A stretch of 51,213 nt of DNA from Chlorobium sp. (lineage in GTDB: Bacteria > Bacteroidota > Chlorobiia > Chlorobiales > Chlorobiaceae). The stretch lies in contig SZXZ01000112.1 of assembly GCA_005843835.1 (NCBI GenBank), positions 1 through 51,213 on the forward strand, given 5' to 3'. The translations under genes were made by a program, and so were the position numbers. Below are positions 1 to 51,213 of the stretch, in pieces. Within the stretch, counting starts at the first letter, position 1. Each line of letters begins with the position of its first letter. A model generated the notes under the pieces. The model did no database searches and was not told the DNA's origin. It saw nothing but the letters and a program-made list of their open reading frames with translations.

Positions 1-1
1 A

Positions 2-112
2 CAACAAAACAAGGGTATAGATAATAAGCGAGATCAGGGTCCGGCAGACAAGGCTTCTGATAACAGAAAAGACCATGAGCCAAAAGACAAGGATGAGAAT
101 TACAAAAAATGA
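2..112 (+). CDS. C-terminal end of an unknown protein (partial)
   Basis: This is an open frame running in from the left edge and ending at TGA 110-112; the other two plus frames close within the first 25 bases. The 36 visible residues are very hydrophilic, rich in Lys, Asp, Asn and Gln, and look like a charged, probably disordered protein tail. There is no domain to recognise, and the rest of the gene lies outside the window. It could be a chance open frame, although its composition is that of a coding tail. Confidence 0.4.
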   Translation, partial: QQNKGIDNKRDQGPADKASDNRKDHEPKDKDENYKK

Positions 113-427
113 GTGAGTATGTCTTGAATAGTTAAGGCAGGATGCAATTCAGGCATTTCAACGAGCACTCACCAAGGTCAGGCAGATTGTCAATATGCAA
201 AGGGGGATAATTACTCTCTTCTTCACTATTGACTGGCTGCCTGGCCTTGATTATTATTGAAACAGGTTAAACATACAGGAGTAAAACTGCTGAGCTCTTT
301 TATAGTCTGACCTTTATTGATAACACACCCTGTTGATGGATACTGAAATAATTGTTAAACTGCTCACTGAGTTAACCGCTTTAAGGGGTTGACTTTTTTT
401 ATTCAAAAATATTTAAAGGTGCTGAAT
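113..427. other. Intergenic region upstream of mscL
   Basis: No convincing gene is visible in this stretch. A run of about 36 codons without a stop (frame ending near 250) is interrupted upstream by TAG and has no start with a ribosome site, so I do not call it. The last 60 bases are T/A-rich and probably hold the mscL promoter, but no clear -35/-10 pair could be fixed. Confidence 0.5.
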
Positions 428-877
428 ATGCTGAAAGAGTTCAAGGAATTTGCCATGAAAGGCAATGTTGTTGATATGGCTGTCGGTATAATTATCGGAG
501 GAGCTTTCGGCACCATTGTCAATACTTTAGTATCTCAAGTCCTTATGCCTCCATTAGGGTTGTTGATTGGGGGAGTCGATTTTTCAAACCTTTATATCGT
601 ATTGAAAGATGGCATTAAAGCTGCCGGACCCTATGCGGGGCTGGTTGATGCTAAAGCTGCGGGTGCAGTAACACTAAATTACGGACTTTTCCTGAATTCA
701 ATTTTCAGCTTTTTGATTATGTCTTTTGCCGTCTTTCTCATGGTAAAAGCAATCAATACGCTGCGGCGTGAAGAAAAAAAGCTTTCTTCCGCTCCAACCA
801 CGAAAGAATGCCCTTTCTGCCTGAGTGCAGTTCCTCTTAAAGCAAGCCGCTGCCCGAGCTGTACATCAGAAATATGA
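428..877 (+). CDS. mscL: Large-conductance mechanosensitive channel MscL
   Basis: MscL is the inner-membrane tension-gated channel that releases solutes on osmotic downshock; family members work as homopentamers. The 149-residue product opens with the classic N-terminal amphipathic helix and TM1 ([20 protein letters not shown], then the glycine-rich gate segment), a periplasmic loop and TM2 near residues 85-108. I take ATG 428 as the start because an AAAGGTG ribosome site lies just upstream and this matches the family; a TTG at 389 in the same frame would add 13 residues. The tail carries two CxxC pairs (CPFC and CPSC, about residues 128-145), a small zinc-ribbon-like ending that makes it longer than the roughly 136-residue E. 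coli protein. The gene stands alone and faces the outer-membrane protein gene across a hairpin. Confidence 0.95.
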
Positions 878-913
878 TAATAACTGTTAGGACCCTGCGT
901 GATCCATACCTTT

Positions 914-958
914 GCTCCATTTCCAAAAGAGAGAGTTTCTTTTTTTTGGAAATGGAGC
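914..958. terminator. Long hairpin between convergent genes
   Basis: A perfect 15-bp inverted repeat (914-928 with 944-958, arm GCTCCATTTCCAAAA) has a T-rich loop. It lies between the ends of mscL (plus) and the outer-membrane protein gene (minus), where a shared bidirectional terminator is expected. There is no strong T run after the stem on either strand, so efficient intrinsic termination is uncertain. Confidence 0.55.
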
Positions 959-981
959 TTATAGCATCAGTATAAACGATG

Positions 982-1728
982 TCAGATTTTCACCCGGAGG
1001 TTGACAAGGAACTGGTTGCTATGCAAGGAAGTATCTTCATATACCGCTAAATCATATCTAGCGGTAGCAAAGTAGCGATAACGGGCATCGAGTATTACTG
1101 TACTCGTTACGGGAACAGCAATACCAACTCCAGCCTGATAGGCTAATGTTGTCGTATTTGAATCCTGCCGATTTAACTCGTTACTGTTGGTAGGATCCGG
1201 AAGGCCATTGACACCAAACCCAACATAACGAACCTGAGCAACACCGGCACCGACAGTTACATAAGGCTTAATGCCGCCTGTGCTTGTGATATCATAGTAT
1301 GCATTTGTCATTAGTGATGTGACATTCCCTTTACCGGCTAATTCGAATGCTGATGTTTCGTTGAATGCTCCACCGGAGAGGTCGCGAACATACACAGAAA
1401 CCTGATTGGTATTTGAATTGCCTGTACCTGCTGAATGCACAGTAATTTTATCGAAATTGAAAGTCTGGTAACCAATTTCGCCTTCAATACGAAAGTTCCC
1501 ATAATCGTAACCTGCTGCTCCGAAGAATGCTACGCCGGAATTGAGCGATATTTTTGTGTCTCTTACAAGGTTATTCGCTGCAGAAGCATAATAGCTGTAT
1601 GATGAATTCAGATTTTGATAAGCGGGGATACCAAGGCATCCACTGATATAGTGCTCTGTGGCAAGGGCTGGAACTGACAGAAGTCCAACGGTTAGAACTG
1701 CTCCAAGAAGAGAAAGATACTTTTTCAT
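982..1728 (-). CDS. Outer-membrane beta-barrel protein
   Basis: The 248-residue protein has a clean Sec signal peptide (MKKYLSLLGAVLTVGLLSVPALA, cut after ALA). The mature part alternates polar and hydrophobic residues and is rich in Gly, Tyr, Asn and Thr, with segments such as the one ending VTVGAGVAQVRYVGFGV and a closing strand FLVNLRVKI. This is the pattern of a small 8-stranded OmpA-like or surface-antigen-like barrel. The last residue is Ile rather than the usual Phe. The ligand and role cannot be read from the sequence. The gene is monocistronic, ends at the hairpin shared with mscL, and starts opposite the small gene at 1987 across an AT-rich region. Confidence 0.8.
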   Translation of the reverse strand: MKKYLSLLGAVLTVGLLSVPALATEHYISGCLGIPAYQNLNSSYSYYASAANNLVRDTKISLNSGVAFFGAAGYDYGNFRIEGEIGYQTFNFDKITVHSAGTGNSNTNQVSVYVRDLSGGAFNETSAFELAGKGNVTSLMTNAYYDITSTGGIKPYVTVGAGVAQVRYVGFGVNGLPDPTNSNELNRQDSNTTTLAYQAGVGIAVPVTSTVILDARYRYFATARYDLAVYEDTSLHSNQFLVNLRVKI

Positions 1729-1886
1729 GATGAACCTATGTTTTGATTAACAAAACCATAAAACACCCATAATCTAATTTGCCTTAATATTTTCGTAAAA
1801 AAAAGTTGTCAATGCATTTCAATGAACGGTGCGCAAACAAGACCGGTAAATATTAATAGGATTTCCATTTTTTTATATGTTTTTAA

Positions 1887-1923
1887 TATATAAATTACGC
1901 GCACTTATGGCATAATTTATATA
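1887..1923. promoter_or_regulatory. AT-rich palindrome in a divergent intergenic region
   Basis: An 11-bp perfect inverted repeat, TATATAAATTA (1887-1897) and TAATTTATATA (1913-1923), flanks a 15-base GC-containing spacer. It lies between the divergent genes at 982-1728 and 1987-2283, 64 bases before the latter. The geometry suits a dimeric operator, or an UP-like AT element. No bound factor can be named. Confidence 0.4.
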
Positions 1924-1986
1924 AAAAATATATATTATTCATGCTTTTATCGCTTAGTATGCAAAAAATGAAAAATGGGGGTACCG

Positions 1987-2283
1987 ATGGCTACATTGAA
2001 AAAAATTATTCTGGATGTGGAAAACCAAATCGGTGGACCTCATTGGTCGAACTGGGATGGGGCACAGGATATTATTGATGTTTATGCACCCTATGGTGTG
2101 TCATTAGAAGGGAATGCCGTGAATGAGCGATTTGTATTGAGTGTGCTTGAGCGCGCCATTGAATCCAATGGAAAAACCTTGCCGAGTGATTGCCAGCTTT
2201 ACGATCACATGATACTGGATAACCTGGTTTCATCGAACGGGAACAGTTACTGGCTGGATATGCTTCATGAAAAATATCACTGA
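1987..2283 (+). CDS. Small conserved-looking hypothetical protein
   Basis: A 98-residue soluble protein that I do not recognise. It has no signal peptide or membrane segment, and is acidic with several Trp (HWSNWDGAQDII; NSYWLDMLHEKYH at the end). I prefer ATG 1987 because a GGGGGT ribosome site sits 4-9 bases upstream; an in-frame ATG at 1975 would add four residues and has no such site. Codon use looks ordinary and the frame is open throughout, so it is probably a real gene. It is preceded by a 37-base AT-rich palindrome and is convergent with the ABC ATPase gene at 2345. Confidence 0.7.
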   Translation: MATLKKIILDVENQIGGPHWSNWDGAQDIIDVYAPYGVSLEGNAVNERFVLSVLERAIESNGKTLPSDCQLYDHMILDNLVSSNGNSYWLDMLHEKYH

Positions 2284-2344
2284 TCCTGATTCCTGTCAGT
2301 TTTTTTGCAGTCAGTGGGTCGTACTCTTCTTATTCAGGGATCAT

Positions 2345-3436
2345 CTACATTTTTCTCATTATCAGGGTTAAGGTGTTTTTGTTGTTCACCCGCTTGTAAT
2401 CGATGCTGCCTGTTACACTCCGGATGATTGTCAGTCCTGGGGTTTCGGGTAATAGATTTTTGTCGAGCAGGTTCACTGCTTCTCCTGTACTTTCGAATAC
2501 TACTTCGAGACTGTCATTTTTTTCTGAATAGGCAAAAGCAATTTCAAGCTGCGTTACTGCAAGGAGTGGATTGAAAATCCGAAGCATTTCTTCGATCAGC
2601 AGAGTCAGATTCTGTCGGGTCTTTATTGGCAAAATCTGTTTTTCACAGAACAATTGTATTTCAGCGTTCAAGGCATACAAATCGTAATCAGGTGATGCTA
2701 TATGGTAGCTGAAACTTCTGATTCTGTTTATGAATGTTCTGGTTTTTTCTTTTTGCGGATTATCAAATATCTGTTCCGGTGTTCCCTCTTCATAAATAAT
2801 GCCATCATCCATGTAGAGCACCCTGTTTGAAACGTCTCTGGCAAAGTCCATTTCGTGGGTTACAATTGCCATGGTCATGCCATCCTTGGCAAGTCGGCGA
2901 ATTACTGATAAAACCTCACTGACCATGGTGGGGTCAAGGGCGGAGGTGGGTTCATCGAAGAGTATAATTTTTGGATCCATAGCCATGCATCGGGCTATAG
3001 CGACCCTTTGTTTCTGGCCACCGGAAAGTTCATCGGGATAACTGTCTGCTTTCTCGGCCAGTCCAACAAGTTTGAGAAGATCTCTGGATTTCTGTTCAGC
3101 TTCTTCTTTGGTCTTGCCAAGGAGTTTGATCGGTCCGATGCTGAGGTTATCGAGTACTGAGAGATGAAAAAAAAGATTGAATGATTGAAAGACCATGTTC
3201 ATTTTCTGGCGGATTTTTGGAACATCGGTCTTTGGATCGAGTATATCAACTCCATCAATACGGATTGAACCACCGCTTGGCCGGTCGAGCAGGTTTATAC
3301 AGCGTAAAAAAGTGCTTTTACCAGTGCCGGAAGGACCAATTATTGAGATGACCTCACCTGTCTTGATTTCAACGGAGACATCTTTAAGCACTTCAAGATT
3401 ACCAAAACTCTTTGATAGATGTTCAATCTTAATCAT
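2345..3436 (-). CDS. Polar amino acid ABC transporter ATPase with an extra C-terminal domain
   Basis: This is the nucleotide-binding subunit that powers uptake through the neighbouring permease. Residues 1-240 form a standard GlnQ/HisP-type ATPase: Walker A GPSGTGKS (34-41), signature LSGGQ (137-141), Walker B IILFDE (157-162) and the H-loop His194. The usual family length is about 240-250 residues; this protein has 363. The extra 115 residues resemble a degenerate RsbW/HATPase_c fold: a helix with IEEMLRIF where the N-box E-x-x-x-N would be (Asn replaced), an ESTGE stretch in place of DxGxG, and a [16 protein letters not shown] end typical of anti-sigma kinases. It is probably regulatory and unable to bind ATP there (inference). 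Its start overlaps the permease stop by 4 bases (ATGA), indicating translational coupling. The three-gene operon reads binding protein, permease, ATPase. Confidence 0.92.
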
Positions 3437-4365
3437 GCGCCTGTCAGCTGTTTTCTTTTGAGTTTTGGATTGGCTAATCTTTCTGCGTATTCCATGAACA
3501 GCATCAGCACCCAGGAAATAAGGAAATAGAGGACTGCAACCATTATCAGCGGGAAAAAGGCATCAAACGTACGACTGCGGATAATGTCACTCGCTTTGGT
3601 CAAGTCCTGTACTGCTATATACCCTACGACTGAGGTCATTTTTACCAATGAAATAAATTCGCCTTTATAAACCGGCAAAATTCGCTGGACAGTTTGAGGC
3701 AGCACAATGTAAAGAAAGGTTTTGACCCTGGTAAAGCCCATGGCAATGCCTGCTTCGGACTGACCTTTGTCTATACCTTCTATCCCTGCACGGAAGATTT
3801 CTGATACGTAAGCCGCAAAGTTCATACCGAAAGCAATAACCGAAACAAGAACGGGATCTATGTTTACTGAAGCAAAAACCACATAGAATATCAGCATCAA
3901 AAACACCAGTACCGGTGTTCCCCGTAAAATTGAGATATAGGTTTTAGCAAGCAGGCTGAGGATGACGTTGTTTGACATCCTCATGAAACAGACAAGTGAT
4001 CCCAGAAAGGTGCCGAAAAAAGTTGAAAACACCGAAATGATAACGGTGGTTTTAAGACCTTCCAGAATAAGAAGATAACGGTTTTCCTGGACGATATTGC
4101 TGCGAAAACTGCTGGAAAGCCCTGCTAATAGGGACGAAGAACCTCCCTTTTGCCTCGTGTTCGCTGACTGGTCGTGTTCTGCAAGATTCTCTTTCGATGG
4201 AAGAATAAGGTCTGGTAACGATTTATTCTGCAGGATTGTTGCTTCGTGATAGGTTTTACCAGAAGGGTTCCCGGGTGAAGGAAATGTTTCGGTTACAAAA
4301 CCTGCACAGAGCATACAACCTGCAATAATAAAGAGCAAACTGTATTTATGTCGAAGATTCAACAT
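3433..4365 (-). CDS. Polar amino acid ABC transporter permease
   Basis: A 310-residue inner-membrane permease of the HisM/GlnP type. The core begins near residue 90 ([18 protein letters not shown]) and contains about five membrane helices and the EAA loop ([21 protein letters not shown]), which docks on the ATPase. The N-terminal 90 residues are unusual: a signal-anchor-like helix (residues 9-24) followed by a polar linker. In related Bacteroidota systems the binding protein is fused in front of the permease, so the linker may be what remains of such a fusion (inference from memory of the family). The substrate is likely glutamine, glutamate or another polar amino acid, but cannot be fixed. 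It is translationally coupled to the ATPase gene; a 150-base gap separates it from the binding-protein gene. Confidence 0.9.
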
Positions 4366-4515
4366 TACTGTTTCTGTTTTCTTATAAATTCAGGGCTGGT
4401 TACCCATTCTTCATAGTCACTTTTTTCTGTTCCCTGCAGTCACGGGAACACACACATACAACCGAGAGCAACAATCGCCGCGTTTGTTTCAAATTCTCAT
4501 GCAGATAAGGTTTTT

Positions 4516-5304
4516 TTATTCATTGACCACTGCAGCGATACCGCCGATGTAATAGGGTTCGGAAAACAGAACTTTTTTTGCACGCTCATCTGTAATGGTG
4601 ATGCATGCTGCTATCATATCGACTTTACCGGAAATCAGGGCGGGAATCATGGCACCAAACTCCATATTGACTATTTCGAGTTTTTTATCGAGTTTTTTGG
4701 CAATATAAGAGGCAAGTTCTATATCGAAACCTACAATACCGCCGGAACCGTCTACAAAAGAAAATGGCTCTGTTACACTTGATGTACCAAGCCTTAAAAC
4801 ACCATTAGTGCCAGTTGAGGGAATAGCCGGCATGGGGGCAGGGTTTCCTGATTTTGGGAACCAGCGCCGGGTCATGTCAGCGTAACCGCCATTTTTTTTA
4901 AGGTTGCTTACAACGAGATCAATATTTTTTTTCAGATCGTGATTATCAGGCTGAACTGCAAATCCATAATTGTCGGTAGTTATCATCTCGGGGAGAATAA
5001 TAAGCCCACTGTTTTTTGCTGCAATATTTTTTAAAATCGGTTCATCATAAGCGGCAGCATCTGCCTTTCCCGATTTTACTGCCAGGACAGCATCCATGAC
5101 ACTGTTGAAGTACTTGAATTTGGCAGTGGGTAATTTTGAAAGGACGAGCTTGTCTGCGACGGTACCGGTAGGGAGGGCAATTTCTCTGCCTTCAAGTTGT
5201 TGAAGCTTTGTAATTTTCTCTCTTTGTGTGCAACCGGAAAGCATACAGAGTGATGAAAAAACTACAACCAGCATAATGCTGAAAACTTTACCTGTCATAA
5301 TCAT
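4516..5304 (-). CDS. Amino acid ABC transporter binding lipoprotein with permuted lobes
   Basis: A periplasmic substrate-binding protein of the SBP_bac_3 family, probably a lipoprotein: hydrophobic signal, lobebox LSGC, and lipidated Cys25. The domain order is reversed. Residues 32-149 match what is normally the second half (LEGREIALPTGT through the closing RRWF). After a Pro-rich linker (150-167), residues 168-262 match the normal first half (GVLRLGTSSVTEPFSFV, VGFDIELASYIAKKL, ITITDERAKKVLFSEPYY with the ligand-binding Arg241). All parts of one complete domain are present, so this looks like a circular permutation rather than a truncation. The operon with the permease and ATPase supports a transport role. 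The start ATG 5304 has no strong ribosome site; the ATG two codons later is an alternative. Confidence 0.88.
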   Translation of the reverse strand: MIMTGKVFSIMLVVVFSSLCMLSGCTQREKITKLQQLEGREIALPTGTVADKLVLSKLPTAKFKYFNSVMDAVLAVKSGKADAAAYDEPILKNIAAKNSGLIILPEMITTDNYGFAVQPDNHDLKKNIDLVVSNLKKNGGYADMTRRWFPKSGNPAPMPAIPSTGTNGVLRLGTSSVTEPFSFVDGSGGIVGFDIELASYIAKKLDKKLEIVNMEFGAMIPALISGKVDMIAACITITDERAKKVLFSEPYYIGGIAAVVNE

Positions 5305-5533
5305 TTGCTTTATAAGTTATATGGGGATTCAGGGGAAATAAGAATACACATTGTAACGATTGCTTTTAGATGGATAGACGTTGAGTTAAAAAGAATTTTC
5401 TTGAATGTAAAGAATTAACACCTTCTTTTATATCTCACCTGTTTTATGGAAGTTAAAAGATAGTAACTATTATCGGTTCTGTTAATGGTAGATAAGTTCA
5501 AGGAAGGAGTGGATGTTTCCCGCATGGGTATGT

Positions 5534-6601
5534 TCAGAACCGGAAGTTGTCAGGTATTGATGGGTAATCGGTATAGCCTTCGGGACCACTGGCAAAGAAT
5601 GTTGCGGGTTGTGGTTCATTGAGCATCGCATTCTGTCGAAAACGTTCAGGCAGATCGGGATTGGCGATGAAGAGAACACCGAAGGCTACTGCATCTGCCT
5701 CGCCGTTTGCAATGACCTCTTCTGCTGTGGTTTTAGTAAAACCTTCATTTGCTATATAAACACCTCCGAAAGCTTTTTTGAGTTGCGGTCCTAAGCGATC
5801 TTCACCGAGATGTTCGCGTGCGAAGATAAAGGCAATGTTGCGCTTTCCGAGCTCGCTGGCCACATAACCAAAGGTTGCGGAGGGGTTGGAGTCGCCCATT
5901 GATTGAGCATCGCCACGGGGGGCCAGATGTACACCAACATGACCGGCTCCCCATACTGATATGACGGCATCGGTTACTTCAAGCATCAACCGTGCGCGGT
6001 TTATGATTGAACCACCATATTCGTCGGTGCGTTTGTTGGTGCTATCCTGTAAAAACTGGTCAAGCAGATACCCGTTGGCTCCATGGACCTCTATTGCATC
6101 GAATCCTGCTTCGAGTGCATTCTGAGCCCCCTTGCGGAAGTCCTCTATAATACCTGGAATCTCTTTGAGCTCAAGTGCCCGAGGAACCGGATAGGACTCT
6201 GACTTATCGAGCAGGCGAACATGACCTTCTGCCGGAACAGCACTGGGAGCCACTGGCTGGAGACCATTTAGAAAGAAGGGATGGGATATGCGTCCTACAT
6301 GCCAGAGCTGCATAAGTATCTGCCCACCTGCTTCGTGGACCGCCTTTGTAATAAGTTTCCAACCTTCGATCTGATCACGGGACCAGATACCGGGAGTATC
6401 GGGATAACCTACGCCCATTGGTGAAACCGATGTTGCTTCTGATAAGATGAGTCCAGCTGAGGCTCTCTGTACATAGTGGTCAGCCATCAGCTTGCTGGGG
6501 ATGCGTCCTCGACCTGCCCGGCAACGTGTAAGCGGTGCCATAATTATACGATTGGGCAAGGTGAGATCACCAACTTTTAATGGATCGAAAAGACAAGACA
6601 T
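5534..6601 (-). CDS. Old Yellow Enzyme family NADH:flavin oxidoreductase (ene-reductase)
   Basis: A 355-residue FMN-dependent TIM-barrel enzyme that reduces activated C=C bonds, close to NemA/PETN reductase by eye. Visible features are LFDPLKVGDLTLPNRIIMAPLTR at the N terminus, QLWHVGRISH, the substrate-anion pair in HGANGYLLDQF (His/Asn as in yeast OYE), DEYGGSIINRARL, and the C-terminal ANPDLPERF and EGYTDYP. The start ATG 6601 is chosen because GAAGGA lies 9 bases upstream; a longer frame to 6676 lacks family similarity. One oddity: the segment normally reading FGRxFIANPDL reads FGVLFIANPDL, so the Arg that usually contacts the FMN phosphate is missing. The physiological substrate is unknown. 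It seems to be a single gene between the ABC operon and the histidine kinase. Confidence 0.9.
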   Translation of the reverse strand: MSCLFDPLKVGDLTLPNRIIMAPLTRCRAGRGRIPSKLMADHYVQRASAGLILSEATSVSPMGVGYPDTPGIWSRDQIEGWKLITKAVHEAGGQILMQLWHVGRISHPFFLNGLQPVAPSAVPAEGHVRLLDKSESYPVPRALELKEIPGIIEDFRKGAQNALEAGFDAIEVHGANGYLLDQFLQDSTNKRTDEYGGSIINRARLMLEVTDAVISVWGAGHVGVHLAPRGDAQSMGDSNPSATFGYVASELGKRNIAFIFAREHLGEDRLGPQLKKAFGGVYIANEGFTKTTAEEVIANGEADAVAFGVLFIANPDLPERFRQNAMLNEPQPATFFASGPEGYTDYPSIPDNFRF

Positions 6602-6718
6602 GATTATTATTCCTTCGTTGATAGCATGTATGCATTGATTATAAAATGTTCCAGTGCCTGTATGATATTTGTCCAATCAGGGGCACGGGAACACAGGGGG
6701 GAAGATGTGGGTCAGGAG

Positions 6719-9187
6719 TCATACATCGTCCTTATTAAGGATGTTATGGACTGTCCTGAGTAGCGATTTGAATGAGAATGGCTTCTGAATAAAATTGATT
6801 CTTTCGTAGAGCTCGCTATAGGGTAAAAAAACATCGGTCGTGTATCCTGACATGAATATTGTTTTCAGGTGAGGAATGGTTGCCTGAAGAGTATTGGATA
6901 GTTCTGATCCGTTCATTTCAGGCATAACTACATCAGTCAATAGCAGGTCAATGCCACCATCGTGTTTATCGGCAAGCCGAATAGCTTCGCGTGGACTTGT
7001 CGTAGAAAGAACCATATATCCCTTTTCTTCGAGCATGCGCTGGCTGAGGTGAAGGATATCAGGTTCATCCTCAACAAGGAGAATTGTTTCTTTGCCGTAA
7101 GGTATTGACGGGTCATCCTGATCACTGTCATCGTTATCGGTATAACCCCTGTGACGCGGGAGATAAATTGTGAAGGTGGTCCCGATGTTCGGTTCACTCT
7201 TAAAGTCGATATAACCGTTGTTCTGTTTGACAAGACCGTACACTGTCGATAACCCTAAACCTGTACCATTTCCCTCTGTTTTAGTGGTATAAAAAGGTTC
7301 AAATATATGGAGCAGATGCTCTTTTTCTATACCGCATCCATTATCGGCAACAGAAAGCGTGACATACTCTCCGGGAACCTTGCAGGGAGAGAGGGTAGAA
7401 CATTCCACTTTGTCGACACTGATAATTGCTGTCTTGATGGTAATTTCACCATTACCGGCAATCGCGTCACGAGAATTAATGCAAAGGTTCACGAGAATCT
7501 GGTCGACCTGCGATGGATCAACTTTGATCATGGTATTGTGACTGTCGGGCAGCCATATCATGGAAATATTTTCGCCAATCAGCACTCTCAGCATTGTAAG
7601 CATTCTTTCAATCATGGTATTCAGATTGAGCACAATAGGCATGAGAGGCTGTTTACGGGCAAAGGCCAGCAGTTGTCGGGTTAAATCTGCGGATCGCTCG
7701 GTGGCTTTGAGAATGTTCTTGAAGTTTTGAATCAGTGGTTCATGTATGGCTTGTCCTTCCATTGCCATTTCAACATTGCCGATAATTACCCCGAGCATAT
7801 TGTTGAAATCATGGGCTATACCTCCCGCAAGCTGACCGATCAGTTCCATTTTCTGGGACTGTATCAATGCTTCGCGTGTATTCTGTTCTGTAAGTTCAGA
7901 GCGTTTGCGAGCTACGATGTCCCAAGCGATATCAACAAGGGATTCAACTATTTTGATATCGTCCTGATCATAGTTTCCAGCCTTGTTTCCGACTCCGATA
8001 ACTGCAAGGACCCTGTTTCTCCGTATTACAGGTACAATAAGGGCTTGCGTGATTTTGGTATCGGTCGGCTGAGTCACTCCCTTGCATATGAATTCACCGC
8101 CATCATGATATATTATTGCCCTCTGATCCCTTAGAGATTCAGTCCAGATTTCTTTTTCTTTCGGCTGAAAGCGGGCTCCCCTTCTGGTCGTTTTGTGAAT
8201 TGCGGTTATGGGACCAGTTGACCATGTTTGCATTGAAATTGTATTCTGGTCCTCATCAACAAGATGGAAAAAGCCTATAGAGCTATCTGTCATTCGCTCA
8301 ACCTCTTCAATGGTGAGTTTCAGCAATTGTTTCACTGAGTTTGTCTCAGCAAGTTCTAATAACCGGATACGGAATGTGATGAAGGATTCGTAGCGCTTGC
8401 GTTCGGTGATATCGTGAATAATCGCGTAGAGGATCTCTTTACCTTCTACATCAATTTTGTTGCTGAAAACCTCAACGTCGCGGACAGAACCGTCGGACCG
8501 GTGATGAGAAAATATAAATCGGTTCTGTCTGGTGGATCTTATTTTTTCAAAATTGTTTGAGATTATTTCGGATGGTATAATATTGATCTGCTGAATGTTC
8601 ATCCGTTTGAGCTCTTCGATTGACCATCCATAAAAGTCTGCTGCGGAATGATTGGCATCAATAATATTGCCTGTTTCCGGGTCAATGAGAACCTTGATTG
8701 CGGCGTGATGTTCAAACAGTTTTTTGAATCTGTCCTCACTTCGGCTCAATGCCTGCTCAGCTTTCTTTCGCTGGGAAATATCCATCCCCAATCCAATAAC
8801 AAAAGGGACTCCCTGGATGGTTATTCTTCGTCCAGTGATTAGCCGCCAGCAGACTTCAGGTCCACCATGTATAAGTGCCCTGACCTCTACATGCTCTTCT
8901 GAACCCTGGGTCAGTATCTTTTTTATTTTTTCGGTGATGAGCAGTCGATCATCCGGATGAAAAAAATCAAGCACATTAGTACCTGCCATCTGTTGTTCGG
9001 GCTTGCCGGATATTTCGTCGCGCAAAAATGCGTTCCACCTCACAAGCTTCCCATCGGCATCAAGCATATAAAATGAACCGTGTATAGAATCTATAACTGT
9101 CTGGCTGAAAAAATACTCCTGCTCTGCGGTCAAATGCAGATTGCTGAGTTCCTGCCAATCTCTTTTTTTCATCGGGCTGTTCGTCAT
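6719..9187 (-). CDS. Hybrid sensor histidine kinase (PAS-PAS-GAF-HisKA-HATPase-REC)
   Basis: An 822-residue cytoplasmic signalling protein with no membrane helices. Domains in order: PAS (about 25-140), a second PAS (150-265, ending DITERK), GAF (about 275-425), the dimerisation/phosphoacceptor helix with His459 in GGIAHDFNNMLG, an HATPase domain with the N-box NLCINSRDAI near 567-576, G1 DNGCGI and G2 GNGTGLGLS, and a receiver domain (700-822) with phosphoacceptor Asp752 (LLTDVVMPEMNG) and Lys802. The HDFNN phosphoacceptor box is that of the NtrB-like/hybrid class. The signal is probably a small molecule, oxygen or redox sensed by PAS/GAF, which is not deducible here. No separate response-regulator gene is next to it, so the output must go elsewhere. 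Confidence 0.92.
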   Translation of the reverse strand: MTNSPMKKRDWQELSNLHLTAEQEYFFSQTVIDSIHGSFYMLDADGKLVRWNAFLRDEISGKPEQQMAGTNVLDFFHPDDRLLITEKIKKILTQGSEEHVEVRALIHGGPEVCWRLITGRRITIQGVPFVIGLGMDISQRKKAEQALSRSEDRFKKLFEHHAAIKVLIDPETGNIIDANHSAADFYGWSIEELKRMNIQQINIIPSEIISNNFEKIRSTRQNRFIFSHHRSDGSVRDVEVFSNKIDVEGKEILYAIIHDITERKRYESFITFRIRLLELAETNSVKQLLKLTIEEVERMTDSSIGFFHLVDEDQNTISMQTWSTGPITAIHKTTRRGARFQPKEKEIWTESLRDQRAIIYHDGGEFICKGVTQPTDTKITQALIVPVIRRNRVLAVIGVGNKAGNYDQDDIKIVESLVDIAWDIVARKRSELTEQNTREALIQSQKMELIGQLAGGIAHDFNNMLGVIIGNVEMAMEGQAIHEPLIQNFKNILKATERSADLTRQLLAFARKQPLMPIVLNLNTMIERMLTMLRVLIGENISMIWLPDSHNTMIKVDPSQVDQILVNLCINSRDAIAGNGEITIKTAIISVDKVECSTLSPCKVPGEYVTLSVADNGCGIEKEHLLHIFEPFYTTKTEGNGTGLGLSTVYGLVKQNNGYIDFKSEPNIGTTFTIYLPRHRGYTDNDDSDQDDPSIPYGKETILLVEDEPDILHLSQRMLEEKGYMVLSTTSPREAIRLADKHDGGIDLLLTDVVMPEMNGSELSNTLQATIPHLKTIFMSGYTTDVFLPYSELYERINFIQKPFSFKSLLRTVHNILNKDDV

Positions 9188-9491
9188 AAAAAGAATCTGG
9201 TATACAGTAAAAATTAATCTTATCCCTTTAACGGAAACTCTATCCCAGTCAATCGCCTGTCTATCGAAATCTTTCAGGAAAAACCCTGGAGGTAGAAAAA
9301 AACTTACAAGTGATACATAGCATTGGTTTTAGTTGATTCTAACCTGTCGGGTTACCAATATATGCTACGTCTATACTTATGAAAATCATGGAAAACATAA
9401 AAACCACCTAAACGAGAATATAATGTTTTCCTAAATGGAACGAATAATTTTATCCCACTGCACCCGGCACACTCATGTCGGTTTTATCGTT
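9188..9491. other. Intergenic region between the kinase and rmuC genes
   Basis: There is no open frame worth calling on either strand. The region is A/T-rich and presumably holds the promoter of the histidine kinase gene, read to the left, and the end of rmuC. A weak interrupted repeat (ATTGGT 9322-9327 with ACCAAT 9354-9359) is present but is too short to interpret. Confidence 0.5.
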
Positions 9492-10760
9492 TTATGATTG
9501 ATCCTCATTGTCATCATCGGAAATGTCGGGTTCTGCAAGTTCCGGAATGAGGAGTTTCACTTCGGCTGCATCCAGAGACTCTACGCTTCTGAGCTTGCGC
9601 TGAATAGCTTTTGTGCGTTTACCCATGACATCATCCAGCTGGTTGAGGCCGGTTTGTATATTTTTTTGCGCCTTTTGCATGAGTCCGCCGAAATTTTCGA
9701 ACTCTGTTTTAACAGCACCGAGTACTCGCCATACCTCACTGCTTCTTTTTTGGATAGCAAGGGTTCTAAATCCTATATGAAGACTGTTTAAGATAGCTGC
9801 GAGTGTTGTAGGGCCGGTTACCACTATTTTGTAATTGCGCTGCAGGTCGTCCAGTAAACTTGCTTTGCGAACAACTTCTGCGTAAATGCCTTCAAACGGC
9901 AGAAACATAATTGCAAAATCTGTAGTGTGTGGAGGTGCGAGGTATTTGTCGCCGATTTCCTTTGCCATTTTTCGAATGGTAGCATCAAGGTTTTTTTGAG
10001 CCGTTTCTATTTCTGTAAGGTCACCTCGATCATAAGCTGCCTGCAATTGTTCGTAGACGTCTTTTGGAAATTTTGCATCGACCGGCAACCAGACCTGAGA
10101 ATTGTCTTCGTCTCCACCTGGCAGTTTAATGGCAAACTCAACAAGATCGTTGCTTCCGGGTCTGGTCTTTACATTAGCCTGATACTGGTCGGGAGCTAGT
10201 ACCTGTTCGAGGAGCATGGATAGCTGAACTTCGCCGATGCCGCCTCTCATTTTTACATTGCTGAGAACTTTTTTCAGGCCTCCTACGTCCTGGGCTAACG
10301 TTTGCATTTCGCCAAGGCCTTTCTGAACTTCAATCAATTGCTTCCCTACTGTTTCGAAGCTCTGCCCCAATCGGTCGCTCAGTGTTTTTTCGAGCTTTTC
10401 CTCGACTGTTACACGAATACTTTCAAGTTTCTTTTCGGTATTCTGTACGAGATCAGCTTGTTTTTTGCTGAGGTCATCAAATTTTTCCCTCTGAAGGTCG
10501 TTGAATGATTTGACATTTTTTTCGAATGAGTCCTGAAATAACTTAAACCTGCTGTTTTGATCTATAGCAAAATCTTTGAGGGTTTTATTTAATTCGTCGC
10601 GATTGTCTTTAGCGATACCTGAGAATTCCTGACGGTTGAGACTGAAATCCTGTTTTAAGTTTGCCTCTATACTGGCAAGATTTTTTTGCAGAACAAGCAT
10701 CGCATGGATAAGTGAAATGAGCAACAGGAGAACGATGATAACAAGTAGTATTATTTCCAT
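9492..10760 (-). CDS. rmuC: RmuC family DNA recombination protein
   Basis: A 422-residue protein with an N-terminal membrane anchor (residues 3-22), a long charged coiled coil (about 25-150) and the RmuC nuclease-like domain (about 165-385). The domain contains the recognisable VWLPVDAKFPKDVYEQL and IAIMFLPFEGIYAEV-type segments (here TDFAIMFLPFEGIYAEVV) and the TGPTTLAAILNSLHIGFRTL stretch. In E. coli, loss of RmuC raises inversion at short inverted repeats; the molecular activity is not fully settled. The start ATG 10760 is followed at once by the hydrophobic anchor, as in the family. The acidic tail (DISDDDNEDQS) is unremarkable. The gene stands alone and is divergent from the metallopeptidase gene. 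Confidence 0.93.
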   Translation of the reverse strand: MEIILLVIIVLLLLISLIHAMLVLQKNLASIEANLKQDFSLNRQEFSGIAKDNRDELNKTLKDFAIDQNSRFKLFQDSFEKNVKSFNDLQREKFDDLSKKQADLVQNTEKKLESIRVTVEEKLEKTLSDRLGQSFETVGKQLIEVQKGLGEMQTLAQDVGGLKKVLSNVKMRGGIGEVQLSMLLEQVLAPDQYQANVKTRPGSNDLVEFAIKLPGGDEDNSQVWLPVDAKFPKDVYEQLQAAYDRGDLTEIETAQKNLDATIRKMAKEIGDKYLAPPHTTDFAIMFLPFEGIYAEVVRKASLLDDLQRNYKIVVTGPTTLAAILNSLHIGFRTLAIQKRSSEVWRVLGAVKTEFENFGGLMQKAQKNIQTGLNQLDDVMGKRTKAIQRKLRSVESLDAAEVKLLIPELAEPDISDDDNEDQS

Positions 10761-11047
10761 GGTACGTTGATTTTTAGGGAAAGATACATGTCACTCCAAA
10801 GCACAATACAAGGGTAATGTAGAGTACGGGATAGGACAAAACCTGTCTGAAGTGCCTTATAATTACGAGAATTTATTGAGTAGCAGCAAGAAAGATACAA
10901 ACCATTATTTTTGTGTCCGGGCAGGGTAAATATGTTTAATATGTGCGGGCACTGATGTATCTTGGCTTTGGAACCTTTTTTTTGGGTTTCAGTGTTATGT
11001 TGAGTGTAGTTAACGATAGTTGCGCAAACGATAATTATTATACAGCC

Positions 11048-11740
11048 ATGTATTTAGATCCAATGTATTTCGTTTTTGCCCTGCCGCCGATGGCTCTGGG
11101 GCTATGGGCTCAGTTTAAGGTAAAATCAGCTTTTAAAAAATATTCGCAGGTACGAACTCAGACAGGAATAAACGGTGCAGAAGCTGCCAGACGTATTCTT
11201 CTGCGTGGTGGCCTTGGGAATGTAACCATTGAAACTGCTGAAGGAATGCTTTCTGACCATTATGATCCGCGCAGCAAGGCTTTGCGTCTGAGTGCTGACG
11301 TATTCAACCTGCCGAGCATTGCATCTGTAGGTGTTGCTGCTCATGAAGCAGGACACGCGCTTCAGGATAAAACAGGGTATATGCCTCTGCAATTGCGTTC
11401 TGTTATGGTACCGGCGGTATCAATAGGCAGTAATCTCGGCCCTATTATCTTTATGGCGGGCATGTTCCTTGCCGGTACGCTCGGCACTACTCTTGCATGG
11501 GCCGGTATAATGCTTTTTGGTGCAACTGCACTTTTTGCTCTGGTGACTCTGCCTGTGGAATTTGATGCCAGCCGCCGAGCTAAGGAGCTGCTTGTTTCAC
11601 AGGGAATTGTGTCAAGTGCCGAGATGAAGGGGGTGAACGCCGTTCTGGATGCTGCTGCGCTGACCTATGTTGCTGCTGCTGCTCAGGCGATTACGCAGTT
11701 GCTCTACTTCCTCACCGTGATGAACCGTCGTAATTCGTAA
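11048..11740 (+). CDS. YugP-type membrane zinc metallopeptidase
   Basis: A 230-residue membrane protease of the YugP/Zn_peptidase_2 family. It shows the zinc motif HEAGH (His99, Glu100, His103 counted from ATG 11048), the family N terminus MYLDPMYFVFALPPMALGLWAQ (membrane helix), the conserved KVKSAFKKYSQV and GAEAARRIL segments, two more helices after the zinc motif, and the LPVEFDASRRAKELL region. The frame stays open upstream to a GTG at 10943, which would add a hydrophobic 35-residue leader. I prefer 11048 because family members start exactly at this DPxY segment and are about 225-232 residues long. The ribosome site before 11048 is weak, so the start stays uncertain. The substrate is unknown. 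The amino acid permease gene follows 24 bases downstream. Confidence 0.88.
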   Translation: MYLDPMYFVFALPPMALGLWAQFKVKSAFKKYSQVRTQTGINGAEAARRILLRGGLGNVTIETAEGMLSDHYDPRSKALRLSADVFNLPSIASVGVAAHEAGHALQDKTGYMPLQLRSVMVPAVSIGSNLGPIIFMAGMFLAGTLGTTLAWAGIMLFGATALFALVTLPVEFDASRRAKELLVSQGIVSSAEMKGVNAVLDAAALTYVAAAAQAITQLLYFLTVMNRRNS

Positions 11741-11764
11741 ATCAGTAACCTATCCCTTCAGCAC

Positions 11765-13258
11765 TTGAAAAACAGTTTCAAAAAGAAACCTCTTGCGCTG
11801 CTGCTTGAGGAAATGAAAAGCGAGCATAGATTAAACCGGGTTCTCGGACCGGTTGCACTGACCAGTCTTGGAGTGGGAGCTATTATAGGTACAGGAATTT
11901 TTGTACTTATCGGTGTGGCGGCTCACGACAAGGCCGGGCCGGCAGTAAGTCTTTCGTTTGCCCTTGCAGGTCTGGCCTGTATTTTTGCGGCTCTCTGTTA
12001 TGCGGAGTTTGCTTCTATGGTGCCTGTTGCCGGTTCGGCATATACCTATGCTTATGCAACTCTCGGAGAGCTGTTTGCGTGGATTATAGGATGGGATCTT
12101 ATTTTGGAATATGGTGTGGCATCGGCAACGGTAGCGCATGGATGGTCGCACTACTTTCAGGATTTTATAGGGATTTTCGGGCTTGGGGTTCCCAAACTCT
12201 TTGCTAACGCACCACTTGACTTTGATCCAAAAACCGGGATCATGAGTCTGACCGGTGCCTGGCTTGATTTACCGGCCGTTCTCATAACTTTTGCCGTAAC
12301 AGCTATTCTGGTAAAGGGAATCAAGGAGAGTGCAAGATTCAACGCGGGTATGGTGATTGTAAAAGTCGCTATAGTACTGCTGGTTATCGTACTCGGGGCA
12401 ATGTATGTAAACCCTGCCAACTGGAAACCTTTTGCTCCTTTCGGCTATTCGGGGCTCAGTATTTTCGGACATACTATTCTAGGAGAAACAACTCCGGGTG
12501 GAGCTCCTGTCGGGGTGCTTGCAGGTGCCGCAATGATTTTTTTTGCCTATATAGGCTTTGATTCCATTTCAACCCATGCCGAGGAAGCCCGTAACCCTCA
12601 AAGGGATATCCCTATTGCTCTCATAAGTTCGCTGGTTATCTGCACCCTGCTTTATATAGCTGTTGCCATGGTCATAACCGGCATGGTACCTTATAATCAA
12701 ATCAATATTGACGCTCCGGTTTCGAATGCGTTCAAGCAGGTTGGAATCGGTTGGGCTCAGATGGTTATTTCGCTTGGAGCGATTACTGGCATCACTTCTG
12801 TATTGCTTGTCATGATGCTCAGCCAGCCCAGGATTTTTCTTGCCATGGCCAGGGATGGCCTGCTGCCAAAATCTTTTTTTGGGGCTATTCATGAAAAATT
12901 CAGAACACCATGGAAATCAACCATTCTTACCGGTGGTTTTGTTGCGGTTCTCGGAGCATTGCTTCCGTTACGACTGCTTGCGGAACTGGTCAACATCGGT
13001 ACCTTGTTTGCCTTTGTAATCGTCTGTTCTGCTGTTCTCATTATGAGAAAGAAACATCCTGAGGCTGAGCGTCCATTCAGAGCTCCGTTTGTCCCGTTTG
13101 TGCCGTTTGCCGGTATTTTCACCTGCCTCGTCCTTATGCTTTCGTTGCCTGCTGAAAACTGGATACGTCTTTTCGTATGGCTTCTTATAGGGTTTGTTAT
13201 CTATTATTTCTATGGCCGCAAACATAGCGTTCTCAATAACCATAACATTACAAAGTAG
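11765..13258 (+). CDS. APC superfamily amino acid permease (cationic amino acid transporter type)
   Basis: A 497-residue inner-membrane transporter with about 12 helices. It opens with the family signature LGPVALTSLGVGAIIGTGIFVLIG and contains the EARNPQRDIPIALISSL segment after helix 6 that marks the YfnA/CAT subfamily (EEARNPQRDIPI), as well as RIFLAMARDGLLPKSF. The start is a TTG at 11765; it yields the family-like N terminus (FKKKPLALLLEEMKSEHRLNRVLG), whereas the first ATG (11813) would cut this off. No clear Shine-Dalgarno sequence is present. The substrate is probably one or more amino acids, but specificity is not readable. It lies between the peptidase gene (24 bases) and the SDR gene (8 bases), suggesting one transcript. 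Confidence 0.9.
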   Translation: MKNSFKKKPLALLLEEMKSEHRLNRVLGPVALTSLGVGAIIGTGIFVLIGVAAHDKAGPAVSLSFALAGLACIFAALCYAEFASMVPVAGSAYTYAYATLGELFAWIIGWDLILEYGVASATVAHGWSHYFQDFIGIFGLGVPKLFANAPLDFDPKTGIMSLTGAWLDLPAVLITFAVTAILVKGIKESARFNAGMVIVKVAIVLLVIVLGAMYVNPANWKPFAPFGYSGLSIFGHTILGETTPGGAPVGVLAGAAMIFFAYIGFDSISTHAEEARNPQRDIPIALISSLVICTLLYIAVAMVITGMVPYNQINIDAPVSNAFKQVGIGWAQMVISLGAITGITSVLLVMMLSQPRIFLAMARDGLLPKSFFGAIHEKFRTPWKSTILTGGFVAVLGALLPLRLLAELVNIGTLFAFVIVCSAVLIMRKKHPEAERPFRAPFVPFVPFAGIFTCLVLMLSLPAENWIRLFVWLLIGFVIYYFYGRKHSVLNNHNITK

Positions 13259-13266
13259 ACTGAGCG

Positions 13267-13968
13267 ATGAACAGTAAGGTATTTGTTATTACCGGAGCTT
13301 CAACTGGAATTGGCGAATCGACGGCCAGGCGCGCTGTTGAAAGCGGGTTCAATGTTGTGCTTGCTGCCCGATCTACCGATAAACTTGAACGCTTGCGGGA
13401 TGAACTTGGCCACGACAGTGCACTTGCCATAACCTGTGATGTCGCGAACTGGGAATCGCAACAGATGATGGTTCAGCAAACGTTGCAACATTTTGGAAGA
13501 ATTGACGTTGTTTTTGCCAATGCCGGCTTCTCAAAAGGTTCGACTTTTTACGGTGGTGAGGATAAACCTGACGAATGGAAAGAAATGGTGATGGTTAACG
13601 TATTTGGTGCTGCCGTTACAGCACGGCTGACTCTGCCTGAGCTGGTAAAATATGGTGGCCATTTTCTGATAACCGGCTCTGTGGTGGGACGTGTGACCTC
13701 AATAAGAAATCTTTACTCGGCAACCAAATGGGCTGTTACGGGTATGGCTCAGGCTATACGCAATGAAATGGTGGGAACGGGAATCCGGGTGACACTGGTT
13801 GAGCCGGGAATTGTTGATACTCCATTCTGGGATCATTTACAAAAACCTGACGACGCGAAAGAATTGCAGCCTGATGATATTGCCCGCGCTGTTATGTTTG
13901 CCGTTCTCCAGCCACCGCATGTCGACGTCAATGACATTCTGATAAGACCTACCGGACAGACCCATTAG
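13267..13968 (+). CDS. Short-chain dehydrogenase/reductase
   Basis: A 233-residue classical SDR. It has the nucleotide-binding TGASTGIG (residues 9-16), the NAG motif (85-87) and the catalytic triad Ser138, Tyr150 and Lys154 (YSATK). An Arg at 35 after beta-2 (LAARS) suggests NADP(H) preference, as is common in the family. Sequences such as VEPGIVDTPFW near the end resemble YdfG/clavaldehyde-like SDRs of broad specificity, so the substrate cannot be stated. The start ATG 13267 lies 8 bases after the permease stop, so the gene is probably co-transcribed with it. Confidence 0.9.
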   Translation: MNSKVFVITGASTGIGESTARRAVESGFNVVLAARSTDKLERLRDELGHDSALAITCDVANWESQQMMVQQTLQHFGRIDVVFANAGFSKGSTFYGGEDKPDEWKEMVMVNVFGAAVTARLTLPELVKYGGHFLITGSVVGRVTSIRNLYSATKWAVTGMAQAIRNEMVGTGIRVTLVEPGIVDTPFWDHLQKPDDAKELQPDDIARAVMFAVLQPPHVDVNDILIRPTGQTH

Positions 13969-14021
13969 ACACTCGCCTCCAGTAATATTATTTTCGGGAA
14001 CCTCGTCCTTTCTGTGGAGTT

Positions 14022-14672
14022 ATGCTTATTACATTTGAAGGAATAGATGGCGCAGGAAAGTCAACGCAGATTAAAAAACTGGTTTCTTTTTTGACCTCAG
14101 CAAACTGTGAAGTGATCACCTTAAGGGAACCGGGCGGCACTGAGGTAGCTGAAAAAATCCGAAATATTCTGCTTGAAAGCCGCCACGACATAAGCCCGAC
14201 AGGTGAACTGCTCCTTTTTTCGGCAAGCAGAGCCGAGCTGGTCCGTGAAGTTATCGAGCCGGCATTGAAGGCTCGGAAAATTGTTATACTTGATCGTTTT
14301 TTTGACTCGACAACCGCTTATCAGGGATATGGTCGAGGAATTGACCTTAAGGTGCTGGAGTCAATCATTTCCATTTCGACTTGCGGGATTACACCTGATA
14401 TTACCTTTTATCTTGATATTGTGCCGGAAGTGGCATTTGGAAGAAAATTTTCCAAGACATCTCTCCCTCTGGTGTTTGACCAGAGTGAGCCTGATCGCAT
14501 GGAAAGTTCAGGAATTGAATTTTTCAAAAATGTCCGCCAAGGGTACCTGGAAATAATCAGATTGAATGAAGAACGGTTTGTCATCATCGATGCCCTTCTG
14601 CCGGCGAACGCGATTCACCATAAGATAACAGCTGTACTCAAGGAACGCTTCCCTCTAGAACTGCCCTCTTAA
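14022..14672 (+). CDS. tmk: Thymidylate kinase
   Basis: This 216-residue enzyme phosphorylates dTMP to dTDP in DNA precursor synthesis. The P-loop [11 protein letters not shown] lies at residues 4-14. It is followed by [15 protein letters not shown] (the dTMP-binding region), [12 protein letters not shown], and the DR(F)[14 protein letters not shown] block that carries the catalytic DR and the base-contacting Tyr. The lid region ([23 protein letters not shown]) is of the bacterial type. Length and start (ATG 14022) are standard. It is preceded by 53 bases after the SDR gene and followed by a 164-base AT-rich gap. Confidence 0.96.
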
Positions 14673-14836
14673 CCCAAACAGGAAAAGAGATGGCATGTAC
14701 TGACAGGCAGAAAAAATATGTATGAATTTTATATATTACGTATTGGTTATTTGTTAAACTTTTCTGCCATTTTCGTCAAGATTTTGCTTAAATTGCAGGA
14801 CACTATACTTCATCCTCACCTCCTTACCGGTCACGC

Positions 14837-16099
14837 ATGCACGAGAGTATTCTTAAAGAACGTCAGCTGAGCACCTGTAGTACTTCTATTTCGTTGCAAG
14901 ATATCAGGACACTGAAAGAACTCTATCAGTTGAAGGCAGAAACACGAGAACTTCGGGAACCTGTAGTAAGAAATATCATTAAGCAAAGGGTTGTCGGGCA
15001 GTCTTGTGTGGAATCTTTGAAAAACGCACTTTACTCCCTGGAAACCATATATATTGATGATGACACAGGACAACGTCTCCTGCGTCTTGATGGCATGAAG
15101 CAGATTGAAGTTGATTTAACGTATGAGATAAGGGAACTTCAGAAAGATATATACTACCTTGAGTATGGCGAGGATAAATTTATTGATTATCTCGCCAAAT
15201 TTATTCCTGACTTCCGCGCATACATCAATAAGGGTGTCAGTTTTTTAAGCGGCAAGCGATTCAGCGCATTTATAACTGACCGGGACGGAACAACTAATAA
15301 CTACTGCGGTCGATACCGCTCCTCCGTACAGCCGATATATAACTCTGTCTTTCTTACCCGGTTTGCCAAGAACTGCTGTCAGTACCCCATCATCATCACT
15401 TCCGCTCCACTGAGGGATTTCGGGATTCTGAATGTTTCGATCAACCCCAGCAATACATTTGTTTACGCAGGATCCAAAGGAAGAGAGTTTATTGATCTCA
15501 ACGGAGAGTTCAACAGCTTTCCCATTGAAGACAAAAAACAGAAACTTATCCGGCTTTTAAATGACCGGATGCTTGTTCTTCTTCAAGATCCGAATTTCGA
15601 AAAATTCAATTTTATAGGCTCGGCTTTACAGATTAAATTTGGACAGACGACTGTTGCCCGTCAGGATATCAGTCATTCCATCAAAGAGGCTGAATCTGCA
15701 GCTTTTCTTGAAAAGGTTAAAGGCATCGTCCGTGAAATAGACCCGAGCGGCAAAAATTTCAGGATTGAAGATACCGGTCTTGATATTGAAATTATTTTAA
15801 CAATTGAAGGGGTTGAAGGTGAAGCACCGATCAAGGATTTTGACAAGGGTGACGGGCTTTCGTTTATATGCAGCAAGCTTGGTATGAAAGAGTCCAAGTA
15901 TTCAACGCTTGTTTGCGGTGATACACCTTCGGATATTCCGATGCTGAAAAAAGCTGTTGAGATGTTTGATGATGTCTGGGCTATTTTTGTAACAAGGGAC
16001 GAACGACTTAAGCGACAGGTTGAAGAGATTTGCCCTAACAGCTACACTGTTCCTTATCCGGATATTTTGCTGACTATTCTTGGCCTTCTCTCTCTGTGA
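14837..16099 (+). CDS. HAD phosphatase of the trehalose-phosphatase-like type
   Basis: A 420-residue cytoplasmic HAD-fold protein. Motif I is DRDGT (Asp148, Asp150), motif II ITSAP (Ser189), and motif [12 protein letters not shown] (361-370); the context resembles trehalose-6-phosphate phosphatases. The N-terminal 140 residues are a helical, charged extension that I do not recognise. The gene ends 7 bases before the likely start of the beta-phosphoglucomutase/GH65 fusion gene, so the two are very probably co-expressed and work on the same sugar phosphates. A trehalose-6-phosphate or other disaccharide-phosphate phosphatase role is an inference from fold and neighbour. The start ATG 14837 has no strong ribosome site. 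Confidence 0.75.
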
Positions 16100-16106
16100 A
16101 TATAAT

Positions 16107-19100
16107 ATGCTTCATGAAAATCTTTTAAATACTAGCATGAGTACCATCTTCAAAGGCGCAATTTTCGATCTTGACGGAGTCATAACGGGAACGGCAAAAG
16201 TACATAGCCTTGCCTGGGAGTCGATGTTTAATTCGTTTCTGAAAAACTATGCGGAAATCAATGACGAACCTTATGTTCCATTTGATCCTGCTCACGATTA
16301 TCATCGATATGTTGACGGTAAGCCTCGCATGGAGGGTGTTAAAAGCTTTCTTTTGTCGCGGGATATTGAACTGCCCTTTGGAGAACTTGACGATATTCCT
16401 GAAAAGGAGACTGTCTGCGGTCTCGGGAACCGAAAAAATAACCTTTTTACTGAAATCCTGATCAAGGAGGGCCCGGAGGTCTACACCTCTTCGGTCGACC
16501 TCATTAACGAACTGATAGCAAAAGGCATCAGAATCGGTATTGCTTCTTCCAGCTGCAACTGCAGGCTTATTCTTCAGCTGGCAAATCTCGAACATCTTTT
16601 TGAGACCCGTGTTGACGGTGAAGTCTCCATCGAACTTGGATTGAAGGGTAAGCCGAACCCTGATATTTTTGTAAGGGCAGCCCAGAATTTAGGTCTTGAA
16701 CCTCATGAATGTGTTGTTGTTGAGGATGCTATTTCGGGTGTACAGGCAGGATCACGCGGCAATTTTGGAATGGTGCTTGGTATTGCCCGCGATATAGAGG
16801 GATCCAAACTCAGGGAGCAGGGCGCTGATATTGTGGTCAGGGATCTTGGAGAAATTACCATTGCCGATATCGAATCATGGTTCAATGAAGGTCTGGATTT
16901 TGAAGGCTGGAATCTTACCTATACTGATTATTCCGCAAAAGATGAGAAGCTGAGGGAAACCCTTACGTCTACAGGCAATGGATACATGGGTGTACGCGGC
17001 GCCTATGACGGGTCAACGATATCTCACTACCATTATCCGGGAACTTATATAGCAGGCATTTTCAACAGAGTTCCTTCTGAAGTGCACGGACAAACAATTT
17101 TTAATAATGATTTTGTTAATACTCCGAACTGGCTTCCGATTGAGTTCAGAATTAACGGCGGTGAATTTATTGATCCTTATGATCAGAAAATACTCAGCTA
17201 CCAGCAGAACCTGAACTTCCGGAACGGGTTGATGACGCGTGATTTAGTTATTCAGGACAATCTTGGAAGGATATCGAGCATCCATTCCGATAGGTTTACC
17301 AGTATGGCTGATCCGCATCGTTGTGCCATTGCCTTTACTTTTAAACCCGTCAATTATACCGCTGTTGTTGAATTTAAATCATCAATTGACGGGACGGTAC
17401 AAAACAAGAATGTTGCCCGTTATAACGGGCTTACAAGCGATCATCTGGAACACATTTCCAGTACCCGCGAAGACGATGTGATGCTGCTTCATGTTCGAAC
17501 CAATGTATCGCATTACGGTATTGTGACCGCGGCAAAAACCAAGGTTTTGAATCATGGAAAGCAGGTGGATATTGATCGGACAACAATAAGTGATTCCCGC
17601 TATGTCGCGGAGCTTTTTAAAGTGTCGCTGACGCCAAACAAAAGCTGCACTATAGAGAAATTGGTCTCTATCCATACAACGCTTGATAAAAATAATCCTG
17701 ATCCGGTAAAGGCGGCTAAACGTGCCCTTGAAGGCAAGGATACTTTTGATTCCCTGTTTACAACCCATGCTGATGCCTGGCAGAAGATATGGGAGAAAGC
17801 GGATATTGTTATTGAAGGTGACCGGTTCAGCCAGAAATTGTTGAGACTGCACAGCTATCATATGATGTGTACCGCTTCGCCGCACAATCCATCGATTGAT
17901 GCTGGAATGCCGGCCCGTGGCTTGAATGGTGAAGCATACCGAGGCCATATTTTCTGGGATGAAATTTTTATTCTGCCGTTTTTCAATCGGCATTTCCCTG
18001 ATATCTCCAAGGCTCTTCTGATGTATCGATATAACCGTCTTGACCCTGCAAGGGAGTACGCACGTGAGCATGGATACAAGGGAGCCATGTTCCCCTGGCA
18101 GACTGCTGATGACGGCCGTGAGGACACTCAGATTCTACACTTCAATCCAAAAAGCGGTGCCTGGGGACCTGACCTCAGCAGCCTTCAGCGACACGTTTCG
18201 ATTGCAGTCTTCTATAATGTTTGGCGCTACATCTACGATACTGACGACACGCAGTTCCTCAATGAGTACGGTGCGGAACTGATGTTTGAAATTGCAAGAT
18301 TCTGGGCTTCAATAGCGACCTATTCGCTTGATACAGGAAAGTATCATATAGAGGGAGTCATGGGGCCTGATGAGTTTCATGAAACTCTGCCGGGCAGCGG
18401 CAAAGAGGGACTAAAGGACAATTCGTACACGAATATCATGGCTGTATGGCTTTTTCAAAAAGCTGCTGAAATCGGTGAAAAAATCGATCCGGCTGTTTTA
18501 AGAAAACTCATTACTAAAATTCATCTTGGATTTGATGAACTCAAGCAATGGACGGATATAAGCAGAAACATGAATATCCTCGTCAATGGCGAGGGCGTTC
18601 TGGAACAGTTTGAAGGGTACAATTCACTCAAGGAACTTGACTGGCCGCATTACCGAGCCCGTTACGGCAATATCCACCGCATGGACAGGATATTGAAAGC
18701 TGAGGGAGACACCCCTGATCTTTACAAGGTTGCCAAACAGCCTGATGTTTTGATGACTTTTTATACCCTCTCGCCTGGTGAAGTTGCAGAACTGCTTAAC
18801 AAGATAGGGTATAAAATTCCTGATGACATGACTTTGGTCAGAAACAACTATGCTTTCTACGAACCAAGGACAAGCCATGGATCAACCTTGAGCAAGGTGG
18901 TTCACAGCATCATATCCAGTTATCTTCATGATGGCCATGAAATGGCATGGAAATGGTTTTCAGAGGCTCTTAAAAGTGATATTAAAGACACACAAGGCGG
19001 CACCACTCAGGAAGGTATACATTGCGGAGTTATGGCGGGAACCCTGGATACGGTCATCCGGTATTTTGCGGGAATCTCGTTTTACAATGAAAAACTCAAT

Positions 19101-19301
19101 GTGCATCCTAACAGACCTGATCACTGGAAAAAACTTACCCTCAAGATCTGTTTCAGAAAAAACCGTTACACCATCACCGTTGAACAACATGACATTATTG
19201 TAACACTTCTTGAAGCTGAAGGAGATGAGGCGCCTGCATGTATCGCTGGAATTCATCTCACCTTGAAAAAGGGAGTCCCCTATCATTCCGCGTCGAATTG
19301 A
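16107..19301 (+). CDS. Beta-phosphoglucomutase / GH65 glycoside phosphorylase fusion
   Basis: A fused two-enzyme protein of 1064 residues. Residues 15-260 are a HAD-type beta-phosphoglucomutase: [18 protein letters not shown] (Asp21 and Asp23), the [10 protein letters not shown] phosphate site, and KPNPDIF and [11 protein letters not shown]. Residues 270-1064 are a GH65 (alpha/alpha)6-barrel phosphorylase with its N-terminal beta-sandwich, the MGPDEFHE catalytic acid (Glu756) and the phosphate-binding SHGSTLS (about 923-929). GH65 phosphorylases split maltose, trehalose, kojibiose or nigerose with phosphate to glucose plus beta-glucose-1-phosphate; the fused mutase would turn the latter into glucose-6-phosphate. 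Specificity is not readable. The start may be ATG 16107 or ATG 16137; neither has a good ribosome site. A strong terminator follows at 19309. Confidence 0.9.
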
Positions 19302-19308
19302 CTGCTTT

Positions 19309-19338
19309 TGAAGGCTGTTATGCAGCCTTCATTTTTTT
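19309..19338 (+). terminator. Intrinsic terminator after the GH65 fusion gene
   Basis: A 9-bp perfect stem (TGAAGGCTG 19309-19317 with CAGCCTTCA 19323-19331) with a TTATG loop is followed directly by seven T residues (19332-19338). It lies 8 bases after the stop codon of the fusion gene and before queA. This is a textbook rho-independent terminator in the plus direction. Confidence 0.9.
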
Positions 19339-19409
19339 GATTTTTGTGCCTATAAAGCGTATAATGGCTTTTTACTTCTTTTTTTTGTTTACTTATTGTT
19401 TTGTTGACT

Positions 19410-20450
19410 ATGCGTCTTTCTAATTTTCGATTTACCCTGCCTAAAAGTAAAATTGCCGAAGAGCCTGCCTCGCCTCGGGATAGTTGCAAAATGATGGTTC
19501 TTAACCGGCGGAAAAAAGATATTGAGCACAAAGTTTTCACCGATATAGCCTCTTATTTTAAAAAGGGAGACTTGCTGGTTTTGAACAACAGCAGAGTTTT
19601 TCCTGCTAAAATATTTGGTCAAAAGGAAAAAACTGATGCAAAAATCGAAGTGTTTCTGTTGAGGGTTTTGAACAAGGAAGCCGGATTGTGGGATGTACTT
19701 GTTGATCCGGCAAGAAAAGTCAGGGTGGGGAACAAAATATATTTTGAGGAAGATGTCGTCGCTGAAGTAGTTGACAATACAACTTCTCGAGGAAGAACCA
19801 TCCGGTTTCTTAATCCTGATATTGATGTGTTCAGCCTTGTTGAAAGAATCGGTACCATACCCCTTCCGCCTTATTTTACCCGTTCTGCAATTTTGTCGGA
19901 CAGGGAGAACTACCAGACTACCTATGCCAGCCAGACAGGAGCTGTCGTTGCTCCTATGGCCGGACTGCATTTTACCATGCCTCTCCTTCAGAAAATCCAG
20001 AAAATAGGGGTTAAAATTCTCCCTATTACTCTTCATCCAAGCTTGAGCACCTTTAACGCTATTGAGGTTGAGGATGTCTCAAAGCATAAAATGGATTCGG
20101 AATATTTTAATATTCCTTACCAGACAGCAATGGATATCAATGACACTAAGGTTAACAAGACCGGTAGGGTCATAGCGGTTGGAACGACAACGTGTCGTGT
20201 GCTTGAGGCAAATGCGACAGTTGACGGCAAAATCAAATTCGGCAGGGGCTGGACAGATAAATTTATCTATCCTCCATATCAGTTCAAGGTAACTGACGCT
20301 CTTGTAACTAATTTTCAGCTTCCTGAGACCACTCTTCTGATGGCTGTCAGTGCTTTTGCAGAACACCGCCTGCTTATGGAAGCCTATAAAATAGCGCTCA
20401 AAGATGATTATCGGTTTCTGGCGTATGGTGATGCCATGTTTATTCATTAA
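19410..20450 (+). CDS. queA: S-adenosylmethionine:tRNA ribosyltransferase-isomerase
   Basis: QueA transfers and isomerises the ribose of SAM onto preQ1 in tRNA, giving epoxyqueuosine at wobble position 34. The 346-residue product shows the family signatures FTLPKSKIAEEPASPRD near the start, LLVLNNSRVFPAKIFG, IPLPPYFTR, YQTTYASQTGAVVAPMAGLHFT and TLHPSLSTF, and near the end the YPPYQFKVTDALVTNFQLPETTLLM block. ATG 19410 is chosen; a TTG at 19401 in frame is less likely. No obvious Shine-Dalgarno sequence is seen. The gene is followed by ispD 28 bases downstream. Confidence 0.97.
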   Translation: MRLSNFRFTLPKSKIAEEPASPRDSCKMMVLNRRKKDIEHKVFTDIASYFKKGDLLVLNNSRVFPAKIFGQKEKTDAKIEVFLLRVLNKEAGLWDVLVDPARKVRVGNKIYFEEDVVAEVVDNTTSRGRTIRFLNPDIDVFSLVERIGTIPLPPYFTRSAILSDRENYQTTYASQTGAVVAPMAGLHFTMPLLQKIQKIGVKILPITLHPSLSTFNAIEVEDVSKHKMDSEYFNIPYQTAMDINDTKVNKTGRVIAVGTTTCRVLEANATVDGKIKFGRGWTDKFIYPPYQFKVTDALVTNFQLPETTLLMAVSAFAEHRLLMEAYKIALKDDYRFLAYGDAMFIH

Positions 20451-20478
20451 ACCCTGAAAAGGTCTCACCCGGATTACT

Positions 20479-21210
20479 ATGAATGCGATTGCCATTATAG
20501 CAGCAAGCGGCATCGGGAAACGGATGCAGCTGAAAGGGGGACAGAGCAAACAGATGCTTGAAATCGCAGGGTTTCCAGTCATTCACCACACCATCAAAGC
20601 TTTTGAAGAGGCATCCTCTGTAGGAGCGATTTATATAGCTACCAAAAGTGAAAACATAGCGACACTCGAAGCTATGGCAATGTCATCAGGTTTCTGCAAG
20701 GTGAAGGCTGTTCTTGAGGGCGGAAAAGAACGGCAGGATTCTGTGAACAACTGCATCAAGGCAATAGAACACGACATTCGCATTACCGGTCATGTTCCAG
20801 ACACGATTCTGGTTCATGACGGTGCCCGCCCGTTTATTCAACCTGAGGAGATTGATGAAATATCGCGACTTTCACTGCAGTTCGGAGCTTGTGTACCAGC
20901 TACCAGACCTAAGGATACCATCAAGTTTATAGGTTCTAATCCTCTTTTTTTCGGTGAGACTCCTGACCGGAGCAGACTGCTTCAGGTTCAGACACCTCAG
21001 GGCTTTCAGTGCGGTCTGCTTATACAGGCTCACGAACAGGCTGAACTTGAGCACTGGTATGCAACAGATGATGCTGCGCTGGTAGAACGTTTTTTCCCTG
21101 AACAGTCCATCAAAATTTTTGAGATGGGATATCATAATATAAAAATTACAACTCCTGAAGATATTCCTGTTGCTGAAGCTATTTTTGCACAAAGAGGGTT
21201 TCGGCCGTAA
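20479..21210 (+). CDS. ispD: 2-C-methyl-D-erythritol 4-phosphate cytidylyltransferase
   Basis: IspD makes CDP-methylerythritol from MEP and CTP, the third step of the non-mevalonate isoprenoid pathway, which here would feed quinone, carotenoid and chlorophyll tails. The 243 residues carry the nucleotide-binding start AIIAASGIGKRM (Gly-rich loop with Arg and Lys), SKQMLEIAGFPVIHHTI, VHDGARPFI, ATRPKDTIK and QTPQGFQ. A common variant has AAGxGxRM; here it is AASGIGKRM, which is still compatible. It follows queA by 28 bases, and the two tRNA genes lie 82 bases downstream. Confidence 0.96.
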   Translation: MNAIAIIAASGIGKRMQLKGGQSKQMLEIAGFPVIHHTIKAFEEASSVGAIYIATKSENIATLEAMAMSSGFCKVKAVLEGGKERQDSVNNCIKAIEHDIRITGHVPDTILVHDGARPFIQPEEIDEISRLSLQFGACVPATRPKDTIKFIGSNPLFFGETPDRSRLLQVQTPQGFQCGLLIQAHEQAELEHWYATDDAALVERFFPEQSIKIFEMGYHNIKITTPEDIPVAEAIFAQRGFRP

Positions 21211-21292
21211 GTGCAGATGAAAAAGAACAAATAAAACATTACCATAGCTTGTTTATTCATTGATGCTATGGTATATTTTCAGCCCGGAAAAT

Positions 21293-21369
21293 GGTGAGGT
21301 AGCTCAGTTGGTTAGAGCACAGGATTCATAACCCTGAGGTCGAGGGTTCAACTCCCTCTCTCACCACCA
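21293..21369 (+). tRNA. tRNA-Met (CAT), elongator type, CCA encoded
   Basis: A full cloverleaf of 77 nt. The acceptor stem GGTGAGG pairs with TCTCACC (one G-U), the D arm is GCTC..GAGC, the anticodon loop is TTCATAA with anticodon CAT, and the T arm GAGGG/CCCTC holds the loop TTCAACT. Discriminator A and CCA are encoded at 21366-21369. The acceptor starts with a G-C pair, so it is not an initiator. The last anticodon-stem pair (A-C) is a mismatch. A tRNA-Ile2 with lysidine is a formal alternative for any CAT tRNA, but the stem context fits elongator methionine. Confidence 0.92.
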
Positions 21370-21376
21370 TGGAAAA

Positions 21377-21449
21377 GCGGGTGTAACTCAGTTGGTAGAG
21401 TGTTTGCTTCCCAAGCAAAATGTCGCGAGTTCGAATCTCGTCACCCGCT
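21377..21449 (+). tRNA. tRNA-Gly (CCC)
   Basis: A cloverleaf of 73 nt that starts 7 bases after the tRNA-Met gene. The acceptor stem is GCGGGTG/CACCCGC, the anticodon stem TTTGC/GCAAA holds the loop TTCCCAA with anticodon CCC, and the T loop is TTCGAAT. The discriminator is U, as usual for glycine. The 3' CCA is not encoded (CTC follows), unlike in its neighbour, so a nucleotidyltransferase must add it. The two tRNAs are probably processed from one transcript with ispD or with the downstream thioesterase gene. Confidence 0.93.
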
Positions 21450-21496
21450 CTCTTTTCCCCTCGCTTATCTTTTTTTACCAGCCCATTACCTTTCTT

Positions 21497-21955
21497 ATGA
21501 CAAAATCTTCTATTTTTTTTGCTCCGGTAACTGTTGAAGACATCAACACCACTCAGATCATTGACGGTCAGATGTCACGTCATCTTGGAATTGAGATGAC
21601 TGAAATCGGACCGGATTTTATGACGGCAAAAATGCCCGTTGATCACCGTACTATCCAGCGTATCGGAATTCTGCACGGGGGGGCTTCACTGGCGCTGGCT
21701 GAAACTGTCGGCAGTATTGCTGCGTCCTTCTGCGTTGACCGGGACTCTTTTTACATTGTGGGGCAGGAAATAAATGCCAATCATATCCGTCCTGTCAGGA
21801 CTGGATTTGTCTATGCTACCGCCACTCCCCTGCACCTTGGAAAAAGCTCACAGGTATGGGATATCAAAGTTAGAAACGAAGAAGGTAAATTGACTTGTGT
21901 CAGTCGCTTTACCGTTGCTGTCCTGAAAAGAGAAACGACAAGCCCCGCAGGCTGA
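21497..21955 (+). CDS. Hotdog-fold acyl-CoA thioesterase, MenI/YdiI-like
   Basis: A 152-residue single hotdog domain. The core GILHGGASLALAETVGSIAA, with catalytic Glu69, and the later GQEINANHIRPVRTG and PLHLGKSSQVWDI segments match E. coli YdiI closely by eye. YdiI/MenI hydrolyses 1,4-dihydroxy-2-naphthoyl-CoA in menaquinone synthesis, a pathway green sulfur bacteria need for photosynthetic electron transport. That assignment is likely but not certain, because related hotdog enzymes act on other acyl-CoAs. The ATG 21497 start is chosen; the frame is open upstream only because it runs through the tRNA-Gly gene. The radical SAM gene lies 105 bases downstream. Confidence 0.82.
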   Translation: MTKSSIFFAPVTVEDINTTQIIDGQMSRHLGIEMTEIGPDFMTAKMPVDHRTIQRIGILHGGASLALAETVGSIAASFCVDRDSFYIVGQEINANHIRPVRTGFVYATATPLHLGKSSQVWDIKVRNEEGKLTCVSRFTVAVLKRETTSPAG

Positions 21956-22060
21956 TACTTCATGTAATTTCAAAATGGCAGGACAGTTTCAAAAAACTTT
22001 TCCTACCTTGTTTCTTTCTCGTTGTAACGGTTTTTTACACTTATTGCAGAATTAAGAGGC

Positions 22061-23470
22061 ATGCAGACCTTATCATCAGACATTGTTGTTTCATCGCTTG
22101 ACCAAGCTCCAGATTTTTCAGAGAAAATTCTTCAGCAACTTGCCGCTGAGCAAAAATCACGAAAGAGATGGCTATTAATTCAGCCGATCAGCAACACCAG
22201 CATGATGGTGGATTCCGGTACGGTCAGTATGCCGTTAAACCTGATCATGGTTGCAACACTTGTAGGAAAGCTGTTTGATGTAACCTTTATTGATGAACGT
22301 CTTGGCGATAAGGTCCCGGAGGATTTTTCCGGGTTTGACGTTGTTGCCATAACCTCCCGGACACTCAATGCATCAAAAGCATACAAGATCGCTGATAATG
22401 CTCTCCGTCAGGGTAGAACCGTGATTCTTGGCGGTGTGCATCCCACAATGCTGCATGAAGAGGCATCCTCACACTGCACCAGTGTGGTTTATGGTGAGAT
22501 AGAGTCTATTTGGACGGAACTGGCCACTGATGTGCTGAAAGGCACCATGCAGAGCGTTTACAGGGCAAAGGAGCTTAAGCCGATGAGTGCCATGCTGCAT
22601 CCTGATTTCAGTTATGCTCTTTCCTCAAAAAATGCCAAGAAGTACAGTACCAGAATACCTGTGCTTGCAACGAAAGGATGCCCTGTCGGATGCAACTTTT
22701 GTACGACACCAACAGTCTATGGCAAAAGCTACCGGTATAGGGAGCTTGATCTTGTGCTTGATGAAATGCGCTATCATCAGCAGCGGCTTGGCAAGAAAAA
22801 TGTAAATTTTTCCTTTATGGACGATAATATCAGTTTTCGTCCTAAGTATTTCATGACACTGCTTGAAGAAATGGCAAAACTGGGAGTGCACTGGAATGCC
22901 AATATCTCCATGAACTTTCTTGATAAACCCGAAGTAGCAGCACTTGCTGGTCGTTCAGGATGCGACTTGCTCAGCATCGGGTTTGAATCGCTCAATCCTG
23001 AAACGATCAAAAGCGTTCAGAAAGGGTCCAACCGGCTTGGCAGTTATGAACAGGTGGTAAGCAACCTGCATAATAACGGTATCGCTATTCAGGGTTATTT
23101 TATGTTCGGGTTTGATAATGATACTGAGGAAAGCTTTCAGCTTACCTATGATTTTATTATGAAAAACAGGATTGAGTTTCCCGTTTTTTCCCTGGTTACT
23201 CCATTTCCCGGTACTCCATATTTTGACGAGATGAAACCCCGTATTCGTCATTTCGACTGGGACAAGTACGATACCTATCATTTTATGTTTGAACCGAATA
23301 AAATGAAGGGTGACAAGCTGCTGGAAAACTTTGTCAAACTTCAGCGTGAAGTGTATAAAGGTCGCGCTATTATGCAGCGGATGAAAGGTAAACCATTGAA
23401 CTGGATATGGCTGGCAAACTATATGATGCATCGATTTACCAACAAGCTTTCTCCTGAGTATTTTTACTGA
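22061..23470 (+). CDS. B12-binding radical SAM protein, possible bacteriochlorophyll side-chain methyltransferase
   Basis: A 469-residue protein with an N-terminal cobalamin-binding Rossmann domain (about 35-160: LLIQPISNTSM, DVTFIDERLGD, TVILGGVHPTML) and a radical SAM barrel with the 4Fe-4S motif CPVGCNFC (Cys207, 211, 214). The B12 domain lacks the DxHxxG ligand motif, as is usual in the BchE/HpnP group. In green sulfur bacteria two such proteins, BchQ and BchR, add methyl groups at C-8(2) and C-12(1) of bacteriochlorophylls c/d/e; length and style fit. I cannot tell which, or exclude a hopanoid methylase-like HpnP relative, from motifs alone. The start ATG 22061 follows AAGAGG immediately. 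The gene ends at a bidirectional terminator shared with aspS. Confidence 0.85.
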   Translation: MQTLSSDIVVSSLDQAPDFSEKILQQLAAEQKSRKRWLLIQPISNTSMMVDSGTVSMPLNLIMVATLVGKLFDVTFIDERLGDKVPEDFSGFDVVAITSRTLNASKAYKIADNALRQGRTVILGGVHPTMLHEEASSHCTSVVYGEIESIWTELATDVLKGTMQSVYRAKELKPMSAMLHPDFSYALSSKNAKKYSTRIPVLATKGCPVGCNFCTTPTVYGKSYRYRELDLVLDEMRYHQQRLGKKNVNFSFMDDNISFRPKYFMTLLEEMAKLGVHWNANISMNFLDKPEVAALAGRSGCDLLSIGFESLNPETIKSVQKGSNRLGSYEQVVSNLHNNGIAIQGYFMFGFDNDTEESFQLTYDFIMKNRIEFPVFSLVTPFPGTPYFDEMKPRIRHFDWDKYDTYHFMFEPNKMKGDKLLENFVKLQREVYKGRAIMQRMKGKPLNWIWLANYMMHRFTNKLSPEYFY

Positions 23471-23481
23471 TACTACTGCAT

Positions 23482-23516
23482 AACAAAAGAGGCTGACAAT
23501 GTCAGCCTCTTTTGTT
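23482..23516. terminator. Bidirectional terminator between the radical SAM gene and aspS
   Basis: A 16-bp perfect stem (AACAAAAGAGGCTGAC 23482-23497 with its complement 23501-23516) has an AAT loop. The A-rich outer left arm and T-rich outer right arm supply a T tract on either strand. It fills the 48-base gap between two convergent genes, so it probably stops both. Confidence 0.92.
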
Positions 23517-23518
23517 GT

Positions 23519-25339
23519 TTATTTCTTTTCTTCTTCCTTTTTTGGCAAATCAATCTTAAGATGCAGCTCACGAAGCTGTGCGGGTGAAACTTCCGACGGT
23601 GAGGACATCATAAGGTCCTGAGCCTGCTGGTTCATTGGGAACGCTATGACTTCGCGGATGTTCTGTTCGTCACACAAAATCATGACAAGGCGGTCCAGAC
23701 CCGGCGCAATACCTCCGTGGGGTGGCGCACCAAGCTTGAATGCCTCGATCATGTGACCAAAACGTCCGTCGACCTCTTCTTTTGCGTATCCGGCAATGCC
23801 GAATGCCTTATACATGATATCAGGTCTGTGGTTACGTATTGCTCCGCTTGAAAGTTCAATGCCATTACAGACGATATCGTACTGATATGCCAGGATATCG
23901 AGAGGAAGCATGTTTTCGAGTGCTTCCATTTCGCCTTGCGGCATAGAAAACGGATTGTGTGAAAAATCTATTTTTTTGGCTTCTTCGTTGTATTCATACA
24001 TCGGGAAGTCAACAATCCAGCAGAATGACAGTTCGTCTTTGTCGAGGGTGAAGAGTTCGCCGAAATAGGTTCTCATCCCCCCCATAATCTTGCAGGTGGA
24101 CTCCCATTTGCCGGCTCCGAAAAAGACAACGTCACCATGTTCCAAACCAAGATGCTGCTTGAGATGCGTGAGGTCCTCTTCTGAAAGAAACTTTACTACC
24201 GGGCCTTTAGGACCCTCTTCTTTAAATTGAATGTATGCCAGTCCTGCTGAACCGAGCTCCTTTGCCCTTTTTTCGGCTTTGTCGTAAAAGAGTCTTGATT
24301 CATTCCCCCGCCCTTTCAGGACGAGTGCTTTTACGCATGTCCCTTCTTTGGTGTTATTTGCAAACACTTTGAAGGCTGAGTTAACAAAGAGCGATGTAAC
24401 GTCACTGATTTCGAGGGGAATTCTAAGGTCGGGCTTGTCTGTTCCGTAGAGGTTCATGACCTCTTTATAGCTGATCCTGGGGAATGGGAACTGAGTGATT
24501 CTTTTTTTCGACATGGTCAGGGTAAGATGCTCGATCATGCCTTCAAGTATGGCAAAGAGATCATCCTGTTCTATAAAAGCCATTTCCATATCCAGCTGAT
24601 AAAACTCGCCGGGGCTACGATCGGCCCTGGCATCTTCGTCTCTGAAACAAGGTGCAATCTGGAAATAACGTGGAAAACCAGATACCATCAGAAGCTGCTT
24701 GAACTGCTGCGGTGCCTGTGGCAGGGCATAAAATTTTCCTGGATGAAGGCGACTCGGTACAAGAAAGTCTCGTGCTCCCTCAGGCGAACTTGAGGTTAGA
24801 ATCGGAGTTTGAATTTCAATAAACCCCTGGTCTTCAAGATAGCGGCGTACGGCTGCCGTCAGGCGGCTGCGGAAAATAATATTTTCATGAATTTTTTCTC
24901 GACGCAGATCAATAAAGCGATATTTAAGTCGTAATTCCTCAGACGTCGGCACTTCATCAGCGACCGGGAATGGTAACGGATGTGCGTTGCTTTCGATACG
25001 AATTTCTTTTACAACAACCTCAATTCCGCCTGATGCCAACCGGGGATTTACCGCTCCGGGACTCCGCAGGACAACAGTACCCTCAATGCTGATAACTGAT
25101 TCCACATGCAGCTGTTCGGCTTTAGCAAACAACTCCTGCTGTTCGGGCTGTATAACAAGCTGACTGATGCCGGTATGATCCCTCAGATCTATAAAAATCA
25201 ACCCGCCATGATCGCGTTTTCTATGGACCCATCCTGCAAGCTTGACAAGAGCATGCTCACGTTCCGGGCTTAATAACCCGCAATAATCAGAGCGAAACCG
25301 GTTTTTCAGAGTTTCGGTGCTCCATGCAGCTTTACTCAT
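23519..25339 (-). CDS. aspS: Aspartyl-tRNA synthetase
   Basis: A 606-residue class II synthetase of the bacterial type. It has an anticodon-binding OB fold (residues about 1-110: [26 protein letters not shown]), the catalytic core with motif 2 [21 protein letters not shown], the bacterial GAD insertion (about 290-420) and motif 3 [13 protein letters not shown] near 540. The length is typical (E. coli 590); the Lys/Glu tail is short and variable. Whether it is discriminating or also charges tRNA-Asn depends on GatCAB and asnS elsewhere and cannot be told here. It lies 96 bases downstream of dnaX on the same strand and ends at the shared terminator. Confidence 0.97.
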
Positions 25340-25435
25340 ATTATTCTATCGTCCTTTGGTATTGAAAAATTACAACTGAATGAAAAAACTGAATATGAAG
25401 AAATTTTAATAATTTATAAAACCTCTTCAGCTCAC

Positions 25436-26017
25436 TCAGTAAACAAGTTCTACCCCAAATTCTTTGACGAGGAACTTTATGACCTCATTTTTTTCTGAGA
25501 GTTCCTGAAAAAGGGTAAAAACGGTCTTCTCTTTTGTGCATGCATCTTTTTCGGCATCATAGAGAAGCCGGAGCCTCAACGGCAGTGCATAGAACTCTGA
25601 AACCTGTTTCTGGAGAATTGTCACGTCCTGCTGAAGCTCTTCATAGGAAAACTTTCTGCAGCAAACAATGTCCAGTACCCCGTCTGGACTGCAGGCGGCC
25701 AGTTCACATGACTGAAGGTGCGTTGCCATGAAGTTCTGGGATTTTCTTGCAACATGATCAAGAAACTGCCGCCATTCAACCTTGAGTGATTCAATATCTG
25801 CAACCCTTTCCAGACCTTCAGTATCTCCGGCAAGAATGGCATCAGACGATGGGCTGCTTCGAACATGCTGGGATAATGGATTGGAGGCAAAACCTGAAAG
25901 TTTTTTTTCCCATGATGCCAAGTCAAGATCCCCTTTGCCGGTGCTTTTAGCAACGGATGGAACTGCGGAAATAATCGGAGAAGGCGCTGCGGGTGCTTTC
26001 AGTGGCTTGTCAGGTGC
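25436..26017 (-). CDS. dnaX: DnaX tau C-terminal region, read after a -1 shift
   Basis: This is the -1 frame relative to the dnaX core, open without a stop from the base after the A10 run (GCA at 26017) to the TAG at 25436-25438: 193 codons. It begins with a Pro/Ala/Lys linker (APDKPLKAPAAPSP) and continues into a folded-looking region (ASWEKKLSGFA, VEWRQFLDHVARKSQNFMATHLQSCELA and a leucine-rich end). Domain and position match the C-terminal part of tau, which in other bacteria binds DnaB and the polymerase alpha subunit. It has no start of its own with a ribosome site (a TTG at 25921 is the first candidate), so expression should depend on slippage at 26018-26027. Joined to the core it gives about 585 residues. 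Confidence 0.8.
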   Translation of the reverse strand, partial: APDKPLKAPAAPSPIISAVPSVAKSTGKGDLDLASWEKKLSGFASNPLSQHVRSSPSSDAILAGDTEGLERVADIESLKVEWRQFLDHVARKSQNFMATHLQSCELAACSPDGVLDIVCCRKFSYEELQQDVTILQKQVSEFYALPLRLRLLYDAEKDACTKEKTVFTLFQELSEKNEVIKFLVKEFGVELVY

Positions 26018-27192
26018 TTTTTTTTTTGAGGCGGCTGTTCCAGCTGCATGGCTTGGGGAGAAGCGGCATGAACTATATCAATAAGCTTCAAAAGAGCAAG
26101 CTCGAAACGAAACTGGTATTCAAACTGAAACTTCAGCTCTTTTTGGGTAAGCAAAAGAAAATCAACCATCTGCATGACTGACAAAGACGAAATATTTGCA
26201 GCATCCTGCTGATATCGCTCACGAATCGCATCGGGACGTTCAACTAGTCGTGTGGACGAAAGGTTCTGCACCACCAGGAAATTGCGCAAATGCTCAATCA
26301 GCTTTTCAAGAAAATCCTGTTCGTCGTATCCATTCCTGATCACATACTGAGCAACATCGAGCATTTTGGCTGGATTTCGCTCTGTAACAGCGTCAGTGAC
26401 GGCAAACATCTGATCGTCGTCGATATAGGTCAGCAGTTCGGCAACTCCCTTATAACTGATAGATCCTTCATGATCATTTTCGGCCGAAAAGGCTATAACC
26501 TGATCAAGAATACTCTGTGCATCACGCATTGACCCCTGTGCCTTTCGACCTATAAGCTGCAGGGCGTCTGCGTCCACGGTAATGTGTTCAGCATCACAAA
26601 TAAGCTGCAGCTGCCGCTGGATGTCTTCAAGGGGAATACGCTTGAAGTTGAAGCGCTGGCAACGGGATGCAATTGTAGCCGGAATCTTATGAAGCTCAGT
26701 AGTGGCAAATATAAATATTGCGTGCGGAGGCGGCTCTTCAAGGGTTTTCAAAAACGCATTGAACGCCGCTATTGAAAGCATGTGAACCTCGTCGATAATA
26801 TAAACCCTGTACTTTCCTTTCTGAGGACCATACCGGACATTTTCACGAAGGGTGCGTATATCGTCAACACTGTTATTGGAGGCGGCATCAAACTCAGCTA
26901 TGTTCATACTGGTGCCGGAATCGAAGTCCATACAGCTTTCGCACTCTCCACATGGTTCTGTAACCTGCTGCAGGTAGACAGGATCTTCCATCATTTTCAA
27001 GCAGTTCACTGCTTTGGCAAAAACCCTTGCCGCTGTTGTTTTGCCGACTCCACGCAGTCCTGAAAAAATGTAACCGTGCCCGACCCTTCCCATTCGAAGC
27101 GAGTTCTGAATAGTACGGGTAACATGCTCCTGAGCAGTTATATCGGAAAACTTTGCCGGTCGGTACTTACGGGCTATAACCTGATAACTCAT
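25999..27192 (-). CDS. dnaX: DNA polymerase III gamma/tau subunit, zero-frame (gamma-length) product
   Basis: The clamp-loader ATPase core of the replicase. The 397 residues include the AAA+ domain with Walker A GLRGVGKT (45-52), the zinc-binding Cys cluster (Cys81, Cys84, Cys87 in CGECESC, plus an earlier Cys64), Walker B IIDEVHML, the sensor-type segment IFIFATTELHKIPATIASRCQRF, and domains II-III to about residue 375. The frame then meets CAA followed by a run of A residues and ends five codons later (HLTSH, stop). This is about where E. coli gamma ends, so the zero frame gives a gamma-like protein and a -1 shift gives tau. The start overlaps the stop of the YihY/BrkB gene by 4 bases. Confidence 0.93.
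   Translation of the reverse strand: MSYQVIARKYRPAKFSDITAQEHVTRTIQNSLRMGRVGHGYIFSGLRGVGKTTAARVFAKAVNCLKMMEDPVYLQQVTEPCGECESCMDFDSGTSMNIAEFDAASNNSVDDIRTLRENVRYGPQKGKYRVYIIDEVHMLSIAAFNAFLKTLEEPPPHAIFIFATTELHKIPATIASRCQRFNFKRIPLEDIQRQLQLICDAEHITVDADALQLIGRKAQGSMRDAQSILDQVIAFSAENDHEGSISYKGVAELLTYIDDDQMFAVTDAVTERNPAKMLDVAQYVIRNGYDEQDFLEKLIEHLRNFLVVQNLSSTRLVERPDAIRERYQQDAANISSLSVMQMVDFLLLTQKELKFQFEYQFRFELALLKLIDIVHAASPQAMQLEQPPQKKKHLTSH
26018..26027 (-). other. A10 slippery site in dnaX
   Basis: The dnaX mRNA has ten A residues followed by G (plus-strand T10 at 26018-26027). In the zero frame it reads CAA AAA AAA AAG, containing the A-AAA-AAG heptamer used for -1 frameshifting in E. coli dnaX. One base back, the open tau frame begins. 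I see no convincing Shine-Dalgarno stimulator upstream or strong stem-loop downstream, which favours RNA-polymerase slippage on the long A run, as in Thermus dnaX, over ribosomal shifting. A homopolymer sequencing error is the trivial alternative. Confidence 0.75.
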
Positions 27193-28472
27193 ATCTCTTT
27201 CTGATTAAAATCCTCTAACAAGGTGGCAACCGGCATGTCCATGCTTTTTTTCAGGCTGTCTGAAACACCCTTGCTGATCGTGTTCAAATGTACGCTATTA
27301 CCATCCGAATTCAGCAAACCGTTTTCATCAGTCAGAAATCCGGGAGGAATCACTGCATAAAGATCGTACAGTGTCAAGGTATAAAGATCACGACTGAGTG
27401 CCAAGTCGCCGTTTGCTGTAACGTGGACCATGTCGTTCTGAAGCAGAATATCTACAATTTTCCGTAATGTGGATGGTTGCAGCAACGTTTTGGACTTCAG
27501 AATTTTTTTCATGTTTATGGGGCGACCTATCTTCTGGCTGTTCCATATAAAACCGAGTACAGAAAGAATTACTGAAACACCCCGTAATGGATTGAATGCT
27601 TCAGTCCTGCCATCGAGAGGCTTCAAGGCGCCAAGACAGAAAACAAACTCTGCACCGGTAAGAACAACAACCCAGCCGAGATATATCCAGAAAAACAGCA
27701 TCGGTATGACCGATAATGCTCCGTAGATATGCTCAAACGTGGAAATATGTGTGACATAAAAAACAAACCATATTTTTGAGAGCTCAAACAATACCGCAGC
27801 AAGAACAGCACCTGACATGGCATGGACAAACCTCACCCGACGGTTCGGCACAAGCATATAGAGCAGAAAAAATGCAAAAATTGAATTGATAAACGGAAGA
27901 TAGGAGAGTAAACGGGTTTTAAGTTCGAGCAAGGGGCCTTCTGTAAACACCGTGTACCATACATAAGAGCTGGCGGCGAGACTGCTTCCGATAAGCACCG
28001 GACCTAAGGTCAGTACTGTCCAGTAAAGGGTAAACCCCTGCAATGTCTTTCGGGGAGAATGCACTTCCCATATTTCGTTCACTGTATGATCGACAGTCGA
28101 AATGAGAAAGAGGGCTATTATAAACAAAAACACTCCACCTAAAAGTGGCACGCTGGCAGTCTTTCCAATAAAATCGGTAAGATAGTGATTGATCACTGAA
28201 CCTGTACCGGGCATGAAATTCTGGACCAAAAAATCTTCGATAGAGCGCTTGAAGGGGGTAAAGACAGAAAAAACGCTGAGTATTGAAAGAATAACTGCAA
28301 GTACCGGGACGATTGACAGCAATGTCTGAAAAGCAAGAGATCCTGAACCGAGAAAAATCCTGTCGTGAATAAAGTTTTTCCAGAAAAACGGCACGAAAGC
28401 ACGCACATACTGCGCAACATCATAACGTGCGGAATATCCTTCCCGGTCAAGTGTGTTTTCAGCTTCTTCCAT
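27189..28472 (-). CDS. YihY/BrkB family inner-membrane protein
   Basis: A 427-residue membrane protein. Residues 25-290 carry the family core with about six helices: the SLAFQTLLSIVPVLAVILSIL start, the STVDHTVNEIW motif, LIGSSLAASSYVW, the PNRRVRFVHAMSGAVLAAVLFELSKIWF block and a final helix ending GAEFVFCLGAL. The remaining 130 residues are soluble and look like a winged-helix-type extension (LRKIVDILLQNDMVHVTANGDLALSRDLYTLTLYDL). The family was once called ribonuclease BN by mistake; its function is unknown. It is coupled to dnaX (4-base overlap) and lies 13 bases after the MFS gene, in one long minus-strand transcription unit. Confidence 0.9.
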   Translation of the reverse strand: MEEAENTLDREGYSARYDVAQYVRAFVPFFWKNFIHDRIFLGSGSLAFQTLLSIVPVLAVILSILSVFSVFTPFKRSIEDFLVQNFMPGTGSVINHYLTDFIGKTASVPLLGGVFLFIIALFLISTVDHTVNEIWEVHSPRKTLQGFTLYWTVLTLGPVLIGSSLAASSYVWYTVFTEGPLLELKTRLLSYLPFINSIFAFFLLYMLVPNRRVRFVHAMSGAVLAAVLFELSKIWFVFYVTHISTFEHIYGALSVIPMLFFWIYLGWVVVLTGAEFVFCLGALKPLDGRTEAFNPLRGVSVILSVLGFIWNSQKIGRPINMKKILKSKTLLQPSTLRKIVDILLQNDMVHVTANGDLALSRDLYTLTLYDLYAVIPPGFLTDENGLLNSDGNSVHLNTISKGVSDSLKKSMDMPVATLLEDFNQKEI

Positions 28473-28485
28473 GGTATTCCTTGTT

Positions 28486-29742
28486 TTACTCTTCGGGGCT
28501 GTACCCGGTTTCGACAGATTTTACTCTTGTCATGAGCAGCAGACCAATGGTGAAAAAGACCAAGAGTGATCCAAGTGCCGCTTTCTGACTGCCTGCCTGG
28601 GCCGAGACCAACCCAAACATCAGTGGACCGACAATGGCCGAGGCCTTTCCGAAAGTACCATCATAAAATCCAAAAAACTCAGTAACATGTTTGCTGGGCG
28701 TAAGCCTTGCCATCATAGAACGTGATGCAGCCTGTGAGGAACCCATAGAGAGTCCGGCTAGCATTCCTGTATAAAAAAATAACTCTTTTCTATCGGCAAA
28801 AATAGCTGCAAGCACCACAACAAACCAAATGATGAGCGTAATGACAATAGTTTTTTTGGGTCCTATTTTATCCGTGACAAAACCGAAGAAGATTGAACCC
28901 CCTATAGCTGTTGTCTGTACAAGCATAAAAAAAACAATCAGTTCACCAGTAGTAAAGCCAAGGGTATTCTGGGCATAAATCGATGAAAAAGCTATGACGG
29001 TTAAAATAGCATCGTTATAAAAGAAATAGGCGAGAAGAAAACGGACAAGGTCGGGATAGTTCATGATATGCTGAACCGTATATTTCACCTCTTTAATAGA
29101 ACTTGCAAGTGCCGAAAGTGAAATTGCGGATCTTTTTTCTTTTTGCTGATCACGAAGTGCAAGAAAAATCGGGGTGGCAAAAATTGCAAAAAAAATGGCA
29201 GCGACTAAAAAGCTTATCTGAACATTAGGCGCGTTTGAAAGAACGATACCTTTACTTAACAATGGTTTCAGAAGCAGAAGAATGGCTAATGCACCGAGAT
29301 ACCCCATGGCAAAACCATATCCAGAAACCCTGCCGACACTTTTGTCGGTTGCCAGTTCCTTGAGGTAAGCATCATAAAATACGAGGCCGCCCTCAAAACC
29401 TATGTTTGCTAGAATAAACAGAACCATAGCTGCTATCGCCATTCCCGGGCCTGAAAATGAAAGCAGGGCTGTTGCGACAACTGATATGAGGGTGAAGACA
29501 AAGAGAAATCGCTTGCGTTTTCCGGAATAGTCTGCTGCAGCTCCAAGAACCGGTGAAATAACCGCAACAAGAAGCATGGAGAGGCTGATGCTGAACCCCC
29601 ACAACGCATCGCCCGATGGTGCGCCTTGACAGATGACGTTTTTGAAGTACAGGGGAAAAACGAAGGTTACCATTATAACGCTGAACGAAGTGTTTGCAAA
29701 ATCAAAAAGCAACCATGAAAACACTTTTAATTTCTGCGTCAC
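28486..29742 (-). CDS. MFS transporter, UMF1/Atg22-like family
   Basis: A 418-residue major-facilitator protein with 12 predicted helices. The N terminus WLLFDFANTSFSVIMVTFVFPLYF and the loop GAAADYSGKRKRFL after helix 2 are those of the UMF1 (Atg22-like) family. The second half has a matching FVTDKIGPKKT loop and the GMSSQAASRSMMARLTP-type segment (here GSSQAASRSMMARLTPSKHVTEFFG). Substrates of bacterial members are not established; some are thought to export amino acids or sugars. It lies between purQ (57 bases) and the YihY gene (13 bases) on the same strand. Confidence 0.88.
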   Translation of the reverse strand: MTQKLKVFSWLLFDFANTSFSVIMVTFVFPLYFKNVICQGAPSGDALWGFSISLSMLLVAVISPVLGAAADYSGKRKRFLFVFTLISVVATALLSFSGPGMAIAAMVLFILANIGFEGGLVFYDAYLKELATDKSVGRVSGYGFAMGYLGALAILLLLKPLLSKGIVLSNAPNVQISFLVAAIFFAIFATPIFLALRDQQKEKRSAISLSALASSIKEVKYTVQHIMNYPDLVRFLLAYFFYNDAILTVIAFSSIYAQNTLGFTTGELIVFFMLVQTTAIGGSIFFGFVTDKIGPKKTIVITLIIWFVVVLAAIFADRKELFFYTGMLAGLSMGSSQAASRSMMARLTPSKHVTEFFGFYDGTFGKASAIVGPLMFGLVSAQAGSQKAALGSLLVFFTIGLLLMTRVKSVETGYSPEE

Positions 29743-29799
29743 AATAGTGTCTGATTTAAATATTTCGCTTCTCTTGAGGTTTATAACAGTAACGATCCA

Positions 29800-30504
29800 T
29801 TACAATCCGGCAATATGACTGAAGAGTGACTGAAACAGCGGTCTGCCATCGATAGATCCGAGTAACTTTTCGCTGGCCCTTTCAGGATGAGGCATCAAAC
29901 CAAGTACATTCCCTTCCCGGTTGATAATACCGGCAATATTATTGAGTGAACCGTTTGGATTAGCTTCGGCGGTTACATTGCCTGCAGCATCGGTATACCT
30001 GAAAACAACCTGGTCGTGCTCCTCAAGGCTTTCAATCGTTTCCTTTGGTGCAAAATAGTTGCCTTCTCCGTGTGCAATGGGAATACTCAGCACCTGATCC
30101 AGATGATAATCGGCAGAAAAAATGGTATTGCAGTTAACAGGCTTGATATTGGTCTGGGTACAAAGAAACTTTTTATCCCTGTTACGCGAAAGTGCTCCTT
30201 CAAGAAGTCCGGTTTCGAGCAAAACCTGGAATCCATTACAGATGCCAAGCACCGGAAAACCATTTCGTGCAAATTCGATTACCTCCTGCATGATTGGCGA
30301 AAAACGTGCAATTGATCCAGCTCGCAAATAGTCGCCATAGGAAAAACCACCGGGAAGAACGATTGCGTTGGCACCCTTGAGATCGTGCTCGTTATGCCAG
30401 AGCATAACTGGCTTTACGCCTTCAAATGAAGCAACAGCATATTCAGTATCATGATCACAATTAGAACCTGGAAATACAACGACACCTACAATTACATCAG
30501 CCAT
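29800..30504 (-). CDS. purQ: Phosphoribosylformylglycinamidine synthase, glutaminase subunit PurQ
   Basis: The class I glutamine amidotransferase subunit that supplies ammonia to PurL in the fourth step of purine synthesis. The 234 residues show the N-terminal [13 protein letters not shown], the oxyanion region [14 protein letters not shown], the nucleophile Cys89 in GICNGFQ, and the His/Glu pair in MPHPERA near the C terminus. It follows purS by 13 bases. This is the small-subunit (PurS/PurQ/PurL) form of the enzyme rather than the fused proteobacterial one; purL is not in the window. Confidence 0.97.
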
Positions 30505-30517
30505 AGTTGAGTACTAT

Positions 30518-30772
30518 TTAATTGACTTGCTCCAGCTCAAAGGAATAATTTTCCATAACCGGATTCGATAACAGTTTCTGACTGATCTCATTGGCAATGC
30601 GTTCAGCGCTCAGTTTATCCTGTTCATTGATTGTCACCTCGATATATTTACCAATTCTGGCAGACTCAACAGTACCGTATCCAAGATTCTTCAAAGCATG
30701 CTCTACGGCTTTGCCTTGAACGTCAAGGATAGACTGCCTCAGGGTAACCTTAATTTTTGCAGTATATGGCAT
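30518..30772 (-). CDS. purS: Phosphoribosylformylglycinamidine synthase subunit PurS
   Basis: An 84-residue PurS that bridges PurQ and PurL in the FGAR amidotransferase complex. Features are YTAKIKVTLRQSILDVQGKAV at the start, the LGYGTVESARIGKYIEV signature, and an acidic C terminus. I choose ATG 30772; a GTG two codons upstream (30778) is possible. The pssA gene ends 31 bases upstream and purQ starts 13 bases downstream. Confidence 0.95.
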   Translation of the reverse strand: MPYTAKIKVTLRQSILDVQGKAVEHALKNLGYGTVESARIGKYIEVTINEQDKLSAERIANEISQKLLSNPVMENYSFELEQVN

Positions 30773-30803
30773 TATCACTCGTATAAGTTGAATGGGAAAA
30801 AAA

Positions 30804-31604
30804 TCAAAGTTGCCACTGACGACACAACAGGGTGAAAGATCTTACAATTCCGAGCAGAATATACAATAACATGGCAAGAAAAAAAGCCTTGGCATGAAAG
30901 AGTAGAACACAGAACATGGCAACAATATACAGAGACATCTGCAGGGGTTTCTGGCGGAATGACTCGGCCGTCGGCTTGGGCAGGGCATCATAATTCACCT
31001 TGCTTACCATAAGAATGGCAAGTCCGGTTGAAAGCCATGCGAGAATAGTCTGCATCAATTTTACAGGCACAAAGGGGTCAACACTCATCCAGAGAATAAA
31101 ACCGGCAATGGTTAATGCCTGGGCCGGAGTCGGAAGGCCGGAAAACGACTCTTTTTTGTATCCGATCATACTGATATTAAACCGCGCAAGCCTGAGCCCG
31201 CTACCGATCATAAGCAGAGAGCTGACAAAAATACCTGTAATACCGGGTAAGCCTTCGAGGCCAAATTTGTAGACAAGATATGCCGGAGCTGCCCCGAAGG
31301 AGACAAGATCTGAAAGTGAATCAAGTTCAAAGCCGAAATCGGATATACCATTTGTCATCCTGGCCACAAACCCATCAAGGGTATCAAAAAATGCCGCAAG
31401 AATAATAAACCAGCATGCTGCTATAAAACTTCCCTCACCGGCCATGACAATAGCGATATAGCCAGAGACCATATTCATGACGGTAAAAACGGAGGGAACG
31501 AATGAACGCGATACGAACGAAAATATCTGGGGTCGATCCTGCGAACTGTTTTTCAGAAAAGGAGGATAGCGTTTCTGAGTCCTTTTATTACCTGCATCAT
31601 CCAT
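30804..31604 (-). CDS. pssA: CDP-diacylglycerol-serine O-phosphatidyltransferase
   Basis: An integral membrane enzyme that makes phosphatidylserine, the precursor of phosphatidylethanolamine. The 266 residues contain the CDP-alcohol phosphotransferase motif DG-x2-AR-x8-G-x3-D-x3-D (Asp77, Gly78, Ala81, Arg82, Gly91, Asp95, Asp99) in helices 2-3, followed by GSGLRLARFN, which is typical of PssA. About 7-8 helices are predicted. The hydrophilic N-terminal 30 residues are variable. A psd gene, expected as a partner, is not in the window. It lies 31 bases before purS, and 129 bases separate it from panB. Confidence 0.92.
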   Translation of the reverse strand: MDDAGNKRTQKRYPPFLKNSSQDRPQIFSFVSRSFVPSVFTVMNMVSGYIAIVMAGEGSFIAACWFIILAAFFDTLDGFVARMTNGISDFGFELDSLSDLVSFGAAPAYLVYKFGLEGLPGITGIFVSSLLMIGSGLRLARFNISMIGYKKESFSGLPTPAQALTIAGFILWMSVDPFVPVKLMQTILAWLSTGLAILMVSKVNYDALPKPTAESFRQKPLQMSLYIVAMFCVLLFHAKAFFLAMLLYILLGIVRSFTLLCRQWQL

Positions 31605-31733
31605 TATAGAAAATATTCATAAGAGAAAAAAAGTTATGACTTATATACCAGATGAATGTCATTCTGGAATTTAACCTTGAAAAGTACAATCTTTCAGGAA
31701 GTTATTAAACAGGAAAAGAAATGAGAGGCGCAC

Positions 31734-32567
31734 TCAATAACTTTCATCGGGTGCAGGAAAATCCTTTTCCCTGACATCATGCACATATTGCTTGACAGCG
31801 TCCCCTATAATTGTGTTTAAATCGACGTACTGTCGAACAAAGCGGGGATGAAACTCTCGGTTTAAACCGAGAATGTCGTTGATTACAAGTACCTGGCCAT
31901 CACATTCAACACCGGCACCGATACCAATGGTAGGAATGGTGAGTGAGCGGGTGACCCGGGCTGCAAGTGAAGACGGTATTTTTTCGAGAACAATTGCAAA
32001 CGCTCCTGACTCTTCTAGAATTTTGGCATCTTCAAAGAGCTCTTCGGCCTCCATACCCTCCTGTGCCCTGACTTTGTAACTCCCATACTTGTAGATCGAC
32101 TGCGGCATGAGACCGAGGTGACCCATAACCGGTATGCCGACATCGGTGATCCTTTTGACGGTATCAGCAATTACTCTGCCTCCTTCAAGCTTTACGGCAT
32201 CACACTCATTTTCTTTCATCATCCTTCCTGCATTGCGAAGGGCTTCCTCACTTGAAAGCTGATAACTCATGAATGGCATATCGATGACAACCATAGCCCT
32301 GTTGCTCTCTTCCTGAACACCTCTTACAACGGCTTTCGCATGATATATCATTTCATCGATCGTGATTGGCAACGTAGTACTGTGACCAGCAAAAACGTTG
32401 CTGGCGGAGTCACCGACAAGAATAACATCAACCCCGGCACGGTCAAGTATCCTTGCCATGGTGTAGTCGTATGCTGTCAGTACTGATATTTTTTCACCAA
32501 CCTGCTTCATGTCCAGAAGCCTTCTGGTAGTTACATGGGCTGCTTTCTGCAGAGCACTTCTATTCAT
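31734..32567 (-). CDS. panB: Ketopantoate hydroxymethyltransferase
   Basis: PanB transfers a hydroxymethyl group from methylene-tetrahydrofolate to alpha-ketoisovalerate, the first committed step to pantothenate and CoA. The 277 residues (from ATG 32567) carry the signatures [35 protein letters not shown] and [17 protein letters not shown], the metal-binding Asp residues (GDS, VIDMPF), [15 protein letters not shown] and [25 protein letters not shown] at 32579 in frame directly follows the upstream stop; ATG 32567, with GTGGA about 9 bases upstream, is preferred. It is transcribed just after the lipoyl-transferase-like gene. Confidence 0.96.
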
Positions 32568-32579
32568 AGTATGTTCCAC

Positions 32580-33392
32580 TTAAGAGTATAAATGTTCATG
32601 TCCTTCAAGTATATCCGACAATGCTGAGGGCTGAAGTCTGAAAACTTCAACACCCTGAAGTTTTTCTGCAGCACTTTGCATCAGTTCTGTCAGTTGGTCA
32701 TATTCGGCCTTGTATCCCAGAATTTCATCAAGGGAGATGGTTTTTCTTTCCATAGTATCCCTTGTTTCCTCAAAAGTATCGTTTTCTGAATATGTAATAT
32801 ATTGACAAAGATCCTTATGGCGTCCGGAAAGTGGAAGTGAACCATGCTGCAGAAGGACATTTCTGGTCTTGCGCTGTGCCGAACCAACCAGCTTACGGCC
32901 TTCGACCTGCAGCTCATACTTCGCTGAAGCAGTAAAACAGATAACCGAGCCTGCTGCAGGCGCTCCCTCAAAACTCTGAAGCGTAGAACGGCAGAATTCT
33001 GCATGAATGCCCATACCTTCAAGTGCAAGCTGAATGACTTCATGCACCATTCTGTATTGCTCAGCATTAGGTGCTGAAGAATCAGAAAAAAAACTGTAGG
33101 TAAACTCGTCTGCATGAAAAACCGCCCTGCCTCCTGTCGGTCTTCTGACTACATCTACACCATCCCGCTGGCATTTCAAGATATCAATACTTGAAGCGTC
33201 CTGATTGTATCCTAACGTAATTGCATAAGGCTGCCAGGAATAAAAGCGCCACAGACAACTTTGGTGACCATAATGCTCCTGAAATCGACCATCAAGGAAC
33301 GCCGACATCAGCTGGCGGTCGAACTCCATATTTTCTTCGCCGGTATGTGAACCGGTATCAACACAATAGACTCTGGAAAAAAGAGCATTCAC
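32580..33392 (-). CDS. Lipoate-protein ligase A family protein, probably LipM-type octanoyltransferase
   Basis: A 270-residue enzyme of the biotin/lipoyl ligase fold. It contains VVRRPTGGRAVFH (83-93, the lipoyl-AMP/octanoyl-binding loop), a conserved Lys167 in VEGRKLVGSAQR, and Cys152 in SVICFTASAKYEL, the position of the nucleophilic Cys in LipM octanoyl-ACP transferases. Hence LipM-like octanoyl transfer from ACP to lipoyl domains (GcvH or E2) is the better guess; an LplA ligase role is the alternative. The stop is followed directly by the panB start region, suggesting coupling. The start ATG 33392 faces the CoA-binding gene at 33625. Confidence 0.85.
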   Translation of the reverse strand: MNALFSRVYCVDTGSHTGEENMEFDRQLMSAFLDGRFQEHYGHQSCLWRFYSWQPYAITLGYNQDASSIDILKCQRDGVDVVRRPTGGRAVFHADEFTYSFFSDSSAPNAEQYRMVHEVIQLALEGMGIHAEFCRSTLQSFEGAPAAGSVICFTASAKYELQVEGRKLVGSAQRKTRNVLLQHGSLPLSGRHKDLCQYITYSENDTFEETRDTMERKTISLDEILGYKAEYDQLTELMQSAAEKLQGVEVFRLQPSALSDILEGHEHLYS

Positions 33393-33624
33393 GGCTCAAA
33401 TCCTTATAAAATATCTGAAAACAGGAATTGAATAAACGTTAAGATAGCTGAAAAGGATATTGGAACAAAAAGAGAGTAAGAGAGAGCCGAAATCCCTATG
33501 GATGAAAATCCTTTACAAGAGAAAAGGCGTTTTCTGATTTATTTTGCCCGGTTCGATTGTTAGTGTCCTGCGATACGGGTATTTTGCGAAAAAATCAAAG
33601 AATTATAATCGCTGCAAGCAGTTT

Positions 33625-34038
33625 ATGGACTCGTCCCGGATAAAAGACATTCTTTCCACAAGCCGCAATATTGCGATTGTTGGTTTATCGGCTAAACCCG
33701 ATCGGTCAAGCAATATGGTCGCCCGATATCTGTTGCAACAGGGATTCTATATTTTTCCGGTGAACCCAGGCATTGCAATGGTTTTAGGACTCCCCTGCTA
33801 CCCATCGCTTTTCTCTCTGCCAGCTGAGGTCCGCACAAATATTGACATTGTCACTATTTTCCGAAAATCAGAAGATCTGCCACCCGTTGTAGACGATGCC
33901 ATAGAGATCGGCGCAACGTGCATTTGGATGCAGAGTGGGATAACAAACAGAGACGCCGCAGTAAAGGCTGAAAATGCCGGCCTTTTTGTTGTAGAAAACC
34001 GCTGTATCGCTGTGGAACATCAACACTTTTTTCATTAA
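33625..34038 (+). CDS. CoA-binding (YccU-like) protein
   Basis: A 137-residue single-domain Rossmann-fold protein of the CoA_binding family. It has IAIVGLSAKPDRSSNMVARYLLQQGF, FPVNP and the IDIVTIFRKSEDLPPVVDDAIEIGATCIWMQSGI stretch, ending with the VVENRCIAVEH segment typical of YccU. The biochemical role is unknown; relatives bind CoA or a nucleotide. ATG 33625 is the family-like start; the frame continues upstream to 33544 without similarity. It lies 37 bases before ddl and may be co-transcribed with it. Confidence 0.88.
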   Translation: MDSSRIKDILSTSRNIAIVGLSAKPDRSSNMVARYLLQQGFYIFPVNPGIAMVLGLPCYPSLFSLPAEVRTNIDIVTIFRKSEDLPPVVDDAIEIGATCIWMQSGITNRDAAVKAENAGLFVVENRCIAVEHQHFFH

Positions 34039-34075
34039 ATACCGCTTATAATCGTCAACCGTCATTACAGCACTC

Positions 34076-35182
34076 ATGCAATTTATTAATGTTGCGCTCA
34101 TTTTTGGAGGCCGCTCAACTGAACATGAAATATCGATCATCTCTGCTCAATCAATAGCGGCGAATATCAACACTGAACAGTATAGAGTTATACCGATCTA
34201 TATCACCCATGACGGGAGCTGGCTTTGTGAGGGTATAGCGCAAGATATTCTTAACCTTGATCTTGCGGCTCTTCTGAGAGCTTCGTCGCTTGAGGCTGTA
34301 TCCTCAACGCTAAAAAACATGGTTCAAAAAGCCGCACAAAAGCCTTTTGACTATGACTTCAGGGCTTCCGGTATTGAGGTTGCTTTTCTTGCGCTTCACG
34401 GCACCTTCGGTGAAGATGGCCGCATTCAGGGCTTTCTTGATACCTGCAGCATTCCGTATACAGGATGCGGGGTTCAGGCTTCGGCTGTCACTATGGATAA
34501 AGCTCTCACTAAATTGTGCGCCATTGATGCCGGCCTGAGTGTTGCACCCTCAATAACACTGTTAAGCAGTGATTACCATAAAAGCCCTGAAACGGTTCAC
34601 GCCCTGATTGAAGAACAGTTTGTATTTCCTTTTTTTATAAAACCCGCAAATCTTGGTTCTTCGATAGGAATATCGAAAGTCCACCAGGCTGATGAGCTTG
34701 TTCCCGCACTTACCTGTGCCTGCTCTCTTGACTCGAAAGTACTTGTTGAAAAGGCAATTACAGGAAGAGAAATAGAAGTTGCAATACTCGGAAATGAGGA
34801 CCCGCAAGTATCAGTATGCGGCGAAATTGAACCGGGTGGGGACTTTTATGATTATCAGGACAAATACATTCACGGGTCGGCAAAACTTTTTATACCTGCC
34901 CGCATTTCGGAAGAACTTCAAAAAAAGGTTCAACTTGACGCGCTCAAGGTATACAAAGCTCTTGGATGCGAGGGGATGTCGAGAATCGATTTTTTTGTTG
35001 ATGAACATTCCGGAGCCGTTGTACTGAACGAAGTCAATACTATCCCGGGGTTTACTGATATCAGCATGTATCCGAGACTCATGGAGGCAAGCGGTACGTG
35101 TTTTCGGGATCTGACCGGGCGTCTCGTTACGCTGGCACTTGAAAAAGAAACGAGAGAGAATACCGGTGGAACAAAATCATGA
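34076..35182 (+). CDS. ddl: D-alanine-D-alanine ligase
   Basis: An ATP-grasp enzyme that makes D-Ala-D-Ala for peptidoglycan. The 368 residues have the N-terminal [19 protein letters not shown], the [17 protein letters not shown] and [15 protein letters not shown] blocks, the ATP-grasp [34 protein letters not shown], and the metal site [10 protein letters not shown]. An insertion around residues 40-85 makes it a DdlA/VanA-type enzyme of greater length than DdlB (about 306). It overlaps the next gene by 4 bases (ATGA), indicating translational coupling. Confidence 0.96.
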
Positions 35183-35799
35183 AGAGTAATTCCCCTGACA
35201 TAAGCCGAGGAGACTTTGCTGATATTATCAGAAAACCGCACCTTTTTTTTGCGGAAGTTTCTCTGGATTTGTCCAGGGGCAGATTCCAGTCCGGACTCGA
35301 CAAGCTCAACCTTTTTTCGGAACATTTTTCGGACTCGTATCTTTTTAACCTGTTGTTTGCAAAGGCTCTACGGGGGATAAAAAATCCTTCCCTTGCAGTT
35401 GAATATTTACGTAAATGCTGCGCAATCGCACCGGCGAACCAAGTTGCTTGGAAGGAACTTGTTGACATACAGGTATCAGGTGATGGAGAAATGTCTCTTA
35501 GTGCCGCCTCGATTTTTGACCCTGTCTGTGACGAACTTGAAAAAATCACAGCCGCACTTATGAAATTCAGTCCGGTGCAAACATCAGAAAGCTCTGATCC
35601 GACCTCAATTCATGAGCAAAAACAACCTTTTTCTGATGATACTGCTATTGCCGTCCCCACTGAAAGCCTTGCCTGCCTGTTTACAGAACAGGGTGCCTAC
35701 AAAAAAGCTATAAAAATCTATACGGTTCTCATACAGCTCAAACCTCAAAATGCCGAGCACTACAAAGATGAGATCGATTCACTCCTGAACCGTCTGTAA
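35179..35799 (+). CDS. TPR-like protein coupled to ddl
   Basis: A 206-residue soluble protein of helical repeats. Residues 25-85 read like one and a half TPR units ([22 protein letters not shown]..., [26 protein letters not shown]), then comes a variable, Ser-rich linker (about 120-160), and the end is a clear TPR ([31 protein letters not shown]). No signal peptide or catalytic motif is seen. It starts inside the ddl stop (ATGA overlap), so it is made together with the ligase; a role as a cell-wall-related scaffold is only a guess. I do not recognise a named family. Confidence 0.78.
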
Positions 35800-35926
35800 G
35801 CCGTGGGCATCTTTAGCAATCTTTATTGACTGAAACTATTTAGACTGTCTTAGTGTAAAGAAGTCGCTATATTATGACACTTTCACTTTGCAATGATGAA
35901 CATTTTAAACGGTTTGGCATAGTATT

Positions 35927-37318
35927 TTGGTTTCCAGGCTTTTTTTGATTCTCTGTATATCCGCGCTTTTTTTTGCGCACCCTTCATCCTGTTCTGGCGC
36001 CGAAGTGGTTGAACGAAAGCTTTCTCTTGCTAGCTGCATTGAGATTGCCTTGCAAAACGCAACTTCAGCCAAAAAGGCAAATTACGCCTTGAAGCTTCAG
36101 GGTGCTGATGTGCTGAAAAGTTACGGGAATTTTCTTCCAAAGGTTTCTTTTTCAACCAGCTTTACACCATATTCGCTTAGCCAAAGCTATACACAATATT
36201 ACCTTAACACGCCTCCATTCAAAATAAAATCGGAAAGCGAATCGGTTACCATGACCCTGACATCGTCCCTGAATCTTTTTAACGGGTTCAGTGACTATGC
36301 CTCACTGCAAGCTGCGCTCGATAAAAAAGACGCGGCCGATTTCAATCTTTCCCGGGCACTTCAAACAATAACCTATGATGTTACCCAGTATTATTACCAG
36401 GTACTTCTGAACCGTGAACTCCTTGAATCTGCCCGCGAAAACCTGCTTTCTGTCAAGGATCATCTGACCCTTACAGACCGTCAGTTTCAGATCGGCCTGA
36501 AATCCATGACTGATCGATATCAGCAACAGGCTGCTGTCGCCGAAAGCAGACTTTCGGTTATTCAAGCGGAAACCCGTTTTCAGAAAAGCTTACTTGAACT
36601 GCTTCGCCGGTTGCACATTGATCCTTTAACAAAAATTACTCTCGAGCCTGCTCCAAACGAACGGATTGAACCTCTCGAGTCGACACCCGACATAAACAAT
36701 CTGGTCAATGTTGCCCTTGAGAAGCGTAGTGACCTGAAAAGCAAGGCACTTGAAACCAAGGCTGCACAATGGCAGATAACGCAAGCGAGGTCAACATGGT
36801 ATCCGCATCTTGACCTGAATGTCAATGCCAGCACAGGAGGAACGGACTACCTGCGCCAGACACTTGGAGAATCAGTTGCAGAATACTCCTATCCCCCACT
36901 GTCGGATCAGCTTAGAAATTCAATCGGGTATTCGGTGGGATTGAGTCTCAACTGGTCGATTTTTGATGGATTTCAAACACGATATGCTGTTGAATCAGCA
37001 AAAATCAACCATATCAACCAAAAGTTCGATTACGAAGATCTGAAGAACAATATTGTGATAGATCTTCAGCAGGCAGCACAAGATTATGCTTCTGCGGTAA
37101 TGCAGATCGAAAACGCCAAGGTCAACCTTACGGCTTCCAGTTCAGCCTTTAGTGACATCAAAAGAAAATATGAGCTTGGAGCTGCTGGTTTTGTTGAACT
37201 CAGCACCGCGCGGGCATCTCTCTTCAATGCTCGTTCAAATCTTTCACAGGCAACGTATAATCTGGCACTACAGAAGAGCGTTCTTGATTTCACAACAGGT
37301 ATCATACCTGTACCATAA
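35927..37318 (+). CDS. TolC-family outer-membrane efflux protein
   Basis: A 463-residue outer-membrane channel subunit. After a signal peptide (residues 1-24, cut near SCSGA) come two OEP repeats: LSLASCIEIALQNATSAKKANYALKLQGADVL, strand regions with many Tyr, Ser and Thr (FSTSFTPYSLSQSYTQ-like), and long coiled-coil helices, with the second repeat beginning near DINNLVNVALEKRSDLKSKALETKAAQ. The start is TTG 35927; no in-frame ATG lies nearby and the signal peptide needs this start. It is the first gene of a TolC-MacA-MacB-MacB operon and would form the outer exit for that exporter. The 128 bases upstream probably hold the operon promoter. Confidence 0.92.
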   Translation: MVSRLFLILCISALFFAHPSSCSGAEVVERKLSLASCIEIALQNATSAKKANYALKLQGADVLKSYGNFLPKVSFSTSFTPYSLSQSYTQYYLNTPPFKIKSESESVTMTLTSSLNLFNGFSDYASLQAALDKKDAADFNLSRALQTITYDVTQYYYQVLLNRELLESARENLLSVKDHLTLTDRQFQIGLKSMTDRYQQQAAVAESRLSVIQAETRFQKSLLELLRRLHIDPLTKITLEPAPNERIEPLESTPDINNLVNVALEKRSDLKSKALETKAAQWQITQARSTWYPHLDLNVNASTGGTDYLRQTLGESVAEYSYPPLSDQLRNSIGYSVGLSLNWSIFDGFQTRYAVESAKINHINQKFDYEDLKNNIVIDLQQAAQDYASAVMQIENAKVNLTASSSAFSDIKRKYELGAAGFVELSTARASLFNARSNLSQATYNLALQKSVLDFTTGIIPVP

Positions 37319-37343
37319 CTACCAGAATCCAGTATACCATCCG

Positions 37344-38597
37344 ATGATCAAACAAAAATCCCTGCTGAAGCAAAAAAAATTATGGATTACCCTTGCGGCA
37401 GTGCTGCTCTCCGGAATCGCAATATTTGTTGTTATAAGCCTTCAGGAAAAGCCTGTTGAGGTAACAACAGAAAAAGTTTCTGTAAAAGAGGTTGTTCATG
37501 TTGTTACGGCAACAGGTAAAATTGAGCCGGAAATTGTTGTGGCAATTTCACCGGATGTCTCCGGTGAAATTATTGAGTTGCCCATCAAGGACGGCCAAAG
37601 CGTAAAAAGCGGAGATCTCTTACTTAAAATTCAGCCCGACCTTTATATCAATCAGGTAGAACAGAGCCTTGCTCAGCTTAACTCTGCAAAATCACAAAGC
37701 CTTGAATCACAGTCCCGAAAACTTAAGGCAGAAGATGATTACCGAAAAGCTTCGCTTCTGTACAAGGAAAAACTGATTTCTGAAACTGATTACCTGGCCT
37801 CAAAAACCAATGCAGAAGCCGCAAAGGCAATTTACCTGGCCTCGCGTCATACCATTGAACAGAACAAAAGCCTGCTTGACCAGAATCAGGACAGGTTGAA
37901 AAAAACCGTAGTCCGGGCGCCGATCAGCGGTTCAATCATAGTACTTAACAACAAGCTTGGCGAACGAGTTGTCGGTACAGGCCAGTTCCCCGGCACGGAG
38001 GTTTTAAGGCTGGCTAACCTTGACAGCATGCAGGTTAAAGTTGAATGCAATGAAAACGATATTATCAATGTTAAACCCGGTAATCCGGTTTCTATAAAAG
38101 TGGATGCTTTCGGGGATCGTACGTTCAAGGGGATTGTCCATGAAATATCTAATTCAGCTATCTCCAAGGCTACCGGAACTCAGGAGGAAGTCACTAATTT
38201 TTCTGTAAAGATTCACATTTTCAATCATGACCGTCTGCTTAAACCAGGGATGAGTGCAACTGCAGATATTGAATCTCAACGGGTAAAAAATGCTCTTGTT
38301 GTGCCCATTCAAAGCGTTACAATGAGAAGCACTGCCGGAATGGCTGAGATCGAAAAATCTGATAAACCCCCTGTTACGATTGCACAAAAAAACAAGACCA
38401 CCGATAGTCAACAAGGAGTATTTGTGGTTAAAGCTGGCAAAGCATCGTTCCGACCGGTTAAAACCGGAACAACAGACAATACCCATATCATTGTCACCGA
38501 GGGACTCAGAAAAGGAGAAGAAGTTGTTTCAGGAAGTTACTCTGCCATTACCAGCCAGCTCAAAGAAGGATGCCTTGTTAAACAGCAGCAACGATAG
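37344..38597 (+). CDS. MacA-like periplasmic adaptor (membrane fusion protein)
   Basis: A 417-residue HlyD/RND-type adaptor. It is anchored by an N-terminal membrane helix (about 13-32), followed by a beta-barrel/lipoyl half-motif ([32 protein letters not shown]), a long alpha-helical hairpin (about 100-190, rich in Gln, Lys and Ala, including [23 protein letters not shown]), the second lipoyl half ([25 protein letters not shown]), and beta-barrel and membrane-proximal domains (about 210-400). The last 50 residues contain a repeat-like [17 protein letters not shown]. The start ATG 37344 lies 25 bases after the tolC-like gene, whose frame it does not share. It would bridge MacB permeases and the outer-membrane channel. 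Confidence 0.92.
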
Positions 38598-38604
38598 CAC
38601 CCTT

Positions 38605-39294
38605 ATGGAGACTTCAGCTGTAATCATCATGCGGGCACTCTGTAAATTCTATACCATGGGGGACCAGACTGTACGTGCGCTTGACTCGATTAACCTTGAT
38701 TTCAAGCGAAACGACTATGCGGCTATCATGGGGCCTTCCGGCAGCGGAAAGTCGACACTCATGAATATTATAGGCTGTCTTGATACACCGACTTCCGGTG
38801 TTTATGAACTGAATGGGCAGCATGTTGCTGAAATGGATGACGATGAACTGGCCAGAATCAGGAACAGGGAAATAGGTTTTGTATTTCAAACTTTTAATCT
38901 GCTTCCCCGACTTAACTGCCTTCGCAATGTAGAACTCCCCTTGATATATGCTGGTGTACCTCCTGAAGAGCGCGAACAGCGTGCTGCAGATGCACTTGTA
39001 AAAGTTGGGCTGGGAGACCGGATTACGCATAAACCTGCTGAACTCTCAGGAGGTCAGATTCAAAGGGTAGCGATTGCAAGAGCCTTGATAAACAAGCCTT
39101 CGATTATTCTTGCCGATGAACCGACAGGAAACCTTGATACCGCTACCAGTCATGATATCATGGATATTTTCGGAGCTCTTTCTGATGCGGGCAACACTAT
39201 TATTCTGATAACCCATGAAGAGGATATTGCCCGATACACGCGGCGGGTCATCCGTCTCCGGGATGGAAAAATTGAAAGCGATTCCAGGCAATGA
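38605..39294 (+). CDS. MacB/LolD-type ABC exporter ATPase
   Basis: A 229-residue ATPase of the MacB/LolD family, separate from its permease. Walker A GPSGSGKS (43-50), signature LSGGQ (147-151), Walker B IILADE (167-172) and the family-specific [22 protein letters not shown] are all present. It starts 7 bases after the adaptor stop at ATG 38605; the frame extends upstream to 38380 only as a shadow of the adaptor gene. It overlaps the first permease gene by 4 bases (ATGA). With the adaptor, permeases and channel it forms a tripartite export pump of unknown substrate, perhaps a peptide, siderophore, lipid or drug. Confidence 0.93.
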
Positions 39295-40556
39295 CCCTGA
39301 CCTATCGACAGTTTCGTTATGAAACGGCAGAAAGCCTTAAAATGGCTGTTTTCCAGATCAGGGCTAATAAAATCCGTTCTTTTCTTACTGCGCTTGGAGT
39401 CATAATCGGTATTGTTGCCATAACCATGATGGGCACTGCTATTAATGGCATTGACCGGGGATTCGACAAAAGCCTTGCCATGCTTGGCTATGACGTTATC
39501 TATGTCCAGAAATCATCGTGGACCACTATGGGGCAATGGTGGCGTTACCGGAACCGTCCGGATCTGAAGCCCGAATATGCCGACCAGATTAACCGGATTA
39601 TTGCCGATAATCCACGCTCGGAACTTCTCTTGAGTGTTCCGCAAATGTCTACCTATCAGGCATCGGCTAAATACAGGGACAGAATCCTTGAGCAGGTTTT
39701 TTCACTCGGTACCAATCATGATTATCTGCAGACAGCAGCGGGAGGGCTTTCGGCGGGCCGTTTTTTCACAGCTTCGGAATCTGCCGGGAGTGCTATGGTA
39801 TGCGTTATCGGTGACGATATTGCCACTGGACTTTTTCCAAATGAGCAGGCTCTTGATAAATCAATCCAGCTGAAAAATCGAACATACCGCATTATCGGGA
39901 TTTTCAGAAAACAGGGAAAGTTTCTCGGGCTTTTCAGTTTTGACAACCAGATTATCATGCCGCTGGGTGCCTTTCAAAAGGCCTACGGTAAAAATATGTT
40001 TACAACCATACGGGTAAAAATAAAAAACCAGACACATATTGAAGAGTCTAAAGAGGAGCTGCTTGGACTGATGAGAAGAATCCGCAGGCTGCCGGCAGGA
40101 AAGGAGGAAGACTTTTCTATCAATGAACAGAAAGCCTTCAAGAGCCAGCTTGACCCTATAAAAAACGGCATAGCGATTGCTGGAATCTTTATTACCGGCA
40201 TGTCGCTGTTTGTTGGCGCTATAGGAATCATGAACATCACTTTTGTGAGCGTCAAGGAGCGAACAAGGGAAATCGGACTTCGCAAAGCTCTTGGTGCAAG
40301 ACGGAAGACGATTCTTCTTCAGTTTCTTATTGAGTCGGTGATGATTTGTCTTATCGGGGGATTTATAGGGCTTGTTACTGCCCTTCTCATTACTCTCGGT
40401 ATCGAAAAAATTGTGCCTGATTTTCCGATTCAGTTTTCACTTGATCTGGTACTGGCGAGTCTTGCTGTTTCGGTGATTACCGGTATTATCTCAGGCCTTG
40501 CTCCGGCAGTAACGGCGTCAAAACTCGACCCGGCTGATTCGTTGCGTTATGAATAG
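39291..40556 (+). CDS. MacB-like ABC exporter permease, first copy
   Basis: A 421-residue FtsX-type permease. It has one N-terminal helix ([34 protein letters not shown]), a large periplasmic MacB-PCD domain (about 45-280), and three C-terminal helices with the conserved [37 protein letters not shown] coupling region. It begins inside the ATPase stop (4-base overlap) and is followed by a second, clearly different permease gene. The two probably form a heterodimer around the single ATPase, which works as a dimer. Confidence 0.92.
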
Positions 40557-40564
40557 GAGTGTTT

Positions 40565-41800
40565 ATGCTGATTCGTGAAACTATTACTCAGGCGGTTTAC
40601 TCTTTGACCGTCAACAAGCTTCGATCATGGCTGACCATCATGGGAGTCGCTGTGGGAGTTTTTTCTATTATTGCAGTCATGACTGCGCTTGATGCTATCG
40701 ATAAAAGCGTTGAATCCGGCTTGACAAGTCTGGGCGCGAATACGTTTCAGATTCAGAAGAACCCTGCCACCGTGTTCGGCAGCGGGCACAAAAGAAACGT
40801 CTATGCGAACAGAAAGGATATTACCTATCAGCAGGCTATCCTGTTCAAAAAAGGCATGGAAGGATATGCCAGAAATGTCGGGTTCACCATTTCCAGCCAG
40901 GCAAATCAGGCAAAATATTCTAACCGTACGACTAATCCCGATGTCATCCTGACCGGTGGTGATGAAAACTTTTCCGCATCGAATGGATACGTTATTGTAA
41001 CGGGTCGCAATCTTTCTGAAAACGATATAAAGTCTGCAAGAAACAGCGCAGTGCTTGGCAGTGAACTTGCAGCAACGCTTTTTCCTACGGGTGAAAACCC
41101 GCAGAACGAACTGATTAAAGTGAACGGAGAGGTATATACCGTTACGGGAGTCTTTGAAAAAAAAGGTGCCGCCTTCGGACAGAGCCAGGATAATTTTGTA
41201 CTGATTCCCATTACCCGATACCTGGATCATATTAACGAAAAAAGCAGCCTCTCGATAACTGTTGAAGCGCTTTCCCGAAAAGACTACCCGCATACTATTG
41301 ACAGGGCTATCGGTGCAATGAGACTTGCCAGAGGATTGACTGTCAAGGATATAAACGATTTCGAAATCAGAACCAATGAATCTCTCATAGACTCGTTCAG
41401 AGACATTCAACGGGCTATCAGTACCGGTGCATTCATTATCAGTTTTATGGCTCTCTTGACTGCAGGAGTAGGCATCATGAACATTATGCTGGTCAGCGTG
41501 ACAGAAAGAACCAGAGAGATTGGTATCAGAAAATCAATAGGGGCCCCAAGAAGAAGCATCCTTAACCAGTTTCTTTTTGAAGCGCTCTTTCTTTCTCTGG
41601 CAGGCGGACTGTTAGGAATAATGATTGGTGTTGCAGCAGGTAACTTAGTTGCGTTGAATTTCAACCTGCCACCTATATTTCCCCTGCTCTGGATAACCGT
41701 TTCAATGGTTGTCTGTTCTGTAATCGGCATGTCATTCGGGCTTTTCCCTGCCTGGAAAGCGGCGAATCTTGACCCTGTGGAAGCGTTGAGACCAAAGTGA
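40565..41800 (+). CDS. MacB-like ABC exporter permease, second copy
   Basis: A 411-residue FtsX-type permease with the same layout as its neighbour: N-terminal helix (SLTVNKLRSWLTIMGVAVGVFSIIAVMTALDAI), periplasmic domain, then the SVTERTREIGIRKSIGAPRRSILNQFLFEALFLSLAGG helices. Overall identity with the first copy looks low except in the coupling regions. I choose ATG 40565, which has AGGAG (40555-40559) as its ribosome site; a GTG at 40559 is also in frame. The gene is the last in the operon. Its stop (41798-41800) lies only 5 bases from the stop of the convergent DUF1848 gene, with no hairpin between. Confidence 0.92.
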   Translation: MLIRETITQAVYSLTVNKLRSWLTIMGVAVGVFSIIAVMTALDAIDKSVESGLTSLGANTFQIQKNPATVFGSGHKRNVYANRKDITYQQAILFKKGMEGYARNVGFTISSQANQAKYSNRTTNPDVILTGGDENFSASNGYVIVTGRNLSENDIKSARNSAVLGSELAATLFPTGENPQNELIKVNGEVYTVTGVFEKKGAAFGQSQDNFVLIPITRYLDHINEKSSLSITVEALSRKDYPHTIDRAIGAMRLARGLTVKDINDFEIRTNESLIDSFRDIQRAISTGAFIISFMALLTAGVGIMNIMLVSVTERTREIGIRKSIGAPRRSILNQFLFEALFLSLAGGLLGIMIGVAAGNLVALNFNLPPIFPLLWITVSMVVCSVIGMSFGLFPAWKAANLDPVEALRPK

Positions 41801-41805
41801 GAGAG

Positions 41806-42672
41806 TTAACAAAGAAAGGGTGTGTCAGGATTAAAATTTGCGAGAGCGGAACATGCTTTTGCCTGACTGGATACAGCGTAACAATAGAGGCAACCTTGTG
41901 AACAGGTGTTATAACTGCCGATATCCCTGCTTTCTACACACCCGCATGCCTGGCGTTGCCTGCTGTCTTTTTTTGGTCCCGGCATTTTGCGGCCGCTGAT
42001 GAGTCCGACAAGATTACTATCGACACATCGGCTGTGCGTGATTCCATAATGAGAAAGATCTATATCCTGGCTGCAGGTGCAGAGTGCCATACCATTACGT
42101 TCGGCGATACCCGCAAACTTTTCTGCTATTTCACCCATGACTACCTGATCAGGTATTGTATGGTGAATTTGGCGCATCCTGCTTCGGACCTTGCGGTAAT
42201 CATCAAAAAAACTGATGATACAGCGTTCGGTATACCCGGAAAGTTTTTCGGCAAGCCGGTGAAAAGAAGCAGTGTGCCAGGCGGGGGTGTAAACATCGGT
42301 CAAGATTACGGGATCATACCGCCAGACCACTTTTTCTCTCCCTATAAGGCGTGAAAGTCGCTTGAAAACATCAATGATTATTCTTTTATCTCCCACACCT
42401 GGTTCGAGTACTGCATCATAGGGTGTCAGGGTAAAGAGGAAATAGTAGGAATACCCCAGGGAATCAATTTCCGGTAAGCGTGATAGGAAATTTTCGGGAT
42501 TTTTGGTCCAGAATACAAGAGCATCAACTCCTTCGGGTGATAGTATAATCCTGCTTACCTGCTTCGGCTGCATGGGGTTCCGTACCAGTACCTCCCCGGC
42601 CTGCAACCGATTAACAAGCCAATCGCCATAAAAAGCCGGGATATCAGTTCTTCTGCTCGCACTGATAATCAT
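41806..42672 (-). CDS. DUF1848 family iron-sulfur-type protein
   Basis: A 288-residue protein of the DUF1848 family: MIISASRRTDIPAFYGDWLVNRLQAGEV, FWTKNP and the TLTPYDAVLEPGVGDKR and VVWRYDPVILTDVYT stretches. The C-terminal cluster of Cys (CGCVESRDIGSYNTCSQGC, then YCYA) suggests an Fe-S cluster, in a place resembling radical SAM proteins. The family's function is unknown. It is convergent with the second MacB gene, 5 bases apart, and its start faces a gap before the XRE-like gene. Confidence 0.87.
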   Translation of the reverse strand: MIISASRRTDIPAFYGDWLVNRLQAGEVLVRNPMQPKQVSRIILSPEGVDALVFWTKNPENFLSRLPEIDSLGYSYYFLFTLTPYDAVLEPGVGDKRIIIDVFKRLSRLIGREKVVWRYDPVILTDVYTPAWHTASFHRLAEKLSGYTERCIISFFDDYRKVRSRMRQIHHTIPDQVVMGEIAEKFAGIAERNGMALCTCSQDIDLSHYGITHSRCVDSNLVGLISGRKMPGPKKDSRQRQACGCVESRDIGSYNTCSQGCLYCYAVSSQAKACSALANFNPDTPFLC

Positions 42673-42774
42673 TGAAAATAAAACAGACCGTTAACCATCC
42701 TGTTTGTAAGACAACTCTCAGGATATCATCATTCTATCCTTTCAAGCAGTGACCTTGCCGGGACTATTGGGCAA

Positions 42775-43164
42775 TTATTGATTCAAGTTTTTTCTTATGG
42801 AGTCCAGGAGCTGATTTACCTCGACGAGCTCTCTGCTCATGTCGATAACTGTATTCTGCAACTGAAAGATCAATTCTGTGCATTCGAAAAGCATGGTACT
42901 TACCTCTTTACTGGAACCGGAGGTAGCTCCCTCTACATCCGGCTTTTTTTTGCCGTAAAGGATATAATTAACGTCTATGCCGACTGCTTCAAGCTTTTCA
43001 CGGAGAATATTGCCTATACGATTTTTTCCAGTCACATAACCTGTAACATAGGACCCGTCTTTGGCTCCAATGGCCTTGCAGAGAGCAATCTGAGTTTTGA
43101 ATTTCTTCTTTATCTCCTCACGAAACCTCATGGCTTCGTTTTCATAAGTACCGTATATAGGCAT
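42775..43164 (-). CDS. Small XRE-like DNA-binding protein with C-terminal coiled coil
   Basis: A 129-residue protein. Residues 12-70 look like a helix-turn-helix of the phage-repressor type (FREEIKKKFKTQIALCKAIGAKDGSYVTGYVTGKNRIGN, then REKLEAVGIDVNYILYGKK), the layout of XRE regulators with a short linker. The rest (about 85-129) is a probable coiled coil (SKEVSTMLFECTELIFQLQNTVIDMSRELVEVNQLLDSI), suitable for dimerisation. A transcription factor is the likely role; no target is evident. It is divergent from the small ORF at 43304 and the glycosyltransferase, so these could be its regulated genes (inference). Confidence 0.72.
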   Translation of the reverse strand: MPIYGTYENEAMRFREEIKKKFKTQIALCKAIGAKDGSYVTGYVTGKNRIGNILREKLEAVGIDVNYILYGKKKPDVEGATSGSSKEVSTMLFECTELIFQLQNTVIDMSRELVEVNQLLDSIRKNLNQ

Positions 43165-43303
43165 GTATTTATATTTTATAACGTAACACCGTCAAAACAG
43201 TGAAAAATCAGGGGGTTAATTTTCAAAAAAATATAAGAAAGTATAAACATTATCGAAATAATATGTAAAAAAACACACTTTTTCTCTTGGTTCATATCTG
43301 GAA

Positions 43304-43459
43304 ATGCTTACAAACAAAGAGCTTATTTTTTATTATTTGTTACAGGAAAGCGGAGGACGTGTTAAATTCCATGATGCCGACATTCCTTTTACCATGTGTT
43401 ACAGCAAAAAGGGATGCTGTTCACTTTTGTTTTCATTTAATAATCTGCTTAAGAATTGA
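43304..43459 (+). CDS. Possible small protein or truncated gene
   Basis: An open frame of 51 residues beginning at ATG 43304 and ending at TGA 43457. The sequence reads like real protein (MLTNKELIFYYLLQESGGRV, then KFHDADIPFTMCYSKKGCC) but I do not recognise it. No good ribosome site precedes it. It sits in the AT-rich stretch before the glycosyltransferase gene and could be a short gene, the cut-off N terminus of a longer lost gene, or chance. Confidence 0.35.
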   Translation: MLTNKELIFYYLLQESGGRVKFHDADIPFTMCYSKKGCCSLLFSFNNLLKN

Positions 43460-43485
43460 CATACAAGAAAAGAGCACGTTCGAAC

Positions 43486-44808
43486 ATGCAGGAATGCCAT
43501 AGAGCAACCCATGACCTGGAGCTACCTTCAACACCGCTTATAGAGGAACCAGTGATCAATTCAAGTGATCTTTTCGGGATGATCATCACATGGAACTGGC
43601 AGATAAAGAGGATTATCCAAAAAACGGGAAATTCAATCAATAAAAGGATCAAGGCACTCAGAAAAAAAACGCTCAGTTACTCAAAAAATAAGCAGATAAT
43701 AGATTTTGACTGTGATGTCGACAGATCATCCGGCTCAGATAAATCAAAAGTGATAGGCATATATAATGATTCATGGGAATTCAAAGGTGGCGGGGAATGC
43801 CATGCACTTTCATTTGTATCAGCATTAGAAAAAAAAGGAACCGTTTATTTAATAGCTGAAACTGACTTCAACGTCAATGAAATAGAAAATCACTTTCAAA
43901 TTGATTTATCGAGATGCAGGAAATTAATTATCAATAATTTTGATACTTCGCATACGAAGCATTTTAACATTTTCATTAATGCATGTCATAAATCCAACCT
44001 TAACAGTCTTGCAGAAACATCGTTATATATTGTAAATTTTCCCCACAGAAGAATATCAAAAGCCCTTGTAACATCTTATTTCTTTTTATTTAATTCCGAA
44101 TACACTAAAAAATGGGCTTATAAATTTTGGGGAAAACATGTCAAGGGAGACATCTTTTATCCTGTAAGAATGCTTCAATACAAAATAAATGATCACACTT
44201 GCAAGAAACAGAAATATGTACTTTCTGTCGGACGTTTTTTTAATGGAGGGCACTGCAAGAATCAGTTAATAATCGCACAGGTATTTAAAAAGATTATGAG
44301 CAATAATCCATCTATGACGGGGTGGAAACTTGTGCTTGCGGGAGGACTAGACACAAAAAGTATGCCTCATGCCTTGTATTTTGAAAAAATTACGACAGAA
44401 GCGAAGGGATGGAATATTGAGGTGGCTCCTAATGTAGACAGAAAAAAACTGGATAATTTATTTCAACAATCGGCTTTTTATGTTCACGCAGCAGGATTAG
44501 GCCAAAACGAAGACCTGCATCCTGAAAATTTTGAACATTTTGGCATTACAGTTTTAGAAGCAACTCTATCCGGATGCATTCCTATTGTTTATAATGTGGC
44601 TGGTCCTGCGGAAATTGTTGGACGATTAGGGGGGGGATATACCTACGATTCGGAGTCTTCAATGTATCAGGTTTTACTGAATATGATGCAAAAATTTGAT
44701 ACTGACAACGAAGAACTTCAGACTGAGTCATCTACTATCGCTGAGAATTCAAGGTCTTTTGTACGACAAGAGTCGCAAAAAGAAATCCCGGTTTTTCAAT
44801 CATTGTAA
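43486..44808 (+). CDS. GT4-type glycosyltransferase
   Basis: A 440-residue GT-B fold glycosyltransferase. The C-terminal half shows YVLSVGRFFNGGHCKNQLIIAQVFKKI, WKLVLAGGL, VDRKKLDNLFQQSAFYVHAAGLG and the E-x7-E motif EHFGITVLEATLSGCIPIV, with NVAGPAEIV, all of the GT4 family. The N-terminal acceptor domain is less conserved and begins after about 80 residues (SKVIGIYNDSWEFKGGGECHALSF, the usual GGxE region). Residues 1-80 are a polar leader. The likely role is adding a sugar to a cell-surface polysaccharide, lipid or protein; donor and acceptor are unknown. The start is taken at ATG 43486; an in-frame ATG at 43456 is also open. Base composition is visibly AT-richer than its neighbours, pointing to transfer from elsewhere. 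Confidence 0.85.
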   Translation: MQECHRATHDLELPSTPLIEEPVINSSDLFGMIITWNWQIKRIIQKTGNSINKRIKALRKKTLSYSKNKQIIDFDCDVDRSSGSDKSKVIGIYNDSWEFKGGGECHALSFVSALEKKGTVYLIAETDFNVNEIENHFQIDLSRCRKLIINNFDTSHTKHFNIFINACHKSNLNSLAETSLYIVNFPHRRISKALVTSYFFLFNSEYTKKWAYKFWGKHVKGDIFYPVRMLQYKINDHTCKKQKYVLSVGRFFNGGHCKNQLIIAQVFKKIMSNNPSMTGWKLVLAGGLDTKSMPHALYFEKITTEAKGWNIEVAPNVDRKKLDNLFQQSAFYVHAAGLGQNEDLHPENFEHFGITVLEATLSGCIPIVYNVAGPAEIVGRLGGGYTYDSESSMYQVLLNMMQKFDTDNEELQTESSTIAENSRSFVRQESQKEIPVFQSL

Positions 44809-44939
44809 ACAGTTACATTTTCATATTTTTTTCGTGAATATGTTTCACAATACTGTAACATTTTCTCTCTGGATTTTATTCTATCTAATATGTATATAGA
44901 TATTGAGTGAATTACCAGAATTATTAATACAAGCCGGCA

Positions 44940-45305
44940 ATGAGTAATGTTAAACCCTATAAAATTATTATAGAGTGGAGTGACACTGAAGATTTTTATT
45001 TCAGTTGCGATTATGCACATCCTGACCCCGAAAAAGCACTTAAAAAAACTCCAGTTCATGTCAGCCGAGCCCTTCCCTTTATGACCCAGGCAATGGCCAA
45101 TGTGTTAAGAAAACTAAGAAAAGAGCATATTTCATTTCCCTTGTTTCTTGTTGCACTCGCCTTTAATCACCGGAACCTTCTTCACGAAATTGACCAACTG
45201 CTTATGCTTCTTCACCATCATCTTGAAAAAGAACAGGGTTCAGGTACTTTTTCATGTTTGATTTCATCACAGGAAACCACTCCACTGTCATCAAGCCACG
45301 GATAA
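44940..45305 (+). CDS. Hypothetical protein
   Basis: A 121-residue protein that I do not recognise. The N-terminal half (YKIIIEWSDTEDFYFSCDYAHPDPEKALKKTPVHV) looks beta-rich and acidic; the middle is a basic helix pair (VLRKLRKEHISFPLFLVALAFNHRNLLHEIDQLLMLLHHHLEKEQ). There is no signal peptide or membrane helix. ATG 44940 lacks a clear ribosome site. Codon use is intermediate between the AT-rich glycosyltransferase and the normal neighbours. It is convergent with the phosphodiesterase gene, 20 bases away. Confidence 0.6.
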   Translation: MSNVKPYKIIIEWSDTEDFYFSCDYAHPDPEKALKKTPVHVSRALPFMTQAMANVLRKLRKEHISFPLFLVALAFNHRNLLHEIDQLLMLLHHHLEKEQGSGTFSCLISSQETTPLSSSHG

Positions 45306-45325
45306 AAAGAACATCACTTTCCTAC

Positions 45326-46543
45326 TCACTGCAGCATATCGAGCACCTTTTCGATTTTTCCATCAACGATTTCCGGCCTGATATGCAGGAGTCGGCAAAC
45401 CAATGGATAGATATCTAAGGTGTTGAGTTCTTTTGCTGCATAGCCTTTTTTAAACGAGGGGCCTGCGGCATAAAAAATGGCGTGCATCTTTCTCTGGTCC
45501 GGATCAAAACCATGTGAACCTTCAGACACCCGGTCATCGTCACCCAGCTTGACACTCCATCCATTATCAGCAAGAAGGACAAAGTCGAGAGTTCGCGGGT
45601 TTTTTCCGTAATGCAGCTCGGGGGGGATTTCGTCCGACTTCCAAACACGACAGTGCGGAACATGCTTTAGCGCTGCAAAAGCTTTCTCCCTGTTATTATC
45701 CTTTACCTTAAACATCAAAACCGGTGATGAACCCTTGATTTGTGAAAACCATGTCGTGGTAAGATATTCACCAAGTTTCACTGACCTCTTGTGGCTGGTA
45801 GCCTCCATCCCATGATCGGAGACAACAATAAAATTAATATCGGGAAATATGGTAAGCCCTTTTAATTTGCCTGTCAGTTCCGAAAGCTTATGGTCAAGAT
45901 CAACAAGACACTCTTTCATTTCCTTGCTTTCAGGGCCGTATCGATGACCTGAAGCATCTGGTTCGTGGTAATACATCATCACAAGTTGCGGACGTTTATC
46001 CACCGGCAGGGAAAGCCAGCTTATAACTGTATCAACACGGGCAGAAAAAGGGACCTTCTGATCATATTTTTTCCAGTATGTGGGATATCTGCCCCTGATC
46101 GGGGCCTCGGAGCCAACCCAGAAAAAAGATGCCGTCCTTACACCTTGCTTTTCTGCAGTCACCCACACCGGTTCACCACCATAAAAAGCAGCGTCTTCAA
46201 CTGCTGAACGGTCACTGATGCTGTAGTGTCGGGCTGAGGTTGGATCATAGAAAGAGTTTGCCACAATTCCATGATGATCGGAATAGAGGCCGGTTGCCAT
46301 GGTGTAATGATTAGGAAAGGTAATGGAGGGAAATGCAGGCTTGAGTGACTGAGCCCTTACACCAACCTTGGCAAGACTGTCAAAAGTGGCAAGGTGAACC
46401 ATCTCAGGGTAATCACTTCTGAATCCGTCAAGCGAAATCATGACCACACAGGGTTTCTGTGCTCCGCATAAAGGGAAGTAGACGAGCATCATTATAGAGA
46501 GAGCAACAACTCCTGTGATAAGGCCTTTCGTTTTGTTTTTCAT
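45326..46543 (-). CDS. Nucleotide pyrophosphatase/phosphodiesterase-like enzyme (alkaline phosphatase superfamily)
   Basis: A 405-residue secreted or membrane-anchored enzyme with an N-terminal signal/anchor (residues 7-27). It shows the NPP pattern: metal ligand Asp39 in ISLDGFRSDY, nucleophile Thr75 in ITFPNHYTMATGLY, the metal ligands in YHEPDASGHRYGP and VSDHGM, and a C-terminal His (EGSHGFDPDQRKMHAIF). Such enzymes cleave nucleotides, nucleotide sugars or lipid phosphodiesters outside the cytoplasm. The ribosome site AAAGGAGG (46551-46558) precedes ATG 46543 by 7 bases, the strongest in the window. The gene is divergent from the TonB receptor gene, which may import a product or cofactor (inference). 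Confidence 0.9.
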   Translation of the reverse strand: MKNKTKGLITGVVALSIMMLVYFPLCGAQKPCVVMISLDGFRSDYPEMVHLATFDSLAKVGVRAQSLKPAFPSITFPNHYTMATGLYSDHHGIVANSFYDPTSARHYSISDRSAVEDAAFYGGEPVWVTAEKQGVRTASFFWVGSEAPIRGRYPTYWKKYDQKVPFSARVDTVISWLSLPVDKRPQLVMMYYHEPDASGHRYGPESKEMKECLVDLDHKLSELTGKLKGLTIFPDINFIVVSDHGMEATSHKRSVKLGEYLTTTWFSQIKGSSPVLMFKVKDNNREKAFAALKHVPHCRVWKSDEIPPELHYGKNPRTLDFVLLADNGWSVKLGDDDRVSEGSHGFDPDQRKMHAIFYAAGPSFKKGYAAKELNTLDIYPLVCRLLHIRPEIVDGKIEKVLDMLQ

Positions 46544-46803
46544 TGTTTTTCCTCCTTTGACTGAACTAAGTGAGTGTTTATTGATGTACGCTATCCCTTT
46601 CCAGGTAACGCAAAGGAGAGAGATTATGGTGCATTAAACGAGCATGTATCATGACAGTCATATGGTTGTAATTAATGGTTTTAAATAATGGTTTTATTCA
46701 AAGTTTTCAATCCCGTTATACACCGGTAACACATCCGCAACGCATCGCTAAATATATTAGTCAAGTGACTCTTTTATCACTTTTCACCATTAAAAAAACA
46801 GAT

Positions 46804-49521
46804 ATGAAACTTACGGTCAAGATGTTAAAAACCGTAGCACCGATATCGCTTTTTCTTGCGCTGTCAGGAAACGGTCAGGCTTTGGCTGCCAATATTATTA
46901 TTGAAGGTCGGGTTTTCGACAAGGAAACAAGGGATCCCCTGCCTGCTGCCACAGTGGTTGTCCAGGGTACTACACAGGGTGCGGTAACCGATGCTGATGG
47001 TAAATTCAGGCTGGTGGTATCTGATGAAGGATCGCTGAATTTCAAGGCTTCCTATATCAGTTATCGTCCTGAATCGTTAACTGCTCAAGTGACGACAAAA
47101 AAACATAATTATCTTGAATTCCAGCTTTCTCAGGAGAATGTTCTTGCCTCACAAATTGTGGTTCTGGCTGACAGGGCCAAGGAACGCGAAACTCCTGTAG
47201 CTGTATCAACAATTTCTAAACAGCAGATCAAAAGCCAGCTGGGGTCTCAGGATATCCCTCTTGTACTGAACACAACACCAAGTGTCTACAGTACCATGCA
47301 GGGTGGCGGTGCCGGTGATGCCCGTATTAACGTTCGCGGCTTTGACCAGCGGCACATGGGAATCATGATCAACGGTATACCAATCAATGACATGGAGAAC
47401 GGCTGGGTCTACTGGTCGAACTGGGACGGTCTTGGTGACATCACCTCGTCGATACAGATGCAGAGAGGCCTTAGTGCTGTAAATCTTGCTGTTCCCGCAA
47501 TCGGAGGCACCATGAACATCATCACCGACCCTACTGCTATGGAGTCAGGTGTAAGCCTGAAACAGGAGTTCGGGAATGATAACTTCTTAAAAACCACTCT
47601 TGTCGCCAATTCGGGACTTATTGATGGCAAGTATGCTGTAACCGGCGCCGTGGTGCGCAAAACAGGGGACGGAGCTGTTGACCACGCATGGACCGATGCA
47701 TCGGCATATTACCTTGGTGCAGCATGGAACATCAACAAAAATAACAGGCTGGAGTTTTATGCGATGGGTGCTCCTCAGAGCCATGGCCAGAACAATAACA
47801 AGGAAAATATTGCAGTGTATGACAGCCAGTATGCAAAGTCTCTTGACGGCTACAGTCCTGCGGCACTTGCATCCTATCAGGAAAGAGGACGTACCTACAA
47901 CCAGAACTGGTCACCGGTCAGTTCCTCTTATCAGGGCCAGCAGTACTGGAATGGTTCAACCCATGACCGGTATGATGCAAATTATATCAATCAAGCCCAG
48001 AATTATTACCACAAGCCTCTTGTGAACCTGAACTGGTATTCACAGCTCTCTGAATCGGTCAACCTCCTTTCGACAGTTTACTATTCCGGTGGTACAGGCG
48101 GTGGGTCAGGAATACTGGGTACAATCAAACAGTTTAATGCAAACAATGTATCCGGAACTTCCACACCTTTACCATGGCGTTATGACTGGGATGCGACAGT
48201 AGCAGCCAATAAGGCTCAGGCTGACGGACGCTCACTGGGTATTTTGCGTAACAGTGTCAATAACCAGTGGACTATCGGTGCATTGTCGAAACTGAACTAC
48301 CAGGCATCGGAAAACCTTAAGCTTTCGACAGGTATTGATGCCAGAAAAGCGGAAATCGAACATTTCCAGGAAGTCAGAGATCTGCTTGGCGGCACCTATT
48401 ACAACGACACCTACAACCAGTTTCAAACGACGTCCAAGAAAGGTCTTGGAGACAAGATTGCATACTACAACACCAATAATGTCGACTGGCTTGGCACCTA
48501 TGGTCAGGCTGAGTACAAGAGCGGTGCATTCACAGGTTACGGTACAGCAGGGATTTCCACGATCAAGTACCAGTTCACAGACCATTTCACTAAGGATGCA
48601 AATGGCAATGAACGAGTAATAACAGCTGATCCCGTGACCGGCTACCAGTTCAAGGGAGGGGTGAACTATAACGTCACCAGTGAAATCAACCTTTTCACAA
48701 ATATCGGGTATGTTGCAAAGGTGCCGATTTTTGACAATGTCATTGATGATGTCACAGGTCGACTGGTTAACGATCCTAAAAATGAAAAGTTCACTTCGTA
48801 TGAAGCAGGAGCAGTCTACACTTCTCCGGACAAGGATCTCAAACTTCAGGGAAATGTCTATTACACGCAGTGGAAAGATCAGGCTCAAACTGTAAATGTC
48901 ACCAACGCAGATGGCACTGATGGACAGGTATTTCTAAACGGACTCAATTCCAGATACTATGGACTTGAACTCGAAGCTGCCTGGCAACCTGCAAAGTTTG
49001 TCAAGATTGATGCTGCGACTTCATTTGGCAACTGGATGTATACCAATGATGTTAATGGCACCTATAATGATAAACCGGGACATGTGATACCCTATACATA
49101 CTATATCAACGGGTTGAAGGTAGGCGATGCCCCTCAAACACAGTTTGTGCTTGCCGGAACTGTTTATCCTGTCAGCAAACTGTCCGTTCAGCTGGTCTGG
49201 AAATATTACCGTGATCATTATTCAGCCTGGGACCCTTTCACAAGAACAGCGCTTGAGAATGGAGCTCGCCCTCAAAGCTGGAAGATCCCTGATTACAGCG
49301 TTTTTGACCTGCATGCATCATATCGCCTTCCACTGGAGATCAAGAAAGCTGAAATCCGTCTGTTTGCACATGTCTTCAACCTCTTTAACACCGTTTATGT
49401 TCAGGAAGCGGTCGACAATGCAAGCTATGCCAAATTTGACCTGAATCACAGTGCTGATGATGCAGGTGTCTTTCTTGGACTGTCAAGATCCTGGAATGCA
49501 GGTGTAGAGGTGACTTTCTAA
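46804..49521 (+). CDS. TonB-dependent outer-membrane receptor with CarboxypepD_reg-like domain
   Basis: A 905-residue active transporter of the outer membrane. It has a signal peptide (MKLTVKMLKTVAPISLFLAL through ANA), then a 75-residue beta-sandwich CarboxypepD_reg-like domain (GRVFDKETRDPLPAATVVVQGTTQGAVTDADGKFRL), the plug domain (about 120-250, with INVRGFDQRHMGIMINGIPINDMENGWVYW) and a 22-strand barrel ending in Phe. This SusC-like architecture is common in Bacteroidota/Chlorobiota. I choose ATG 46804 because it gives a proper signal peptide; an open extension to 46675 has no similarity. The ligand is unknown; the divergent NPP-like gene is the only functional clue. A strong hairpin follows. 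Confidence 0.93.
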   Translation: MKLTVKMLKTVAPISLFLALSGNGQALAANIIIEGRVFDKETRDPLPAATVVVQGTTQGAVTDADGKFRLVVSDEGSLNFKASYISYRPESLTAQVTTKKHNYLEFQLSQENVLASQIVVLADRAKERETPVAVSTISKQQIKSQLGSQDIPLVLNTTPSVYSTMQGGGAGDARINVRGFDQRHMGIMINGIPINDMENGWVYWSNWDGLGDITSSIQMQRGLSAVNLAVPAIGGTMNIITDPTAMESGVSLKQEFGNDNFLKTTLVANSGLIDGKYAVTGAVVRKTGDGAVDHAWTDASAYYLGAAWNINKNNRLEFYAMGAPQSHGQNNNKENIAVYDSQYAKSLDGYSPAALASYQERGRTYNQNWSPVSSSYQGQQYWNGSTHDRYDANYINQAQNYYHKPLVNLNWYSQLSESVNLLSTVYYSGGTGGGSGILGTIKQFNANNVSGTSTPLPWRYDWDATVAANKAQADGRSLGILRNSVNNQWTIGALSKLNYQASENLKLSTGIDARKAEIEHFQEVRDLLGGTYYNDTYNQFQTTSKKGLGDKIAYYNTNNVDWLGTYGQAEYKSGAFTGYGTAGISTIKYQFTDHFTKDANGNERVITADPVTGYQFKGGVNYNVTSEINLFTNIGYVAKVPIFDNVIDDVTGRLVNDPKNEKFTSYEAGAVYTSPDKDLKLQGNVYYTQWKDQAQTVNVTNADGTDGQVFLNGLNSRYYGLELEAAWQPAKFVKIDAATSFGNWMYTNDVNGTYNDKPGHVIPYTYYINGLKVGDAPQTQFVLAGTVYPVSKLSVQLVWKYYRDHYSAWDPFTRTALENGARPQSWKIPDYSVFDLHASYRLPLEIKKAEIRLFAHVFNLFNTVYVQEAVDNASYAKFDLNHSADDAGVFLGLSRSWNAGVEVTF

Positions 49522-49540
49522 AGGTTATTTTAACTTCATA

Positions 49541-49578
49541 AACAACAAGAGGCGGCTGTTATGCCGCCTCTTGTTGTT
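49541..49578. terminator. Bidirectional terminator between the TonB receptor and LRR genes
   Basis: A 16-bp perfect stem (AACAACAAGAGGCGGC 49541-49556 with its complement 49563-49578) with a TGTTAT loop. It lies between two convergent genes. The A-rich outer left arm and T-rich outer right arm give a T tract on both strands. The loop and stem top share GGCTGTTATGC with the terminator at 19309. Confidence 0.92.
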
Positions 49579-49604
49579 TTATTGGCCTCGCCCTGAGATA
49601 CCAG

Positions 49605-50606
49605 TCAGGCTATAACGTTACCCTTAACATTTCTGGCCACCCTGACTTCTTCTTCGGTAAAAGGGAGTGCGTTATCCGTACAAATAAAATCTCCACCGAT
49701 TTTTTTCAGCTCGCTATCCAAGGTTGTCAGCTGATTTCCTGAACAGTTGAAATGTTCTTTAACTTTTTCAGGTGCTCCTTTAAGCGACTCCAACTGATTC
49801 ATTGAACAATCAAAACTTCCCTTGACTTTTTCAGGAGATTTTTTCAGTGACACAAGCATATTGTTGGAACAATCGAATGTATCGACCTCCTGTGGGGAGC
49901 CTTTAAGCGAGGTTAGATGATTACAGGAGCAGATAAAATTACCTCTAACCTTTTTAGGGGATCCCTTGAGAGAGGTCAACTGATTGCCTGAACAGTCAAA
50001 ATTGCCGGAAACTTCCCGAGGTGCACCTTCAAGTGACAGCAACAGGTTTCCGGGACAGAAAAAATCTCCAAAAATGATGTCCGGCGAATTTGAAAGCGTG
50101 TTGAGATGATTATAGGAACAATCATAATCTCCACCCACAATCTTTGGTGAGCCCTCAAGTGTTGTCAACTGGTTTCTCGCACAATTGAAATCTCCCTCTA
50201 CAAGCTCAGGACAACCTGCAAGCAGAGTTCCAATACCGGAACATATCTCCTCTTTGAATGATGTCAACAAATTACCGGCACAGGAAAAATCACCCATAAC
50301 AAAAACCGGGCAACCTCCCAGAGAGGTCAATTGATTATTTGAACAATCATAATCGCCTTTAACTTCCTCCGGGCCACCTTCCAATGTGGTAAGTTTGTTC
50401 GAAGAACAATTGAAATCACCTTTAATCTTTTTAGGAGACCCCGCAAGCGAAGTCAGTTTATTTCCTGAACAATTAAAATTACCCCTGACTTTTTCAGGAC
50501 AACCTTCAAGTGAGGTTAATCCCTGTTTTGAACAATCAATGTCGCCTGCGCCATCATAATTGTCCATTACGTCAGCAAAGGTTACTGTTGTCACTTTCTT
50601 AGTCAT
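49605..50606 (-). CDS. LRR-like protein with 21-residue Cys-containing repeats
   Basis: A 333-residue repeat protein with no signal peptide or membrane helix. From residue 22 to 305 it is thirteen tandem units of about 21 residues with the pattern [ND]-F-x-C-S-x-N-x-L-T-S-L-x-G-x-P-x-x-V-x-G; unit 5 has a 12-residue insert and unit 10 lacks one residue. A degenerate cap (306-333) ends the array. Conserved C-S-x-N-x-L places a Cys at the same point in each turn of a solenoid, forming a ladder. The short N terminus (residues 1-21) carries no catalytic domain. Proteins of this kind usually bind other proteins; the target is unknown. It ends at the terminator shared with the TonB receptor. Confidence 0.85.
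   Translation of the reverse strand: MTKKVTTVTFADVMDNYDGAGDIDCSKQGLTSLEGCPEKVRGNFNCSGNKLTSLAGSPKKIKGDFNCSSNKLTTLEGGPEEVKGDYDCSNNQLTSLGGCPVFVMGDFSCAGNLLTSFKEEICSGIGTLLAGCPELVEGDFNCARNQLTTLEGSPKIVGGDYDCSYNHLNTLSNSPDIIFGDFFCPGNLLLSLEGAPREVSGNFDCSGNQLTSLKGSPKKVRGNFICSCNHLTSLKGSPQEVDTFDCSNNMLVSLKKSPEKVKGSFDCSMNQLESLKGAPEKVKEHFNCSGNQLTTLDSELKKIGGDFICTDNALPFTEEEVRVARNVKGNVIA
49692..50543 (-). repeat. Tandem array coding for 21-residue LRR-like units
   Basis: Thirteen consecutive units, mostly 63 bases long, inside the LRR-like gene. At DNA level the units are diverged, with only the Cys-Ser-x-Asn-x-Leu core well conserved, so the array is old rather than freshly expanded. An insertion of 36 bases in unit 5 breaks the phase. 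Confidence 0.8.
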
Positions 50607-50662
50607 GATTTTCTCATAAGAAAATTAGAACAAAAAAAACTTGGTATGGACTGCATTTAATG

Positions 50663-50830
50663 CTACTGATTTTCGATGATATCATCAAGCACATTTGACT
50701 CTTTATTCATCACGCCAGAAAGAAGTCTATGATCGTTGAGTAACGATTTCAAGGAATCAACTGTATGAGTACAGGCAAAACCTTTCATTTGAATCATGCC
50801 AGGTATTGTTCCTCTTACGGGTGATTTCAT
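50663..50830 (-). CDS. Possible small protein (55 residues)
   Basis: An open frame from ATG 50830 to TAG 50663 in the gap between the LRR gene and the DUF2934 gene. The product reads MKSPVRGTIPGMIQMKGFAC and continues with helical, acidic sequence to DDIIENQ. I do not recognise it. There is no clear ribosome site, but the amino acid make-up is coding-like and the gap is otherwise empty. Confidence 0.35.
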   Translation of the reverse strand: MKSPVRGTIPGMIQMKGFACTHTVDSLKSLLNDHRLLSGVMNKESNVLDDIIENQ

Positions 50831-50993
50831 ATGATTGACAGCACAGAAAAAAAAGTTTACAGAGACGTCACACGGCCCCCCTTGCCATGGCCAAGAGAAA
50901 ATTGTAACATTTATTGTTGGAAAGTTATATGTGATATGTGTGTTATAATTATGTGTTTATTACTTGCTGATTAACCAATTAACGAGATCAATC
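50831..50993. other. Intergenic region before the DUF2934 gene
   Basis: Together with 50607-50662 this belongs to a 387-base stretch between two good genes, whose only candidate gene is the small ORF at 50663-50830. The part nearest 50994 is A/T-rich and probably carries the promoter of the DUF2934 gene; no motif could be fixed with confidence. Confidence 0.45.
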
Positions 50994-51179
50994 ATGGCAA
51001 AAGGAACGAACAAAGCTGAAGGGTTGGCACCGGATTTTTACGAAGAAACCGTATCCGCAACCGAACAACAGGAAGAAGAAGTTAGACTTGCTGCGTATTA
51101 TCTTTGGGAATCGAAAGGAAAAGAGCACGGATCAGATGTAGAGGACTGGGTTGAAGCAGAAGAACTTGTAAAATACTGA
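50994..51179 (+). CDS. DUF2934 family small protein
   Basis: A 61-residue acidic protein whose C-terminal part (VRLAAYYLWESKGKEHGSDVEDWVEAEEL) matches the DUF2934 pattern: a helix with Tyr/Trp, then G-x-DxxDWxxAE. The function of the family is unknown. ATG 50994 is preferred; the frame is open back to 50964 but without a ribosome site, and GAGAT lies about 10 bases before 50994. The N-terminal 25 residues are polar and variable. The right edge of the window follows 34 bases later. Confidence 0.8.
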   Translation: MAKGTNKAEGLAPDFYEETVSATEQQEEEVRLAAYYLWESKGKEHGSDVEDWVEAEELVKY

Positions 51180-51213
51180 CAACCAGTAGACACTTATCCC
51201 AAAAGGCCACTCA

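Follow-up and report, generated by a model that had tools for sequence, protein, structure and literature searches.

A predicted natural circular permutant of the SBP_bac_3 binding-protein domain beside an amino-acid-type ABC importer of Chlorobium

The window analysed here, a stretch of 51,213 nucleotides of Chlorobium sp. DNA, encodes a predicted lipoprotein in which the two halves of an SBP_bac_3 substrate-binding domain stand in reversed order, and this raises the question of whether such a chain folds by itself as a natural circular permutant, is completed by a second chain or is what is left of a longer gene. A preliminary description had placed the gene at positions 4516–5304 and read it as one complete domain, either a natural circular permutation or the middle of an ancestral tandem pair. 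The coordinates are right and the strand is the minus strand, on which the open reading frame runs from 5304 down to 4516 and encodes 262 amino acids plus a stop codon. Its parts, with the evidence for each, are:

4516–5304 (including the stop codon), minus strand: SBP_bac_3 lipoprotein, very probably circularly permuted, C half then N half, 262 amino acids (Pfam, phmmer, half profiles, AlphaFold2)
5230–5304, minus strand: signal peptide and lipobox LSGC, predicted lipid-modified Cys25 (sequence; C25 in 11 of 11 alignment rows; lipobox pattern in relatives)
4849–5208, minus strand: C-terminal half, about residues 33–152, comprising lobe 2 plus the part that closes lobe 1, with D87 (phmmer, half profiles)
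4810–4848, minus strand: Pro-rich C-to-N linker, about residues 153–165, with high pLDDT (alignment, junction lengths, model)
4519–4812, minus strand: N-terminal half, about residues 165–262, most of lobe 1, with R241 (Pfam, phmmer, half profiles)

Pfam matches the protein to SBP_bac_3 (PF00497) with 114.3 bits (E 4.4e-33, cut-off 26.4) in two stretches, the better of which aligns residues 170–261 with profile positions 1–91, and phmmer aligns it with PDB chain 6svf in two pieces whose order is reversed, the N half (residues 161–260 with chain positions 3–102, 81 bits) and the C half (residues 35–150 with chain positions 114–228, 56 bits). These matches bear out the earlier statement that the C-terminal half comes first: the order is C-N and not the collinear N-C order of the profile, and by its sequence the protein is a permuted derivative of SBP_bac_3 rather than an ordinary member. 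The linker between the halves, PKSGNPAPMPAIPSTGTNG, is rich in proline, as had been noted. The phrase "two lobes swapped" needs amendment; the halves are indeed reversed, but they are not exactly the two lobes, the C half presumably also holding the return strand and last helices of lobe 1, as in the GlnBP topology.

Sixty-one genomes (the window's own and 60 relatives) were compared, and 31 of the 61 have a match at E ≤ 0.001, with closest full-length matches of 54–87% identity; an alignment of 11 proteins (A1) served as query for the scan of named genomes. A total of 113 stretches encoding a relative were found, the best 80 of which were taken and gave 79 loci (58–88% identity), and the order of units in these was read with profiles of each half built for this analysis, on which Klebsiella GlnH scores 95.6 and 102.3 bits. 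A solitary C-N reading frame is present in all 79 loci (the best of the 113 stretches), an agreement that is partly by construction since a C-N protein was the query by which the loci were collected, ranked and capped; the number of loci, and the lipoprotein signal just ahead of the C half and stop codon just past the N half in most of them, are not by construction. One of the 79 loci also has a canonical N-C frame. C-N arrays fused to a permease occur in 31 loci and a separate permease in 28 (one locus has both), while in 21 loci, some of which end at contig ends, no permease was found. The permease fusions carry one C-N unit in 18 cases, two in eight and three in seven; one further fusion is a C-N-C′ relic and another is cut by the end of its stretch.

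By record name, and draft bins may be misnamed, the loci come from green sulfur bacteria of the Chlorobiaceae and from Geobacter, Trichlorobacter, Pelotomaculum, Azonexus, Methylophilales, Ignavibacteria, Gemmatimonadota, Acidobacteriaceae, KSB1, Lentisphaerae and Verrucomicrobia. Of 296 genomes sampled from the window's phylum, 31 match at E ≤ 1e-45, 28 of these within the window's own family, and at least 20 genomes of the window's own genus in that sample have no match; the samples of two other phyla gave 1 of 198 and 1 of 200 genomes, each being the genome used as centre. The C-N family turns up often in green sulfur bacteria and sporadically in other groups, a distribution that suggests transfer between phyla. 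A gene for an NMT1/THI5-like binding protein lies near the permuted system in one locus (L070, positions 5915–6991), and similar frames are found in 6 of the 79 loci.

AlphaFold2, given an alignment with 124 relatives, predicts the mature window protein as a single confident domain, linker included (pLDDT 94.4, pTM 0.87), with 221 of 238 residues at pLDDT 90 or more, which agrees with the preliminary reading of one complete domain; as far as a predicted model can tell, residues 32–149 fold as that reading supposed. A C-N-C-N stretch of another locus (L104) was modelled in tandem from 22 rows (pLDDT 88.6, pTM 0.50), and the inner dip of pLDDT below 50 falls on its N-to-C linker, residues 246–254. 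This one model of one array puts each C half with its own N half, though both pairings were open. At full length, both models find their best structural match in OpuAC, the glycine betaine binding protein of Bacillus subtilis (2b4l/2b4m), at Z 12.0 and 3.9 Å over 199 of 238 residues for the solitary model and Z 13.4 and 4.1 Å over 212 residues for C2-N2 of the tandem model; the next full-length matches of other proteins have Z 10.3 and 11.6, respectively, which is 1.7–1.8 lower, and canonical binding proteins also align with the models over 160–180 residues.

The relatives allow the folding unit to be approached without a model. The C-to-N linker is 9–12 residues long in 159 of 159 junctions, and pairwise distances of the C and N halves within a unit are correlated at 0.954 over 159 units (related sequences were given full weight in these co-variation statistics). 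In the 26 usable array junctions the correlation between a C half and its own N half is 0.930, and 0.927 in the following unit. When the halves are sorted into types, agreement within units is 0.69–1.0 versus 0.07–0.43 across units for 3, 4, 5, 6 and 8 clusters (1.0 versus 0.313 with five clusters), and the same unit types recur alone, first in an array, second, or directly ahead of the permease, which suggests that C-N units are shuffled as wholes. The near-fixed linker, the co-variation, the AlphaFold2 model and the tandem model support C-N as the predicted folding unit, and the same four lines back the preliminary description's reading of a natural circular permutation.

Could the C-N chain nevertheless be the middle of a tandem, completed by a swapped dimer or by a neighbouring array? 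The same sequence signals would be expected from a dimer in which domains are swapped head to tail, and the model used here is a monomer; loose domain swapping is on record for the dimer of Thermotoga maritima ArgBP, a close PDB relative. The best phmmer stretch to the tandem binding domains SBD1-SBD2 of GlnPQ (6h30) aligns residues 25–257 of the window protein with chain positions 96–325, that is, straight through the junction of the C half of SBD1 and the N half of SBD2, and 6h30 is also the top Foldseek match of the solitary model. That match, however, has an rmsd of 18.7 Å and a TM score of 0.41, so that the two halves lie otherwise in the model, and the 50 matches listed by Foldseek are half matches and look-alikes (TM 0.35–0.52, query-normalised) that do not decide family membership. 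The short near-fixed linker and the co-variation within units also speak against completion by another chain, and SBP_bac_3 occurs at a single place, the C-N one, in the window's own draft genome (88.7% complete) and in nine other relatives, so that no array is at hand there. We consider completion by a second chain improbable.

The opposite pairing within arrays, in which each N half folds with the C half that follows and an orphan half is left at both ends, is considerably less probable still. Pfam does read N1-C2 of one array (G030) as an uninterrupted domain (139.1 bits, profile positions 1–131); to it array middles look like an ordinary domain with broken ends, and in this way annotation hides the permutation. 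But the N-to-C spacers within arrays are 6–26 mostly low-complexity residues (27 junctions), against 1–3 residues between the N and C halves in 15 of 16 canonical non-channel proteins and 14 in the remaining one; the correlation of an N half with the next C half is 0.245 in the 26 array junctions, which is weak but above zero (permutation p 0.012); N1-C2 of the L104 model superposes on canonical binding proteins at 15–17 Å only; and the solitary C-N proteins have no partner for such pairing. Five channel-bearing receptors, with an N-to-C spacing of 113–114, were left out of the canonical count. TVGYGD is the potassium-channel signature, and it is present in the inserts of L056, L057 and L059, which are read as GluR0-like receptor channels of canonical order; relatives of 371–404 amino acids with about 114 residues between N and C had been considered as permutation intermediates and were rejected on this ground. 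Canonical N and C halves about 114 residues apart are seen in L056, L057, L058, L059 and L060.

The source of the window is a draft assembly of 140 contigs, and a first half might have been lost upstream. No N half was seen upstream of the permuted gene, the next large frame on the same strand (5534–6676) encoding a putative Old-Yellow-Enzyme-type protein, and the C-N order recurs in other genomes. Rough dN/dS values for the window gene against relatives are 0.04–0.09 in 8 of 8 comparisons, with dS about 1 or more. That the frame is a remnant left by assembly error or gene decay is scarcely credible, despite the fragmented and 88.7% complete draft, given these low dN/dS values, the C-N order shared by all 79 loci (the best of 113 stretches), two of them from isolates or strains by title (Trichlorobacter thiogenes ATCC BAA-34 and Azonexus hydrophilus), and C-N matches in solitary-length and array-length frames of the single-contig genome G116; the 79 loci and G116 rule out a frameshift or lost upstream half. 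To judge from these comparisons the C-N proteins are a conserved family and not an assembly error.

Two further genes follow the binding-protein gene on the same strand:

3433–4365, minus strand: HisM/GlnP-type permease, 310 amino acids, its N terminus unusually extended by about 95 residues (TIGR01726, PF00528)
2345–3436, minus strand: GlnQ-like ABC ATPase, 363 amino acids (PF00005, GlnQ model)

The permease scores 73.4 bits on TIGR01726 (cut-off 42.2) and 71.9 bits on PF00528, and adjoins the binding-protein gene as expected of a polar-amino-acid importer. The ATPase scores 123.7 bits on ABC_tran (PF00005, cut-off 25) and 306.1 bits on the GlnQ equivalog, below its cut-off of 379. As the binding-protein gene stands upstream of a permease and an ATPase on one strand, import is the natural reading. 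A gene for a hybrid sensor histidine kinase (PAS, GAF, HisKA, HATPase_c and receiver domains) lies upstream of the transporter genes at 6719–9187, also on the minus strand.

Arg 75 of GlnH binds the α-carboxylate of the ligand and Asp 157 its α-ammonium group. The residue that corresponds to R75, R241, is kept in 125 of 125 units, and D87, which corresponds to D157, is kept in 63 of 64 rows of a first group (the window protein, 62 solitary proteins of its type and one of another type) and in 18 of 61 rows of a second (56 rows from longer frames, including one of the window's type, plus five solitary units, all of other types). GlnH D10, K115 and H156 are changed in the window protein, to S175, P45 and Y86. 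The solitary protein probably binds an α-amino acid or a derivative; the array units, judged by these columns, have diverged, and since only 18 of 61 keep the aspartate their ligands may differ and "amino acid" is to be read as a prediction.

Taken together, the sequence and model evidence makes it very probable that the window protein serves a polar-amino-acid-type ABC importer as its membrane-anchored binding protein, and that it has an SBP_bac_3 domain which is truly a natural circular permutant. From a start inside lobe 2 the chain would complete the usual C-terminal half, reach the usual N-terminal half over a short ordered linker and return to lobe 2 at its end; the domain would close like a Venus flytrap on an α-amino acid or derivative, which would then be handed to the permease encoded alongside. 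A simple lipobox pattern is present in 77 of the 90 solitary and 26 of the 42 longer proteins, and in those 77 solitary proteins the lipid-bearing cysteine stands 4 residues (in 64), 5 (in 7) or 6 (in 6) ahead of the point where the modelled C half begins; the lipid-anchored end thus leads into the other half, as had been proposed. In the fused relatives the permease comes after the N half. The cut site presumably falls in lobe 2, as judged by the GlnH topology, and with a cut there the lipid anchor and the permease would, on geometric grounds, both hold lobe 2. The permutation would shift the attachment point from lobe 1 to lobe 2, and the domain would work with lobe 2 held near the membrane.

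The permease extension holds a trace of how the locus may have arisen:

4192–4257, minus strand: probable remnant of a lost C half within the extension, permease residues 37–58 (identities to intact C halves)

This relic shares 13 of 22 and 13 of 24 residues with two intact C halves, and the half profile alone gives it 0.5 bits. It aligns with the shorter C-half piece (18 bits) retained in L064 at a score of 48 against a shuffle maximum of 45, and with the fragment in L070 at 67 against 45, an alignment that spans adjoining permease sequence too; 0 of 2000 shuffles reach the score in either case. In L034/L070, one contig reached by two routes, the fused protein is C-N-C′-permease, C′ being a 46-residue remnant. 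A relic of a C half in a separate permease suggests descent of the window's genes from a (C-N)n-permease fusion, and the split arrangement is probably secondary, the permease having lost its fused units and kept a relic of one. As for the permutation itself, the ancestral tandem pair of the preliminary description fits as a route to it, but the canonical N-C-N-C ancestor was not found: 21 of 21 canonical binding proteins collected are single N-C proteins, and these are proteins that passed a simple order filter, several of them from short stretches that could hide a tandem. In FastTree trees of 31 C-N and 17 canonical proteins, the C-N proteins fall together in the joined tree (support 0.40) and the C-only tree (0.74), and in the N-only tree one canonical protein falls among them.

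Few natural circular permutants of binding proteins are found in the literature searched, and no permuted SBP_bac_3 protein was found among the open-licence PMC papers listed. OpuAC, the structural match above, differs from both models in sequence (10–17% identity) and binds quaternary ammonium compounds, and its family, PF04069, is not among the four families matched by the window protein to E 10 in a search whose filters drop most matches above 0.1. Circular-permutation relationships have been reported within a set of glycine-betaine-binding structures that includes 2b4l, 1r9l and 1sw1 (PMC2395249), and in OpuA of Lactococcus lactis the binding domain forms part of the transporter (PMC2861598). 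Tp0684 (MglB-2) of Treponema pallidum is described as a natural circularly permuted, lipid-anchored binding protein ("Type Ic / Cluster Bc"), and its authors raise a link between permutation and membrane anchoring (PMC4990184). Unlike the window protein it belongs to Type I/Cluster B and binds glucose, its permutation lies at another site, and its lobes are joined by a fourth crossing (PMC4990184). With natural permutants already on record in the glycine-betaine group and in Tp0684, the C-N proteins are a new permuted family and not a new kind of protein.

The enterobacterial GlnH/GlnPQ importer resembles the window system in the positions of R75 and D157, whereas the window system has the permuted order, changes at D10, K115 and H156, and an ATPase with an extra domain. 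GlnPQ-type binding domains are fused ahead of the same kind of permease. The lactococcal GlnPQ SBD1-SBD2 (6h30) shares homologous halves and binding domains in tandem, but its order is canonical N-C and it joins the permease through the C-terminal half, whereas the permuted family does so through the N-terminal half.

The extra domain of the ATPase is a separate matter:

2348–2701, minus strand: C-terminal extension of the ATPase, a degenerate RsbW/HATPase_c_2-like domain (hhalign, PF13581)

Such an extension is present on all 53 of the ATPases in the 79 loci that score above 290 bits. It matches the stand-alone HATPase_c_2 neighbours found near relatives (hhalign, 98.0%, E 2.7e-13), and 15 of 22 extensions match PF13581 at E ≤ 0.1; the window's own scores 13.7 bits on HATPase_c_2, under the cut-off of 27.4. 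The asparagine and glycines that do not vary among 11 stand-alone kinases lie outside the invariant columns of the 22 extensions. STAS homologues occur in 15 of the 79 stretches, stand-alone HATPase_c_2 proteins in 12 and SpoIIE-type phosphatases in 10, counted anywhere in the stretch and so not always adjoining the operon or on its strand, with Pfam identities taken from one of each. Genes for STAS, stand-alone HATPase_c_2 and dCache-HAMP-SpoIIE proteins are seen at L070, L071, L085, L086, L087, L100, L105 and others, and it is possible that these neighbours form a partner-switching module; among the window frames adjoining the operon no STAS, stand-alone kinase or SpoIIE gene was noticed. 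Such control has a precedent in the STAS protein MlaB, which forms a complex with the ATPase MlaF (PMC7367683). We offer only as a tentative and rather doubtful proposal that these systems are a class of regulated ABC importer, in which lobe 2 would be fixed at the membrane, permuted domains of different specificity would compete in series on one permease, and transport would be gated by partner switching, the RsbW-like domain of the ATPase binding a STAS protein that is itself set by an RsbW-type kinase and a dCache-HAMP-SpoIIE phosphatase. Whatever the fate of that proposal, the RsbW-like tail gives a testable lead of its own on how an importer might be controlled post-translationally.

What the locus offers is a whole permuted family, conserved across several phyla, in which permuted units stand alone, in twos or in threes on one permease and relics suggest which way the change went. 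With it one could ask, in natural proteins, whether tying one lobe of a Venus flytrap or the other to the membrane or the permease makes a difference, and the permuted scaffolds may be usable in sensor design.

Follow-up and report, generated by a model that had tools for sequence, protein, structure and literature searches.

A class of dnaX genes that are divided over two ORFs and in which tau can be obtained only by recoding was described by Antonov et al., 2013, comprising 17 genes from 12 genera, nine of them with a run of 10 A's (PMC3711429). Shorter runs were reported in the same paper for Chloroherpeton thalassium (A9), Chlorobium chlorochromatii (A8) and C. phaeobacteroides (A7), and transcriptional realignment was suggested for these two-ORF genes (PMC3711429). 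The reversed class was also mentioned by Atkins et al., 2016, where C. phaeobacteroides was put forward as a candidate having stimulators of the E. coli kind and the role of gamma was noted to be long disputed (PMC5009743). Since such stimulators have been reported for C. phaeobacteroides, different members of the class may use different mechanisms.

Here we describe the dnaX gene on a stretch of 51,213 nucleotides of Chlorobium sp. DNA (contig SZXZ01000112.1 of assembly GCA_005843835.1, hereafter the window), which is one more case of the arrangement published in 2013 (PMC3711429). The junction was compared across 88 dnaX genes of the Chlorobiales, a comparison that serves as a natural experiment on the mechanism.

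Results

The zero-frame ORF of dnaX lies on the minus strand (25999–27192) and encodes a gamma-like clamp-loader subunit of 397 aa with AAA+ core, lid and domain III. An NCBIfam profile search gave matches to NF011516 (E = 3e-248) and TIGR02397 (E = 8e-130), and in Pfam the core matched DNA_pol3_delta2, DNAX_ATPase_lid and DNA_pol3_gamma3. NF011516 is a DnaX model of 397 aa that fits the short product end to end, and it exists in NCBIfam beside NF011515, a model of 620 aa, which suggests that standard annotation truncates these DnaX proteins. At its 5' side the dnaX start overlaps by four bases (ATGA, 27189–27192) with the stop of an upstream ORF for a YihY-like membrane protein, and this overlap suggests that the two genes may be translationally coupled.

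On the minus strand the dnaX run consists of exactly ten A's (26027–26018), followed by a G at 26017. The junction is read in the zero frame as CAA AAA AAA AAG CAC CTG ACA AGC CAC TGA, in which the TGA (26001–25999), the gamma terminator of the 10-A register, is found five sense codons past AAG. The -1 frame is open from 26017 to a stop at 25438–25436 and encodes a tau-specific tail of 193 aa (25436–26017, minus strand), which ribosomes would enter on a transcript with 11 (or 8) A's or after shifting by -1. The third frame, which corresponds to 9 or 12 A's, is closed by a TGA (26010–26012, in AGC ACC TGA) at 8 nt past the run; neither of the two non-tau registers stays open for more than 19 nt past the run. 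As the tau frame opens only about 50 nt before the run, its last upstream stop being at 26080–26078, the change of frame must fall in the 80-nt box between that stop and the zero-frame stop (25999–26077), which holds the A10. Together with the G, the final six A's of the run form an A_AAA_AAG heptamer in zero-frame phase (26017–26023), a possible site for a -1 ribosomal shift. The initial annotation, made from the window alone, had described a short zero-frame product ending at 25999 after an A10-G run, a 193-codon -1 frame with a tau-like C terminus ending at 25436, and a heptamer permitting a -1 shift, and each of these was borne out.

Several lines of evidence were obtained for the tail. 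It aligned with the C-terminal 178 positions of NF011515, the model for full-length DnaX of Chlorobi (E = 5e-64). In comparison with 11 relatives of the same genus its dN was 0.18–0.31 and its dS at least 0.87 (0.18 and 0.87, respectively, for the relative L036), and the dN/dS of about 0.2 indicates purifying selection. Ten columns were invariant among 40 tail sequences spanning the Chlorobiales, and the AlphaFold model of the tail showed a C-terminal domain, starting near residue 75, that was predicted with confidence. A search of the tail against Pfam gave no match and a profile search against the PDB no useful match. With the AlphaFold model as query, Foldseek returned weak matches only, of which DnaA domain I was the best (4tps, E 0.005), while E. 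coli tau domain V (2aya, E 0.5) stood far lower in the list. Because of the weakness of these matches, the identity of the tail is based on the Chlorobi DnaX model and on relatives with a continuous ORF, and not on the fold. The tail also contains a run of eight A's (25901–25908, TGG GAA AAA AAA CTT), with SWEKKL here as opposed to SWQKKL in most relatives, and this run is probably not conserved.

Long A runs were also counted in the genome to which the window belongs, a draft of 2.09 Mb in 140 contigs. The count was restricted to runs of A10 or longer and gave 14 sites with both strands included, three of which, dnaX among them, lie within the sense frame of a long ORF. Another in-frame A10 was found at about codon 214, in the linker of an ORF that is FtsK/SpoIIIE-like by sequence (L257:860-3010, G000 C83), and could possibly be a second slippage site of this genome. 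In a permease-like ORF, LptF/LptG-like by sequence (L256:1318-2397, minus strand of the locus), the A10 codes for LSAKKKRGG near the C terminus. At four other A10 sites the ten A's follow an ATG, as if they were codons 2–4.

We searched 98 Chlorobiales genomes, of which 90 gave a match, and were able to read the junction in 88 dnaX genes. The run was A10 in 79 genes, A9 in eight and A11 in one; C. phaeobacteroides and C. chlorochromatii, with their reported A7 and A8, are absent from this sample, and the minimum of A9 holds for those 88 genes. Within the genus of the window, an A10 followed by G was present in 58 of 60 genes, the two exceptions having A9 or A11. Synonymous sites were near saturation even against the closest relatives (dS about 0.9–1.5). 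Elsewhere in the same-genus genes, Lys is encoded by AAA in 50% and Gln by CAA in 11% of the cases; all 53 phase-1 runs that start in a Gln codon use CAA, and the other 19 begin with GAA. Judged from these sequences, the conservation of A10 in the genus is beyond chance. The base after the run was G in nearly all 88 genes, and the A_AAA_AAG phase was kept in about 79 of them. The conservation of the run among relatives, proposed earlier as a check, was thereby confirmed, and no gene combined an uninterrupted frame with the loss of the run, an outcome that had been named as evidence against recoding.

It was found that the zero frame encodes gamma in 73 of the 88 genes and tau in 15. In all 73 genes of the former type tau lies one base back (-1, or one A added), and in the 15 of the latter type core and tail form one continuous ORF in which the same A run is kept. 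The earlier statement that the zero-frame product is reversed with respect to E. coli is thus correct for the window and for these 73 genes, but not as a fixed trait. When mapped on a maximum-likelihood tree that was quickly built from 87 rows of the dnaX core, the zero-frame product changed at least 11 times and the run was never lost; this count, from a single-gene tree with many unstarred forks, became 8 after dropping three rows with a possible homopolymer miscount and 7 after dropping one more. Most switches were indels outside the run: the gene L111 has an extra T in the linker compared to its neighbours, and in a second genus the changes lie downstream of the run. As the product was switched repeatedly while the run stayed, the reversal looks nearly neutral.

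In 86 of the 88 genes a single register reads through to tau, and the remaining two are each closed no more than 32 nt past the run. The statistics of this closure are modest for each gene, with about 4–5% of gene positions being as closed and a synonymous-codon null giving a median p of 0.11 (0.34 for the window). We also looked for the stimulators of E. coli-type frameshifting. Folding of the 70 nt past the run against shuffled sequences gave no signal of downstream structure in the 88 genes (mean z -0.02, 2/88 below -2), and with a z of 0.3 in the window this agrees with the earlier remark that no stem-loop is visible. Likewise, no enrichment of a Shine–Dalgarno (SD) stimulator was detected in the 88 genes (mean z -0.22; window duplex z 0.3), although SD-like sequences are present in four relatives. 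The complete genome of one relative (G075) encodes a separate tRNA-Lys(CUU) beside tRNA-Lys(UUU), and tRNA-Lys(CUU) was found in four further relatives, while for this tRNA the genome of the window gave only a truncated match, located at the edge of a contig and carrying CTT in its anticodon loop.

Discussion

We propose, with a probability of roughly 0.7, that the dnaX gene of the window produces both gamma and tau by slippage of RNA polymerase on the A10 run. The polymerase would add, or less often drop, A's over the run and would so generate a mixture of mRNAs. Translation of transcripts that carry 10 A's or fall in the third register would end a few codons on, yielding gamma of about 393–397 aa, and those with 11 (or 8) A's would enter the downstream frame and give full-length tau of about 585 aa, the tail of which would link the clamp loader to polymerase and helicase. 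As slippage would supply every register, the one written in the DNA, gamma here and tau in some relatives, would matter little. The role of RNA polymerase as the slipping agent, the ratio of tau to gamma, and the production of and need for both proteins are inferred. A replisome is expected to require tau, and an error-prone event would then underlie an essential function. The earlier suggestion that tau probably depends on slippage is supported, and the lean towards a Thermus-like transcriptional process is strengthened by the features weighed below.

Programmed -1 ribosomal frameshifting on A_AAA_AAG, as in E. coli but with tau as the shifted product, is a less probable explanation, and we consider it unlikely. 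In the window, as in most relatives, the heptamer has the phase that such a shift requires, and all genes with gamma in the zero frame need a -1 shift; according to a published rule, a single direction of shift points to ribosomal frameshifting (PMC3711429). Insertion-biased slippage, however, yields an identical pattern in the 73 genes. The heptamer needs only six A's of the run, and the retention of the whole run of 9–11 A's, which ribosomal shifting leaves unexplained, therefore favours slippage. The closure of the third register argues in the same direction, because a -1 ribosomal shift never enters that register. Moreover, in six genes of the same genus that have tau in the zero frame the run is out of the A_AAA_AAG phase, and neither a stem-loop nor an SD signal was detected over the 88 genes. 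A second tRNA-Lys has been argued to disfavour A_AAA_AAG shifting in Thermus and was linked to RNA polymerase slippage (PMC5009743), and the tRNA-Lys(CUU) of the relatives of the window is a similar point against the ribosome. C. phaeobacteroides, the candidate with E. coli-like stimulators, speaks for ribosomal shifting (PMC5009743), and the shorter runs of this species and of C. chlorochromatii (PMC3711429) count against slippage. A ribosomal share in the production of tau is possible, given the uniform direction and the preserved heptamer phase.

The remaining explanations concern the DNA itself or the independence of the tail. Ten-A runs are prone to error and the assembly used here is a draft, so that the real gene could have A11 in a single frame, or a recent frameshift mutation could have abolished tau. 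The initial annotation had noted that a single-base homopolymer error would give the same picture; this was rejected, since the same A10 with a short zero frame is found in dozens of independent assemblies, one of them the genome of a culture, Chlorobium ferrooxidans DSM 13031. In the named-genome collection the tail matches come, apart from this culture genome, nearly all from metagenomic uncultured Chlorobiaceae and Chlorobium sp. As the tail is under purifying selection in the lineage of the window, loss of tau is not a credible reading either. Equally implausible is that gamma and the tail are two separate proteins, the latter made by re-initiation past the zero-frame stop: the tail frame is long and conserved, but it offers no start codon before a TTG at 25921, about 78 nt past the gamma stop, use of which would remove the linker, and core and tail are joined in one continuous ORF in 15 relatives. 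Slippage during replication, by which the population would be a mixture of A10 and A11 cells with tau made by the latter, seems only marginally more credible. Long A runs mutate readily, and A9 and A11 alleles do occur among the species; however, tau is expected to be necessary in every cell, A10 is fixed in nearly all species, and the changes of register are mostly indels outside the run.

RNA polymerase slippage would also give a frame for the switching described above. According to this idea, which we hold to be about as probable as its opposite, the DNA-encoded frame of dnaX is near-neutral in green sulfur bacteria: slippage would supply all registers, selection would act to keep the run with its two flanking stops, while dnaX itself would drift between gamma and tau (at least 7–11 switches over the 87 genes on the tree) with neither product being lost. 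The run is kept also where tau needs no shift, and it can therefore be argued that gamma, as the slippage product, is itself under selection. Recent switching may be an alternative reason for the persistence of the run in single lineages. What is new here is the closure of both other frames, irrespective of the register encoded, and the repeated switching of the zero frame across 88 genes, and on these sequence data the DNA-encoded register appears to be interchangeable.

The window dnaX shares with the class of Antonov et al., 2013 the two adjacent ORFs, the -1 relation at the DNA level, the poly-A at the junction, the dependence of tau on recoding and the proposal of transcriptional realignment, and it does not differ from this class in arrangement; it adds one more species. 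With E. coli dnaX it has in common the A_AAA_AAG in zero-frame phase (26023–26017 in the window). However, E. coli encodes tau in the zero frame and uses an SD sequence and a stem-loop, whereas the window has gamma in the zero frame, ten A's and no signal of either stimulator, and the single tRNA-Lys for AAA and AAG of the E. coli type contrasts with the separate tRNA-Lys(CUU) in relatives. The dnaX of Thermus thermophilus (A9; PMC1088944, PMC5009743) is similar in its long A run, its near stops in both other registers and the origin, proposed for the window, of tau and gamma from one gene. In Thermus tau is the product written in the DNA and gamma arises by slippage, which is opposite to the window, where the 397-aa product is encoded. 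In a small sample from other Bacteroidota orders, 7 of 23 dnaX genes carried A9–A10 at the equivalent position, encoded tau in the zero frame and were soon terminated in the other two registers, a plan that is the same as in Thermus. Restoration of a longer product by slippage on a homopolymer, as proposed here, is also the case for the unrelated gene mxiE of Shigella, as cited in PMC1088944, and a longer product is likewise restored by transcriptional slippage in tssM of Citrobacter rodentium (PMC4256274), again an unrelated gene.
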